Below are positions 1-64,000 of a DNA stretch of 64,000 nucleotides, piece by piece. How positions within the stretch are numbered: the stretch's first letter is position 1; every line of letters starts with the position of its first letter. Made by a program: the position numbers and the translations under genes. Source of the stretch: Prostheceraeus crozeri (Eukaryota; Platyhelminthes; Polycladida; Euryleptidae); NCBI GenBank assembly GCA_907163375.1, contig CAJQUW010007055.1, forward strand, positions 186,001-250,000, in the 5' to 3' direction. A model generated the notes under the pieces. The model saw only the letters and a list, made by a program, of their open reading frames with translations. It did no database searches and was not told the DNA's origin.

Positions 1-859
1 CAGCAATGTAATTATAGAACAGATCTTTGATGAGTCCTGGGTGTAATCCATCATTCACGTGTCTGCTAAAGCTGAGGTTTTACTAGCTTGTTTCAGTTAT
101 CTATATTTTGACCATATTAAAATATTCATCAAGAGAGGAGTTAAGCGCATCTTCCTTATTCGCAATCTGCTAAGTGGCTGATTCGAAGTGCTATGATTGG
201 CTCAGTTTTGTTGCATGCATAGTAAGGTTATTCTGCAATGTTCCAGGCTATTACAAGATGGGCTATTAGAATAATTTAGATAGCTTGTTACAATATAGAC
301 TCAAAAGATTTGAAAACAGAATATTCCGATAATTGGCAATAAAATCAAATATTACATTTTGAAACCGGAGAAAACCCGTGTCTTCGTGAGTGTTTCTGCC
401 TCTCCCTTCCCATAACTCATGATTCGAAGCAACTGCCCTTCAGCCAGACCACCAGGCTGTCCAATTCATTCATACGTTTCAGTCGCTGACTAGGCCTACC
501 TTCTTTTCTCTTTTTCTGTATTAATTTTCATTTTGTGAGAATGGTGTATTGTTGTCATTCTGCTTGTTGTTGCGGCCACCAGACTTTCACTGTGGTCACA
601 CCACAGAGATAAATAGACTTGTCTGCGTGTTTGGGTCTACAGATGACTTTCTTTAATACTGATGGTCACGGTCAGAACTAGTCTCGAGGGGCAAGATCAA
701 TTTTTCATTGAACGTAAAGCAATTTTAAATCTGGATTCTGACGAAACTGAAGGTTGACTTCACATTAAGCGCAGACAGTCAGTAAATTTAGATCGTAAAG
801 AGTCGAACAGTGTGAATAATATTTCCATTTGACGTATTTACCATGAAGAAGAATTGAGT
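1..859. other. no gene seen; diffuse repeat-like DNA
   Basis: I see no coding region with family resemblance here. The phrase 'actcaaaagattt' near 300 resembles one near 8985, where it belongs to a non-LTR retrotransposon tail, so part of this stretch may be older retroelement DNA. The last 80 bases run into the reverse transcriptase relic. Confidence 0.4.
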
Positions 860-2050
860 CAAAGATAGAGGTACTTTCTTTGGCCCTGATGGCATTCTGG
901 CAATTGTTCTAAGGAAATGTGTTCCAGAATTAGCACCCGTCGTACAGAAGTTGTTCTCTTTATCAATTAACACGGGAGTTTTCCCATCTGTTTGGAAATT
1001 TTCTCATATTGTTCCTACTCACAAGCGCATTGACTGTACTTCTATTAATAACTATCGTCCCATATCGATAACTTGCATCATTTCTTAAGTTTTTAAAGGT
1101 CTCGTGAATGCTCAAATATTGAACCACATTGAAACTAGAAATCTTCTGAGTGAACACCGAAACGTTTTTCGCTAGATTTGTTCCACATGTGACTTACTTG
1201 CTTATGTCGAAGCTTTTGGTGAATCAAGAATTATTGCTCTGGATATTTCAAAGGCTTTTGATCGTGTTTGGCACGATAAACTGATATTTAAAATTCCTAG
1301 TTTCGGTTTTTATGGTGAGCTTGTGTCATGGGTTTCATGTTCGATCGCATGTCAGCTGTACGTGTCTGATTCCCTATTCTTTTGAAATCAGGTGCTTCTG
1401 TGCCTTGGTAAATAGCTCCCCTGTATCGATTCTTGGTCCTTGTATCTAATTGCATCACATTAACGCCATTGCCAAAAGAGCCTCTCAAAAACTTGGTTAT
1501 CTTTTTCGTGCCCGAGGATTCTTCTCTTCCAGAGATCTGCTAATCCTGTACAAAGCTGAGGTCAGACCTCTGATGGAGTATTGCTGTCATTTCTGGGGTG
1601 GTACCCCTGCTACTACACCTTTTCCATTTCTATGATTTATCCAAATCGATTTCAGATCTTTCCAAATGAATTTCAGACATTTCCAGATGGATTTTAGATT
1701 TCTCCAACTGAATTTAAGATATCTAACAGAAACTCAACTTTAAAGATATCTGAAATTTAAATGGAGAAATCTGAAATTCATCTGGAAATATTTGAAATTC
1801 ATTTGGAAAGATCTGAATCGATTTGGAATTATCTGAAATAGAAATGGAAAAGGCGCAGCTTGAAAAGCCTCAACAAAGTCCAATCGAGGGCCATTCGGCT
1901 TATTAATGATATCAAGCTAACCTTTCGTCTCCAACCGTTGTCTCATCGCACGCAACGTTGTTGTTGCATAGGCAAAAAGTCTTTCTTCATACGCACTGCT
2001 CGATTTAGGAATGCACCCCGTCAACTTGCTTTTCAGCATTGTATGACTTG
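860..2050 (+). pseudogene. non-LTR retrotransposon reverse transcriptase relic (CR1/Jockey-like)
   Basis: Broken reading frames on the plus strand carry the order of motifs of a non-LTR reverse transcriptase: GPDGI near 880, a NNYRPISI block near 1048, ALDISKAFDRVWHDKL near 1238, and the C-terminal block with RASQKLGYLFRARGFFS and YKAEVRPLMEYC near 1470-1590. After a 236-bp palindrome the coding line resumes with LNKVQSRAIRLI and LQPLSHR at 1865-1950. Stops and frame changes are present (for example a TAA near 1086), and the catalytic YADD block is missing between about 1350 and 1450, so this is a dead copy lacking its 5' part. The family call rests on these motifs only. Confidence 0.8.
1618..1853. 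repeat. 236-bp palindrome (foldback element) built from 21-bp units
   Basis: The outer 16 bases CCTTTTCCATTTCTAT at 1618 return as their reverse complement at 1838-1853, and the arms pair imperfectly around a centre near 1735. Each arm is a string of related 21-base units of the form tTTCCAaaTGaATTTcAGAta, about four per arm. The palindrome sits inside the C-terminal coding part of the reverse transcriptase relic, whose sequence continues on both sides, so it is a later insertion. No clear target duplication was found. Confidence 0.8.
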
Positions 2051-2394
2051 AAAAAGTTCAAACAGGTGATTAATAGGAAGTCACTTACTAACGTTTAAAG
2101 TGTTACTGTGTATATTTTATATCTTGCTTGTTATCTTTACTTCGTTATGTTAGCAGTTACATCTGGTCTTTATCCTTTTGCATTTGCTCTTTCTGTTGTC
2201 TTTTGTTTGTAGTTGATTTAGTTAATCCATCCCACTGTGGTGAGACCTTCAACCGCATCGCTGTTGCTATCAGCTGTTCGATCATCAGCCGTGGACATAC
2301 GCCCCTCCCAACGTATGACGTCAAGTTGCCAGTCAAATCTTTACGTCAAAGCTATAGACTTCTAGCGGGATTTTCCTTCTGTGATCTTTCAACA
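2051..2394. other. 3' end of the first retroelement relic; no gene
   Basis: This stretch follows the reverse transcriptase relic and precedes a separate retroelement copy that starts with its ORF1. It is probably the 3' untranslated part of the first copy. A reading frame at 2128-2397 has no recognisable family signal. Confidence 0.4.
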
Positions 2395-3850
2395 TGACAG
2401 CACACAAACGAAATACTCGTTCGAGCGAATCGATTGTTGATGACCTGAGAGCTGTAATAGGCCAGAAAATGCTTCTCTGTGCAAGCATATTGAAAGTCTA
2501 ATAGCGAAGAGTAAGGAGGAAATCCTGAAAACACTTACAGAAATTGTGACGATAAATGCTCAATTGGAAAATTTGAATGGTCGCATGACAAAATTCGAGA
2601 GTGATGTGTCTAATCTCAAGCGAGATCAGTATCATCTTGAGCAAGAGATGAGTGCACTCAAGGTTGACTTGTCGAAATCTGAAGAAACATTGAATAATAA
2701 TGTGGTCTTCCACATTCTATATCCTAGCTGAAGAGATAGAGTCGCGTGAAAAAAGGAAGTTGGATCTCGTAATAATACCTAGGTTGGAAGAGATAAGTGA
2801 AGGCAGTCTCCAACAAAGACAAGAAGCAGACAAAGTCAAAATGTTCTGAAGTATTAAAGGCCCTGAACTTAATCAATCTTTCGGAAATCAAGCGAATTGG
2901 CAAACCTCGAGAGCATAGCAAAAGACCTATTTCAATTACTTGTCAATCTGACTGATAAACATGCTATCTTGAGATCTGCAAAATTTCTTCGCCATTCTCA
3001 ATTTTCCAACGTACATATTAACATTGATTGAACACCTTTCCAGCAACACCGCTGCCGACAGCTGAGACAGGAATTGACTTCACGTCGTAAGAAAGGTGAA
3101 AATGTGATCTTCTACGGTGATTGGGTCTGCTCAAAATACGATGCAAAAGCACCAAAAAAACTTTCAATAAATGTTTTAACATGCAGAGCTTCTTTTCCTA
3201 CTATGTTGTTGCTGAATTCTAGATCGATTTTTTATAAACTTGATGAACTTTTTGCTTTAATCGCTTTAAAAAGGCCTATGGTTATTGCTGTGACAGAATC
3301 ATGGAACCACTCTGGTATCACAGATGACTTATTGAGATTAAACAATTATTCCTTTTTGCGTAAAGACCGCAACGATAGAAATGATGGTGGTGTCTGTTCT
3401 TGATGCACCAGAGTTACGATTCCTCCTGCCATGTAACTGACATTAACTGCCCTTCTACCATTGAAGTTTTGTCCTATGAGCTAATTGACAAAAGCGCCTT
3501 TGTTTTCCGTGCTACATACCACTTAATATTTTGAAAAGTGACCATGTGCTCATTGCTGATTATATTATCAATGTAGTTGATGAGCATCTATGTTAATATC
3601 CTGAAAGACAATTGATTTTTTGTGGTGATTTTAATAATTTTGATGACACCCTTTTCTCCGATTACTTCAATTGTGTGGAAACTATTCAAAATCACACTAG
3701 AAGTAATTCATATTTAGATCGTGTTTGGGTCTCGCGCACGATTTGCGAACAGTATGAAATCGATTCTGAAATAGGTCCACCATTGAAGACCTCTGATCAT
3801 AACTGTGTGTTGCTCACTTCAAAGAAGGCATCTAAGGCGAATATCAGGAC
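2395..3850 (+). pseudogene. non-LTR retrotransposon ORF1 and endonuclease relic
   Basis: A heptad-rich coiled coil (2546-2700) is followed after a frame change by an EIESREKRKLDLVI segment near 2735, typical of ORF1 proteins of LINE elements. Downstream, 3200-3400 reads LLNSRSIFYKLDELFALI, then VIAVTESW and a GYxFxRxDR-type block, the start of an apurinic-type endonuclease domain. The end of that domain is at 3612-3840 with a GDFNNFDDTLFSDYF segment and TSDHNCVLL. Several stops separate the blocks. The order ORF1 then endonuclease shows a 5' part of an element, so it is a different copy from the reverse transcriptase piece lying upstream of it. Confidence 0.75.
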
Positions 3851-4149
3851 TTGCAGTGAACAGCCGCTTCCGGCCGCACGCTGGGCTCAGCCTCGACACC
3901 TCTTGAATATACGCAGGATGTTGTAACAGATTTGATGGACCAACCTTCCACCGTCGCCGTTCGCCTAACGAGCATCGATCCATCCAAGGCCTATAAACTG
4001 CACCATATCAGACTAATCAACGATTTCTTACACACAAATGATCAAGTCAAGAGACGACGCTCAGAGTCTCTGATGTTTTTGGTATGAAGAGGGCTATTTT
4101 GGATTTCTTTTTGATCTGCAATGCTCCATTTCCTCTGTAGGCTAAGAAT

Positions 4150-4820
4150 CTCCGAATTCCTGTAGCCTTCTATCAGATGATCAATGGATTCCGGGGTTTG
4201 TTTGCATCACTTACAAAAATAGTCGGTCGCTTTGCCAAACCTTTGGCGGAACTTTCCGAGATAACTAGACTTGTCCCTTCTATTCCACGCTTTCTTAAGT
4301 CGGAAATTCTCTCCGATGTGAACCTTCATGCTGTATCTCACTGCAAACAGCTTGTCTGCGTTCTCTTTGATTTTCAACATCATCTCTTTCTCGATTTAAT
4401 TGTCTTGTCATTTCAGGGTAGAATGCGTGGTTCTATTATCTAGGTTCCCTCACGGTGGATGTTGACGCTGAGAGGGTTCTCTTTACCTATTGTCGATATG
4501 TGAGTTGATGTCCTTCAGGATTCTGCTTGCTTCAGTCCTCCATGTATTAGTTCTTTGATTCGATCAATCGGGGTATCGCTTTCTGTCATTTTTTCATTAT
4601 ATCGACGTCTGACATCCTTTTCATCTTCTCAATTCGCTTTGTGGCAGCAATCGAAAATCTAACTTGCAGAGGAACCAGCTCTGCCTCAAGGAGCAAAGAC
4701 TCGATCTCGGCAGTTCATTTGCATCCGGTGATGATGTGCGCTGCACAGTCCTGAATTCGCTCCAGTTCAACGAGATTCGAGTCCGATATATACGTCCACA
4801 GATATCAATCAGTCCCATGG
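4150..4820 (-). pseudogene. possible non-LTR retrotransposon C-terminal relic
   Basis: On the minus strand near 4760 a degraded line reads like ELERIQDCAAH followed by DRVFAP and IFDCC blocks, with many stops. This resembles the segment after the reverse transcriptase domain of some non-LTR elements. The match is weak and based on pattern memory only; it may be an unrelated decayed repeat. Confidence 0.3.
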
Positions 4821-4861
4821 TCTAATACACTTGTTATGCACTTGCACACATCTAACCAAGA

Positions 4862-6648
4862 ACAGACGGAGAGGGAGAGGAAGGAAATTTGTCGTCATCC
4901 TACTTGCCTTCGATCACTTCTTGTTTTGGTCGAATGTGGACAATTACATATGAGAATTCAGGTTTTTCAATCGATCAAGAAATCTTTAATTTCACGAACG
5001 TGAAAATAGCGAACAATCTTTGGCGTAAATTTGTTATTTGAAGCTATTCTGACTGGAAATGGTCTCAAGGTCATAGAAACAAAAAGAGAACAGAGAAGTG
5101 ATGCAAAACAATAACGAAAGGAATTCTCAGAATGACCTACTTTTATGGAAACAGAATTGCTAGTAGCGAGTTGTTCAAATGCGTGGATAATTCTATATTC
5201 GATCATTTTCACAGATTCAATGCAGAGAGGTCATTTCAAAAGCCTTTTTGTGGTCGGCTAGCTACATAAAAATTGACAACAATAAAACCTCTAGAATGGA
5301 AATTAAGCTTCATGCAATGCACAATAACGGCACATAAATCGCACGCATTTTCACTTAGATGCACCTGCCAACGTCTGTATCATTGGGTTAGAATCAGTCA
5401 CATGAGTAAATCGAAGCCTTTCATTGGTGATCCATGCCCCAACTTAGTTCCCTCGGATGTGCCGCGACCTTGAGTCAATTTCCATTCTAGAGAACTTTAG
5501 ATAAACAGTTTATTTCTATGGCTAGCTATGTTAAGACGAACATGATATCCTCATGATAGCTACAGTGGTGGTCCTAAACGTCATGCTTTTCATGTGGGAT
5601 TTCACGTCATTTTCAACGCATTTCAGTCACATACAGTAGAAATCAATCACAATCAACAGATATTTAACAAACAAAAGAAGGAATTTTTCAGAATTTTGCT
5701 GCTATCAAACTATAGGCCTACTCACTTTGCTCGGAATAAGTAGCCCTTTGCATGAGGCGTTGTTGCCTCATTCAGAATTGGCAAGGGCACTTATCAATTG
5801 AAGTAGTAGTCATGCTGTTCTATCCCGTAGCAGTCAACATTGTGACACGAGTAAGAGGAATTAGCAACTATACATACCGTATCCTCTTTCTGAAAACAGC
5901 GACGTTATTACAAATAAGCGTTTGTCATGCTAGTTTGGTTACTTCCCGCTGTGAATTTCTGAATTTAACGGACTCACATTATTATCACACTTATTCCGAG
6001 CAAAATGTTCCTCGAAAAAATGGCCTATAGTTTGATAGCAGCAAAATTCTGAAGAATTCCTTCTTTTGACGTATGACGTGAAAATGACGAAAATGACGTG
6101 AAATCCCACATGAAAAGCATGACGTTTAGGACCACCACTGTAGCTATCATGAGGATATCATGTTCGTCTTAACATAGCTAGCCGACCACAAAAAGGCTTT
6201 TGAAATGACCTCTCTGCATTGAATCTGTGAAAATGATCGAATATAGAATTATCCACGCATTTGAACAACTCGCTACTAGCAATTCTGTTTCCATAAAAGT
6301 AGGTCATTCTGAGAATTCCTTTCGTTATTGTTTTGCATCACTTCTCTGTTCTCTTTTTGTTTCTATGACCTTGAGACCATTTCCAGTCAGAATAGCTTCA
6401 AATAACAAATTTACGCCAAAGATTATTCGCTATTTTCACGTTCGTGAAATTAAAGATTTCTTGATCGATTGAAAAACCTGAATTCTCATATGTAATTGTC
6501 CACATTCGACCAAAACAAGAAGGTTTATATTCCAGTCATAGCCATCGCTTTCCTAATCAACTTTCCTTTTATTCTCTTGTCAGCACTGCTCGGTGATCGA
6601 AGGCAAGTAGGATGACGACAAATTTTCCCCTCTCTCTCTCTCCGTCTG
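4862..6648. repeat. long inverted repeat, arms about 0.6 kb, spacer about 247 bp
   Basis: The left arm (4862-5741) and right arm (5989-6648) are near-identical reverse complements. The clearest stretch is 4967-5212 against 6227-6472; translated, these 81-codon stretches differ at a single residue. Two size differences separate the arms: the left arm has a 256-bp insertion (5265-5520, a MITE) and the right arm has about 71 extra bases (near 6523-6593). The spacer is about 5742-5988. The small open frames inside the arms are most likely incidental, because identity extends well outside them. High identity suggests a recent duplication-inversion or gene conversion. Confidence 0.85.
5265..5520. 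mobile_element. 256-bp MITE with 8-bp target duplication, hAT-type
   Basis: The insert is flanked by GCTAGCTA at 5257-5264 and again at 5521-5528. The matching site in the right arm of the surrounding inverted repeat has one GCTAGCTA and no insert, giving an empty-site control within the same window. The ends are short inverted repeats (CATAAAAA against CATAGAAA), with a perfect 16-bp subterminal inverted repeat CTCTAGAATGGAAATT. An 8-bp duplication is the hAT-superfamily hallmark; no transposase is encoded. Confidence 0.85.
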
Positions 6649-7057
6649 TCTCCCTAACCTCGGTAGTGAGGCTGTATAGAAGTTGCATTGGTTATAATTA
6701 AACGTAATCCTAACAACCTACGCTATCTGGTTGACTTCTCAATGCCTACAAATCTGTGATAGAATGTAAAAAAAGAAAAGGTATTTTAAGGTTATAAGAA
6801 TATAAATAGAACTGCTAGGCATAAATGCTGTTAAACACCTAAGATCCACAATTAAGTAGAGCATTGCTGTGTAAAGACAGACTACGTTTCTTTGTATGAC
6901 TACATAGAGTCAGCCGTATTATCATCAATTCGTGCAACCTTATTACAGTTTCAAAATTGTTCACTTTGTGTCAAGCAAGACACGTACATTGGTTCTGTCG
7001 CGTCCTCTCTCTTGGTTCTCTCTCTCTCTCCTTCTTCTTGTTCTTCTTTTAGCAAGT
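6649..7057. other. no gene seen
   Basis: AT-rich sequence with a CT-rich simple run near 7015-7045. I see no recognisable coding or RNA feature. Confidence 0.4.
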
Positions 7058-7995
7058 TTCCTTCAGGACACGTCCACGAGTCCGCAGTCAGCCTCCTTCA
7101 GGACGAGTCCACATGTCCGCATTCTGTCTCTTTCAGGACGAGTCCACAGTCTGTTTCCTTCAGGACGAGTCCACGAGTCCACAGTCAGCCTCCTTCAGGA
7201 CGAGTCCACGTGTCCGCATTTTGTCTCCTTCAGGACGAGTCCACGAGTCCACAGTATGTCTCCTTCAGGAGGAGTACACGAGTTCGCAGTCTGTCTCCTT
7301 GAGGACGAGTCCACGAGTCCCCATTCTGTCTCTTTCGGGACGAGTTCGTAGTCAGCCTTCTCCATGACGAGTCCACGAGTCCACAGTCTGTCTCCTTTAG
7401 GACGAGTCCACGAGTCCGCAGTCAGCCTTCTCCATGATGAGTCCACGAGTCCACAGTCTGTCTACTTTAGGACGAGTCCACGAGTCCGCAGTCTGTCTCC
7501 TTCAGGACGAGTCCACGAGTCCACAGTCAGCCTCCTTCAGGACGAGTCCGCAGTCTGTCTCCTTCAGGACGAGTCCACAGTCCGCAGTCAGCCTCCTTCA
7601 GGACGAGTCCGCAGTCTGTCTCCTTCAGGATGAGTCCACGAGTCCACAGTCAGCCTTCTCCATGACGAGTCCACGAGTCCGCAGTCAGCCTTCTCCATGG
7701 CGGATCCACGAGTCCGCAGTCTGTCTCCTTCAGGACGAGTCCGCAGTCAGCCTCCTTCAGGACGAGTTCAAGAGTCCGCAGTCAGCCTTCTCCATGACGA
7801 GTCCACGAGTCCGCAGTCTATCTCCTTCAGGACGAGTTCACAGTCTGTCTCCTTCAGGACGAGTTCACGAGTCCGCAGTCTGCCTCCTTCAGGACGAGTC
7901 CACGAGTCCGCGGTCAGCCTCCTTCAGGACGAGTTCAAGAGTCCGCAGTCAGCCTTCTCCATGACGAGTCCGCAGTCTGTCTCCTTCAGGACGAG
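7058..7995 (+). repeat. minisatellite of 35-bp and 27-bp units
   Basis: About 27-30 tandem units of the form CCTTCAGG-ACGAGTCC-ACGAGTCC-(A/G)CAGTCxGxCT. The long unit is 35 bp; the short unit lacks one ACGAGTCC octamer and is 27 bp. Because 35 is not a multiple of three, the frame rotates from unit to unit and long stop-free frames appear in all three plus frames and on the minus strand. Those frames have Ser/Arg/Val-rich repeats but no independent sign of coding. GGAC-GA-GTCC is self-complementary and can form tiny hairpins. Confidence 0.9.
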
Positions 7996-8984
7996 ATGAA
8001 GCAACCATGAGACTGTTGCCTTTCATACCAATATAAGCAAAAAGTGGGTACATAATTCTATATGAATAATGCGACTATTCTTACCTGCAGTGCAATCATA
8101 AGTACATCAGTAGTTATTATAGAATTTAAAGCAAGCAATGTAAAGCCTGAATATCATCTTTTAATACAATGTATTCGATGCAATATGATCGAAAATGGTT
8201 GAATATGAAATAAAATACATTCACGACAAATGAGTCCCGATATTAAGAGCTCAAAGTTTAGGTAAGCTTCAATTTTTAATTCACTGAAGCACTACATTTT
8301 TGGAAATTGCATATCCACTGTGTCTCGTCTTACTGGGACTCAGTATGCTGAATATGCTGACAGTGAAAGCTCAATCTAGTTTATGAAAACTACGAAGAAT
8401 GGCTGAAGCAGGCTCATAGATTGCACATGAGATTTATTTATTCTGGCTTGGCCGTGAGGCACATCATTAAAAGATTTCAAAATGTGCTTGAATTTCATGC
8501 TTCAATTGATCAATTATTCTGTGAATATTTTAATCCACTGTATGTTTTAATCTATGCCCTGATGAACTCGCACTTTGCAGTCACTCAGCAGTTCAGGTTA
8601 TGAGGTACTTATGACTGACATGACCGATAAAATCGGCTAGCCGGCCGACCGGTTGATTTAATGCGGCTTTTATCGACTTGACGACATTAATTCTAGAATA
8701 AATTGTCTAAACAGTCAAAAGAATCAAAGCATTGCAAAAGTATGGGAATGTAACATATTTTATGAGTACCTATATGTACGAGTATATTAGATGACATAAC
8801 TGTTGAGAACTGTTTCCTGAACATTGAAGTTATTGACTTATGAATGTAGTTTCAAACCTTACTTAATCCCAAACAATGTTCTAAAATCCCACATGCGAAA
8901 AGTCATGAAATGAAAGTTGCTGACATATTTGGCGAGCTCTCTGTTTCAGTCTGCTATAAGTAGGTTCACGGTCATCAATATAAA
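7996..8984. other. no gene seen
   Basis: AT-rich non-coding sequence. A GC-rich dyad (CGGCTAGCCGGCCGACCGG) sits near 8633-8651. No supported gene. Confidence 0.4.
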
Positions 8985-9115
8985 CTCAAAAGACTTGAAC
9001 CGAAACTTCGGCATAGAGAATTCGTAATTGACGTAGCAAATCACTGGAACTCTTTAGCAAATGAAGAAGCAAATTTCAGATCAAAAGTTATTTATACGTT
9101 AGGAGACAAAACATT
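8985..9115 (+). pseudogene. non-LTR retrotransposon C-terminal tail relic
   Basis: One open stretch reads KRLEPKLRHREFVIDVANHW followed by NSLANEEANFRSKV. The pattern of a basic segment, R-x-F-x(3)-V-x-x-x-W-N-S-L and a FRSK-type helix is the usual end of CR1/Jockey-type ORF2 proteins just before the 3' untranslated region. It is short and isolated, so confidence is limited. Confidence 0.4.
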
Positions 9116-10885
9116 TTGTCACATCGGCACACATGTCAGTCATTAATCACATTGCTCTTATTATTGTATCATTGTTAAGTCCTTTTGGAAACATGGTTTT
9201 GATCCTCTGCTATCAGTTTGCTTGTATAGAATTGACTTCGAAGAACATTGCTATTATGACAAATTATAGCACATGCCTAACCCATTAGTTTGGTAAATAA
9301 GTCATCATGCGTATCGTTGCTCTTTTCCATCCTGTTGTCAATGTAAAATTATTGTATTGTCCTATTGCATTGAAATTTGGATCTCTTGCTTATCCGGAGT
9401 ACCGGTATGCCTACCATTCATGTATATATACTTCATCTATACTATATGGAAATTGAATGATATCTAACCGTCTAAGTTGACCAAATTTAATTCTCAACCA
9501 GTCGGTTACAGAGATGGCAGCCATCTCTGTCCGGTTTTGATAGCGCCGCCCCGGCCCCAGCAGGTTCCAACTTTGTTATGCTATGTAAAAATCGTTATGT
9601 AAAATGGATTTATAAAAGTGTACGTGGAATAAAAGTGGAATGAAAAACCGTTCATCGTTTATGTTATTTTCGAGTAGGGTATAAATACTAACGGATCCAT
9701 TTCAAGCTAGCCTCTACCAATATTCAGGAGCATTGAATGGGAATACAGCAGAAAAGCACTTTCATTCCCAATGAATTAATCGCCTTCCAATTCATCTTTA
9801 TGAGTTGGAATTTTATGTTGATGACGGTATCAATTATCCCTAGTGTAAATATGCTGATAGCAAATTTAGTTCACTTCCGAACAACCTGATTTTGATACTT
9901 TGTAGCGTAATTCACTAAAACTGCAACAATCGGAGTGGTTGAATTGCTATGAGGATTCGCTTGATGACAGATAGCCTAGTGCATTGCAGTTTTCCCAGCC
10001 TCTAATTGACAACTTGAGCACTATTATAACATACTCAGATATTAACGGAGGAATGAAACATGATAATCAGTCTAATCTCTTTTTGATGCAATGAAAAAAT
10101 GTTCACATAATTCCGAATTTTCCCTCTCAAGTTTTCGAAAAGAAATCATTCGGATTTATATCTTGATGAGAATTCTCACCACTTGCATTCAAGTGAATAG
10201 CTCATTGACTGGGTCCAGGAAATGGGGCAAGGAGATGACTAGCGTAAATGAAAATTTCTTATTCTGCTAATAGTCGATGTAGCGTTAATAAAATAATTAT
10301 ATTACAACGAGTAGCACATCACAACCGTAGTAACAAATAGTGAAGAATATTTAAGAGGGAAATTTCAAAGAAATGAGCGTGATCACATCTGCAATCTAAA
10401 GCATATTCGAATGCCGCATGAAGGTAGGCCCTACTATTGTGCCTACCTGCATGAGAATTCAACAACTACTTAGGTAGGAGCAGTTATGAGTTTGAACTTG
10501 CAAATAGATGTAGCACTTTTTTATTTATCTTCATTGCTTTCATATGTATATAATCCGTAATGCGTCACCGCACAACGTCGAGCAGCATCCAATAGTCACA
10601 TGACTTGGAGTAGATTTTGAAACGTTGCAAACATGATAATTTTGAATATTTGATAATTTTCATTTTTAAAGATTTCCATGAATTAATGAGAAAGGCAATT
10701 CCTAGAATTCAACCGCAGATTTCCATGATCGGCTTTAAAATGAATAAATAAATAGCGCTGTTTACACCCATAAGCACATTAGGCACAGAGCCTTTCCTCC
10801 ATGTAGCCGAATTGTTATTTATCCCACTCTCATTCTCTTTGTGCTGAGTGTCAAGCAAGAATTCTGAGTGTACCTATTTCAAGTC
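9116..10885. other. no gene seen; contains a 23-bp palindrome
   Basis: No supported gene. The region has a perfect 11-bp-arm hairpin (9508-9530) and TA-rich microsatellite-like text near 9420-9450. Confidence 0.4.
9508..9530. repeat. near-perfect hairpin, 11-bp arms
   Basis: ACAGAGATGGC, one A, then GCCATCTCTGT: an exact inverted repeat with a one-base centre. It could be a structured RNA stem or the core of a small decayed element. Function is not evident. Confidence 0.7.
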
Positions 10886-10978
10886 TTAGGTTTGATCGGA
10901 CCAAGATTTGAACCAAGGTCTCCCGGACGCAGAGCGAACACTCTACCACAATGCCACAGCGCCGGTAAAAATGGTACA
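10886..10978 (-). repeat. tRNA-derived SINE-like fragment
   Basis: On the minus strand the text TGGCATTGTGG (10946-10956) resembles a pol III A box and GGTTCAAATC (10905-10914) matches a B box, 31 bases apart, as in tRNA genes. The T-stem and acceptor stem do not pair well, so this is not a functional tRNA gene. A tRNA-derived SINE head or a tRNA pseudogene fits best. Confidence 0.45.
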
Positions 10979-13900
10979 TGATATCAAATTGCATTACAAA
11001 CGATCGTAAACGATCTATCGTACTTTCAAAGGAACTGATAATCAAGGCTCGCTTATATATGCATTAAAAAAGGACATGCAAAAATCTCACGCGAATTAGA
11101 GGTACTTCCAAATAACGCATTTTGTGGAGCATTATATCAATGATAATTTGACCAAGTTTCTACCTCCTGGGAGGTGGGTTTCTACCCCTTAACAAATGCA
11201 TCAGTGCTAAGATAGGACAGCGACACAGTCAGTGAAAAAATGCAGCTCTGAAAAACATAGCCAAAAATTGACTTTTTTCCTAATAATTCAAATAATGAAA
11301 AAACTAATATTATATTAGCTACTCTTGACTCTTACCTAATTTACCTTTTATCAAGTATCATATGTCAGAGAAATCCCGACACTTGGACACTTCCACTTCT
11401 TATATATTTTCAATCATGATTATAGTATGAAAACTAAATCCTAGGAGGTACTTTTCATTTTCATAAATGGCTGAAATTGTGTAACTCTTCCATTAAATTT
11501 AGAAAGTGATAATTGTAACCACCTGTTTCATTGCAAGTATTGCATCGCATATTCTAAGAAAATAAGGTTAATTTAACCTTATGCTTATAATCACGTTGCT
11601 ATTCCTATCCTAAGAGGAAAATCTAGGATAGAATTGACGGCAAAACTGATCAAGAAAAGTGAAAGTTTTATTCTTTCAACTGAAGGAGAGGTAAAAATTC
11701 ACTCACTGATAACTTTGGGAATTAAATAGAAATTTGTTTTATAAATAGGAGTTCACATGTCACGTTCATATGAATTCTATTAATAACACTGAAAATCAAA
11801 ATTGAATTATACCTCCTAGGAGGCATTTTTCGTCATATTCATATGCTTATAAAAAATGTAAATCTGGACTATTAATTTGGCATGGATGAGCATGGTATGA
11901 AATGCTTCCATACCGTTGCCATATGGAATTGATGGCCAAACTATGTCTGTATAACTCAAAACTATGGAAAAGCCATGAATCGAAGCAGATCTTTGCTGAT
12001 AAAAAAGACTCAACGTATTCGAGTTCTGATGATGAGGACCAACAAATATTGGATTTTATCGATGTTGTTGATCAAGCATTTACTATAGGCAACGGTTTTA
12101 CTGCTGGTATACTTCTTGTGCGTGGACTATATGAGAGCGCAGTGAAATCAACAGAAACTTGACCGGCAAAACTACTTTGAGTGAAATAGGCTCTTCAGTT
12201 TATGAAAATTAGTGAGTTGTAAGGCATGTTGATAAAATCATCCCAAACATTATAGGCTATATAGAAAAAATACTCTGCGAGAGGAGACTGAAAGGAAAGA
12301 GAAGACTGTGAGATTGAAGGACAACTAGTTCTTATTAATCTTTTCAACCAGCTTAATAGGAGAACCTCAAACTCAGTCATGATATAATTCAAAGACCAAA
12401 TGTGGCTGCTGAACACTTGAAATACTCCCGTGGATTCGATTCAGAAGAAACTGCCGACTGAGTCAACTGGATTTGAAGACGCCTGCTGGTACACACATGA
12501 ATTCTACACCATCGATTTTGAACTTTCTATATGAGCAACTCCCATCATGCAATAACATATTTCTCGAAGAAGGATCTAGGTGGAATCGAAAAAAGACACG
12601 AAGAAGGATTTCAAAATGCCTTGGGAAAATCAAAATAAATCAGTCGATGTAGAGATAATCAAATTCAACGCAAATGTTGGTCAACTGTTCTTTTGCAGAA
12701 ATTGATGAAAATATGTTATTTTTGTCAGCTCGGAAGGACTGCTCCTGAGATGAAGAAAGCACTGTACAGGCCTAATCAATGAGGATATGAAAATATTCTA
12801 CAGTAATTCTTTTTGATCACACTCACTTTCATTGAAATTTTTGTGAAGCTGTAGCCAACGTAGGCCTATTTAGACAAGAGGCCTATATGTATGACAATCA
12901 TTTTGCATCTAATAATGATGATACGGATATGTGTAGCCCATCATTATAAATCACTTGAAAATTTCTGAGTTGTAGATTGAGGTATCAGATCTACTGGTAC
13001 TAGCAATCTGCTATTTGATAGGCCTAGCAATATAGCTAACGTAGATTCCGTCATGCTTCATCCGCTATGCATCTTCATAGCTTTTCTATGTATTCAGCAT
13101 TGACTATCCCATGCTTCAACAACTTGTGACTGCCGGCAAATGCACCAAGAAGTAGGAATGTCTACGAAAAATATTACAACGAGAGAGTGGTGTTGAAAAT
13201 CAACGACACTGAGAATTATATTATATCGTGTTTGCATGGCTTGAACTTTATCGCATGTAATGGACGTGCATGAAGCATAATCTTGATAATTAATTAGTTT
13301 TTGAAGATAGATTTAAGTGATTTTTGATAAAATATGTTTAGAGATTTATCCGATGTTGACATATATCGTCATTTTCATTGATTTAGATTTAGAATATTGA
13401 TTACACTGAAATGTTAAAATTGGAAAATCACAAAAATGCCTTCTGGGAGTCAGTTTTGATATCAGAAATAAGTATGGGTGTTTACATAATCAGAAACTTC
13501 GCAAAAGGGTTCTGTAAAGAATTCTTTCGAAATTACTTAATTTCCTCTTTTTCGCAGCCGTCTATTGTCGAAAAAAATCCATTTTAGAAATATTTTGTCG
13601 TCTGGTCACTCGACATACGTGTAATTCTAATTCAGTAATGTCAGTTTCATTCATCATAAACAAACAAAATGACTGATCAACTGATACCTTCACATCTAAA
13701 TTGACGTCTACAACACTGTCTGTTTAATAAAAGATCGATTTTTTTCAACAATAAAGCTTAAATGTGATAATGATCTTCATTTACAAAAATACCTCCTAGG
13801 GTACTTTTAATAACAAAGTATTAAGTGTGGTGAAAAAAATTACAATGCGCATCAGATGAAGGCCTTGTGCACATTTTAGTAACTGTATGAAGTAGTCATA

Positions 13901-15660
13901 TTGACGCAAAAACCTAGGGCTCTTTTATTCGTGATGTACGATCTACCTCACATGACTTCAATTGCTATCTCACAAATACTTGAAAATATCTATATATTTT
14001 GGAATATTCAGATGAAGGAGATACCAGAAGTAAAAGTTTTAGTCTGATTTATTAGTTGGAAGCATGAAGGTTAAAGAAATGTCCTCAGTCACATCACAAA
14101 TTATAAAATGACATTCATTCTGCTCAATTTTCTAACGCTAGTTTTCTTGATTTTTCAACATTGTATTGAAACGGAATCTTCAAATCTATGCTATTTGTCT
14201 AAAACTGAAGCAATCTAAAACAACTGTTGTTGGTTACAATTATGTCTGATCATTATCTTGCAGAACGCAAAGTTAGTTGAGGTATAAATATGGTCTGATG
14301 CATTTGCGAATCGTTTAACAAAAAGCAAGAAAAAAGCCTCTTGTGAAGCACTCAGTCAAATTATCACTAATAGAGCACACGGTTTTTAGAGCTGTTAAAT
14401 CATATTTATATCTGACAATTCATTGAATCTTCCTAAAAATTACTGTGCAGCAAATTTTGCACATACTGAATTAGCTTCAACGTTTCTCACTGTTTTGACC
14501 AATTCGATAATCTTCGGGCTATAAACCATAAGTAATTCAAGTTTTGAAATCAATATTCTTAGAGCTTTGACCACCTCTTAATAGAACTCAAACACTGAAA
14601 AATAAAGCCAAGTAAGTCAATATATAAACCCTTTCTCGATGGTCAGAAATTTGAAGTCACATTTTTCGCCGTCACATTTACTAAGGTCAATTTACTTACT
14701 TTTAAGAAATGAACATTTGAATTTGGAAATTCCCAACGTGTTCTAATGATGTCTCAGTGAAGAATTCATACAGTATCATGAATGATGAATTCTCCACAAG
14801 CATGATCTTTATTATCTACTTCTAGTCTGAAGATAGAGATCGTAAATTGTTGGTTATGATGACGATCATAATTGAACGCTATATACTACTTATTGAAAAT
14901 AATGATCAGATCCCGAAAATTTATAACCAGTTTGAGGTCATTTACTAGGAATTTGCAAATAGTTATTAAATCCTAAACTATTTTGGGAGGTCTTTGAAAA
15001 GAGTCATAACAATTTCTATGTCAGCTTTCACGAAAGAATTCCTTCAAGTCATTTGAACAGTTGTAGGAATGTATGCTTTAGACGTAACAGCAATAAGAGT
15101 GGATATCAAAATGATAACATGAGAAGGGATCTGCTTTCTCTCCTATGACATGTGGGAGTTTGGAAGAACTTGAACTTAACCTTCCGCTGTCACAGATCTA
15201 GCCATTTATATCCTCTCAGAGATTCAGAAATAGCACGTAGGTCTTTTCCCAAATGACACAAGGAGACAGATCTTCAAACAAGCGATGTAACGAAGTGCTT
15301 GCATAACCAATTACGCGGACTGAAGATCATGCGATTGCAGCAGATCGTATCTCTCTTCAACAGAATTAATGTCGGTTCCTTTTTCTATATGATCAATTGC
15401 TTTAGGTGGCATTTCAGTGAGGATCGTGGAAAGCGGCTTCCGTGGTACATCGGCATTCAAATATTTCTATCAATTCAACAATTGCGTCATCACTTTCTGT
15501 CATTTTTCTCTCTTCCCTTTGCCATTTTTGAAATTGCTTCTTAGAAGACCCTCAGCTTGCGTAGCACACCGACATAGCCCTTCGAATAGATCATGAATAA
15601 TACATTCGAGCCATCAGTATGAGCGAACGATTTCGACGAAATAATCAAAGTTACTCAAAG
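10979..15660. other. no gene seen; CTAGGAGG repeat ends inside
   Basis: AT-rich sequence without recognisable coding regions. It contains CTAGGAGGTA at 11441, TACCTCCTAGGAGG at 11810-11823 and TACCTCCTAGG at 13790-13800. The pair 11816-13799 could be the ends of a 2-kb element with the inverted ends CTAGGAGG(C/T)ATTTTT. A short open frame at 11902-12162 has an acidic serine stretch but no family signal. Confidence 0.4.
11816..13799. repeat. possible element with 15-bp inverted ends
   Basis: The left end reads CTAGGAGGCATTTTT. The right end reversed reads CTAGGAGGTATTTTT. That is 14 of 15 bases in inverted order. A third related end lies at 11441. No transposase is evident, and no target duplication beyond the palindromic CTAG could be separated from the ends. 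Confidence 0.35.
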
Positions 15661-16130
15661 TTAATCAGAGTGCTGCAGTGAGAGATCGATACAGACACGA
15701 AAATTCTCCTGATCGACTAAAAAGAGGCTTGTGTGGGTCGAGCCACGCAGCTGCTCTCTCTTTCTCTTTCTAAATGTTGTTGTATTTAGCTGCGTATTGA
15801 ATTCTTGCCCCAAGGTTACTTTGAAAGCTTCAAGGTCTGATGCGCCAAATAAACCGATTATTTTCTTTTCGTGTGTGAAATGAGATGGAACTAGTAGAAC
15901 ATCGGCATTCTTAGCTCCAATCCAATAGTTTTTGTATAAACTAGAATGCATAAAGCTTCTTGTCATGCATCATAAAGTTGCTCGATGAATTTTCATAAAA
16001 AGTGCTGTTATTTTTATGTCAGAAATCGCTTGCTTTGACAATTTTTCTGTGCTGTGCTGTGACGCAAAGAGAAGGGCCATTGAATCTTCAGCTTGAATCC
16101 TAAGAAAGTTGTACATGAAAGCGTAAACTA

Positions 16131-17453
16131 CAGATTGTTTCATAAAAAATGGATCACCCTTAAACATCGCCTTAACTTCAACTTTGTCTAACTCCGCCAA
16201 ACTTGAACGAATTTCTCTCAAATTTGGAAGATATGTCAGTTGTGCTTACTAATATCATTGTTGGAAGTTTCAAGCATGAATATTGAGTTGTTTTCCTGTC
16301 ATAGATAAAAAAGTAGTAGATAATTTGATCTTCATTTAGCAATGTTACACAAAATCATACCTCACTCTTATAAAATTACATTTGTTTCCTTTGTTATGTA
16401 ATATGTTGTTCTACAAGTCAAAAGGTATCAAGCAAAACAAAAATAAAAAAAATCGGTCAATCAGAGCCAGTATAGCACCATTATTCATCAACAATAATGT
16501 AACTGCTGCATGTGATTTACTGGACTTCATGTTCCATAGCTTCCTGACTTCGTTGCGGTGGTGTTGGCAGCACTCCTGATTGCTTTCAGCTAGAAATCTA
16601 TCTCTTACCGGTTGAAAACAATACAAAGCACAAATGAACAATAACGAGATCGCATTCACAAAAGGCAATTCACAAAAGAGGGCTCTGGCCGTCCACGCAA
16701 AACATCCAAACGTAGAGACCGCCTAATTTTGAGATTTGTTAAAGTTGATCCAAGTCTCTCGTTAACTGAGATGGCTGCACTAGACTTTTATACTAGACTA
16801 GACATTTACATCGTCCCCGGGTACAAGGTGGTGCGACTCTACTGATTTGGGCTGGCATTTGGACCAATGGCCGCTCTGAACTTCACATACAGCAAGGAAC
16901 CATGAATTCTGAACGCTATGTGAATGTTTTACGAATGAACATTGGCCAAATGACAGATCAACTTGGTGATCCATCGACTTGGTTATTTATGGATGATAAT
17001 GCTACGTGTCACAGGAGTATAATAGAATCAACTTATGCAAGTCTCAATTAGGGCTTAGGACATTATCTTGGCCAGCTCGTTCTCCTGATCTGAATCCCAT
17101 AGAAAATGTATTGAGTATTCTAAAACGTAACGATCGTCGTTCACTGCTACCTACAGATGGCGTATCACAACTTACGTCACTGTTAAAAAGAGAGTGGAGA
17201 AAGTTAGATCAGTCAAAAATCAACGATATCATCGAATCAATGCCTAGACGAATTGGTAATGTCATTGACAATAAGGGTAGGGCTACAAAATATCATCTTC
17301 TTAAGAACCGTTACTGCATCATAGCTAATCAGATTATATAAGGACATTTAAATATATCAGGGACATGAAATAACATGAAAAATGCTTTCTGTATCATACT
17401 TACGTTTTATTTAGTCAAATTTTGGGATGATCCACTTTTTATGAAACGGACTG
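16131..17453 (+). mobile_element. internally deleted Tc1-like element
   Basis: It is bounded by TA on both sides, with ends CAGATTGTTTCATAAAAAAT (left) and, inverted on the right, CAGTCCGTTTCATAAAAAGT. It is about 1,323 bp against 1,656 bp for the complete relative at 30809-32464, which lies in the opposite orientation. The plus-strand transposase frame is deleted after the first dozen codons, then again between the helix-turn-helix and the catalytic part, and it is frameshifted. The C-terminal 111 codons (to 17341) remain, including WPARSPDLNPIENV. It cannot make a full enzyme but keeps both ends. Confidence 0.9.
16636..17341 (+). pseudogene. Tc1 transposase relic
   Basis: Remains of the DD34E transposase: the start MNNNEIAFTKG at 16636, a fragment RDRLI..RFVKVDPSLSLTE near 16713-16770, then WLFMDDNATCHRS near 16980-17015 and the final DLNPIENV block. 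At least two deletions and a frameshift separate them. It is the same family as the intact minus-strand copy in this window. Confidence 0.85.
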
Positions 17454-20400
17454 TATAAGGCAAATTAAAGTTTTCAGTGCTGTCCAGCAAAGCGACGTGA
17501 CAGTCAAAACGACATCATCAGATCATCGGATATACCCACAGAATTAGACAGGTCGTCTCTTCTTCTGTTTGACTAGAAAGGAAGCATTGGAACATGTAAC
17601 GTTAATGAAATGGCACAATCTGCTGACATAATACCATAGCAATCGAACAATGAGCAGCCAGTTAAACATTAAACACGCCAAATTGTGGGAAGCTTCAGTG
17701 ACTGTTATCAACCGGATCACACAGCAAAGAGACACAGTCGATGTCAAGTTCTACAGAGAAGTTTGTGAACGTTTTTTCATGCGCCTGCTAACTTTTTTAA
17801 TAATGATTGGACTGCCCAACATCATCGAGAAGACTTTTCCGCAATGATCTGAATTCTTCGAATCTGAAGGAATCGTGGTGATCGGAGCATTTTGAAGGAA
17901 CTCACAGCAATCCGCAAGCGACGCACGACTATTTTTCCTATCTCTGTAAGGCATCAAAAATTTCTTTTTGCCCACTTATTAAGTTCCTGCATGTGCCATC
18001 GTTTTGAATCAGTTTGTACTTCTAGCAAAGTGATACGATTAAACAATCTAATTCTGTGGATATACCATATCACAGATACGAAGTACCTGCAGTCATGGTT
18101 AAATTGTCTCAATATTTAATATTTGATTCTGTAAACTTGATGAATTTTAGTTGGATTTTCATCATGAGCTGCGAATATCACACCGAATTTCTGCCCGACC
18201 CACTTACAAGTCTGTCTGTACACTACACTTGGCAAAGAGGTTCTGCAGATGATATTCTTAAATCATGAGTTCGAAAGTTTTTTGTTTGACAGAATAAAGG
18301 GTCGTAATTATTGCATTTTCAAAAATAGATCATGTAGCAGATGCGCAGCGCATTAATACATAACTTTCTTGAGTAAGGTCGATCGCTGATGGGGCGGAAA
18401 AATCGTGACGGTGTTGATCACGGTGCTGGTTCAACAATTCACTATACTGATATTTTCAATAATCTAATAACATAGTGTAAAGTGTAAAACATGTCTTTTT
18501 CCATCTCATTGAATAAACATTTTCAGTTACTCCTTTACAGCGTGGATGTAAAGAGAGAAACCTGAGGATGCTTTATGCAATAATCTATTTCGATAGTCTC
18601 CTTCCATCTGCATGATGTCTCGCATGGAAGAGCAAGTGATATGTTTAAAAGAATTTGTTTAGAATTGAGCCTCATGCTTTCTGAGCATTAGTCCATGTTT
18701 GCAACCACTGAACAACGGAATCACTGGCTGATATTCCCCTAGTTTCAATGAATTGATCAGAATTATTTTTGAAGTGCTTAAACAGTTGAAATAACACAAC
18801 TGTGTAATAAAATCTGAAAGACAATTTCAGAGAGATCATGTTGTTGTTTAACAGTAGAGGGTGTTTTCTTAGAGATGGATAAATGAGTCATTCTCTCTCT
18901 TATTAGTGTTATTGAGTTCATGCATGTAAACTTCCTTTACTCAACTTCTCCTGAGAAAGTTCATGATGGGAATTTCCAACAGCTGACAAGCGACACAAAT
19001 TTTTAGTTAGAAATGTTATGTACGTTTGAAATTCCGATACCGCTGCCAAATATTGTAGCGTGAAGATGTTGATTTATATAGCATAGGATTAGAAGATCGA
19101 CGTTTGTGAAAAGCTTCGTTCTGCTTCCGGTAGAGGCGGGATCAAACCAAAGACTTTTAAAATTGGCACACTAAATTCTTGCTTTAAAGATGGCGTCATC
19201 AATGTGCCAGCCACCTGTTGCAACGTAAAATGTGTTCTGCAATGTTCTCAAAAGTATCTAGCTCATACATAGCAACCTGTGGTGGCCCGCCGGAAATATG
19301 TAATAACGATTTTGGCATACGTTCAGTAGTCAATTTTCACAGAACGACAATTGATTTTTCTTTGATAATTGCTCCGCCATGCATTGCGTATTAAATACAG
19401 GTAATGGAGTAGGGATATGTAGGTAGTATATCGACTGAAAAAGTATCTGTATACAGTGAAAATTTTTATATGAAAAGATTCAGTTTTTTGCAGAGATTAC
19501 GTTCCCGTGGTCCAAATAATTATTTGAGCAATTTTAAAAAAAGTCAAAATTTTGCAAATTTATATACTACCGACATGAAGCTCTTTTGTAAGCAGTATGA
19601 AACAAGTTGGATATCAACTGTAAAAGTTGGAATGAATATTTGCTAATAAGCATCCTAACTAAGCGGAAATTAAGCTAATTTGCATGCGAATTTCATGAGC
19701 CGCATCATAATGGAAGTCTTCATTAAAAAGTCGAGATTTTACTTTGGTTTCTTGGCTGAAATTTCAAGTTTTTAATTCAATTTTCACCGGCATGATTTTA
19801 TGATTCACTAAATTCATGTTTCATTTCTTGAATCTGAATAGTGATGTGGACCCATTTACATCCTTCAAAGTTAATTGATATCATTGTCTTTAATTATGTG
19901 ATTTTGCTTTGGCAGTGGCAAGTTGCCTGTGATATGATCACGCTTAAGAAAATACTCTTGAAGTTGAGCATGAAAGTAATAGGAACCCATTGAATTGCTT
20001 ATTCACTAAGCATTAAATCTCCAAGGCTGTCATGACACTGAGAAACTGCAAAATACCATCATTCCTTATGCAATGCTATCATGATCATTCAATTCCGTTG
20101 TAATTTCTTCAAAACTGCAAAAATTTGCATATCTCACATTTGGTAACAAGACCCAATTAAATTCACCTCAAGTTCATTAATAAATTCGAAAGTGTATACA
20201 CATTGGGGATTCAATAAATGCGGAGTTACCACTCTACCTAATATACTTACTCTATGATACAGGGCGTTCACAAAATCTTTGCCATGCCAGTGAAAGAGCA
20301 TTATTTTCGAAACAAAATTTTGTACATAGATATGTCATATAACTGATATAGCTAAAACCTTTTTCAAAGTATTCAGTAAAGGTTTATCACAAAAGACCTC

Positions 20401-22389
20401 TATATTAATTCGATATATCAAACACAATGGTGCCTCTCAAGCCAAAGCTGGTCAGACGGTCAAGTTGATTGTCTTCCTAGGACTTGCAAAGCATGCATGC
20501 AGTGAATATTAAGTTGATTAGAATGACTACACCTGTAGAGTGTACACATGTATGTTCATAACTGAACTTCATTTCATGAGTAACGGTACGCCACCTAACT
20601 GTTCGTTCTTCCTACAAATTCCACTCTGCGATCTTCTTCATGCTTGTACCGTCTACGGTTGATAATCGGCAATTGACAGTGCTTTGGAGACCAAATAGTT
20701 TGACATGCCGATGTCTTTTTAAGATTTTCCTAGTTGATGACATCGGGATCTGTATTGACAATTGGAAAACGTTTCTTTTACTTTGTACTTAAATAACAAA
20801 ACGATGTTCATATTGTGAGTATATTGTCAACGAGAGGTACCTTTCACCAGCTGTCATCAAGCGTGCACGCTGGAATGATCTATTATTTGTAAAATTAAAG
20901 AATCTATGAAGTAACAAAGTGACAGTCAATAAGACCAGGGGAAGAAACTAAAACCCGGGCAGTTGCAACTTCATGACATGCTCTTTCTGGTTACACAGAT
21001 CTGGCTTGAAAGCTTTAATGCTACCAGCTTCCAGGACTTTCAATCTAGACTTTTACTTATCTTTTGCTTTATCGGTTGTGGATGATTTTGAACGTCCACG
21101 TATTGCTTGATCGCTCACAATGTCCCAATTTCAATCAATTTACATCTCCAGTACCTCAAAGTTATTGCACGCTGTGTTTCTTGATCATTTCTTGTACGAA
21201 ACAGGCGTGTGCTCTCCTCTCAATTTTCATAAGCAACTGTCCACGAAACCAAGTGCTCCTCCTCTTACTGTAATCGACTTCTGTTACTGAAAATTCTGAC
21301 AGGACTTACTTTTATTTTGCTTTGAATTATGATATTCATATAAAGCTGATTGTGAAAGTGTGTCGCAAAGCATATGCTGTCCAAACTCGTGTCTTCAAGA
21401 TGACTCAATCAGTGGCGTGATTTTCCTTTTAGCTTCTGTTTCTGATGTTCCTTACACACTGTATGGACAATATGAAGTTTCTAAGGCGCTTGCATTTTGA
21501 GATTATCAGAAATTCAGTCTGATATAGTCTTAATGCATTTTGCCAACTTCGAACAATGACAAGTCAATATTCTATTTGATAATTTTTCACTCTTTGCCTC
21601 TTGAATATTGAGCATTATAGATTCTCAAGGTCAAAGTTGGCAAGTGCAGCCACTTTGGTTGCCCACGCTTGGTCTATTTCAACAGTTTTAGTAAGACATA
21701 AACAATTTGATACCCCAACTGGAGCAAGGAAGGCTTATGTCATTGTCTTGGCTTTTAACTTGACCTATGCTGTTGCATTTCTACGCGTGTACTTAGAGTG
21801 TTATTGGAATCATGCATTGTTAGCACAAAGGTATTCACTACCAAACTTCGACTGGAATATAATTCTACTGAATGTGTTTCAAAATCGTTGCAAATAAGAA
21901 GTAACTTTGCTAGAAATCTAAAACAATATCGGCTGCGTTCTTGTTGCTTAGTCGTTTTAGTTGTTTCATTGTTTTCTCTGTTAGCTGCTTTCCTCAAAAG
22001 TCTTCTAACTGTTGTGAAAGAGGAATAAGATGAAGCCTTGTCTAATGAAAAACAGTATCTCCGTTTGATCATTGATCATGCATCATTCGTGCTGACCAAA
22101 GTGAACAAAACTAAGAATCAATATCAAAGTTTAGCAATATTTGGGTGTGTCAAACATTTGCTGAGGATGCTTACGATTGAATTAGGCCTATGTATGAAAT
22201 AGAAAAGAATTTCAAATGACAGCAATAAGTTCAAAATCATAGATGCAGTACGCATAAAAGCCAAAAAATTGATTTTTAGTTTTTTAAAAAAAGCAGTGTC
22301 TACTTGAGATGGTGAGGCATTCACAAACAGCATCTTGCTCTCAAATTGCAAGAAAGAATACATCGATCTTGTACTTTATCTTAGGATGG
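17454..22389. other. no gene seen
   Basis: Nearly 5 kb of AT-rich sequence with only short open frames, none with family resemblance. A weak pol III B-box-like GGTTTGATCCC lies on the minus strand near 19139-19149 without a convincing A box. Confidence 0.4.
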
Positions 22390-23641
22390 CTTAGGATGGA
22401 GCTCAAGATTACAGACCAATATCTTTATTACCTATTTTGTCAGAGGTACTTGAGGTGATTGTTGCCAGCAAGTGGTTTCTGCCTAATGTGAAGGATAAAA
22501 TATCACCCAATCAATTCGCATATCTCCCTGGACTAGGGAAAGGAACCAATAATCCCTTACTTTGATGCATGGGAAAATATTAGAATCACAGAATTAAATA
22601 TTTTGTTTATCTGCTTTATTACGCGCAGATGAATCTAATTCTGTGATTAGAATATTTGGATTCTTCATCCCTTGGTGTCCAAATACTGACCATAGATCTA
22701 TCGGAAGCATTCGATAAACAAACTACGTAAACTATTTTGGATGCCTGTGTTCGGTTTGAAATACCAATACAAGCTTTTCGGTGGATATCCAACTATCTTA
22801 GCAATCGGTTTCAACGCGAGTGTATTGGGGATAATCGTTCTGGCTGGGCGAGTGTATCCAGTGGAGTGCCACAGGGAAGTGTGGTTGGCCCCATTCTGTT
22901 TTGCATGGCCACAAACACTCTCAGTCCCGCATATTCAAGTTCCATAATGATTAAGTTTGCGAATGATTTAACGTTTATTTCCATTTTCAAAGAAAGTCTG
23001 AAGATTATAGACTTTCCCTTGAATGGGAAAATATTGTGAATTGGGCTGCTTGTATTGAGCTAAGTATAATTTACTGTATGATAACTTGTTGTGTGATGAA
23101 CATTGTCACAAGTAAAACTATTTCCTTCAAAAATGTCTATTTGTCAGACAATGTGTTGTTGTGCAGTGTATCTTCTGTTACGATACTTGGCTGCATTATT
23201 TCGTGTGATCTGAAATGAAATTCCTACACTAACTTCTTGATGAAGAAATCTTTTAAGCGAATACTTGGATTTTGAATTTGCAAAGAGTTGACTGTTATTC
23301 AACCTTAATTCCCTCAGCATATTGTGCATTTATCCGTTCTACCATCACATATGCGCATCCGGTCTACTGTAACATCCCTCTACACCTGAAAAACAAGCTT
23401 TTGCGACTGGAAAAAAAGAATCTTGCGAATCATTGACGATCCTGAACTTGAATTCAAGTCTCTTTTTCATGTTTGTGATCAGATGTGTAATAAGCTATTT
23501 GAACAGATGCTGTCATGCCATGATCCTCCCTTAAGGGATCTTTTTGACGAGCGCGTCTTTCGGAAACGCAACGGCTGCCCCCTGAAAAGAAAGCGAATTC
23601 GTACGCAACGTCTTGCCAATAGTTTTATCAGATTCTGTCAT
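22390..23641 (+). pseudogene. non-LTR retrotransposon reverse transcriptase relic
   Basis: Plus-strand fragments in family order: DYRPISLLPILSEVLE near 22410, IDLSEAFD near 22695, then FRWISNYLSNRFQ, SSGVPQGSVVGPILF and a degraded catalytic box FANDL (expected YADDL) at 22740-22975. The C-terminal part at 23423-23641 includes PPLRDLFDERVFRKR and ends at TAG. A 90-bp hairpin-bearing insert (22565-22655, arms around AATCACAGAATTA) splits the frame. Loss of the tyrosine and first aspartate plus frameshifts make it dead. Confidence 0.8.
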
Positions 23642-25183
23642 TAGTGCAATAAAATGTCTTTCCTTCTATTTTAAGCTTGCAATTATTTTTATTGTTTATA
23701 TTTTCCTCATTTAATTGTGAATTGGTGTGATCAATCTGTTTGTGAATTTTTGAATTTTGTAAAATTCGACATGATTGTGATGTGTTCACCGACATGTTAA
23801 ACAAATATATGGCTTCATTCATTCAATAAACAACATTGCAACATCATTAGGTGAAGGCAAATTTCACAGGATAACATAGCTAGTAATTTCCCTAAATGAT
23901 AAAAAAGTTGCAAAAGTATTTTTCTTACCGTTTCATGTGGAGGAAATTGGATTTTGTGTTTTGGCAATCTCAGGATGCACCCAAGATTCTAGGCGTGCTG
24001 ACTCAAGATCTGGGCATACTCAAGATTAAAATATTGATCATAGTAGATTATACCTGCATCTAGAGGGTTCCATCAACTCTTGAAGCAATTACCAAAGCTG
24101 TGATTTGAAAGTTGAGGGCCATTCGAATGCAATCATTTATCAGTTCACAGTGATTGTCAGAATTCTTCACTGTTGCTGTTTAATTAAACACTGGACGTAC
24201 CCAGGCATGAAAAATGGGCTTGATTATGATGTAAGCACCCGCACAGGATACATTCTCTTTTTTATTTTTTTTAGAGTATCCACTTTATGTATATTTTTAT
24301 ATTTTTTATGTGCATGTCCATTCCATGCATGTCCATCCACTATATACACGCACGAATTTGTACCATTGCGCGTTTTGCTGGCGCCATTATGGTATGCCAG
24401 AATGGAGCATGTACTTATTATAACCATGCTATGAAGCTACGTATAAGTTATCTATCAATGATATTGGAGGTTAAAACCTAAGAACTCATCTGTGGATCCT
24501 TTGATTTCATTAAGGTTTATTTGTGGTGTAGGTGCAGGATGCTCAGGCCTCCACTCGGATTATGATCAAAAGCTTATTATGTTGTCAATTTTTTTGCAAT
24601 CGTTTACGTAATACAAGCTTAAGTGAAGAATGCGTATGTGAGTAATGAATTTAAATAATGCCGTAATTGCAATGATGCGCAAATATGACATGAACAAAAG
24701 GCCTACATACGTTATGTTCTTGCATTACTGTTTTTGCTTTGTAGTGCTGTGTTTTCAATGATTATAGATTCACAGCTTTGTATGCAACACAAATCATCTT
24801 AGGTTCATTCACGTGTCAGAATTGAGCATTGGCACTTGAGATTATATTTTCAAATATACACTGTAGGAAATGTATATTTCACTTGCTTCACTATTTCAAA
24901 AATGTCTACTCCTGGATCTGATTTTAGTGTCCATCCGAAACTAATCTTGGTCCAAGACTTGAGACAACGAATGAGAAGCTGATACTCACCAACACTTGTA
25001 CGTTAAATGATTTTTGAGATTCAACAACCATAAAACTTTCTTTCAACCCTCTTCATTTTTATCATTCTCATAATCAAGTTTACTACGGACATTTCTAGCA
25101 AAGTTTTGTAGCTTACCAAGAAATTATTTGCCATGGTAATAATTATCCAATGACGGAACCAGTTTCTACAATGTCATTATTAC
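23642..25183. other. no gene seen
   Basis: Only short open frames without family signal. Sequence next to the long inverted repeat that starts at 25200. Confidence 0.4.
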
Positions 25184-25919
25184 ATTAAATTGCATGTTTC
25201 AAAAAGAAAAACAGTCTCTCCCTTTGTTTCGACACGTAGTGTTTATTTTGTAAAAGACAATAAAATCCCGACGCGTTTCGTCCTGTGGACGGTGTCAAGG
25301 GTGCTGGCGGTTCTTGTGAGATTACAAAAGTATTATAAACTGCCTGCTGTGTAATGGGAACTCATGAGATCAGTTCATGACGACGGTTTATTTTTGGCAT
25401 GTTCAACGCAATACAGCGTGCTTCGGCCATATTAGTTGTAATCGCTGTTCTTTGCTTATCCATGATGGTGCAGTTGAAATTATTAATGGTTATCACTTCA
25501 TCGGAATGTACTGTTAAATTATGTTCACTAAGGGCGTTCAATATACTCGTTAATTCACTAAGTTGACCATTAATAATTTCAACTGCATCATCATGGATAA
25601 GCAAAGAACAGCGATTACAACTAATATGGCCGAAGCACGCTGTATTGCGTTGAACATGCCAAAAATAAACCGTCGTCATGAACTGATCTCATGAGTTCCC
25701 ATTACACAGCAGGCAGTTTATAATACTTTTGTAATCTCACAAGAACCGCCAGCACCCTTGACACCGTCCACAGGACGAAACGCGTCGGGATTTTATTGTC
25801 TTTTACAAAATAAACACGTATACGTGTCGAAACAAAGGGAGAGACCGTTTTTCTTTTTGAAACATGACTTTGAAGAACCTCCCGTACCGACAGATGCTGA
25901 CCTATTAAATTGCATGTTT
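25184..25919. repeat. long inverted repeat with hammerhead-like core, between 16-bp direct repeats
   Basis: Arms of roughly 300 bp (about 25200-25485 and 25575-25865) are near-identical reverse complements around a spacer of about 90 bp. The whole lies between two copies of ATTAAATTGCATGTTT (25184-25199 and 25904-25919), which look like a target duplication or a repeat used in recombination. In each arm, inverted, is GTCCACAGGACGAAACGCGT, which matches stem II plus the GAAA and stem III start of hammerhead ribozymes as found in Penelope-like elements. The CUGAUGA part is not intact. The 105-codon open frame here is a by-product of the palindrome. Confidence 0.65.
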
Positions 25920-28900
25920 GTCTAGGCATAGATAATGAATTTATCATTTAGAGGTTATTTCAATGAATAACAAATTTGTCGTTGATCATTCAGAGCTTTA
26001 TGATTATGACTAATTAAACGATATTAAGCATGTCTGATTAACGACTTTCACACACACGAGTAAAAAAAGCAATTTCTCTATTCACATGGTTAGAACGGGG
26101 GTTCAAAACAGAACCGTTGGTGAAGGTAGATTGCATGCCACAGGTTATTACAAAGCAGTTATTACAAAGAATATTTTATCAAACAATTTGCACAGATGTT
26201 TTGCACAAAGCTTTACCAATTCACCGCCGATACATGTATACAGGTGCAGATATGCACTCTAAATTAGTAAAGCACTTGTAAAATCACCTGCACAAATACG
26301 ATTTCAAAGAAATATAAGTCGACGTTGCTATTTACTGATCAATATGCCTTTAATCTGTTTTTCTCCCACAGAATTCTAAAGAACTTCTAGAGAGAGCAAT
26401 TATTGGTCAGTCTTTTGAATAACTAACTTTTCCCAGGCGATAACATCTGATTGAAGTGTATAAAATCAATGTTATTACTTTCTTTGACATTCTATCTACT
26501 TATTAGACTATCTTTGATTCAACCTTATATTGCAAGGTTTGATCAACTTTCATAATTATCGCATTGTTCGTGTATGAATCTACATGTGATTAAAAAGTGC
26601 ATTTAAAAGCCTTTTAAAGGACACTTTTTACCGCTGATTTGCCAGGCATAGATCCCCCTGCCCGAAGCGTCTGAGACTTCGTGCAGGCAAAGAATCATGA
26701 TGCTCTCTTCCTATCCGACAAAAAATTGGAATTGGGCTGGGGCAATGTATTCGAGCGGTGCAAGCTTCGGCAGTTCGTTCTTTCGCTCGCTCATTCTTTA
26801 ATTGAAGCCATTCGTTTGTTCATCGTTCATGTTCTTAAAAGATCACGCTCGTTAGTTCATTCAACAATAGAAAAAAAGAAATTTCACATAACTCATCCAA
26901 AGCTTGTGGCCAGAGGTAATCAATTAAGACTCATTATTACCGAGATATTGTGAAAGCAATTTGGAATACGGCTCATCTTATCACTCGACCAATCGAGGAG
27001 AAAAAACGGCGTACAATTTTTACAATTTTTTACAAAAGAGTACAATTTTTGTTTTTGCTTTCAGGAGTTTCAACTTTACTTTAAAGTTATCGTGTCCCAG
27101 AAAATAGAATTACTAAATAGTGACTTACATCCTTAGTCGAAAATGGAATCAGACTTAAATAGCTCCATTCATTCAAAATGAAGAATCAACAACAGGCCGT
27201 CAACACAACCTCTATTTACGATGCAGTCGTCATTTTGTGCAAATTTGACATTCGCAGTTCGTATTCTTACCGGTATATCAGGTGAATAATAGAATCCTAG
27301 GTACATCATATAGACCTACCGGTATAGCTAGGAGTCTATGAAATGAGTATTGACAGGTAGGCCTATTTGTGGAGACATGCCTGGTATACTAATATACAAA
27401 TTGTATACTCAATTTGTAGCTCTGTGTTCCAATTTTCTGCCTTTCTTTTTTCATCATATTGTTCATTCAACTTAATATTAAAAAACATTTTCAATAGACA
27501 ACAATATTTTCGATGTCATTTAATGTATATTAGGTCACACATAATGCAAACGAAGCAGTAGATTTTTCAAAACACGTTTAGCCAATGTTTGAATTTTGAT
27601 AATTTAGATCTTAAGCGACTGGAAAATTTAACAACCCAAGTAGCCTTCTTGTCTACAAATGTGCACACATATCGTATGAAAACAATAACAAAAAATAATT
27701 TATGAGTTTCTTCCGTTGAGAAAACATCAACGCTCCGTTGTTCTTGTGAAACGAGCTCACGCGCACATGCGTTGCAAATTGTCCTAAATTATCTGTTCAG
27801 GTGAACAGATATGCACAATGGCTGTAGACCTACCGGAGGCCGATAAAGCATTTTTTTTCTGTGAAGCATGAATAGAATGGAAATCTAGCCATCTGTTCCC
27901 TATACTGCTGATACTCTGATGAATCGAAACAGCTGAATGTAGCTGTCTACCTACAGAATCTAGACTAGAAAATGCAAAGATGAGTAAGCATGATCAGTTG
28001 TATTTTCTAACCATGCAATCTGACATTTTCAGAAACAAATCAAATTTACGAATGCAAATGATTGCTTCTATTTCAAAATAACAAAGCACAAAGAGAATGA
28101 ACACAAGAGAATGAAAAATGTCTATGTAGAATTGTGGTTAACTGGGAGAGGTCAAAATGTTTCACTTGGCGGTTTTAGATCTTCTCTTATCAAAATAAGA
28201 ATTTTTATCTTTATGATCATCTCAGTTGTACGTCGCTGCGATACCTGGATAACTTCCGAAATTTCAAACTAACAAAAATTAAAATAGATGGACAAGTCAA
28301 TCAAATTACACTTGCTTTATACATTGCAACTGACAGTGCAAAGTCGCCTTTTATGAATATTGGCGACTACAGACAGGTGCTTATCTGTTTCCAACTCGTG
28401 AACTCGTCGTGTCCATCGGAACCTGAACTTTCTAGCTTAGCAGACATAAAATCATTATGTTTGACTGCAAGCAAGATTTGGGAACGACAAGATCCATCAC
28501 ACAATTCCATCGCACTAATCAACAATATGGGATGGAAGTTGATCTCCCGAAATGATGGAGAATTATGCGATCCCAGATCAAAATAGACAAAAGCCAAATT
28601 CCCTTATCACTTAAGCTGGTAACCGAGTGATTGCGGCGGCATATTATATCGGCCAAATCACGGCGGTACAGTGTGATTTCGTTTTGACAAATATGATACA
28701 CCTATTCGTGTTGGTTTCATGAATCTATAACACATTCATACAGGCATTCACTCCACCGCTACCTCTCAGTTAATACAAGTGGCCACTACAGACGAATTCC
28801 CAATACAAACAGATCTGAAAGATTGCGATCTAAGCTAGTGCTTCCAAAGTGGTTTGTGTTGAATTGCCAAGTTGGAATTTCCCAGAAGTTGTGGATATGA

Positions 28901-29688
28901 AATATTCAGATTGACCTCAAAAACAGACATCATTGATTCAGAATTAGCTTTTAACCGGGGATTACTTTCATGCAAAATTTACTGATGCATCCTTCTATAT
29001 TTTATATTAGATTTATATAAAACATAATTATTTAATGTTGGTACATAAATTTGAAGCAAGTTCATTACGTGCAAAATGTTATATTCTTTAAAGGTAATTT
29101 GAATATATATCTTAGAATATCAAAGTGCACTTTACTATTCCAGTCAAGATGAATTGCAACAACATGACAAGAATGCTCAGAATTCATCTGACCGCATAAC
29201 TAATGGACTATAAGACATCAATGCACTGAATACTGGCTTTGATTACAACGGAAAATATTCAACGGTTACTTCTGGTCCACCTTGTATGTGTAATATAAGT
29301 GATAGATGCTTCGAATATGGCAAGTAATATTTACAAAATAAAATATATAATGAAAATCGATTTAAACAGCCCAACGGGTTTCACTGGTTTACTAGCCATC
29401 CAAGCACTAAATGAATGTGTGTTATATCGCTATATCAACTAAAATTCAAATGACGTAGCTCAATAGAGAGATGAAGGATTTTGAAGTCATAGACATAAAT
29501 GAGCAGAAGTCGTATCTTCACAAACATCAGATATCATTGTTTAAGGATGCTTTCAATATCCTCATCAACCTTCTTTCTTTTTCTTCCCTCATTGATTTAT
29601 TTGTATGAGGTGGCAATTGTAAGAGGGGCGTGATATTGAATTGAGGGTCTTGATTCTCGGCACAGGTGGCTGCGTGTCGACTCACATT
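25920..29688. other. no gene seen
   Basis: AT-rich sequence. Short open frames at 26681-26953 and 28353-28586 show no family resemblance. I see no promoter or RNA gene I can support. Confidence 0.4.
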
Positions 29689-29979
29689 CTATAGTCTGTT
29701 ATCTCTTGCTTTTGTCTGTTGGCGCTGGACTCTCACTCTTAATGAGTCCCCGGTCTGATTGATGCAGCGTGCATGGCAACCCTTGTATTCCACTACATAA
29801 ATTAAGTTATTCGACGAACAGTTCATATTCTCTTTTATATTAAATGTTTTGTTTTCTCCGTTAACTTTGTATTGGCATTGATTCCTTTCTATCAGACATT
29901 CAGAACATATACATTCTTGATACTCACACCTTTTGATACCAAAAACTTTGATTGATGCTATCGTAAAGTTTTCCAACAA
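29689..29979 (-). pseudogene. Penelope-like element GIY-YIG endonuclease relic
   Basis: The minus-strand frame carries paired cysteines (C-x4-C-x-C-x2-C) then MNCSSNNLIYVVEYKGCHAR and QTGDSLRVRVQRQQTKAR. This is the GIY-YIG domain that follows the reverse transcriptase in Penelope-like retroelements, where NVIYxIxCKxC is the first motif and YIGxTGxxLRxRxxxHR the second. The YIG part has decayed (CINQTG). No reverse transcriptase remains recognisable upstream, so this is a 3' fragment. Confidence 0.7.
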
Positions 29980-30808
29980 AAATACAAAGATACATGAATT
30001 CGTGCATTGCTAAAAATTGAGCACGCATTACCAGGGGTCAACAAAGAGCATTTGATAAACTTCGAAGTTAATTAAAAAAGACAACTGCTGTTGGAAATGC
30101 TTCAGCAGTCAGTAAATTTCAAACAGAAGACATAAACAGCGTGGAGCATAAATAGCGTTGAGAGCCGAACACAACATTACGAGTATGTCCATGATAGGCC
30201 CGAACGGATTAAATCCGAGCTCCTCACTCTTGACCATAAAATAGATTTTATTGAGAGGTGCATTCTCTGCAAGTTTTCTAACCTGCTGCAAGTCAACGTT
30301 GTCTAACCTCTTACTGCAGGATACGCGGATCTCCCATGAGTCGCAGGTGGAAGTAGTATCAATAAACTGTTGAGTGAAGTCTATTTGACCATGTAAGACA
30401 TTTTAGGTCATTTCTGGTGGTGAATTGAAGATAAGACTGAAAGAAATCCCAGTTGGGATTATCTGTAGAAAACTCATGCAGTTGAACTTAAACGTTTCTT
30501 TCAACCGGAAAATCAATGAAGCATCATTTTCAAGCTTCCATATTGACATTGAACTGATTAATGTTACTTTTTCAGATCTTATCTATAACCATGGAAATCT
30601 GACATTATAATGATAAAGCTAACTTAAGCACTAGCGAAGTCCTTCAAGTCGGATTTCTATGGCCTTAACAATAAATTGAGCAAGTTAGCTTTGATCAAAC
30701 TACCTGCATGTAACGGACAATGTGCGAGTACATGAATGAAGCAATATGAATATTATAGCCACGGGATGTCGGATTTTAGCCCCGTTGTAGCTCTAGTGAG
30801 GTAAACTA

Positions 30809-32464
30809 CAGTCCGTTTCATAAAAAGTGGATCATCCCAAAATTTGACTAAATAAAACATAAGTATGATACAGAAAGCATTTTTCATGTTATTTCATGTC
30901 CCTAATATATTTAAATGTCCTTATATAATCTGATTAGCTATGATACAGTAGCGGTTCTTAAGAAGCTAATATTTTGTGGCCCTACCCTTATTGTCAATGA
31001 CATTACCAATTCGTCTAGGCATTGATTCGATGATATCGTTGATTTTTGACTGATCTAACTTTCTCCACTCTCTTTTTAACAGTGACGTAAGTTGTGATAC
31101 GCCATCTGTAGGTAGCAGTGAACGACGAACGTTACGTTTTAGAATACTCCATACATTTTCTATGGGATTCAGATCAGGAGAACGAGCTGGCCAAGATAAT
31201 GTCCTAAGCCCTAATTGAGACTTGCATAAGTTGACTCTACTACTCCTGTGACACGTAGCATTATCATCCATAAATAACCAAGTCGATGGATCACCAAGTT
31301 GATCTGTCATTTGGCCAATGTTCATTCGTAAAACATTCACATAGCGTTCAGAATTCATGGTTCCTTGCTGTATGTGAAGTTCAGAGCGGCCATTGGTCCA
31401 AATGCCAGCCCAAATCAGTAGAGTCGCACCACCTTGTGCCCGGGGACGATGTAAATGTCTCGGAATTTCCTGATCAGATTTTATCCATAATCTCAATCGA
31501 CCATCACTATCCTTCAGACGGACTGACGCCTCATCAGACCAGACAACCCGATCCCATTGATTTCGCCAGTGACAATGACTCATTGCCCATCTGAGACGTC
31601 TTTTTGTATGCTGATCTGATAATTCGATCTGAGAGGGCCTCTTACAGCTCTTGAAATTCGACTCAATAAGTCTTCTACGAATAGTGGACTTAGAAATAGA
31701 CGAGACTAGTGCAGCCATCTCAGTTAACGAGAGACTTGAATCAACTTTAACAAATCTGAAAATTAGGCGGTCTCTACGTTTGGATGTTTTGCGTGGACGG
31801 CCAGAGCCCTCTTTACGACAGAGTCGAAAATCATCATTATGCCATCGATGCACATTTGTGTAAGGGACATTTAGTCGCTTGCTTGTAGCTCGCAAAGAAA
31901 ACCCTAGTTCTAGCAAGGCTGACACTTTGCCTTTTGTGAATGCGATCTCGTTATTGTTCATTTGTGCTTTGTATTGTTTTCAACCGGTAAGAGATAGATT
32001 TCTAGCTGAAAGCAATCAGGAGTGCTGCCAACACCACCGCAACGAAGTCAGGAAGCCATGGAACATGAAGTCCAGTTAATCACATGTAGCAGTTACATTA
32101 TTGTTGATGAATAATGGTGCTATACTGGCTCTGATTGACCGATTTTCTTTATTTTTGTTTTGCTTGATAGCTTTTGGCTTGTAGAACAACATATTACATA
32201 ACAAAGGAAACAAATGTAATTTTATAAGAGTGAGGTATGATTTTGTGTAACATTGCTAAATGAAGATCAAATTATCTACTACTTTTTTATCTATAACAGG
32301 AAAACAACTCAAAATTCATGCTTGAAATTTCCAACAATGACATTAGTAAGCACAACTGACATATCTTCCAAATTTGAGAGAAATTCGTTCAAGTTTGGCG
32401 GAGTTAGACAAAGTTGAAGTTAAGGCGATGTTTAAGGGTGATCCATTTTTTTCGAAACAATCTG
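30809..32464 (-). mobile_element. complete Tc1-like transposon, 1,656 bp
   Basis: TA dinucleotides flank both ends (30807-30808 and 32465-32466). The terminal inverted repeats begin CAGTCCGTTTCATAAAAAGT on the left and CAGATTGTTTCGAAAAAAAT on the right, sharing GTTTC and TGGATCA. The element holds one intact transposase gene on the minus strand. A shorter, deleted relative with the same ends lies at 16131-17453. Intact ends and an open frame suggest recent activity. Confidence 0.92.
30966..31961 (-). CDS. Tc1-like DD34E transposase, intact 331 aa
   Basis: Cut-and-paste transposase acting in the nucleus on the element's own inverted ends. Residues 1-110 form the paired-type helix-turn-helix DNA-binding region (ALLELGFSLRATSKRLNVPY, then a GRPRKTSKRRDR basic hook). 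The catalytic triad is visible: the first Asp in VVWSDEASV, the second in FMDDNATCH, and Glu in SPDLNPIEN, with 34 residues between the second Asp and the Glu. The length fits the 330-345 aa of Tc1 enzymes, and the ATG at 31961 matches the start seen in the deleted copy. No stops or frameshifts, so it could still be active. Confidence 0.93.
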   Translation of the reverse strand: MNNNEIAFTKGKVSALLELGFSLRATSKRLNVPYTNVHRWHNDDFRLCRKEGSGRPRKTSKRRDRLIFRFVKVDSSLSLTEMAALVSSISKSTIRRRLIESNFKSCKRPSQIELSDQHTKRRLRWAMSHCHWRNQWDRVVWSDEASVRLKDSDGRLRLWIKSDQEIPRHLHRPRAQGGATLLIWAGIWTNGRSELHIQQGTMNSERYVNVLRMNIGQMTDQLGDPSTWLFMDDNATCHRSSRVNLCKSQLGLRTLSWPARSPDLNPIENVWSILKRNVRRSLLPTDGVSQLTSLLKREWRKLDQSKINDIIESMPRRIGNVIDNKGRATKY

Positions 32465-32466
32465 TA

Positions 32467-35206
32467 TGTTCACACATGGACCTGTCCATGGTTCACATCA
32501 CAGAGTTCACATATGCAGTTTAGGCATTACGCGTTCATGTAATGCTTCATTAATTTATAAAGCAGTCATCACAATCAAACTACTACAATATTTTCTGCTT
32601 GATGAAGGCCTTGGGACTGGCCACGAAGTCCCTTTGAAAACGCATGCGTGAAGCAAATTCAAACTTCACAGTTGCATCATGCGTCACATCATCTAATGGA
32701 AAGATGACATTGCCGTCAGATCGTCGAATTTTCTATTTCAAATTTCGATTTTCATCGATTTCAACCTACTTAATTATGCGAAAATTGGAGTGATAAATTT
32801 TGCATCCATGATTGCTAAATTTGCTTTATTTCATTCCCTCAATCTTTCTCTCGACGTATCATCAACTATGAAGTCTGACAACTTCTATGCGACCGTGATA
32901 CTGTTGTTTAGTCTTACCATTGCAAACTTTCCTGTTGACAAAACTTCTTAGCTGATAACTGTGGTCAAAATCTATGCTTGTGCAAATTTTTCTGGTTAAC
33001 AAAGCACGCTAACTTAAAATATTTAATTTCAAATCACAATATTGCCACAACTATATCATTGTCCACCTCCTGAACAATTCATAGCCGCTCTCAAACATTG
33101 GCCTTAGAGAAATAAATTGCACCTTCTGTGCTTTGCTTTTATCTTCATATTGCGCCTGCATTAGTCACGTGACCTCATGACTCTGTGCTTTAATGACATG
33201 GACTATTCTGGTTCAAATACAATCACAGGCAGAATAGACGTGGTAAAGAAGACATAGAGCTCCACTTCTTACAGTATTTGTCTCCTGATTAAATTATTCA
33301 AAATATAAAATAACTAATATAAATTGACAGAATTTTGTAGTTTATCAACATTTGACTATGTAAGTCCTGATTAATGAAACCTGCTTACAATGTCAAATTG
33401 AATGCGCTGTTGTGAGCTCAAAAAACTAAATTCTGAGATTAGTTAGTGTAAGAAATGCAACTCAAATATACTGATATGAAATGTTAAAGATCTACCTTTA
33501 AAAGTAACCAATGTGTCCGTAAAATGGCATTACAAAGAAAAGACGACTTGCAGATTCAAATCAACGAATTCAAATAATGAGGAGAGACGCAAAAATGACT
33601 ACATAAATGTGCCCATTACTATTTAAAATTTTAATACGTAGAATTTGCTTGAATTTCAAATACTGTATTCTATGCCTGTGGTGTAATGCATGGTCATAAT
33701 TTGATTCGCATTTACAAAATACCGTGCTCATTTTGAACATCGAGGTGCTTTGTTTAAAGTCATCATGAAAAAGTTAGGAGGCAGTGGCAAAGGAAGGAGC
33801 AAGTTGGGAACAAAAAACTTTTGAAATTAAAAAATGCGAAAAAATACCTTGAAATATGGGTCTCAAATTTCACTTCCAGTAAACTGAATTCAACGATCTT
33901 GGTGAAAAGTTCGAAAATGCGCTAATGCTAGCAGTCATAATAGACTACCCCCCGTGCTCTCCCACCGGCATGGAAAGAGTCACCTATAAATAAAGCTTTC
34001 CGTTAATAGAGATTTTATAAATTTTCGATTAGTTAGCAGAAGACTGGTCACCTGTACGACTCCGGCCACCAAGAATCCGACCGTTTCATACTCTAAAAGA
34101 ATAATTATATTTTCGAACAACCAAATGCACAATTGCAGCGCCATTGTGTATTCAAAAAGTCACGTATTCAAAAATAGTAGAACAATAATTCTTACAGATG
34201 TAACTGATTACCTTTACTACGGAAATCATTCTCTACCTCTTTGATTAGTACTTTACCTACCGCTTTGATTAGTACTTATTAAACTCTTCAACCCCCGACC
34301 ATCCGGACGAGATCGTCGATGATAGGTCATCAACACAGTTGATGACATGATGAGGTCATCGCATATTCAAACGACACCTGTGTCGACAGTACGGACTGTG
34401 CAATCTCGAAAATACCGGCTCAAATCCATTTAATCAATTCTTATTATTCACTTGGTCATTAAAATAAAATAAGGCAACAAAATAATTGATTTCAAAGCAA
34501 TAATTATTCATTTCATATTTTAGAGATACGACGCCGAAAAAAGCATCTTCTACCAATTCAGTTACTCTGAATAAAAGCATGATCCATCTTAGATTCTTTA
34601 ATTACTTATCGGTTTAGCCTAGTTTGATAGATATCGTTGATAGATTGACAATATTAGGCCTATCGGTAGGGAGCAAGATAGTTGTCATTTATTTAGCAAA
34701 GGGTCATTCATTTCCTTAATGAGGACAGGTGAAGTGAGAGTTTTGAAGCAGTTTGAGGGATATTTGTCATGAAATGTGTGGAATGAACGAAGATAGGCCA
34801 TTCGCTATTTTTCGGATCACTGATTCAAGTGATCAGCTCAAATTTCAAAACATTACTTTGAGTTGACATATTATTTTATTTGACCAAATCAGGAAAAGTT
34901 ATTAAATTTCCATTTACGGAAAAACTGATTTTATTTCATATTTTATTGAATGAAGCAATCATCGGAGAAAGTAAATTGCTGATTACACTTAAAATATAAG
35001 CATGGTGGAAAGATGGATTGTTCTTTGTCAATAGTTGCCACTTTATCGCTCAGATCATATTAAGCGCTTTTTGCCTCTTATAACTATCTGCGGAGACGGA
35101 GTGTTCATTTATCTTAATAAAAGTCATTTTTTCCACGCTGTTGGAATGATTCATTACTTGCATCTTTATGCCAATTCTTGAAGTCAGGTTGCTGTGTCTC
35201 TTTCAG
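32467..35206. other. no gene seen; probable intron or upstream DNA of the receptor-like exon
   Basis: AT-rich DNA with no supported coding region. If the exon at 35207 belongs to a gene read on the plus strand, its first exon (start codon and most of the signal peptide) must lie upstream, but I could not identify it. Confidence 0.35.
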
Positions 35207-35466
35207 TTTTACTACTGTATACCGTCGGTGCCAATATGCTGAACAACATCAACAAATGGACAGAGAAAACTTTGATTAAAGATTTGTTGCACGATTACGA
35301 CAAACGATCTCGGCCAGTAGTTGATAATGTAACGCCAACTATTTACGACGATCGCCTTGATATAAAAATCCAACAAATCACCATCAGGTTCGGCCTCCAA
35401 CTTGTACAAATCCTTGACCTCAATGAGATGGACCAAGTGTTGACGACAAGCACAAAATCTCTATAC
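35207..35466 (+). CDS. exon of a nicotinic acetylcholine receptor-like (Cys-loop) subunit
   Basis: An acceptor CTGTGTCTCTTTCAG precedes position 35207 and a strong donor GTAAGT follows 35466; the 260-nt exon is open in one frame (entry phase 2, exit phase 0). It starts with the end of a hydrophobic signal-like stretch (LLLYTVGAN), then KTLIKDLLHDYDKRSRPV, FGLQLVQILDLNEMDQVLTT. The order LLxDLL-YDKxxRPV ... FGLxLxQIxDxxExxQxLTT is the N-terminal part of the extracellular ligand-binding domain of nAChR subunits. The end (TSTKSLY instead of the usual TNxWL) is unusual. Other exons were not found in the window. It may be a divergent subunit or a gene fragment. Confidence 0.65.
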
Positions 35467-37605
35467 GTAAGTTGATCATAAGTTTATTAATCAATTCCTT
35501 TTTTTGTCAAAGTCAGATGTCATTGAATTTTGAAATCCATGCTTCGTTCATCTTTCAATTATGGCAAAAAATGATTGATAGATAAATTTGTAAACGAAAT
35601 GCAAAGTCGAGTTGTCAACAGCTGATAGATTAAATTGAATTTGCGGAAGTGCTGTGCGAGACTTAATGAATACAATCCAGAGTTTAATTGTTGAAATCGC
35701 AAGCATCACGATTTCTCACAGCATCTACGAATTTCCTTAAATCGATTGCGTGTGATACAGAATATTATTTGAATTTGAGTATGCGGTATTATTCTCATCG
35801 TTCGAGTTATAGGAGGTATTAAGCAAAACTTATGAAACAATTCAAATTAGGGCCTATTGTAGTTCACATTAACCTTTATTAATTTTACATTTTGCTAAGT
35901 TATAATTGAACATATAATTCTAGCTTATATTTAACTGTGGTTCAATGAAGAAAATATAACGTCAAATGACAGCCTAAATCATTAATGCGTAGCGTCAGGT
36001 TATGTATGCATTGTTCCTGGGGCCAATGAGCAACTCTGCTCATTGATTTCCCATGTGGTGGCAAAGCCCACTCCTAAGAATCGTTGACTTAAAATGTAGA
36101 ATATCCCATATATAAATTGTATTTATGTATCCTTCATTATTTTTACTCGAATTATGCCGGCTCCCATTAAACATCAACGTATAGTGCTACCTGTGTCGTT
36201 TTAGCATGCCCTTTCCATAAAAGTGTCCTTTAGAAAAATATCCTATTTCATTACAAAATAGAAACTGAACCTCCTCCAAAAAGTGAAACGAAACTGAATG
36301 TTCTTTTATACGTAAATTTATATTCCTGGTTCAACGTGAAAAGTAGCTGTGGGAATATTTCGTCTTTTTGTCTGTCCATTTCATATAAATGATAATAAAG
36401 TGCTCAAATTTATGGCACTAGCATTTGAATTTGATGTGAAGTTAACCGGCGCAAATAATCATTCGCATCAATAACAGTAAGAGAGTAATTTCTCTCTTCC
36501 TCTGCTATCTTTCACAAGGTATGCATTCATTGGTGAGACAGCGCTTTACGATTATTGCAATAAATCATTATTACACTCGTTAGGTAGGAAATGCGGACAC
36601 GCACCGCTATCCGGCAGACTAAATTTATGGTGAGAATTGATGAAACTAAAGAGATTTATCCTCCAAGGATATCCACGAAAATATGCATTAGTATACAATA
36701 AAAGGACTGTTCATCCTCTCTTTTCAAATTTCCTATGTTATTATCCGAATGAAATGATTTTATAACAATTAATTATCATTTATTTCATATACTGCTTCTT
36801 CTCATGCAGCTCTCTGTCACAACTCCTACCATGAGAAACCTTATTGAACTATAAATTGTAATAAAAGTCAAATGAGATTACCAACGAAGACATTCTTCAT
36901 GATTTCTAAAGAAAGTGATGGATCATGTCCAAGCTGAGGAATGTTATGAGGAATATTATGATAATATAAGTAAGTTATGGAAAATGAAGTATGAAATAGA
37001 AAATTGTCATCATTGAGTCAAAATGTAGCTACTTAATGAATTAGATATCAATCGAGCTTTGGTAGTGATTTTGACTTTCTATATATCAACTTTTTGTACC
37101 AACATAAAGTTCAATTGTCTAAATGAAATGAAGAGTTGGATTTCTATGTTATGTCTTGATTTGGTGTTCATAACATTTCTATGAAAGCGGTTTCCTTTTC
37201 TATTGACTGATTATGCCTCTCCACGAAATAAATTAGCAATCTATTAACAGCTCTTATAGGCAATTTCGCAACTGGCATTTAATAAGGCGGTATTAGATTA
37301 AAATGTTTGACTTTGTAGTATGATTTTCTATCCAAGCAGTTTGGCCCATATTTATGCAATATTAGACTATTACTATCATTCAACTAATCAAAACGGAATT
37401 AAACCGGTAAAAAGTCAAGGTCATTAACATGCTCGATATCGTTTTTACTTGAGGCAAATTTAGTGATTCCTTGTAAGTAATGCCGTGCACCAGAGTGAAA
37501 TTCTATGTTAGATGTTATATGTCTGAATACAACATGCAGTAACCGACAACTAATGTGTATGTTCAACATGGCGGGATATTGGTTTCAAAGTGTTATGAAT
37601 AGGTA
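35467..37605. other. no gene seen; contains part of a dispersed repeat
   Basis: Possible intron of the receptor-like gene. The only structured item I see is a repeat at 36144-36228 that is shared with the MITE at 37614-37901. Confidence 0.35.
36144..36228. repeat. dispersed repeat shared with the 37.6-kb MITE
   Basis: TACTCGAATTATGCCGGCTC and the following bases recur at 37764-37833 with small insertions and substitutions (CCCATTAAACATCAACG against CCCATTAAATATGAACG). It is probably a fragment of the same hAT-type family. Confidence 0.75.
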
Positions 37606-37613
37606 CTCAATAC

Positions 37614-37901
37614 TAGGGTTTTCAAAATCCCGACTTTTTTGATCCTGGGATTGATCCCGTGATTATTTGCGATCCCGGAATTAGCAAGCTGAATGCATCA
37701 ACTGATAGTATGCTTAGGCTAGCGCAGACTGAACAATACTAGGCGTTATTTGTTTCGTTTTCATTACTCGAATTATGCCGGCTCCCATTAAATATGAACG
37801 TAGTGCTACCTGTGTTGCTTTCCATAAAAGTGTACCTAACTGCTTAAAAGCAGATCCCGTAAAAATGCGATAATCCCGACATCCTCAGATTAAAAAACCT
37901 A
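37614..37901. mobile_element. 288-bp hAT-type MITE with 8-bp target duplication
   Basis: CTCAATAC occurs immediately outside both ends (37606-37613 and 37902-37909). The ends are inverted: TAGGGTTTTCAAAATCCCG on the left and, reversed, TAGGTTTTTTAAT...GTCGGGATT on the right. Internally it repeats GATCCCG/ATCCCGG words. It has no coding capacity. The 8-bp duplication and the TAGGGTTTTC-type end are typical of hAT non-autonomous elements. Confidence 0.85.
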
Positions 37902-37909
37902 CTCAATAC

Positions 37910-40513
37910 TGAATAGCGATATCGGATCAAGAGCCCGCTGATATTGATAACATTAACCTTATTGCCTCCTATATTCATCTAAAGTTAGAAGTATTTGCCG
38001 GTATGTGTATACTCTAAAAAAATATTTTGCAATCAAAATCTTAAAAAAAAAAGCTGGCTTGAAAGTTAGCATTTACAGTGAAAAACTGCATTGAAAAGGA
38101 ACGTTGTTAGTGAGCTTTTATGACGACAATGTGAAAATTACCAGAGTGGTCAACGCAGAATCGAGTGGAGACTATATCTAGCATTTTTACACATCTTGCA
38201 CATATCTTCACTTTAGCTCAAATTTTTCTTCTGTATATTGAATTTCAAAAAAGTTCATGTTTCAAAAGAACGTTGATCGTGGGTATTGATTAGGAAGAGG
38301 ATAATCGAATTATCGATGATGTTACTGATTGAGACGACGCTGAACAGATATAATTTATAAATGCAAAATCTGTTCAAAAGTCATCAGGCATAAATACATG
38401 TATATCCTGTCAGAAGATCCGATTGACAGCTGCGTAGAACTGAACTAACACCGAATTTAGTGACAGCAACTAAAGTTTATGTTGCTGTGAAATAATATTA
38501 TGCTAAAGTGAAATATAGCTTATAGTTATAATTTTACTGAAAATTAAAAAACTACAAAACTCATAAGCAATATGCATCGGCAACCGCTAATTAAGATTGG
38601 AAACAATATTTTGACCCCACAACGGCAAAAAATTATGAGTAAAGAAGGAAGAGATCAACGCTATTCTACTGGCATCTCAGCAAACTTCGAACACCTTGGA
38701 ATGCCCTCAAATTGCTTTTGAAAAAACTGAAACAAAACTATAATTTTTGAAAATAGCTTACGTTTCAATAATATAAGCATTTCGAGCCCTATCCAACATT
38801 ATTTTTATCAATTGTTATCACGCATGAATGTGATATTCAACGACTTTGACATTGTCATTTTTGTTAAACGGTTTTTGAGGCGAAGATTCTTTCTGCGACA
38901 TTTTTCCTTTCTCCTCTAAATCTTCTCAAATTCCAACACTCAGCCGTTGATTTGCTCAATTTGGGTCTGCGATTCCAGTTGACAGGAGTGAAGCCTCGTT
39001 ACTAGTATGATTCGCATCAGCCATAGTCTACTGGCATCTGCTGTCGAATTTCGTAAAGACAAGGAGATTCTTAGATCACAAGTGAGGATTCCTTGCAACT
39101 GACAGCGCTGCAGGTTGATAGTGAGAAGGGAAGTCAGAATATTGGTAAAAATGAGATCGAAGCATGAGGAAAGCATCAGAGAATGTAAATGAAACTTCCT
39201 TTACTCGGCGAATTTGATGGACAAGTCTGTGTGGGACGGCTAGGTTGGAATGTACATAATTAATGATAGAAAATATCAAATCATAAATCAATGTACAAAT
39301 TGCAGACTTTCTCAGTTCAAATCTTTGACATGAAATAAGGGATATACGCATTGATATGACAAATAACGCATTGCAATTCAAAAACACCCCTATCTAGTAG
39401 CAGGCGAAATTCTAAATATTTTGAAATTTCTTCAAACTCAATTATTAGGAGTTTGCAGTTAGTCTAACTTGTATTATTTTCAATTTCTAGGTTATTTGTT
39501 TCATTAGAAATTTAGAAATTTCCATCTTCATTTCTATCTGTAATAAATTCTATCTGTAAATACTTGGGAATACAGCATTATAAAACAGAACACATAGAAA
39601 GTCGTCTTGGGAAGACTTCTTGTGAATCTAGTATTAAGAATCTAGTGCAAATCTACTTTGAAGTAGGCCTGCTACAAGTAGACTACTATGAAGAGTCTAC
39701 TATTCCTATTGTTTCTCCACTGATATTTATCAACCATTTGCCTCGAATATTGCTGTGCGCATTCACTGCTTCTTCCATCAGTCAATTCAAACTTTTAGAC
39801 TATAAACGTTTACAAACAGTAAACCAACAGATACGCATGTACTATAGGTTATATGAATGACAATTATTGTCGGGCTAGGTTTATTGTATGCATATGAAAT
39901 GTAAATCAAGCATTGTATTCTTATCAACAAATTTACATGCTTTCAATACAGCGATAAATCTACTTATACTAGACAACATTTATGATTCCCAGAGAATTGA
40001 TATGGTGTAGAAATGAAATTTCTTACCACACAGCAACTTTGTCTTATCCTATCCATGAATGATCTCAGGTGCTAGCAGTCCTAAATAAGTGCAACTATCT
40101 CAAACTTTGAAAGAGTGAATAGCAAAAATCATCGAGAAGTTACTTCGCAAAGAAATCGCGCGATTCCTGCATTCATGAATTGGGCGATTGATGTCACGAG
40201 ATTGATCGAATGGAATCGATTGACTGCGCCCTCTACAGGCCCGATCCCAATAACGCTACAATAAGGCTAGGCAAACCTGTCCAACCCATCGTTTTATAAC
40301 AGCGCACTTTTCTTCCTAACACGCTCTTAACCATGTTTAGTAGGAAAATAGCGGTTATTTTAAAGTAATGCAATGTTTTGTTTGATTACAATGTTGTCGA
40401 GCAATCAGATATCTGCACATCATTTATATTTTTAGACTAAGCACGTTATCGGATTCTTACATGCTGGATACCTTGTAGATCAGCTATTTCTATTTTCCCC
40501 AGCGTGCAAATCA
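37910..40513. other. no gene seen
   Basis: AT-rich DNA. Open frames at 38940-39176 (minus), 39076-39387 (minus) and 39564-39860 (plus) have no recognisable motif. The stretch just before 40514 may hold the unrecognised left end of the mariner-type element. Confidence 0.35.
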
Positions 40514-41599
40514 AATGTCTCGTATTGAGCTGCATGACCGAATTTTGATCGTTGAGTTGTACTATGAAAATGGGCGAAGTATTGCTGCTGCCCTAAGACG
40601 ATTCTCAACGATTTAAGGCTTGAAAACAAAATCCGAAGCCCGATATCCACTGTGAGTGCATTAATCGAGAATTTTCAGACAACAGGCAGTGTCGCCGGTT
40701 TGCCAAAATCAGGGAGACTTCGTGTGAGTGACGAACACATCGAACATGTTGCCGAACTTGTGACTACCACATCCGGAAGAGCAAGCATTGCTAAAGAAAG
40801 CGAAGACGTTGCCATTAGTCAAACAAGTACTCGAAAGATTATGAAATGCCATCTACGGATGCATCAACACCGAATTCATTTTGTGCAACAGTTGACTTCT
40901 TTGGACTGTACAAAGAGATTGAACTTTTGCTCATCAATGTTACAGCAGTTCTCCGAAAACGACCAATTTCTTCATAACATCTTATGGACTGATGTCGCTC
41001 ATTTTCATCTCTCCGGTGCAGCTAATTCGTGGAACACAATCAGCAATCCATATGAAATTCAAGAACAGTCACTTCACTGGACTGCTAAATCAACTGTTTG
41101 GGCTGGATTTACCCACAATGTCTTGCTTCCTCCTTACTTCTTTGAAGATTATGAGGTCAAAACAGTTGCGGTTAACGCCGCTGCGCGATGCCAACAAGTG
41201 ATCACCGATAATGTGAAACCTCATTTGACTCATAGAAGAATGTTGAAGAAGACATGGATGCAACAGGATGGAGCACCCCCTCACACATCCAAAGTCACTA
41301 AGCAGACTCTGAAGTCAGTCTTTCAGGAGAGAATAATCTCCAAGGTATTTCCAACGGAATGGCCCCCAAGAAGCCTTGACTTAAATCAGTGCGACTTTTG
41401 ACTGTGGAGCTACTTGAAAGCCAATGTATACACTCCTTCTCCGCGTACTTTGGAGGAACTCAAACAACGGATACGGGCAACTATGAATGACATTTCCATT
41501 GAGATGCTTCAAGCCACTTATGAGTCAGTTCCTATGTGGTTTCCTATGTTTGGTGCTGCATTGAAGCAAGGTAACCACATTAACCCAGAATATAATTGA
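40514..41599 (+). pseudogene. mariner-type DD41D transposase, broken
   Basis: The frame starts MSRIELHDRILIVELYYENG (a DUF4817-like helix-turn-helix head). It is interrupted by a one-step frameshift near 40600 and then runs from 40617 with GSVAGLPKSGRLRVSDEH. The catalytic residues are visible: WTDVAHFHL, WMQQDGAPPHTS and WPPRSLDLNQCDF, with 41 residues between the second and third Asp. A TGA at 41399-41401 replaces what is normally a Trp codon in the DFxLW motif, and the frame then continues in phase to 41599. Two lesions make it inactive. I could not locate its terminal repeats with certainty. Confidence 0.85.
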
Positions 41600-41905
41600 T
41601 TCATATGAAACCTCGTTTCTTTTCTACTGTTACACATATATTTTTACTTGAGAGAATCCCATAATCCTAGGTTTCCAAAAATGCAAGATACTACATTCAC
41701 TTGTTTTTTAACCAATAAGTCAACAAATGTTTATTTCCAAAATTATCGGAAAACATGGAGTACATACATGAACAGCATGTTAAAGAACACATTTCAAAAT
41801 ATGCGTGCGGTCGGTCTCAATGAAAACATCTCAAGGCAGCAATGAGAGGATAGTTTCCAAAACTTCTATCGTTGGATTTTGAATATTCATTGTATCAGAT
41901 CGTAA

Positions 41906-41911
41906 TTTGGT
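41906..41911. repeat. left target-site duplication of the Polinton
   Basis: TTTGGT immediately before the first AG of the left inverted repeat; the identical hexamer follows the right end at 63955-63960. Six base pairs is the duplication length made by Polinton/Maverick integrases. Confidence 0.95.
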
Positions 41912-42706
41912 AGTAGTAAGAAAACGGCGAACTTACGACCGGCGCCCCCCCCCTCTGGAACGACAGAGGTTGTAGTCTGTCGTGGTGTGCCGGCCAGGTT
42001 GGCCCACGTTCACAAAATGTTCGCTGACTCCCCCCCCTCTGGAACGGCAGAGTGTCGTGGTGGACTTGGGCGACCGCCAGGATTTGTCTTGAGGCTATAG
42101 TGTGTGATGTTTTTCGTGCAATCTGCTGAATGTTGGGTTGTAAAATGGGTTGTTTCGAGTGGAAGGAGTGCTCGGATGTGAAAACGGAGGCCAGATTTGG
42201 ATTCAGCGTGAAATTCTGCATCTGTATGGTGAATTTGAACGCAATCGGAGAGAAAAAATTTTCGCTGACGTCCCCCCCCCTCGGGAGAGCTCGCTTCGAT
42301 TTTGGCTTCCAGTGGACGGATTTTGTCGTGCCATAGCTCGTTTGAAAGCTAAGAGTGAGACAAATTCAGTGAAACAAACGGCTTGTTCATATCTGTCTTC
42401 GTTTAGATGTGAGACGCCATTTAAGATTTTGGGACATTGGCGAAAAACGACAGAGTTAGAATTTGGGACGTTTTGGGCTGCAGCTTCAAAACGAAGCATC
42501 GGATTGGAAAACGGATTTCAGATTTGGAATCAGCGTGAAATTCTGCATCTGTATGGTGAGTTTCAAGTCAATCGGAGAGAAAAAATTTTCAACATTTTTC
42601 GAAAAAACGACAGAGTTAGAATTTGGGACTTTTTGGTCTCTAGCGCCAAAACGAACCATCGGATGGGAAAACGGAGGCCAGATTTGGATTCAGCGTGAAA
42701 TTCTGC
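41912..42706. repeat. left terminal inverted repeat
   Basis: It matches the reverse complement of 63160-63954 over about 795 bp with few differences; the first 14 bases (AGTAGtAAGAAAAC) differ at one position. It contains runs of 8-9 C and repeats of a module with CAGATTTGGA(A/T)TCAGCG and GAAATTCTGCATCTGTATGG. Open frames in it are repeat by-products. Confidence 0.95.
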
Positions 42707-43025
42707 ATCTGTATGGTGAATTTGAACGCAATCGGAGAGAAAAAATTTTCGCTGACGTCCCCCCCCTCGGGAGAGCTTCCTTCGATTTTGGCTTCCAGTG
42801 GACGGATTTTGTCGTGCCATAGCTCGTTTGAAAGCTAAGAGTGAGACAAATTCAGTGAAACAAACGGCTTGTTCATATCTGTCTTCGTTTAGATGTGAGA
42901 CGCAATTTCAGATTTTGGGACATTGGCGAAAAACGACAGAGTTAGAATTTGGGACGTTTTGGGCTGTAGCTTCAAAACGAAGCATCGGATTGGAAAACGG
43001 ATTTCAGATTTGGAATCAGCTTGAT
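42187..43025. repeat. 490-bp tandem duplication reaching out of the left inverted repeat
   Basis: The module starting at 42187 begins again at about 42676, including the poly-C run and the GGCTTCCAGTGGACGGATTT text, and stops near 43025. The right end has only one copy. The left end therefore gained a partial second copy after the ends formed, probably by unequal exchange. Confidence 0.85.
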
Positions 43026-43032
43026 GTTATTG

Positions 43033-43084
43033 TCCAATGAGGATCATCATCCAATGAGAATCAAGCATTTCTATATAAATAGCG
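43033..43084 (+). promoter_or_regulatory. left inward promoter: two CCAAT boxes and a TATA box
   Basis: CCAATGAG occurs at 43034 and again at 43051, and TATATAAATA lies at 43072-43081, about 100 bases before the start codon of the first gene. It sits right at the inner edge of the left terminal repeats. The same CCAAT-CCAAT-TATA order precedes the polymerase gene. Confidence 0.75.
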
Positions 43085-43181
43085 AGCCTTCCACAGTGAG
43101 AATCATTCCATCGTTGAATCACATGAGTGACGGACGCACATTTTCTCTCTCTCTAGTTCCCTATTCTATTATCCAACTAAA

Positions 43182-43956
43182 ATGGTAAGTCGCTACTTTC
43201 CTCCCTCTCCTCCCTTGAACGTAAACTTAATACAATCTTTTTCATTTTCAGGCATCTACTCCATCTGCTGCACTAGTAGGACAAAATGGCGGTCAAGCGT
43301 TACAAGGTTCGCTACGATCAGATCATCTACAACTGAGGCCAGTGGAAGAAACAACCAAGGTACATAATCCTACACCGCTACAGCGTAAATTTAAACAAGT
43401 CTTGCGTTATGACGATCATAGCGTAGTACTCCAAACGGGAATGCTCCCTTCCACGGATGTCAAGATAATGCGCAATCAGTATGGGGACTACATACTGATC
43501 CCCGTGAGTCCATACATTCGCCACCAACTTGATATTATTGAGGAGTACGTGACATTAAATATGGACATTCCTACTCCTCTTGCTCAAGAGTGGATGGCGA
43601 GAGATGACAAGGATACTCCCTATAGAAAGATTTGGGATGGTAATCAAATTTGCCTACCGGTATCACATTGGTGCACTTACTATAAGAAGGAGGGAGATCA
43701 TTCAACATCCATCACATGCGACGAGCTCGGAGAAGGTGCTTGGGATATCCTTTTCAAAGTGAATGGGCTATATTATGGTCGACACAAGGATAATAAAATA
43801 GCCTCTCTCTCCATGCATATGGAATCCATCCTATATATTCCAAAACCACCCAACGTGGATGACATAATTGATCAAATCCTTAACAGCAGTGGTACGAAGC
43901 GCAAGTCGGAGAAGAATGCTGCATCAAAACGCAAATCAAAGAAGGAGAATTACTAG
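43182..43956 (+). CDS. unknown nuclear-type basic-tail protein with ATG-only first coding exon
   Basis: The ATG at 43182 is followed at once by an intron (GTAAGT at 43185 to TTTTCAG ending 43251, 67 nt); exon 2 runs 43252-43956, giving 235 aa. The protein begins M|ASTPSAALVGQ, has a mixed alpha/beta central part (VVLQTGMLPSTDVKIMRNQY, DYILIPVSPYIRHQLDIIEE) and a lysine-rich C-terminus (KRKSEKNAASKRKSKK) that looks like a nuclear signal. I do not recognise the family; DNA binding is plausible from the tail and from its place as first gene after the left promoter. The leader exon and intron are homologous to those of the polymerase gene at the other end of the element. Open and undamaged. Confidence 0.8.
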
Positions 43957-43988
43957 TCCTTTCCTAACTCTACCCTATGACAATTCGC

Positions 43989-44130
43989 CTATGTGCTTTG
44001 AGTGTCGTAGACGTGGTCTTATTAGATACATTTTACTTCTTCGTTGCCATCATATCATTTGTGTTTTTTTTTCGTGAAAAGCATCGATGTAATTCTTCAT
44101 TTTGTAATATGTTATAGAACGTTTCCTTAG
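43989..44130 (+). pseudogene. possible small RING-like relic
   Basis: From ATG 43989 the frame reads MCFECRRRG...LLRCHHIICVFF and then stops after a run of nine T. The spacing C-x2-C ... C-H-H-x2-C resembles the first half of a RING finger, as in the intact RING gene at 45198. A frame change in the T run would extend it. This could be an older duplicate of that gene or chance. Confidence 0.3.
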
Positions 44131-44169
44131 ATGTGTAATTTCCGTTTTAGGCTTCTATCATCATTTTTT

Positions 44170-44700
44170 ATGGATTGTGAGGGTGAACCTGTACAGGAGC
44201 TCATTGCTATTGCTATGAACAATTGGACATATCAGATTGTTAGTGTCTATCATCAACATGCCAACTGCGATCCCAATGTTGATCAATGGGCGAGAAAACA
44301 CATTCATGGACTTAATCTGAAATATTTGCAAGACTTTGGCTTTTCTTGTGAGAGTGCTCTTCTTATTGACTTTAGACGATGGTTAGCTGCTTTCAATGTT
44401 ATACGCATCTTTTGTAATAATCCTGGTAAGGAGAGGAAAGTATTTCCCAATCTAATCATTGATGATATTTTGCTCCCGCCTTGGGATAGTAGAGTGAATC
44501 AACACTACCATGAAGTCACGAAACGTTTTAAGGATTTGTGTGTTCCTATTTTGTCTGTTCGTTGTAGTAGCTACGTTCATAACCAATGCTTCTTTCCTCC
44601 TTACCTCAACACTGCCAAAGTCCTGTATGGTTATCATTGCTCGCTGTATGATAGTTACCAGCTGTATCTATTTTATCTCTTTCAAACCATTGATTTATAA
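44170..44700 (+). CDS. DEDDh-like 3'-5' exonuclease candidate
   Basis: 176 aa from the ATG at 44170 (an upstream in-frame ATG at 44131 is possible, but the text between looks like an intron end, TTTCCGTTTTAG). Motif I is M-D-C-E-G at the very N-terminus. RKHIHGLNLKYLQDFGF resembles the HG(I/L) helix of DnaQ-type exonucleases. The end has HCSLYDSYQLYLF, an H-x4-D motif III. Motif II is not clear: NNPGKE is found where an Asp would be expected, so activity is uncertain. It may trim or proofread element DNA; the polymerase's own exonuclease box III is altered. AATAAA follows at 44723. No stops. Confidence 0.6.
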   Translation: MDCEGEPVQELIAIAMNNWTYQIVSVYHQHANCDPNVDQWARKHIHGLNLKYLQDFGFSCESALLIDFRRWLAAFNVIRIFCNNPGKERKVFPNLIIDDILLPPWDSRVNQHYHEVTKRFKDLCVPILSVRCSSYVHNQCFFPPYLNTAKVLYGYHCSLYDSYQLYLFYLFQTIDL

Positions 44701-44784
44701 TGCATGCTTGTTACCGTTATTCAATAAATGTTACTATGAGAAGAGTTGTTTTCATGCAATGGATGGGTTAGACAAAGGGCGATC

Positions 44785-45195
44785 ATGTCTTTCTCAAACG
44801 ACTGCGGAACATTACATTTTCATAGACAAAGTTTAAAAGGAGCTGTTCAAGATTATGTGATAAATTTTCATAAAGATGAGACCGACATCGAAGCAGTGGT
44901 CGATGATGCTAGCACTCTATTTCTAGAGTTAATGAATACATTCTCTGATAGCATTATCATGGCGCGATTAGTTGCGAAAATTAAGTTTAGTCATTTTGGA
45001 AAGGAAGAGGTGGAAAGTCGCTCTTTCCATTTTGCTTCTTATTCAATGGAAGTGGTAGATCACCCCGAAGAATTTTTTAAAAGACATATGATAAAAATTG
45101 CTGAACGTCTTAACGCATTTAACCATCATGGCAGCAGTCTAGTGATTGAAGCGATTTCAGATATTCACATTCAACTTTCCATAAAGAAAAATTGA
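44785..45195 (+). CDS. stand-alone paralogue of a polymerase N-terminal domain
   Basis: 136 aa from the ATG at 44785. Its second half, FHFASYSMEVVD ... RHMIKIAERLNAFN ... SSLVIEAISDIHIQLSIKKN, lines up with residues about 165-250 of this element's polymerase (FHIPSSPATEVVD ... FHIQGLKLNIDKFNERDSGLVFDGI). This domain is seen N-terminal to Polinton-type polymerases and in other element proteins; its function is unknown. The stop TGA (45193-45195) is followed after AA by the ATG of the RING gene, so the two are tightly coupled. It may bind the polymerase or DNA in its place. Undamaged. Confidence 0.6.
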   Translation: MSFSNDCGTLHFHRQSLKGAVQDYVINFHKDETDIEAVVDDASTLFLELMNTFSDSIIMARLVAKIKFSHFGKEEVESRSFHFASYSMEVVDHPEEFFKRHMIKIAERLNAFNHHGSSLVIEAISDIHIQLSIKKN

Positions 45196-45197
45196 AA

Positions 45198-45521
45198 ATG
45201 CAGTGGTACTTGATTGTAGCACAACTGGTTTTCGAGCTATGTCTGCTCACTCTCGAAGTATATTCCTTCTGTACATGCGTCTATTATTTAGAAAAGGCTA
45301 GCAAATTCATATCTTCAAAAAGACTTGCTATAGACATCAGTAACGGTGAAACTATGTGTTGCGATGTATGTAAGCGAAAGGATGGAAATGAAAAGCGCAT
45401 CTTCATGAGATGTAAGCATGCTTTTTGTCAACGCTGTTTCATACGTAATTGCATTCAACTTTGCCAATGTAACCACTGTGATATTGCTCATTTCGAGTGT
45501 CACTTATGTCGCAATAGTTAG
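45198..45521 (+). CDS. membrane-anchored RING-type E3 ubiquitin ligase candidate
   Basis: 107 aa. Residues 3-30 (WYLIVAQLVFELCLLTLEVY and on) form one hydrophobic membrane segment. Residues 55-107 form a compact cysteine/histidine domain: CCDVC, then RCKHAFCQRC, then CQCNHC and CHLC, the C3HC4-like spacing of a RING finger. Such proteins pass ubiquitin from an E2 to a target. On a virus-like element this could serve host interaction or membrane egress (inference). It starts 2 nt after the upstream gene's stop. Undamaged. Confidence 0.75.
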   Translation: MQWYLIVAQLVFELCLLTLEVYSFCTCVYYLEKASKFISSKRLAIDISNGETMCCDVCKRKDGNEKRIFMRCKHAFCQRCFIRNCIQLCQCNHCDIAHFECHLCRNS

Positions 45522-45572
45522 TACCTATGCAAATGTGGTAAAGATAGGTTTTAGCAAAGACTAACACGGAAA

Positions 45573-45938
45573 ATGGCGAAACGTAAAATGACGAAACGTA
45601 AAAGTCAAAAGTCTTCAAAGTTTTCTTCAGCCATTCAAGCTCTCCGACGAATGAAAGCAAATCAGCGATACAATGCTATACGACATGCTAACGATAAATT
45701 CATTTGTGAAATTATTTCTCATGTGAGGAAGTTGAGGACGAAGAAATTAGCGCCAAAACAACGAAAGTTACTTAAGCGATATGCTACGAAACTGCGTTTC
45801 ATCTCCAATCCTAAAGTCACCCTTCAAAGAAAGAGCAAAACTCTAACACAAAAGGGCGGTTTCCTTTCAGCAATACTTCCAATGATAGCTCCTGCCGTGG
45901 GCAACCTATTGGGTAATATCTTTGGCTCTAAGCGTTAA
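45573..45938 (+). CDS. basic virion core-like protein with hydrophobic GG-tail (pX/VII-like)
   Basis: 121 aa, starting MAKRKMTKRKSQKSSKF. Residues 1-95 are very lysine/arginine-rich with a conserved-looking NDKFICEIISHVRKLRTKKL core. The C-terminus is QKGGFLSAILPMIAPAVGNL, an amphipathic membrane-active type tail. The layout of a basic, DNA-condensing body plus a GG-flanked hydrophobic tail resembles adenovirus core protein pX and proteins seen beside capsid genes in other Polintons. A GG site before the tail could be cut by the element's adenain-like protease (inference). Its stop lies 2 nt before an ATG of the ATPase gene. Undamaged. Confidence 0.6.
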   Translation: MAKRKMTKRKSQKSSKFSSAIQALRRMKANQRYNAIRHANDKFICEIISHVRKLRTKKLAPKQRKLLKRYATKLRFISNPKVTLQRKSKTLTQKGGFLSAILPMIAPAVGNLLGNIFGSKR

Positions 45939-45940
45939 TT

Positions 45941-46587
45941 ATGCAAATGTTGAATCTCAAAGTAATAAAATAGATTTCAGACTTCAATGTGATAAAGTTC
46001 TGACTGTATCAGGTCCATCTCATGCAGGTAAAACTGTTTTCGCGCTGAATTTATTGGATAAAAGAAGGGAGTTGTTTAAGGAACCTATCAATCGAGTGAT
46101 TTGGTGTTATGGTATTTATCAACCGTCCCTGTTTCAGGAATTGCAAAGTTGCAACTTTATTCGACATGAAGGAATTATTCCAGTGGATAAACTTCAGTCC
46201 AATGATGTTGTTGTATTGGATGATTTATTAAAAGAAAGTAAGAATTCAAAAGATGTTACAGATATGTTCACTCGTGCAGCACATCATAAAAGGTGTTTTA
46301 TCATCTATATCACACAAAATTTGTTTCCTGATGGAAAAGAAGCTCGTACACGAAACCTGAATACGCACTATTATGCTATCTTCAAGAATCAGCGAGATAA
46401 AAGTCAATTTGAAATTTTAGCGCGACAAGTTTCACCCAGAGGATCAAAAGCCTTAATTGAAATTTTTCAAGCAGCTACTGAAAAACCATACGGTTACTTA
46501 TTCATTGACTTTACGCAAGAGTGTCCGGAAGAATTTAGATTTCGAAGTGATATTTTGAAAACTCCCATGATTATCTACAAACTATGA
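45941..46587 (+). CDS. packaging ATPase of the A32/FtsK-HerA type
   Basis: Motor ATPase that pumps element DNA into capsids. Walker A is GPSHAGKTVF, Walker B is DVVVLDDLL, and a sensor-like CFIIYITQNLFP follows. About 215 aa, normal for Polinton ATPases. The coding frame is open from before 45922 but has no ATG before Walker A. The only suitably placed ATG (45941, two nt after the upstream stop) is in another frame and hits a stop after ten codons. Either a one-step frameshift has damaged the first 30 nt or start is non-AUG. The gene ends at 46587 with ATGA overlapping the next gene's start. Confidence 0.85.
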
Positions 46588-47276
46588 GTTCTTATTCTCG
46601 CATGATTGTTATTCCTCAGGATGAATATGTACAATTGACTGCCATGCAGCAAGTAAAGCAACCTCTTGCAAATCAAATGTATAGGAAAGAAATAGATTAT
46701 CAGCAAAATGTTCACATCAAAGATCCACATCGTGCTGTATTATTACAATCGGAAACTGTTGAACAATTGAAAAACTTGAAGAATAAGATGCGTGACTCTG
46801 TATCGACTGCTACACCTTTAGCATCTCGCGCACATGCCATATCTCTTTTCAACAGTATTGAACCCCATCTCAATGTAAATGATAGAGGAGAAATCATTAC
46901 AGATGAAAATAAAGTGATTGATGCTTCACGTTATGAAGACTTGATTCAGTATGCAACACGTAGAAAGCGCCGTCAGGGCTATGTTCCACCTGGTTGGACA
47001 TACTTTCTTAAACTATTGAAAAAGCATAATGTGCCAAAATTTGCTCTAAATAATGAGACATTGAAAGAACTTGATTCAACAGTGGCTACTGCTCCAATGC
47101 TTCAGACGATGAAAATGCCAACAAATTGATTTAAGGCGTCACCTGCTACATCCCCTCCCACACTTACTAAGCAAACAAGAGGAAGAACTCGACGTAGATC
47201 TACATCACCACTAAAACTAGTAAAAGGAAAACGTAAAACAGCTTCTCCCAGGAAATACATGTTCTCAGACTATTAA
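46584..47276 (+). pseudogene. unknown Polinton structural-type protein, one internal stop
   Basis: The ATG at 46584 overlaps the ATPase stop (ATGA). 181 codons run to a TGA at 47127-47129; the same frame then continues to TAA at 47274-47276 with a basic Ser-Pro-rich tail (TRGRTRRRSTSPLKL ... KRKTASPRK). The body has helical, glutamine-rich parts and a conserved-looking RRKRRQGYVPPGWTYFLKLL segment. It lies between ATPase and integrase. I do not recognise a biochemical role; a basic tail next to capsid genes suggests a virion DNA-binding or scaffold part. The stop removes the tail unless read through. Confidence 0.6.
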
Positions 47277-47277
47277 T

Positions 47278-48225
47278 ATGAAGCAGATGTGTTGTCACTT
47301 GCACTTGCTGCGCCAGCTCTCACAATGAAACCCCTAAGCAATGTGAACACGATCGCAAAACCGCTAAAGCCAAATGCTGCAGTTGTTGTAAATGTAGAAA
47401 GGCAAGAAAACAAAAAGATGAGAAGGAGGAAAAAGAGTCAGTCGTCATCGACTGAACGTTTGAAGTCAATCTATTATGATGTAAAACATCCAGCAGGATT
47501 TGCATCTATCAAGAAATTATCAAAAGCGAGTGGTCTTCCACAATCACAAGTGAAACGATGGTTAAAGGGTCAGGCTACCTATACACTCCACAAACAAGCG
47601 AAAAAGAAGTACCGCACCCTCCATTATATTGTTCATGACATCGATGAACAGCGGCAAGCAGATTTGTGCGATGTCGCCTCCAGTAAAAAATCGCTTGTGG
47701 CGACATTTTACTGCCAACTTGACACAAAATTGGACAAAGGTTCTACAAGATACACTCCATGCCTACAATCACTCTATCCATCGTTCTATTGGACTCAGAC
47801 CAGTAGATGTAAATGCTGACAATGTAGATAAAGTGCGCGAATCATTCCAACGTAAACGCACTCATGTGAAAAGTGATGTGAAAATTGGTGATAAAGTTCG
47901 TATCTCAAAAGTGAAAAGTGTTTTTGCCAAAGGGTACCTTCCGAATTGGACAGAGGAGGTATTTACAGTATCAAGGATTGATCAAAAAGACTCTCCGACC
48001 TCCTACAAGTTGAAAGATTACGATAATGAAGAAATTGAGGGTAGCTTTTACCGCGATGAGATTGAGGTAGTCACTGAAAGTGAAACATATTTGGTAGAGA
48101 AAATCATTCGATGTAAAAAACGGCAAGGTGAAGAATGGTGTCTTGTTAAATGGACTGGTTATCCTTCAAGTATGAACTCTTGGATGCGTCGTGCCGACAT
48201 CTTTCATCTAAGTGATCGACAGTGA
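47278..48225 (+). pseudogene. retrovirus-like integrase with chromodomain, catalytic core deleted
   Basis: Integrase inserts element ends into host DNA. Recognisable parts: a helix-turn-helix block HPAGFASIKKLSKASGLPQS (about 47480-47560), the start of the DDE core (DIDEQRQADLCD, first Asp, near 47640), and then directly the core's end (LWRHFTANLTQNWTKVLQD), skipping the second Asp and the Glu: about 110 residues are missing at a junction near 47680, and the frame changes there. The C-terminal chromodomain (VEKIIRCKKRQGEEWCLVKW, then TGYP and NSW) is intact to 48225. The best start is ATG 47278, one nt after the previous stop, but it leads into other frames (see the cysteine-rich overlap). 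Inactive. Confidence 0.88.
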
Positions 48226-48266
48226 TTCATGCAAAGTTGTAACTAACAATGTTTAGGGTTTGAGCT

Positions 48267-48718
48267 ATGAATCCAACTGCCTCATTTTATTCACGACCCT
48301 CCTATGTAAGTGGTGGAGGACAAATTTACATCGGCGCTCGCCGCCAACGTGGAGGTAGCATACTTGGTGCACTGAAATCTGTTGTAGCACCTCTCATATC
48401 CAATGTCGGTAGATCTTTAAAACGAAATGTTTTAAGTAATGCCGTTGGCTTTGCTGGCGATGTTGCTAGTGATCTTTCCAGAGGTAGAAGTTTTAAGAGC
48501 AGTTTGTTGAATCGTGGGAAGGAACGCGGTTTAAAAACATTGAAGCAGACCTTTGCTGGTGTTACTCAAGGAAAGAAATCACCTAAACGAATGAATAAAG
48601 GAGGAAACATCGCGGAGCTGGTAAGGTGCGATCTTCAGTCAAAAGGCATTCACGCAAACGTCGCAGAGTCTCTAATCATTCATCAGGCACTAAACGACGA
48701 CGCTGCCATAACTTCTAA
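48267..48718 (+). pseudogene. glycine-rich minor virion protein candidate (pVI/pX-like), frameshifted
   Basis: From ATG 48267 the frame reads RRQRGGSILGALKSVVAPLI, SNVGRSLKRNVLSNAVGFAG, and so on, a GG-flanked amphipathic stretch followed by a basic body, as in minor capsid/membrane-lytic proteins encoded before the major capsid gene. Near 48580-48600 the sensible frame changes: the original frame loses its basic character, while the other frame gives RHSRKRRRVSNHSSGTKRRR and stops at TAA 48716-48718, two nt before the capsid ATG. The role is inferred from composition and position; penton function is an alternative. Confidence 0.55.
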
Positions 48719-48720
48719 TC

Positions 48721-49997
48721 ATGGAGTGTAAAACTTCCGGTTTTGTTTGTTTGATCAACAAGCCATACAGACAGATATTCTTAGTTCAAGTATTGTAGAT
48801 TATCATCCTCGAACAGCTGAGAATGCTGGCCCCATTGAATTTGTTATTCCTGGTGGTAGTGATGACTACATAGATTTGAGTTATGCGATGCTTGATTTGA
48901 GGTTTAGAATTCAGCAAGCAGATGGCACTGCTATTGACGATGCACATAAAGTTGGACTGAACAATTTACCATTGACTACATTACTTCGCGATGTTTCTCT
49001 AACGATTGGAGAGCAGCAGGTGGAAGGTGGTCAAAGCGATTATCCCTATAAATCATATTTCAATCATGTATCACAGTTTCATCCAGCAGCACAAAAAAGT
49101 CATATGGAAGCCATGGGATGGTACAGAGATGAAGCAGGAAAATTTGATGTTGAAACAAACAGTGGCTTTGTAAAGCGATCTGCTATGATTAAAGATAGTA
49201 GAGTATGTCAGCTATATGGTCCGCTGAATTTAGACTTCTTTAGACAGTCAAAGTTTTTACTCTGTAATACCAGCATGCGACTCAAGCTGACATTGAATAA
49301 GCCTGAAGTTGCGCTGAATGCATTTGGTAAAGTTGACAATTTTAGAATTCATGTGGAAGATATTGCACTTTACATTCGTCGAGTAGTACCGAATCCAAGT
49401 GTCATTAGAGGACATGCTGAAGGTCTTAACCGCCAAAATGCCATTTACCCCGTTCAGCATACAAAGCTTCTCACCTTTACAATTCCGAAAGATCAAAAGA
49501 GTTTCATGAAAGATGGCCTCTTTCCATCGGAAGCACCGAAGCTCCTCATGGTGGCAATGGTTGAAAATGATGCATTTAATGGTAATATAAAGAAGAATCC
49601 TTTCAATTTTAAACACAATCAGTTAAGTGAAATTGCTTTACGTGTAAATGGTGTGAGTCATCCTGGTCCACCCTAAAAACCAGATTTTGCTTCGGATCAA
49701 TTTATGCGCAGTTATGTTGATTTTATGGATGTCTTTGGCTTTTACAATACGGATGACACCAACGGACTCACTATGAAAGAGTTTAAGAGTGGATATACTA
49801 TTTATGCATTTGATTTGACTGCTGACAGCGATATTAGTGCCCCCTATCGTCAAGCGAACGTGCCTCATAATATTCGTTTGGATTTGACGTTCAAAAGAAC
49901 ACTACCTGAGACGATCAATGTATTAATTTATGCAGTCTTCGATTCAAATATTGAAATTACAAAGTATCGTGACGTGATTCTTCAGTATAATCGTTAA
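48721..49997 (+). pseudogene. major capsid protein, double jelly-roll type (F54H12.2-like), two lesions
   Basis: Main shell protein of the predicted Polinton virion. After the ATG at 48721 (MECKTSG) the reading frame shifts within the T-rich 48738-48748, then runs with family features: GPIEFVIPGGSDDYIDLSYA, SDYPYKSYFNHVSQF, GWYRDEAGKFD, RVCQLYGPLNLDFFR. A TAA at 49674-49676 interrupts after NGVSHPGPP; the same frame continues to 49997 with FMDVFGFYNTDD and a C-terminal strand block. Intact length would be about 425 aa, usual for this group. Neither lesion is likely to leave a working capsid. The C-terminal stop overlaps the protease start (TAATG). Confidence 0.9.
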
Positions 49998-50458
49998 TGA
50001 GTTGGTTGACTGCTGACGATATTAAGACTAAAGTGCAGCGTAATGCAGACGAAGCGACGTTGAAAGCTTTCGATAATGTCTATTCACTCGATACCTTACC
50101 ACCTGCAGTAAATCACTATCCCATCTTTATTGTGCTAAACACTCATTCGCAGAATTTAGGCGGTGAGCATTGGAAAGCGATCTTTATTGGAGAAGACCGA
50201 CGTGGTGAACTATTTGACTCTCTTGCTCAATCTCCAAATATACCAACACAACAGTGGTTGAGAAAACATACGCGTCAATATCAGCGAAATGAACGCCTAC
50301 TACAACATCCACTTTCATCAACGTGTGGTGCTTTTGTACTGTACTTCATCTTAAAACGTTTACATGTATCTCGATTTGTATCTGTTATTCAAAACTTTTC
50401 ATGTAATCCATCCTCTAATGAAAAAATGATTTGTAAGTTCTATCATGATTTGAAATAA
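49997..50458 (+). CDS. adenain-like maturation cysteine protease
   Basis: 153 aa, intact. Catalytic residues in family order: His in GGEHWKAIFIG (about residue 57), Asp in GELFDSLAQSP (about 74), Cys in SSTCGAFVLYF (about 111). Ulp1/adenain-type proteases of Polintons and adenoviruses process capsid and core proteins during virion maturation. The start codon overlaps the capsid stop by one base (TAATG), a signature of termination-reinitiation. AATAAA occurs at the end of the gene (near 50455). Confidence 0.92.
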   Translation: MSWLTADDIKTKVQRNADEATLKAFDNVYSLDTLPPAVNHYPIFIVLNTHSQNLGGEHWKAIFIGEDRRGELFDSLAQSPNIPTQQWLRKHTRQYQRNERLLQHPLSSTCGAFVLYFILKRLHVSRFVSVIQNFSCNPSSNEKMICKFYHDLK

Positions 50459-50490
50459 AAACATCATGTTGGAAAAATTGTTTTTTATTT
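50450..50490. terminator. convergent polyadenylation signals
   Basis: AATAAA at the plus-strand protease stop and AATAAA on the minus strand (from TTTATT at about 50480) just at the TBP-like gene's stop. The two convergent gene blocks end within 30 bp of each other. Confidence 0.65.
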
Positions 50491-51030
50491 TACAATCCGC
50501 TGGGTACGTACATACTCGATGAGATAGTCTAGGATCACATTTACTTGTACATGAGATTTTAGTCCAGTAATGATCACTTTACTATTATAAAAGATTGCCA
50601 CATGCACAGGTAACCAACAACTAATAAGAGCTGCAGGAAAAAGTTCGGGTTCATAACACAAATTGTAACTGCTGGTACGAATCTTCAAAAATGATACACT
50701 TTCACTCAATTGAGTAGAGATCACCATATTGTCCACAGTCAGATTCGACATCACACACCTCTCCCTCTTCCATATCCGACGTAGTAGTCTTTGTAGCTCT
50801 AAGCGCATTGACTGCGCCGATGAATGAGAAAGGGCGCCGAGAATCTGTACAGTCCCATTTGGGAAGAGTTGAAGATTCCGTGAATTGTTCATCTTCACCA
50901 CTAACATTTGAGGTCGGCCCGGGTAATACTTGCTGTTTGGAAGGTGTTGGTGTAATGTTGTGAGATCGATTTTGGTGTAGAGTCTGAAGCGACGGAGAAT
51001 GTTGACGATGGTGTAGCGATGGCGCTTCAT
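50485..51030 (-). CDS. TATA-binding protein-like (TBP core) protein
   Basis: 181 aa from ATG 51030, the length of the conserved TBP core. It contains two direct repeats. Repeat 1: IVNILRRFRLYTKIDLTTLH, SKYYPGRPQMLVVKM, LQLFPNGTVQILGALS. Repeat 2: MSNLTVDNMV, LCYEPELFPAALISCW, VHVAIFYNSKVIITGLKSH. Both repeats follow the TBP order (N-V-V strand, YxPxxFP, IFxSGKxxxTGxKS, final helix). Of the four DNA-kinking Phe, three have counterparts (LQLF, ELFP, AIFY); the first is Pro (GRP in place of KRF). The likely role is binding TATA boxes of the element's promoters or competing with host TBP. It is last in a three-gene antisense cassette and overlaps the end of the preceding gene. Undamaged. I do not know TBP as a standard Polinton gene. 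Confidence 0.85.
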   Translation of the reverse strand: MKRHRYTIVNILRRFRLYTKIDLTTLHQHLPNSKYYPGRPQMLVVKMNNSRNLQLFPNGTVQILGALSHSSAQSMRLELQRLLRRIWKRERCVMSNLTVDNMVISTQLSESVSFLKIRTSSYNLCYEPELFPAALISCWLPVHVAIFYNSKVIITGLKSHVQVNVILDYLIEYVRTQRIVK

Positions 51031-51352
51031 GATGAAAAAATGAGTAAATTGAGCGATGTACCTTCCTTTTATACTTTTCCCAACTACCTTGATGAAATGT
51101 GAAGTTAGTATGGAGTTGGGAATGATAGAGTTGAATTCGCCGATTGTTGACGCGCAACCAGATGCGATTTCCAATACGTGAATGTCTTTTCATATAGAAG
51201 TATTTCAAATCCTTCATGATATGATGTAGAGATTGAAAATGACGATAAGATAAAGCAAACTCTCTTCTCACATTTCCAGTTGAATCTTTGAAATAGACGT
51301 TTCGATCATGATCCGTTTCAATACGTTGTAGGGAATCTAATTTCCAACTCAT
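50702..51352 (-). CDS. small PC4-like? protein B, overlapping the TBP-like gene
   Basis: ATG 51352. The first 107 residues are paralogous to the neighbouring protein A: SWKLDSLQRIETD, then NVYFKDSTGN, a DLKYF helix, GNRIWLRVNNRRIQLYHSQL, and WEKYKRKVHRSIYSF. Each half has beta strands followed by a helix, loosely like PC4/Sub1 folds; this is a low-confidence guess. Beyond residue 108 the frame runs another 109 codons entirely inside the TBP-like gene in a different frame, with Ser/Pro/acidic composition. Since paralogue A stops at the matching place, the overlap is probably the result of a lost stop, but a fused product is possible. Confidence 0.5.
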   Translation of the reverse strand: MSWKLDSLQRIETDHDRNVYFKDSTGNVRREFALSYRHFQSLHHIMKDLKYFYMKRHSRIGNRIWLRVNNRRIQLYHSQLHTNFTFHQGSWEKYKRKVHRSIYSFFHHEAPSLHHRQHSPSLQTLHQNRSHNITPTPSKQQVLPGPTSNVSGEDEQFTESSTLPKWDCTDSRRPFSFIGAVNALRATKTTTSDMEEGEVCDVESDCGQYGDLYSIE

Positions 51353-51374
51353 GGTGCGTGATAGTCATGTCTGA

Positions 51375-51731
51375 TTAAGATTTGCATAGTAGGGCGATGA
51401 ACTCACGACGAATAAATGTCATGATGGAGCGATGTATGTATCTTCTATACTTCTCCCAATTGTATTTGCGAAATGAGAAACAGTTTGCGGAATGAGAATG
51501 GTAGATTTGAATTTCATTTCTGTAATGTTGAAGCCAAACTTGATCACCCAAGGAGATGAATCTTAATGTTTCAAAATATTCCAAATCCCTCATGATATCA
51601 TTGAGGTTGACAAATTGTCGCCATGTTAATGTAATACCTCTTGATGTATGACCATGAGAATTTTTGAAATGTACGTTTCCATCACGATCAACTCTGATAT
51701 ATTGTAGAGAGTCCAAAATCCAAGTCTTCAT
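51375..51731 (-). CDS. small PC4-like? protein A
   Basis: 118 aa from ATG 51731 (MKTWILDSLQYIRVDRDGNV). Two similar halves: VHFKNSHG ... ITLTWRQFVNLNDIMRDLEY, and LGDQVWLQHYRNEIQIYHSH ... WEKYRRYIHRSIMTF. Strand-strand-'ItLtxxQfxxL'-helix is what PC4-type single-strand-binding/coactivator domains look like, but the match is from pattern only. It ends with a stop at 51375, 22 nt before the start of its paralogue B. It is divergent from the forward gene at 51767 with only 35 nt between start codons. Undamaged. Confidence 0.55.
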   Translation of the reverse strand: MKTWILDSLQYIRVDRDGNVHFKNSHGHTSRGITLTWRQFVNLNDIMRDLEYFETLRFISLGDQVWLQHYRNEIQIYHSHSANCFSFRKYNWEKYRRYIHRSIMTFIRREFIALLCKS

Positions 51732-51766
51732 GATGTTATGCAAAGCCGCAGATCAGCAATATCAAA
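51732..51766. promoter_or_regulatory. 35-bp divergent intergenic gap
   Basis: The start codons of protein A (minus) and of the forward 465-aa gene face away from each other across 35 bp without a visible TATA box. A shared initiator or promoters inside the coding sequences are the only room available. Confidence 0.4.
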
Positions 51767-53164
51767 ATGTCGTTTTATCATATTTTGCTTAGCAATACGG
51801 CTACAAAGAGATTTGCTAGTAATCGAGCCGCACTCTTTTCTACTCCCATTGATCATGCACAACAGCTAAATGGAAATTGGGAAGTGGGTGTCACTCAACT
51901 TGTTTATAGCAACTGTGTCTATACTTTTGATCATGAGGTGATGACTATTAATATGAGACGTACAGCTGCTTACCAATGTGAAAAGGGGTGCCGAGTATAC
52001 ATTCCACAGTGGCCAAAGAAAGATCTCTTATCATGTAAAAAGTTTATATATGATTTCTTGAATAAAGCGTGTAAACATATTGCCCAATTTACTCCGCACA
52101 ATGATGATCATAATTATGTACATCTTGTAGTTGAGAAAGATTGGATTGTTGGTTTAAGTCCAAGTTTAAGAAATGATTTAGGTTACCTCGCTAGCGCCTT
52201 AACAAGCTATGATAATTTTAACGTTAATTACCACATAAGTGGTCATAAACAGTTAATATATCGAGACGAAGCTTATTATGTAGATCTTATTCCAAAAAAT
52301 GAGAAGACGTTGGTGAAGAAGATTGTGATTAAGCCAAGAAAGACAAACATGACTCCTGAAACATTATTGAAGAAATTTAATTATCTCCTTCGAGTTGATG
52401 GTAAACAAGTGGCAACATTGACTTATATCAAATCATCTAATCATATTGCAATAATTAAATTAAATGATGATGATCTAGTATTAGTTTGTTCAAAAGATTT
52501 TCATCAGTTCTTAAGACATCGTTCTGCAGCTGTTCATGGAAAATCTGATATGCAACATTTACCATGTGAAAGGCCAAATCAATTTGATACAGAATGGGCC
52601 GTATCTTTATACAGAAAGTGTGTACAGCCTTTCGGTGGTGTCTTACATGAAACAAGAGTGTTGATGCCTCGCATTATTACTTCGGTTAAATTGGTTGTAG
52701 ATTATTTAAATGAAGTGATTAATGAGCAACATGTTTCATTTTCTGAAAAAGAAGGTGCTTTGTCTCTCACTATAAGTGGAAAAGGTATTGAACTAATTAT
52801 GGATAAAACTCTAATGGACATTTTGGGTTTTGATCAAAATATCTTTAAAAGTGGTACTGTAACCAAAGCTAGCGCAGACATGTCACTATCGCGTCGTATT
52901 AACTATTTTCAGATATATTCCAATATTGGTGAAGATGTACGTGTGGGAGATGTTGAAGCTCTATTGCTAGCAATGATACCATACCAGCCAAAAAGCTGCA
53001 GTATTTTATCTGAGCATACTTTCAAGAAAGTGCATTATACAAAGCTGAAATCAAACTACATCCCACAAATTGATACTGCCATTTATGACGATGCTGGTGC
53101 GTTGATTCCTTTTCATAAAGATGCTGTGACAAGTATCACACTCCATTTCCGAATGAAGAGTTAA
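51767..53164 (+). CDS. Polinton GxWEVGV-family protein 1 (virion vertex/spike candidate)
   Basis: 465 aa, intact, from ATG 51767. The N-terminus has the family motif LNGNWEVGVTQLVY. The middle repeats strand-rich modules with FLN/LGF patterns (LMDILGFDQNIF). The C-terminus has NYFQIYSNIGEDVRVGDVEA, then YIPQIDTAIYDDAGALIPFH and ITLHFRMKS. Proteins of this plan lie next to F54H12.2-like capsid genes in many invertebrate genomes; their role is not known to me. Size, position and beta-rich repeats suggest a vertex, penton-linked or spike protein. The stop overlaps an out-of-frame ATG (TAATG). Confidence 0.65.
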   Translation: MSFYHILLSNTATKRFASNRAALFSTPIDHAQQLNGNWEVGVTQLVYSNCVYTFDHEVMTINMRRTAAYQCEKGCRVYIPQWPKKDLLSCKKFIYDFLNKACKHIAQFTPHNDDHNYVHLVVEKDWIVGLSPSLRNDLGYLASALTSYDNFNVNYHISGHKQLIYRDEAYYVDLIPKNEKTLVKKIVIKPRKTNMTPETLLKKFNYLLRVDGKQVATLTYIKSSNHIAIIKLNDDDLVLVCSKDFHQFLRHRSAAVHGKSDMQHLPCERPNQFDTEWAVSLYRKCVQPFGGVLHETRVLMPRIITSVKLVVDYLNEVINEQHVSFSEKEGALSLTISGKGIELIMDKTLMDILGFDQNIFKSGTVTKASADMSLSRRINYFQIYSNIGEDVRVGDVEALLLAMIPYQPKSCSILSEHTFKKVHYTKLKSNYIPQIDTAIYDDAGALIPFHKDAVTSITLHFRMKS

Positions 53165-53203
53165 TGCAAAAGTATGCTAATATATTTTTCCAATGTGAAT
53201 AAT

Positions 53204-54723
53204 ATGGAAAGTGAAAATAAGGACTCGTTTCTAATCTACTTTCCCAGTAATGCTTCTATGAATAAATTTCCCAAAAATAAACCATCAGACTATCGAGTAG
53301 AATTAAATCGCCCACTACATTTAGAAGGTGAATGGGAGGTTGGCGTTTCTAGTATTTGCTATGATAGCAATATTCAGAATGTGAATGATTTGGAATAAAT
53401 GATATTGACTCCTCGCACTCATGATGGAATAACGATGAATAATGCATTCCAGTTCCCATACAATTTAACATCAGATGGAAAGTGGAACTATGAACGGATT
53501 CAGATAAAATCAGATTATTATGGTCCATTTGGGGATGAGAAAATTATTAAGGCATTCAACAGTGGTAATACTTCCATCATGAAGAATAAAAATCAGAAAG
53601 TTTATGAGTTTATTATCTATCATTGGAGTGGGAGACAGTTCCTCCGCTTTCATTCTTTTACTAAAGGTCTTACGCTGAGGTTGGATAATGAATTCTATCC
53701 ACATCTTGGTTTTGGTCATGGACTACATCTAACGTCAATTGCTACTGCAAATGTTAAAAAGTTTATTCAAATCGAATCAACAAATTTCATTATAGATTTA
53801 AAATATTTGATGAAGATGTTGTAGAATGCGAAGAACGCATCATTTTGAAAAAGCGTGGTGTTCAACCTTTATCACTTATTGAGTTAGTAAAACGATGGAA
53901 TGAGACTGTGGGTAAGAAGTATGGAGAGAAAATTATGGCAGACAAAGATAAGTTGGTTATTCAGAAATATAATGACAAACTTACAGTTTATTTCTCTCCA
54001 ACCTTGCGTCATTTTGTAAGACATTATACACCTATTATTGGAAGCGGTGTGGTGTATGCTTCTCATGAATATCACACTAAAGCTGATTCAGTTAATGATG
54101 AATGGTGGGTGGACATCTATGGCGATCGCATCAAGAAAATTTACCAGTCTTTTGAAGAATCTAAAGTTGCTATCAATATAATGCCGCGTCTATATCATAC
54201 AGTTGAAAGCTTCATTCATGTAGTAAATCCTTATATACAACAGAAGTTGAAGCATGTGATGAAAAGTAAATATGATGTAAAGACACACCACATTTCGTTT
54301 TCAATTGAAAATCAACGCGTTGTTCTGAAACTGGGTGATGACATTCAATGTCAATTGAGTAAAAATTTGAAAAAACTCTTTGGTTTTTCAATGCTACAAA
54401 CTGTGTTTGCTGCTGCGCATACGATTGGTATAGAAACACCAATGACACTTGATAAACATGAACAGCACCTTTACATTCAAAGTGATTTGATTCTACCTAT
54501 TTCTGTTGGTGAGAAAAAAGAATACATTTTACGTGATTTCATTCATGATAAAGACGCTTCATATGGAATAGTCGAGAAGATGTTTGAATCTATTTTCTAT
54601 CATCCCGTCGTCAAACAAACTATACCCTCTATTGCTATCAAAATTACCAATGGTTTACAAGAGTGCATCCATGTGAAAGATACTAAATCCCTCGTAACTT
54701 TAGTGTTTCGGAAAACAAAGTGA
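53204..54723 (+). pseudogene. Polinton GxWEVGV-family protein 2, broken
   Basis: Paralogue of the preceding gene, with PLHLEGEWEVGVSSICYDS near the N-terminus and the same ending plan (SDLILPISVGEKKEYILRDF, then SIAIKITNGL ... LVTLVFRK). The ATG at 53204 fits best (an in-frame ATG lies at 53174). A TAA at 53396-53398 interrupts 64 codons in. Near 53770-53820 the frame changes and then stays open to TGA 54723. The undamaged protein would be about 505 aa. AATAAA follows at about 54745. Confidence 0.7.
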
Positions 54724-54733
54724 AGTCATTGTG

Positions 54734-54752
54734 ATATGTTTATTGAAATAAA
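54734..54752. terminator. convergent polyadenylation signals between forward pair and polymerase
   Basis: GAAATAAAAAT on the plus strand and TTTATT (AATAAA on the minus strand) just before it lie between the forward paralogue pair and the polymerase gene's 3' end. Confidence 0.6.
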
Positions 54753-54902
54753 AATATGTATATGAAAAAGTCTTTTCACAGATATAGGGGGAATGGGCTG
54801 ACTGTAGGCATATATTCACAAGGAAGAAACGATCTCATGCGATACATAAAACAGCAATGTTTATCTACAGAAATCAACATCAAAATACTAAGTTAAGGAT
54901 GA

Positions 54903-57900
54903 TTATGCTAAGACGTCTCCTGAATGTGGTAGTGTGAGTTTAATTCTTTTGGGTGGTGGTATGTTTGTGTCAGGATGTCCATGTGGAAGAGATATGTTAT
55001 GTTCTAACCAGCACCTCTTATCCTCCCATGCTGAAAGCGCCCGTTTCCTAAAAGTATGCGTTTTGATCTCATGCGACTTAGATTTTAAGATTGTCATATT
55101 GACAAACGTTATATTTTTATTTCTATAGGCTTTCCTGAAATTTTTATGTTTCATGTTAGAGACCAATGATCTTGATATGCCTTTAGCACGCTTAATACTA
55201 TCGTCACAATCCTTTAATTTCATACTGTACATTTTTGGACGGAGGAGAATCATTTCATCTATTTCCTTCCCTGCTGTCTCATCCTTAAAGCAGCCAAGTT
55301 TTGTCTTATTTTTGATGGAGTAGAGTGGGTGATCAGTAGGATAATTTGATGTATCAAAATATCTTTCTAAAGATTTTCCTACTTCATTGAAATTTAAATC
55401 TTTTTGAGTGGTAATACCTAAGAAGAAACTATCTGTATCGCCACCCAACAAACGAACCTCTTTTACGAGAGGACATGGTTTTAGTATTTTATAAAAGAGT
55501 TGGTACATTTCAAGCTTAGAATAATCTAGTACAGCTTGGCCAATATAGATGGGCTTGCACAACATAACTTGAGATTTTATCATTTTAACACCTACAAGAT
55601 CCTCATCGATGATGTCTCTATCAATGAAAAGAGGTGATGAGACCAATTTCTTAAATTTTGTAACATCATTGACTAGTTTGTAGTTTACACGTTTTCTAAC
55701 ATCCTCCATCGTCTTACCAAATAGACTATTATTCTTATACTTATAAAAATCTTTTTCAAAATTATTTTGGGCTAGTGCACGTTTCTGGCTGTTGCTATCA
55801 ATATATGGTTTGAGGAAGGCTTTCTGTCTAAATTTAATAATGCGGTGAACTCTTTTTAAAATCATACCCATTTCTAAATAAAATTTTAAGATGCTAAAGT
55901 GGACTAGATAGTTTTCCTTATCATACTGGGTGAGTAAAAGTTTGCGGCAAGGCTTATAGTCGGGTTGACCGCATGATTCTAAATCTTTATGAAATTGTTT
56001 CATAAAGTTGGAAAACATATCTTTGGTCACTTCACCTGATTCGGGTGCGAGTGGAAAATCTACGGTTTTATGTTTAATATTATTTGGATAGATTAGATCT
56101 ATCTCAAAATAATATCCCCAATCACCTTCATCTGGAATTGCTAGTATGTTAGAAGGGTTGGAGAGATGCTGAATTTCACTATCATCTAACCAGCTAAACT
56201 CAGAGTGAGGGAGTGGTTTGGATAGTGAACTACCATATAAATTATTTTGGTCATAATACTTAAGATGAGTCTGATCATCGCCTACTAATTTTGATTTTAA
56301 CCTACGTGTATGTTTATTTACAAATGTGAGACCACCGCGAATTCCTCGCTCAAATAAATTATACATCTCTGGATCTTGTAAGAGATGAATGGTCTCACCA
56401 GTCATTTTAAAAGCAGACTTAAAGGACATGGCTGGCAGACTGACAAAGTGGACGGGATCTAACTTATCTTCTTCTAATGCCACTCGTCGAAACTCCTGAA
56501 ATACATCAGCCAGCAAAAATACACCTAACTTAAGGTAGGCAATCATATATTCGCCAAATGTATGGCAGTCAAATTTTATCCATGCATCTTGTGCATGATC
56601 ATAATCTTCGGTCTTACATTCTGCACCGCTCAAATCATTTTTAAATTTATCTATGGATGGAAGAGAAGTCTCGCCGAGTTTACTAATCGCATCAAAATAT
56701 GCATATGGAAAGACTCCTTTCCGTGTGATGACTTCATCGGTTAGATTTGGATATTGTTTCTTAAGATTTTGTGTTAGTGGAAGAGATTTTAGATTTTGTA
56801 CGAGAGAGGCCAGTGATGCAGTCTTAAATTGGTAGGAATCTAAAAATTTTATATCAAAATAGACCGTCTTATTTTCTTTAGTTTTATCGACAGGCACTTT
56901 TGCTGTCATGGCCATAAACTTCTCTCTCGTTTGTGCTATTACATCAAGTTTCCACTCTTTCATTTGACCTAAACCTCCTTTTATTATCATATGGCTGTCG
57001 TAGCCCTTGAAATTATGGAAAATGACGGGTAATGTACGCCGTTTCATCCTAAGTGAAAAATTGCATTTTGAACATAGTGCGTTTCTAAATTTACCAGTGA
57101 TGTGATCATGGTCGCGCACTTTCTTAATCTTATCATCATCAAATGTTTTACTACATTTGGGACAAACGTTGCAACTATCAGATTTTGCTTGATCATCTGC
57201 TGTCATATGCAATGATCTTCGATAGAGTTCACCATCATACTTTTGTTGAAATTTTACAGCCTGTTCGAGGAATTGTAGGAATTGGTAAATACAATCCTCA
57301 CCTTGCCAGACGTGCATTTTATTTTTTCTATTTTGGAAATGGTCATGCCATACTTCATAGCACGATATGGCTGCTGGCTTGTGGATGATATCATCGATAT
57401 AGCATTCGATGTCAGCATAGATGACACGAAGAGGACTTAGTTCATCGCCATTCTCTCTATATGAAAACTCCTTATCTTTGGGCATGCGCTCCATTTGTAG
57501 TTTACCTCGCTTACACCATTCGTAATGAGTTTCAAATCTATTTTTACTCCTAAAGTTGCGAATGCATCTGTCAGAGTAATAAATCTCTGATGAGGTAGAA
57601 TTTCTTAAGTGGTGGTATAAGCGAGAAATTTTGGGAATAGCGCAGTAGTGCCATTCCTCACTATCATCCTGTCTTACTAATAAAAGGTTGACAACGTGGT
57701 CATAACAACTCGAACGCGAGTTGTAGCGGACACCCTTCAATCCCTTTTCCCAAACATGGAGAACTATTTTGATGTTGTTCAATTTTTCAAATTTTTCTAT
57801 ATCTTTAATTTTCATATCTTCACTATTGCAGTCACCAAACTTTAATTCATTCTCCCACTGTTGATACTTACTCTTACGGTATCGGCTATACTGTACATCA

Positions 57901-58898
57901 TTATAGTGGAGAATGGAGAGGACGGCATACTGAAAACATTGCGATTCGCAATCTACAGAAATGACTGCTTTTTTATTTTTTAAACTTTTCGGAAGTTTAA
58001 AGGAGCCTCGTCCAGAGTAGTTCTCTAATAAAGTGATTTTAATCATGGCGGTCTCAATACCATCGAAAACGAGACCACTATCACGCTCGTTAAATTTATC
58101 TATATTTAATTTTAACCCTTGGATATGAAAATTTATCCAAGACTCACAGTCTACAACTTCGGTTGCAGGAGAGGAGGGTATGTGAAACTCCAACCTCTCT
58201 ACTATTTGACCAGTATGGTGGTCGATTTTTACATATTTTATTTTGAGATAGATGAGCGCCTTCATTCTAAAATTGACTAAATTGTTGAAGAGCGCACCAA
58301 TCAAAGATGAATTTTGATGAAACCATTCTTCAAAGTCAGTAATGGTTTCTGAGGACTCCATCTGGTAGTTCCTCACTAAATTATTTATCGACACTTCAGA
58401 AAGTCGGATAGAGGAGGTGCTGTTAGTATAACTATCGTCACTGTGTGTATGTCGAAGTCTATGTGAAGATAGTTCAAAATGTGACTCAAAGGACTGAATG
58501 CATAAATCGCAAGAAAAGGAGACATCGTTAACAGAATCATCCCCACCTTCAGAGATTGATGCTGACTTAGGTCTACAAACACCTCGCTTAATGTGTCGGA
58601 TGAGATCACGCTTCCTCGTTAAGATGTGCCCACAGTCAGCACATTCCCGATCGTTGCATTCCCGCGACAATGTTGACATGGACTCGCTCGAGATGGGACT
58701 GGTATCACCTGAAAGAGAAATCATTCTATCATCTCCGTTCAAGTCTCAGTGTATTGTTACAACCTACCTTGACTCAACAACTCTAAACTTTCCTCGAGAA
58801 GGGAGGGCGTTGGTGATGAAGTTGATGCCTGAAATTGAGGAAGATGCTATTAGCCACACGTTTGAGGGAGATGAGTGAAGAAATTTTCAACTTACCAT
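54903..58898 (-). CDS. protein-primed type DNA polymerase B, three coding exons
   Basis: Replicates the element. Coding exons: ATG alone at 58898-58896, 58828-58768, and 58708-54903; introns of 67 and 59 nt have GT..AG ends and the joins keep frame, giving about 1,289 aa beginning M|ASTSSPTPSLLEE. N-terminal domains: two zinc-finger-like units (CADCGHILTRKRDLIRHI; CDLCIQSFESHFELSSH), the domain shared with the 44785 gene (about 155-255), a C39/OTU-like region starting SVDCESQCFQYAVL, then CPKC ... RDHDHITGKF ... CSKC (endonuclease VII-like finger). Exonuclease boxes YADIECY and FHNFKGYD are present; box III reads YLKLGVFLLAD with Gly where Asp is expected. Polymerase motifs are complete: YDQNNLYG (A), YKNNSLFGK (B), GDTDSFF (C). 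No stops. Confidence 0.93.
58829..58895 (-). other. first intron of the polymerase gene (67 nt)
   Basis: Begins GTAAGT directly after the ATG and ends TTTCAG. Same length as the first-gene intron at 43185-43251 and about 70% identical to it (47 of 67 positions by hand, ungapped). The flanking exon text GCATC(A/T)ACT also matches. Confidence 0.8.
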
Positions 58899-59023
58899 TT
58901 GAACGAAATTATGTTTAAGCTTGATACTTCAACAAGATAGAGACTTCACTCAAATTTGGAATTCACGAGAGCAGTTCACTTATACGTCTCAAAGACAGAG
59001 TGAAATGACAAGAATGTCACTTT

Positions 59024-59072
59024 GCATATATACTTTCATATTCATCATTCATTGGCTGTTCATTCTGATTGG
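59024..59072 (-). promoter_or_regulatory. polymerase promoter: TATA plus two CCAAT boxes
   Basis: On the minus strand GTATATATGC at 59033-59024 with CCAAT boxes at 59072-59068 and 59055-59051 upstream, about 125 bases before the polymerase ATG. The order matches the left promoter at 43033-43084. The inverted CCAAT boxes also lie upstream of the forward gene at 59130, so the region may work in both directions. Confidence 0.7.
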
Positions 59073-59129
59073 TTGCTTGTTGATACTTTAGAATTAGAAA
59101 ACATTTCAAAGTTATTATTCACAGTCAAC

Positions 59130-59576
59130 ATGACAAGCCCTCCGACAACACCAAACACAAAATTCTCTTCTCCATGCTCAACACCAAAGGCGCTCGTTGC
59201 ACCAAACGCCCCAACGAAGGGGAAGGTAGAGAAGGTGTACCGACTGGGCAATATCAGAAAGTTGTCATTACCAGCGGACAATGAAGAGAGTGTATGTGAG
59301 AAGGAGTGTCCCGACTTAACAGGCGTGAGGTGGAAGTATCTGCAGTACGATACTGACGATGTGATGGAGATCACCAGCACGAAATTCCTCCACCAATTAT
59401 GGGAGTGGTACACCCCTAACTCCCAGCCACGAACTATGGCGGAGTGGGAGTATATTGACAAAGTGAGGCTCGCAGTGAAAGAACGATTAAAGCAAGTGAA
59501 CTGTTTTTGTGATCTATGTGAAGCCAGACTCTGGGACGATATTGACGATGAAGACCTTTTGAAATACATGCCATAA
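59130..59576 (+). CDS. unknown small protein with Ser/Thr-Pro N-terminus
   Basis: 148 aa from ATG 59130 (an ORF start further upstream uses no good ATG context). Residues 1-25 are rich in SP/TP sites (MTSPPTTPNTKFSSPCSTPK). The middle has WKYLQYDTDDVMEIT and a Trp-rich helix (FLHQLWEWYTPN). The end is NCFCDLCEARLWDD, a C-x-C-x2-C group, then an acidic tail. It is divergent from the polymerase with about 230 bp between starts. AATAAA overlaps the stop region (59574-59581). The N-terminus could be a target of cyclin-dependent kinases (inference). Family not recognised. Confidence 0.65.
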   Translation: MTSPPTTPNTKFSSPCSTPKALVAPNAPTKGKVEKVYRLGNIRKLSLPADNEESVCEKECPDLTGVRWKYLQYDTDDVMEITSTKFLHQLWEWYTPNSQPRTMAEWEYIDKVRLAVKERLKQVNCFCDLCEARLWDDIDDEDLLKYMP

Positions 59577-59634
59577 TAAATTTTTATTTCGTATTATCTT
59601 TGCTTTCATACTGACTTACTTGAACGGGGCTTCA

Positions 59635-60037
59635 GTGGATGATTTAACCATGTATACATTTTCATTTGGAAATAGTAGCACGCTTAGTCTAACTTGTAAA
59701 TCTTATAACATTTCATATGGGCGATGATGGTAGATGAAATAGTGTTAAATAAAATTAAGATAGCTTACACTTCTGATACAGGGATAGCAATCGACTGCGA
59801 TCCATGTGTAAAGAGCTTGTTAGACTACGGATGGGCTTAAGTGGATGATTTAACCATGTATACTTTTTCATTTGGAAATAGTAGCACGCTTAGTCTAACT
59901 TGTAAATCTTATAACATTTCATATGGGCGATGATGGTAGATGAAATAGTGTTAAATAAAATTAAGATAGCTTACACTTCTGATACAGGGATAGCAATCGA
60001 CTGCGATCCATGTGTAAAGAGCTTGTTAGACTACGGA
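59635..60037. repeat. 206-bp tandem duplication with tiny overlapping ORFs
   Basis: GTGGATGATTTAACCATGTA and the following text occur at 59635 and 59841, near-identical. Each copy contains a 25-codon frame MYTFSFGNSSTLSLTCKSYN whose TGA overlaps the ATG of a second frame (MMVDEIVLNKIKIAYTSD...). The downstream copy continues to 60127 (65 codons). The arrangement repeats the ATGA overlap seen in the main gene block, but both frames are short and may be chance. Confidence 0.7.
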
Positions 60038-60215
60038 AGAGAGAAGTGTGTTATGTTGCGTGTGGCGCGTGAGTGTCCTCCCATTTCATTCCATTCATCA
60101 ATTCGTCTCATTGATAGAGACAGGTAGAACTCATGGTTCTCATAACGTATGCAATGGATAGTTTATAAGGCAACCTTCGACAGTTGGCTAAATGTCGCCC
60201 TGGCGCGAATGCATA

Positions 60216-60482
60216 CTACGTTGAGACAGAGGCAATCACTTGCAAACATGACGCAGAGAGGTTTAACAAGATTGACCATTGCCGAATGTCCCTTGCGGTA
60301 TACATAGCTACGGGTTTCACCGCCGCCCTTGACAGGAACGCCCGTCGAAAGGAAGTATTACACCGAACTTCATTTGCAACGTTCAAGTTGACTGATAGCA
60401 GATTCAACTTAATGATAGTATTCGCCAGTCCGAAGACTGCCCAGGGCAAACCGCGTGGAGGTTCTATCATGTCTTGCCCCAT
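60216..60482 (-). CDS. small unknown ORF, partly duplicated at 60907-61046
   Basis: 88 aa from ATG 60482: MGQDMIEPPRGLPWAVFGLA, then NTIIKLNLLSVNLN. The first 34 codons recur as MGQDLIEPPRGLPWAFFGLA on the minus strand at about 61010-60907, inside a 140-bp near-identical repeat (60379-60517 and 60907-61046). No family recognised. It may be a non-coding repeat with an open frame. Confidence 0.3.
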   Translation of the reverse strand: MGQDMIEPPRGLPWAVFGLANTIIKLNLLSVNLNVANEVRCNTSFRRAFLSRAAVKPVAMYTARDIRQWSILLNLSASCLQVIASVST

Positions 60483-60535
60483 GGTGGCCCTTAAGAGAGC
60501 CGATGGTTCATTCTCCGGGTGTGAATTTAAGTTGA

Positions 60536-60793
60536 CTATTGGCTGGAATAGTCAATGGGTATGACGGTTAGGTTGTCATAGACCCTATACCGCCTAGCTC
60601 GTGCTGGTGCATCTGGAACCTTTCGGATGCGAGTGGTATTTGGAGTCCACACCCCATCCGTCCAAACGATCTTCTCGATCTTCCCCTTCTTATCATCCTC
60701 TTCATCCCACTCGTCGAGGATGACGAACTCGGGAATGGCGTTGTCTTCATCGATGAAGACGGGAATGCTGTTGGCAGGAGACGTTGCTTCCAT
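60536..60793 (-). CDS. small acidic unknown protein
   Basis: 85 aa: MEATSPANSIPVFIDEDNAI, then LDEWDEEDDKKGK and a basic C-terminal half (RARRYRVYDNLTV). The start at 60793 is supported by a TATA box (CTTATATAAG, 60844-60833 minus) about 45 bases upstream. Family not recognised; an acidic-then-basic layout could suit a protein-interaction role. It lies between two copies of a 140-bp repeat. Confidence 0.5.
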   Translation of the reverse strand: MEATSPANSIPVFIDEDNAIPEFVILDEWDEEDDKKGKIEKIVWTDGVWTPNTTRIRKVPDAPARARRYRVYDNLTVIPIDYSSQ

Positions 60794-60832
60794 CGTGACT
60801 TGAAATTGAATGAGAAGCGCTGCAATCTTCTG

Positions 60833-60844
60833 GCTTATATAAGG
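60833..60844 (-). promoter_or_regulatory. TATA box of the small acidic gene
   Basis: CCTTATATAAGC on the minus strand, about 40-50 bases before the ATG at 60793. Confidence 0.6.
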
Positions 60845-61124
60845 TTTTCAACAATGAATTGCTCAACAGCGAATCAGAATGCTTCAGGGATAGCAATCGA
60901 CCGCATAACGTTCAAGTTGACTGATAGCAGATTCAACTTAATGATAGTATTCGCCAGTCCGAAGAATGCCCAGGGCAAACCGCGAGGAGGTTCTATCAAA
61001 TCTTGCCCCATGGTGGCCCTTATGAGAGCCGATGGTTCATTCTCGTCGCATCTGAAAAATAGAAAGAAAATAGATGAAATTATATTCAAGTGATAGAGAT
61101 GATATTAACTTACCATAAATCAAT

Positions 61125-62325
61125 TCAACCGGTTCGTTGAACCTTCGATGGTGGTGGCTGAGGCAGGTACTTGGCCGGCAACTTTCGCTTACGATGGCGC
61201 AATTCCTGAATGTCACCATTGTGTTTAATGCTTATGTGGAGACAGCGAATATCTGGCATTGCTCCTTCGTAGAACTCGCTCGTTTTATCCAAATCCTCCG
61301 ACTCCATTATTACATCGTCGATAATTTTGCTACCGACTACGGGGAGGTGGAGCGTTGTTCTTCTCTCCTTGACAGCGTTATTCTTCGCCTCAAGAAGAGC
61401 CATCTTCTCCTGCTCATGTTGGAGTTTGAGCGTCGCCTCCTTCGCCTTCATATTCTTAATGCATGTGGCCTGATCCTCTACGCGACTCTCACTCGCTAGA
61501 GCTCTCTTTTGGAAACCTTCCAACTTTAATACTTGAGCCTTAAGACTCCTAATTTCCGCCACCTGCTTTTTGAGTTCAAAATTCTCGTCCCTTAATACGG
61601 AGCATTCGTTTTTATAACGGCTCATTTCATCCTTCAGCTTCTTAATGGCATACTCTTGGCTAACCCTCGCCACACCATCATCCTTAGCCCACCGCTTGGC
61701 TTGGGCTTTGATACCTCTCCCTTTTTTAGGTGAGGAGTGCATTTTTGGCGCTGGCACTGTCCGACTCTTCACAATCGTCTTATCGGGTTTAGGAGCTATG
61801 ATCGCCTCCTCGGGTTTGTTAAGGACGACCGCCTCTTCCGTTTCCGATTCAGATTCGGAGATTTCCGACTCAGAGCTAGAAGAGCTGAGGTGAGATGTCG
61901 TTGGCTGCTCATTCTTGCAGTCTTGTATGGCTTGAACTGCCATCTGCAGCTCTGTCTCCGCATCTAGGTCAACTTGTGGTCTTTCAACCGGTGGGATGAT
62001 GACCTTCACAACCTCTGAGGCATGCGTCTCTGTCTCCTCATCTTGATTAGATTTTTTCAAAAAGTGGGGTGATGGCTAACCCAACCTCTGAGGTGGTATA
62101 ATTTTTCACCTTCTTAATGAGACATGTTGAATGCGTCTCATAGAAAAACTCGTTCAGGTTTCCCCTGACGAATTTCATACATGATGTGCATCCGCTCACC
62201 ACAGCGACGTCCTTATGCTCTTCGGGAGAGTCGGGGAATTTATTTAAATGGCGCTTGAACTCACCACCTCGCTTGACTTCGCCACATAGGCACTTTTTAA
62301 AATGAAACTTTGAATTTCCTCCCAT
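61125..62325 (-). pseudogene. right-end zinc-finger/coiled-coil protein, one frameshift
   Basis: From ATG 62325 (MGGNSKFHFKKCLCGEVKRG) the first part has a Cys/His cluster (CLC ... H ... H ... CTSC, later H-x3-C) like a small zinc-binding domain, and stops at 62047. A second frame, overlapping at a run of six A (about 62050-62056), continues to 61125: acidic serine stretch (SSSSSESEISESESE), basic patch (SSPKKGRGIKAQAKRW), a long coiled coil (EYAIKKLKDEMSRYKNECSV, LRDENFELKKQVAEI and on) and a basic end (RHRKRKLPAKY). One A too many in the run explains the split; a +1 ribosomal shift is the alternative. About 400 aa together. Function unknown; possibly scaffold or terminal-protein-like (speculative). 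Confidence 0.6.
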
Positions 62326-62341
62326 TTTGTAACTTATGTAT

Positions 62342-63002
62342 CTGTAAAGGAAGGATGAAATAGAATTACTAACAGAAGACATTGGCAGTCATTTTTATAA
62401 TCATACAGCTAAATTGTGAGAATGGTGGAAAGTGTCGAACCTTTGAATCCGTTACAGGCATTACTCAGAGGGGATCTTATCCCAACTCCAAGGCCTCGGC
62501 CCACAAATCCAACCTCCCGCGGACAGAGCGTGCGTCATATCACTGTGTTGGTATCCGGACCTCGATTTTGACATGAAAATCAGTGGATTATTTACAAAGG
62601 TTGCAAATTCCAAGCCGAAGCTCGCCTCCCACAACTTTATAAATGTCTTAGTTGAATTCAGCAGGGTCGAAAACCCCAGAAAACCTCCAAAACTAGTGAA
62701 TTTAAATTTTTCAATTTTTTAGCACTACTTATGAAATTTTATAAGTAGTCTATCACTTAGGACAGGTCAATAGCGACTGAACCTTTTTTGAATCAAGTCA
62801 AACGGACTTGTAGAAGCAAAGTTACAAGCCTTTAAAGTTTTGGAGTCTTTTATGGCCTGGAGACGAAGGCCATCTCCTGGCTAACCTCTAAGTCTGACGC
62901 CTTAGCTGATATCAGCAATGAAATTTTCTAAGTCGGTTTCTAACAGAAACTCGGGATTTGGAATGTCCGAAGCTATCATCGGAGCTCAGAGAGACTACTT
63001 AC
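62342..63002 (-). other. probable 5' UTR intron of the right-end gene
   Basis: A strong donor (CAACG|GTAAGTAG) at 63002 lies about 45 bases after a TATA box, and an acceptor (CATCCTTCCTTTACAG) ends at 62342, 16 bases before the ATG at 62325. This would join a short leader exon at the edge of the right inverted repeat to the gene and explains the otherwise empty 660 bp. Confidence 0.5.
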
Positions 63003-63059
63003 CGTTGACAATCTCTCGTCTGAATGACAAGTCTCTGTCGGTTCCCAGCTTATATAGTG
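63003..63059 (-). promoter_or_regulatory. right inward promoter at the inverted-repeat edge
   Basis: CACTATATAAGCTGG on the minus strand (63059-63045) with a splice donor at 63002. It mirrors the left promoter at 43072, so each terminal repeat has an inward-facing promoter next to it. Confidence 0.6.
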
Positions 63060-63159
63060 TGTGGCGATCAGCTGATGAGTAATACCCATCATCCAAACAC
63101 TAAAAACCCGTCTATCTCCGGTTCTAGTGCTCCGATTGAGCTGGAAATACACCATTTCC

Positions 63160-63954
63160 ATGTAGAATTTGACGCTGAATCCGAATCTGGCCTCCGTTTT
63201 CCCATCCGATGCTTCGTTTTGGCTCTACAGCAGGTAGCCATCGCAAAAATTCTAACTCGTTTTTTCGAAAAATGTTGAAAATTTTTCTCTCCGATTGACT
63301 TGAAACTCACCATACAGATGCAGAATTTCACGCTGATTCCAAATCTGAAATCCGTTTTCCAATCCGATGCTTCGTTTTGAAGCTACAGCCCAAAACGTCC
63401 CAAATTCTAACTCTGTCGTTTTTCGCCAATGTCCCAAAATCTTAAATGGCGTCTCACATCTAAACGGAGACAGATATGAACAAGCCGTTTGTTTCACTGA
63501 ATTTGTCGTACTCTTAGCTTTCAAACGAGCTATGGCACGACAAAATCCGTCCACTGGAAGCCAAAATCGAAGCGAGCTCTCCCGAGGGGGGGGGACGTCA
63601 GCGAAAATTTTTTCTCTCCGATTGCGTTCAAATTCACCATACAGATGCAGAATTTCACGCTGAATCCAAATCTGGCCTCCGTTTTCACATCCGAGCACTC
63701 CTTCCACTCGAAACAACCCATTTTACAACCCAACATTCAGCAGATTGCACGAAAAACATCACACACTATAGCCTCAAGACAAATCCTGGCGGTCGCCCAA
63801 GTCCACCACGACACTCTGCCGTTCCAGAGGGGGGGGAGTCAGCGAACATTTTGTGAACGTGGGCCAACCTGGCCGGCACACCACGACAGACTACAACCTC
63901 TGTCGTTCCAGAGGGGGGGCGCGCCGGTCGTAAGTTCGCCGTTTTCTTTCTACT
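63160..63954. repeat. right terminal inverted repeat
   Basis: Reverse complement of 41912-42706, ending CTACT at 63954. It keeps the poly-G/poly-C runs and the CAGATTTGGATTCAGCG module, with small deletions near 63250. It has one module set, whereas the left side has a partial second set. Confidence 0.95.
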
Positions 63955-63960
63955 TTTGGT
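63955..63960. repeat. right target-site duplication of the Polinton
   Basis: TTTGGT, identical to 41906-41911. Confidence 0.95.
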
Positions 63961-64000
63961 GGCTTCCTGAAGAAAGTTTGCAATCGATGTTAGAATATTT

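Follow-up and report, generated by a model that had tools for sequence, protein, structure and literature searches.

A TATA-binding protein homologue with a changed DNA-reading surface in a flatworm Polinton, and a candidate GC-centred promoter box

Introduction

Polintons (Mavericks) are described as elements with terminal inverted repeats (TIRs), a 6-bp target-site duplication (TSD) and genes of the polymerase-like, chromodomain integrase, protease-like, ATPase-like and major capsid protein (MCP) types; they are not known to encode an RNA polymerase. The element analysed here has the TIRs, the TSD and a chromodomain integrase, together with candidate genes of the other types, and, compared with Polintons/Mavericks as described, adds a gene for a protein of the TATA-binding protein (TBP) family. 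Term searches of the accessible parts of PMC11071308 and PMC12220804 returned no mention of a TBP gene and the accessible part of PMC10120064 gave no match for TBP or TATA; no Polinton TBP was found in the open-licence literature, in which the co-mentions examined were unrelated.

Virus-encoded TBPs and TBP mimics are already known. Giant viruses, large algal viruses and mirusviruses, all of them much larger, likewise encode TBP-fold proteins (BFVD matches); TBP is reported in 59% of mirusvirus genomes (PMC10132985), algal viruses carry both TBP and TFIIB (PMC4602308) and KSHV ORF24, a mimic of TBP encoded by the virus, recognises the late promoters of that virus and works with host Pol II (PMC12529657). 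The Polinton protein, a TBP homologue of 181 aa that stands alone, is likened to the ORF24 system by description only. With the cellular TBP of eukaryotes and archaea it shares the two-repeat saddle (as predicted), the N-V contacts, three of the four kinking Phe residues and the TFIIB stirrup, whereas it has Pro, Gln, Gln and His fixed or nearly fixed at DNA-reading positions and lies on a separate branch. TRF2/TLF is also a TBP paralogue with a changed DNA face; according to a review, one intercalating Phe is missing from TRF2, which is unable to bind TATA (PMC10005294).

A dedicated TBP with a matching box would bear on how Polintons time their genes. If true, evolution would here have produced an orthogonal pair of TBP and promoter operating on host Pol II, as laboratories have made by mutation, with in-genome controls at hand in the host TBP, a host TLF-like gene and many copies of the element.

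Element limits and gene content

Within the window (the whole 64,000-nt stretch of Prostheceraeus crozeri DNA analysed), the element was judged to be a probable Polinton from the ensemble of TIRs, TSD and gene set, several of the matches lying below curated cut-offs and the MCP and polymerase being named by eye (Table 1). The packaging-ATPase-like protein is 59-64% identical in three stretches fetched in the genome search described below (L011, L012 and L016), and an open integrase frame is present in L012 (core residues judged by eye). No Pfam or PDB sequence match was obtained for the MCP, which forms a large conserved family in the protein search. The copy had been described as decaying, and this was borne out by the interrupted MCP frame and the missing integrase core; because the MCP frame is interrupted while the relative P0062 is 99% identical to it over 309 aa, there are intact relatives, and the insertion is probably a young one. 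The polymerase frame, assigned to the protein-primed type from motifs read by eye, gave no polymerase match in Pfam or PDB and includes an endonuclease-VII-like domain (Pfam E 2.2e-6). At the left-end gene (43182, +), and possibly at the polymerase (58898, -), the first exon would consist of the ATG alone, followed by GTAAGT (by eye), and the terminal genes may be spliced.

Table 1. Features of the Polinton and of its candidate promoters in the window.
Feature	Position	Strand	Remarks
Left TSD copy TTTGGT	41906..41911		6-bp, exact duplication
Left TIR arm	41912..42606	+	Element start 41912; 98% complementary to 63260-63954
TATA box TATATAAATAG	43072..43107	+	Before left-end gene (ATG 43182); TCATT about 31 nt downstream (by eye)
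Box ATGCAAA	45527..45533	+	46 nt before ATG 45573 (PX-like)
Small basic protein	45573..45938	+	Weak adenovirus mu core protein match, E 0.0039, below cut-off
Box ATGCAAA	45941..45947	+	29 nt before place homologous to ATPase start
Packaging-ATPase-like protein	45970..46587	+	Weak Pox_A32 match, E 0.0062, below cut-off
Integrase, C-terminal chromodomain	47289..48225	+	E 2.5e-7 for the chromodomain; this copy lacks the catalytic core
Box ATGCAAA	48229..48235	+	38 nt before ATG 48267 (pVI-like)
pVI-like capsid-side protein	48267..48731	+	Name by eye only
MCP family	48721..49997	+	Name by eye; frame interrupted; overlaps pVI-like gene end
Cysteine protease	49997..50458	+	Peptidase_C48 E 0.0019, Peptidase_C5 E 0.057, both below cut-off
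TBP-family protein, 181 aa	50485..51030	-	Intact; Pfam, PDB phmmer, predicted fold
ORF-B	51014..51352	-	Frame open further; overlaps TBP start and promoter
Initiator-like TCATTTT	51037..51043	-	Its A 32 nt from first T of TATA box
TATA box TATAAAA of TBP gene	51067..51073	-	Sequence
ORF-A	51375..51731	-	ORF-B paralogue, 44% identical
Box ATGCAAA	51381..51387	-	35 nt before ORF-B ATG 51352
Box ATGCAAA	51738..51744	+	29 nt before ATG 51767 (g51767)
g51767, 465-aa protein	51767..53164	+	Conserved in other families
Box ATGCAAA	53164..53170	+	40 nt before ATG 53204 (g53204)
Protein-primed-type DNA polymerase B	54903..58742	-	Motifs by eye; possible first exon ATG 58898-58896
Hybrid TATATATGCAAA	59021..59032	-	Upstream of possible first polymerase exon; sequence
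Right TIR arm	63260..63954	-	695-nt repeat, ends 63954
Right TSD copy TTTGGT	63955..63960		Exact match to left copy

ORF-A and ORF-B are tandem paralogues, and a match to ORF-B precedes the TBP gene in other families too. A PC4-like nature of the two, suspected by eye, was rejected on a poor AlphaFold model (pLDDT 46), with no Pfam match above cut-off and no PDB match for ORF-B. Outside the element, repetitive serine-rich frames were seen in GC-richer DNA to its left (6892-7964), and Tc1/mariner-like transposase frames (by eye) lie near it at 30966-31961 (-) and 40652-41401 (+).

The TBP-family protein and its relatives

The 181-codon intact minus-strand frame reported in the initial annotation was found at 51030-50485 as quoted, between protease and polymerase. 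Pfam-A returned a single family, TBP (PF00352; E 2.4e-20, with a score of 72.6 bits where the cut-off is 22.9), which matched in two stretches, in keeping with the two direct TBP-type repeats noted before, and phmmer against the PDB returned 35 matches to TBPs or TBP fusions (E 2.3e-11 to 1.4e-7), one of them, ECU04_1440, being named by its locus alone. The only NCBIfam models to match were those of TBP, none of which reached its cut-off, and the PHROGs profiles gave no match. The saddle fold, for which structure prediction had been proposed as the check, was found in the predicted structure, and the low identity to cellular TBP held at about 19-26% in structural alignments. Profile match and predicted fold uphold the homology, and membership of the TBP family is practically certain.

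A PF00352 search of the 2.05-Gb eukaryotic genome, in which 150 of 10,984 first-look candidates were scored, gave four rows that are host genes (a canonical TBP on C9306 and a TLF-like gene on C3829, named by eye); the remaining 146 score like the element type. Twenty-four of these places, picked for varied frame length, were fetched, and none of them lacks a further element gene: 12 have MCP and protease next to TBP, 11 others a polymerase and L033 ORF-B only. This, together with TIR and TSD, rules out a host gene adjoining the element.

The window type is represented by L017-L019, L021, L022, L026 and L027 (TBP identity 94-97%) and by L029 (82%), and family 2 by L011, L012 and L014, in which the TBP is 47-48% identical to that of the window. 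The order common to the window type and L012 is ATPase, g46584, integrase, pVI-like, MCP, protease, TBP, g51767, g53845, polymerase; the same gene, which the initial annotation had proposed to seek in other Polintons, is thus present there after the protease and before the polymerase. An ORF-B match lies upstream of TBP in L012, with none in L011 and L014 at that threshold. The MCPs of L012 and L016 are each 54% identical to P0062 (over 347 aa in L016), and L016, with a TBP identity of 38%, differs from the window type in gene order. In the same stretch, the homologues of g51767 and g53845 point the opposite way from those of the window type, and a frame that looks by eye like a reverse transcriptase lies at 1819-2274. 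Group 3 comprises 12 stretches (L013, L015, L020, L023-L025, L028, L030-L034; TBP 41-51% identical to the window), of which 11 have a polymerase match; their fetched flanks gave no match to MCP, protease, the pVI-like protein or g51767, and these copies are possibly capsid-less or deletion derivatives that retain TBP.

A protein search gave 61 relatives and a profile search 350 at E 1e-3, the best 120 of which were listed, those unlisted possibly including cellular TBPs. By its sequence, the Polinton TBP serves as a marker for many metagenomic proteins that are probably of the same virus kind. Scans of IMG/VR and GTDB with TBP A1, MCP and polymerase confirmed no relative's DNA and, with TBP A1 in IMG/VR, no Polinton-type TBP; with cellular TBPs as queries, two loci with cell-like TBPs came up.

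DNA-reading surface and TFIIB contacts

Residues were surveyed in 133 distinct listed relatives in yeast numbering, at positions including those that touch DNA. N159, V161, F116, F207, E188 and P191 are invariant (133/133) and F190 (132/133), T215 (132/133) and N69 (111/112) nearly so. The canonical TFIIB-contact stirrup is kept (E186 in 131/133, E188 in 133/133, L189 in 123/133). Three of the four kinking Phe residues, F116, F190 and F207, are retained, as the initial annotation had counted; the fourth, F99, is lost, being Pro in 127 of the 130 relatives having a residue there (Pro40 in the window TBP). V122Q and V203H are each found in 133/133, and L114Q (129/133), T124L (118/133) and L205A (112/133) are nearly fixed, so that, in the canonical minor-groove reading set, positions 114, 122, 124, 203 and 205 are changed and N69, N159, V161 and T215 kept. 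Position K138, on the TFIIA side, is Glu in 103/133. The host TLF-like gene (L004, by eye) has the stirrup YEPELHSG, whereas in the Polinton TBPs F190 is retained and the differences lie at F99 and at positions 114, 122, 203 and 205.

Positions 203 and 205 presumably belong to the second-repeat mutation set that gives TGTAAA use. According to PMC10005294, three second-repeat mutations let TBP use TGTAAA, stirrup glutamates contact TFIIB and a table of activity in Drosophila gives 0% for TATGTATA and less than 7% for TATACATA. By its residues, the Polinton TBP is not a standard TBP, and a TBP whose base-reading surface is altered in this way while its TFIIB stirrup is retained could use a GC-centred box; on the Drosophila figures, host TBP should use such a box poorly.

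The same pattern, a conserved TFIIB stirrup beside an altered DNA surface and probable TFIIA side, would suit a TBP mimic that ties up TFIIB or further general factors and thereby stops host or rival-virus transcription. However, F116, F190, F207, N159 and T215 would be needless in a DNA-free decoy and are invariant or nearly so, and such host-directed interference is very unlikely.

TATA-initiator promoters

The promoter of the TBP gene takes the form TATAAAAG-N24-TCATT or a near form, and TATAAA-N24-TCA(T/C) was found at the TBP gene in the window and in 18 of the 24 fetched stretches. The pattern was missed in L011, L015, L016, L028, L033 and L034, L011 having TATAAA with a spacing one longer. 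At the left-end gene, TCATT stands one base closer to TATATAAATAG than at the TBP gene (by eye). A second TATA-N24-TCA copy lies about 4 kb upstream of TBP in L013, L020, L023, L024, L025 and L030; no ORF-B match was found at this second site in L013 and L020, and in L020 a frame that looks by eye like the left-end gene lies about 660 nt beyond it. The overall count of TATA-N24-TCA, 25 against up to 22 for other spacings, is not unusual (multi-copy stretches).

Part of the conservation of the TBP promoter is coding, because the promoter overlaps ORF-B. The N-terminal 'SIK...HFF' seen in relatives (15/20 eligible) was rejected as a pure TATA/initiator signal, being confounded by the overlapping ORF-B frame: 16/16 tested relatives were ORF-B-compatible (P 0.025 or less), two of another subfamily were not, and P0005 and P0014 were excluded. 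The codon choice TAT AAA was found in 15/16 (P 3e-5 under window codon use), the 16 having been preselected by that motif, and argues for both ORF-B coding and a TATA signal. ORF-A, the paralogue without a TBP gene behind it, has TATAGA at the corresponding place.

The initial annotation had put forward TATA boxes for a binding test with the Polinton TBP. Since such boxes stand before the TBP gene and the left-end gene, early promoters used by host TBP are the better reading, and a GC-centred box is the more likely target of the Polinton TBP. A TATA-reading Polinton TBP that supplements or replaces host TBP at these promoters, for instance when host TBP is in short supply, in an autoregulatory loop, would fit the presence of TATA boxes before these two genes, the contacts kept in the C-terminal repeat and the three Phe residues. 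However, the family has other, nearly fixed residues at the base-reading positions and six central genes bear another box, and this alternative is unlikely.

A GC-centred box upstream of central genes

ATGCAAA stands at -29 to -46 in 6/8 central starts having their own upstream space, the exceptions being TBP, which has TATA, and ORF-A, and in none of the three abutting or overlapping starts (g46584, MCP, protease). Over the whole element it is found at 6/17 starts examined, and no box was present in the tested span of g44170, 45198, 59130, 62325, the possible polymerase exon or ORF-A. Any 5-mer occurred at 6/6 starts in 1/5000 random ATG sets, the six starts having been chosen after looking. 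In a wider first test, ATGCAAA was found at 5/18 starts (five of the 18 coordinates not being ATG), and some 7-mer did equally well in 14/2000 and 15/2000 random sets. Enrichment by overall count was rejected, as ATGCAAA is absent from the top 7-mers; its position alone stands out.

In L012, AAGCWW lies at -33 to -37 in 5/5 picked starts (ATPase, integrase, pVI-like, g51767, g53204; any 4-mer in all five in 92/5000 random sets), the loose pattern also occurs upstream of three abutting genes, and no box was found upstream of ORF-B. In L016, g51767 has AAGCAA at -37 and the ATPase ATGCTA at -42. AWGCWW, a pattern chosen after looking, was found at 16/24 listed starts in four stretches (three of the 24 coordinates not being ATG), against 7.3% (161/2209) of any ATG. 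The box differs between families and agrees within each, two families being compared, with ATGCAAA found by looking and the AAGCWW form recognised after it; such a pattern is as expected if the reader is element-encoded. The candidate GC-centred target boxes would be TATGCAAA and TAAGCAAT, the TATA form being TATAAAAG.

ATGCAAAT is the octamer core, and it is exact at three of the six boxed starts in the window, as it would be if ATGCAAA were a site for a host octamer (POU) factor, unrelated to TBP. The family-2 homologues (ATPase, pVI-like, g51767, g53204), however, carry AAGCWW and not the octamer, and the box varies between families yet agrees within each; a POU site is quite unlikely.

Proposed mechanism

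Host TBP and Pol II would transcribe the early genes (TBP, the left-end gene and perhaps the polymerase) from TATA-initiator promoters, as their promoter sequences suggest. The Polinton TBP would then bind a box that resembles TATA and has a GC step at its centre (ATGCAAA; AAGCWW elsewhere) about 30-46 nt upstream of the ATPase, core/capsid-side and other central genes, bend the DNA and, to judge from the conserved stirrup residues, recruit host TFIIB and Pol II in a way that would bypass TFIID and probably TFIIA. For the main reading, in which this Polinton-specific TBP paralogue acts as a late-gene promoter factor on host TFIIB/Pol II, we put the probability at roughly one half. The fuller proposal is held more tentatively, at somewhat worse than even odds: animal Polintons may have a private promoter code, in which a TBP of altered specificity would recognise a GC-centred, TATA-like box and turn host Pol II/TFIIB over to the late genes of the element, the protein and its box having drifted together between families (TATGCAAA to TAAGCWW). 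Of the suggestion in the initial annotation that the element directs its own promoter recognition, the general idea gains indirect backing from the altered DNA-reading surface and the recurrent non-TATA box, and the TATA boxes drop out as likely targets.

A purely late-gene role leaves unexplained the 12 group-3 stretches, which have TBP and no capsid-side match in their flanks. That they keep TBP, 11 with a polymerase match, would suit a DNA-bending protein serving replication, packaging or integration of the element and not transcription. However, the TFIIB-contact residues are invariant or nearly so and the boxes lie at a promoter-like distance, and a role of this kind is highly improbable next to that of a promoter factor.

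Origin and selection

In a 36-row tree with eukaryotic and archaeal TBPs, the 28 Polinton-type TBPs fall on one side of a branch with support of 100/100, and long branches lead to the eukaryotic and archaeal TBPs. Recent capture from the host was rejected, as the host TBP is canonical and the Polinton branch separate. The old transfer proposed in the initial annotation agrees with this branch, as would fast evolution.

An undamaged frame had also been taken as a sign of selection. One intact copy is weak evidence (dS 0.017 and omega 1.16 against the close copy L017), and the case for selection comes instead from an omega of 0.22-0.28 between lineages and from the residues fixed in 133 relatives. 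The window compared with L029 (132 codons, to the first stop of L029) gave dS 0.315, dN 0.070 and omega 0.22, and two other window-type copies compared with L029 gave 0.26 and 0.27; for more distant pairs, omega was 0.28 (L012-L020), 0.26 (window-L020) and 0.26 (window-L016), with dS of 1.5-2.5 near saturation, and the window-L012 comparison was saturated. Very likely, the TBP gene belongs to these elements, has been under selection and is either old or fast-evolving. It is constrained between lineages and recent pairs are mixed, the within-family omega being 0.39 in family 2 (two pairs) and 0.28-0.63 in group 3 (six pairs).
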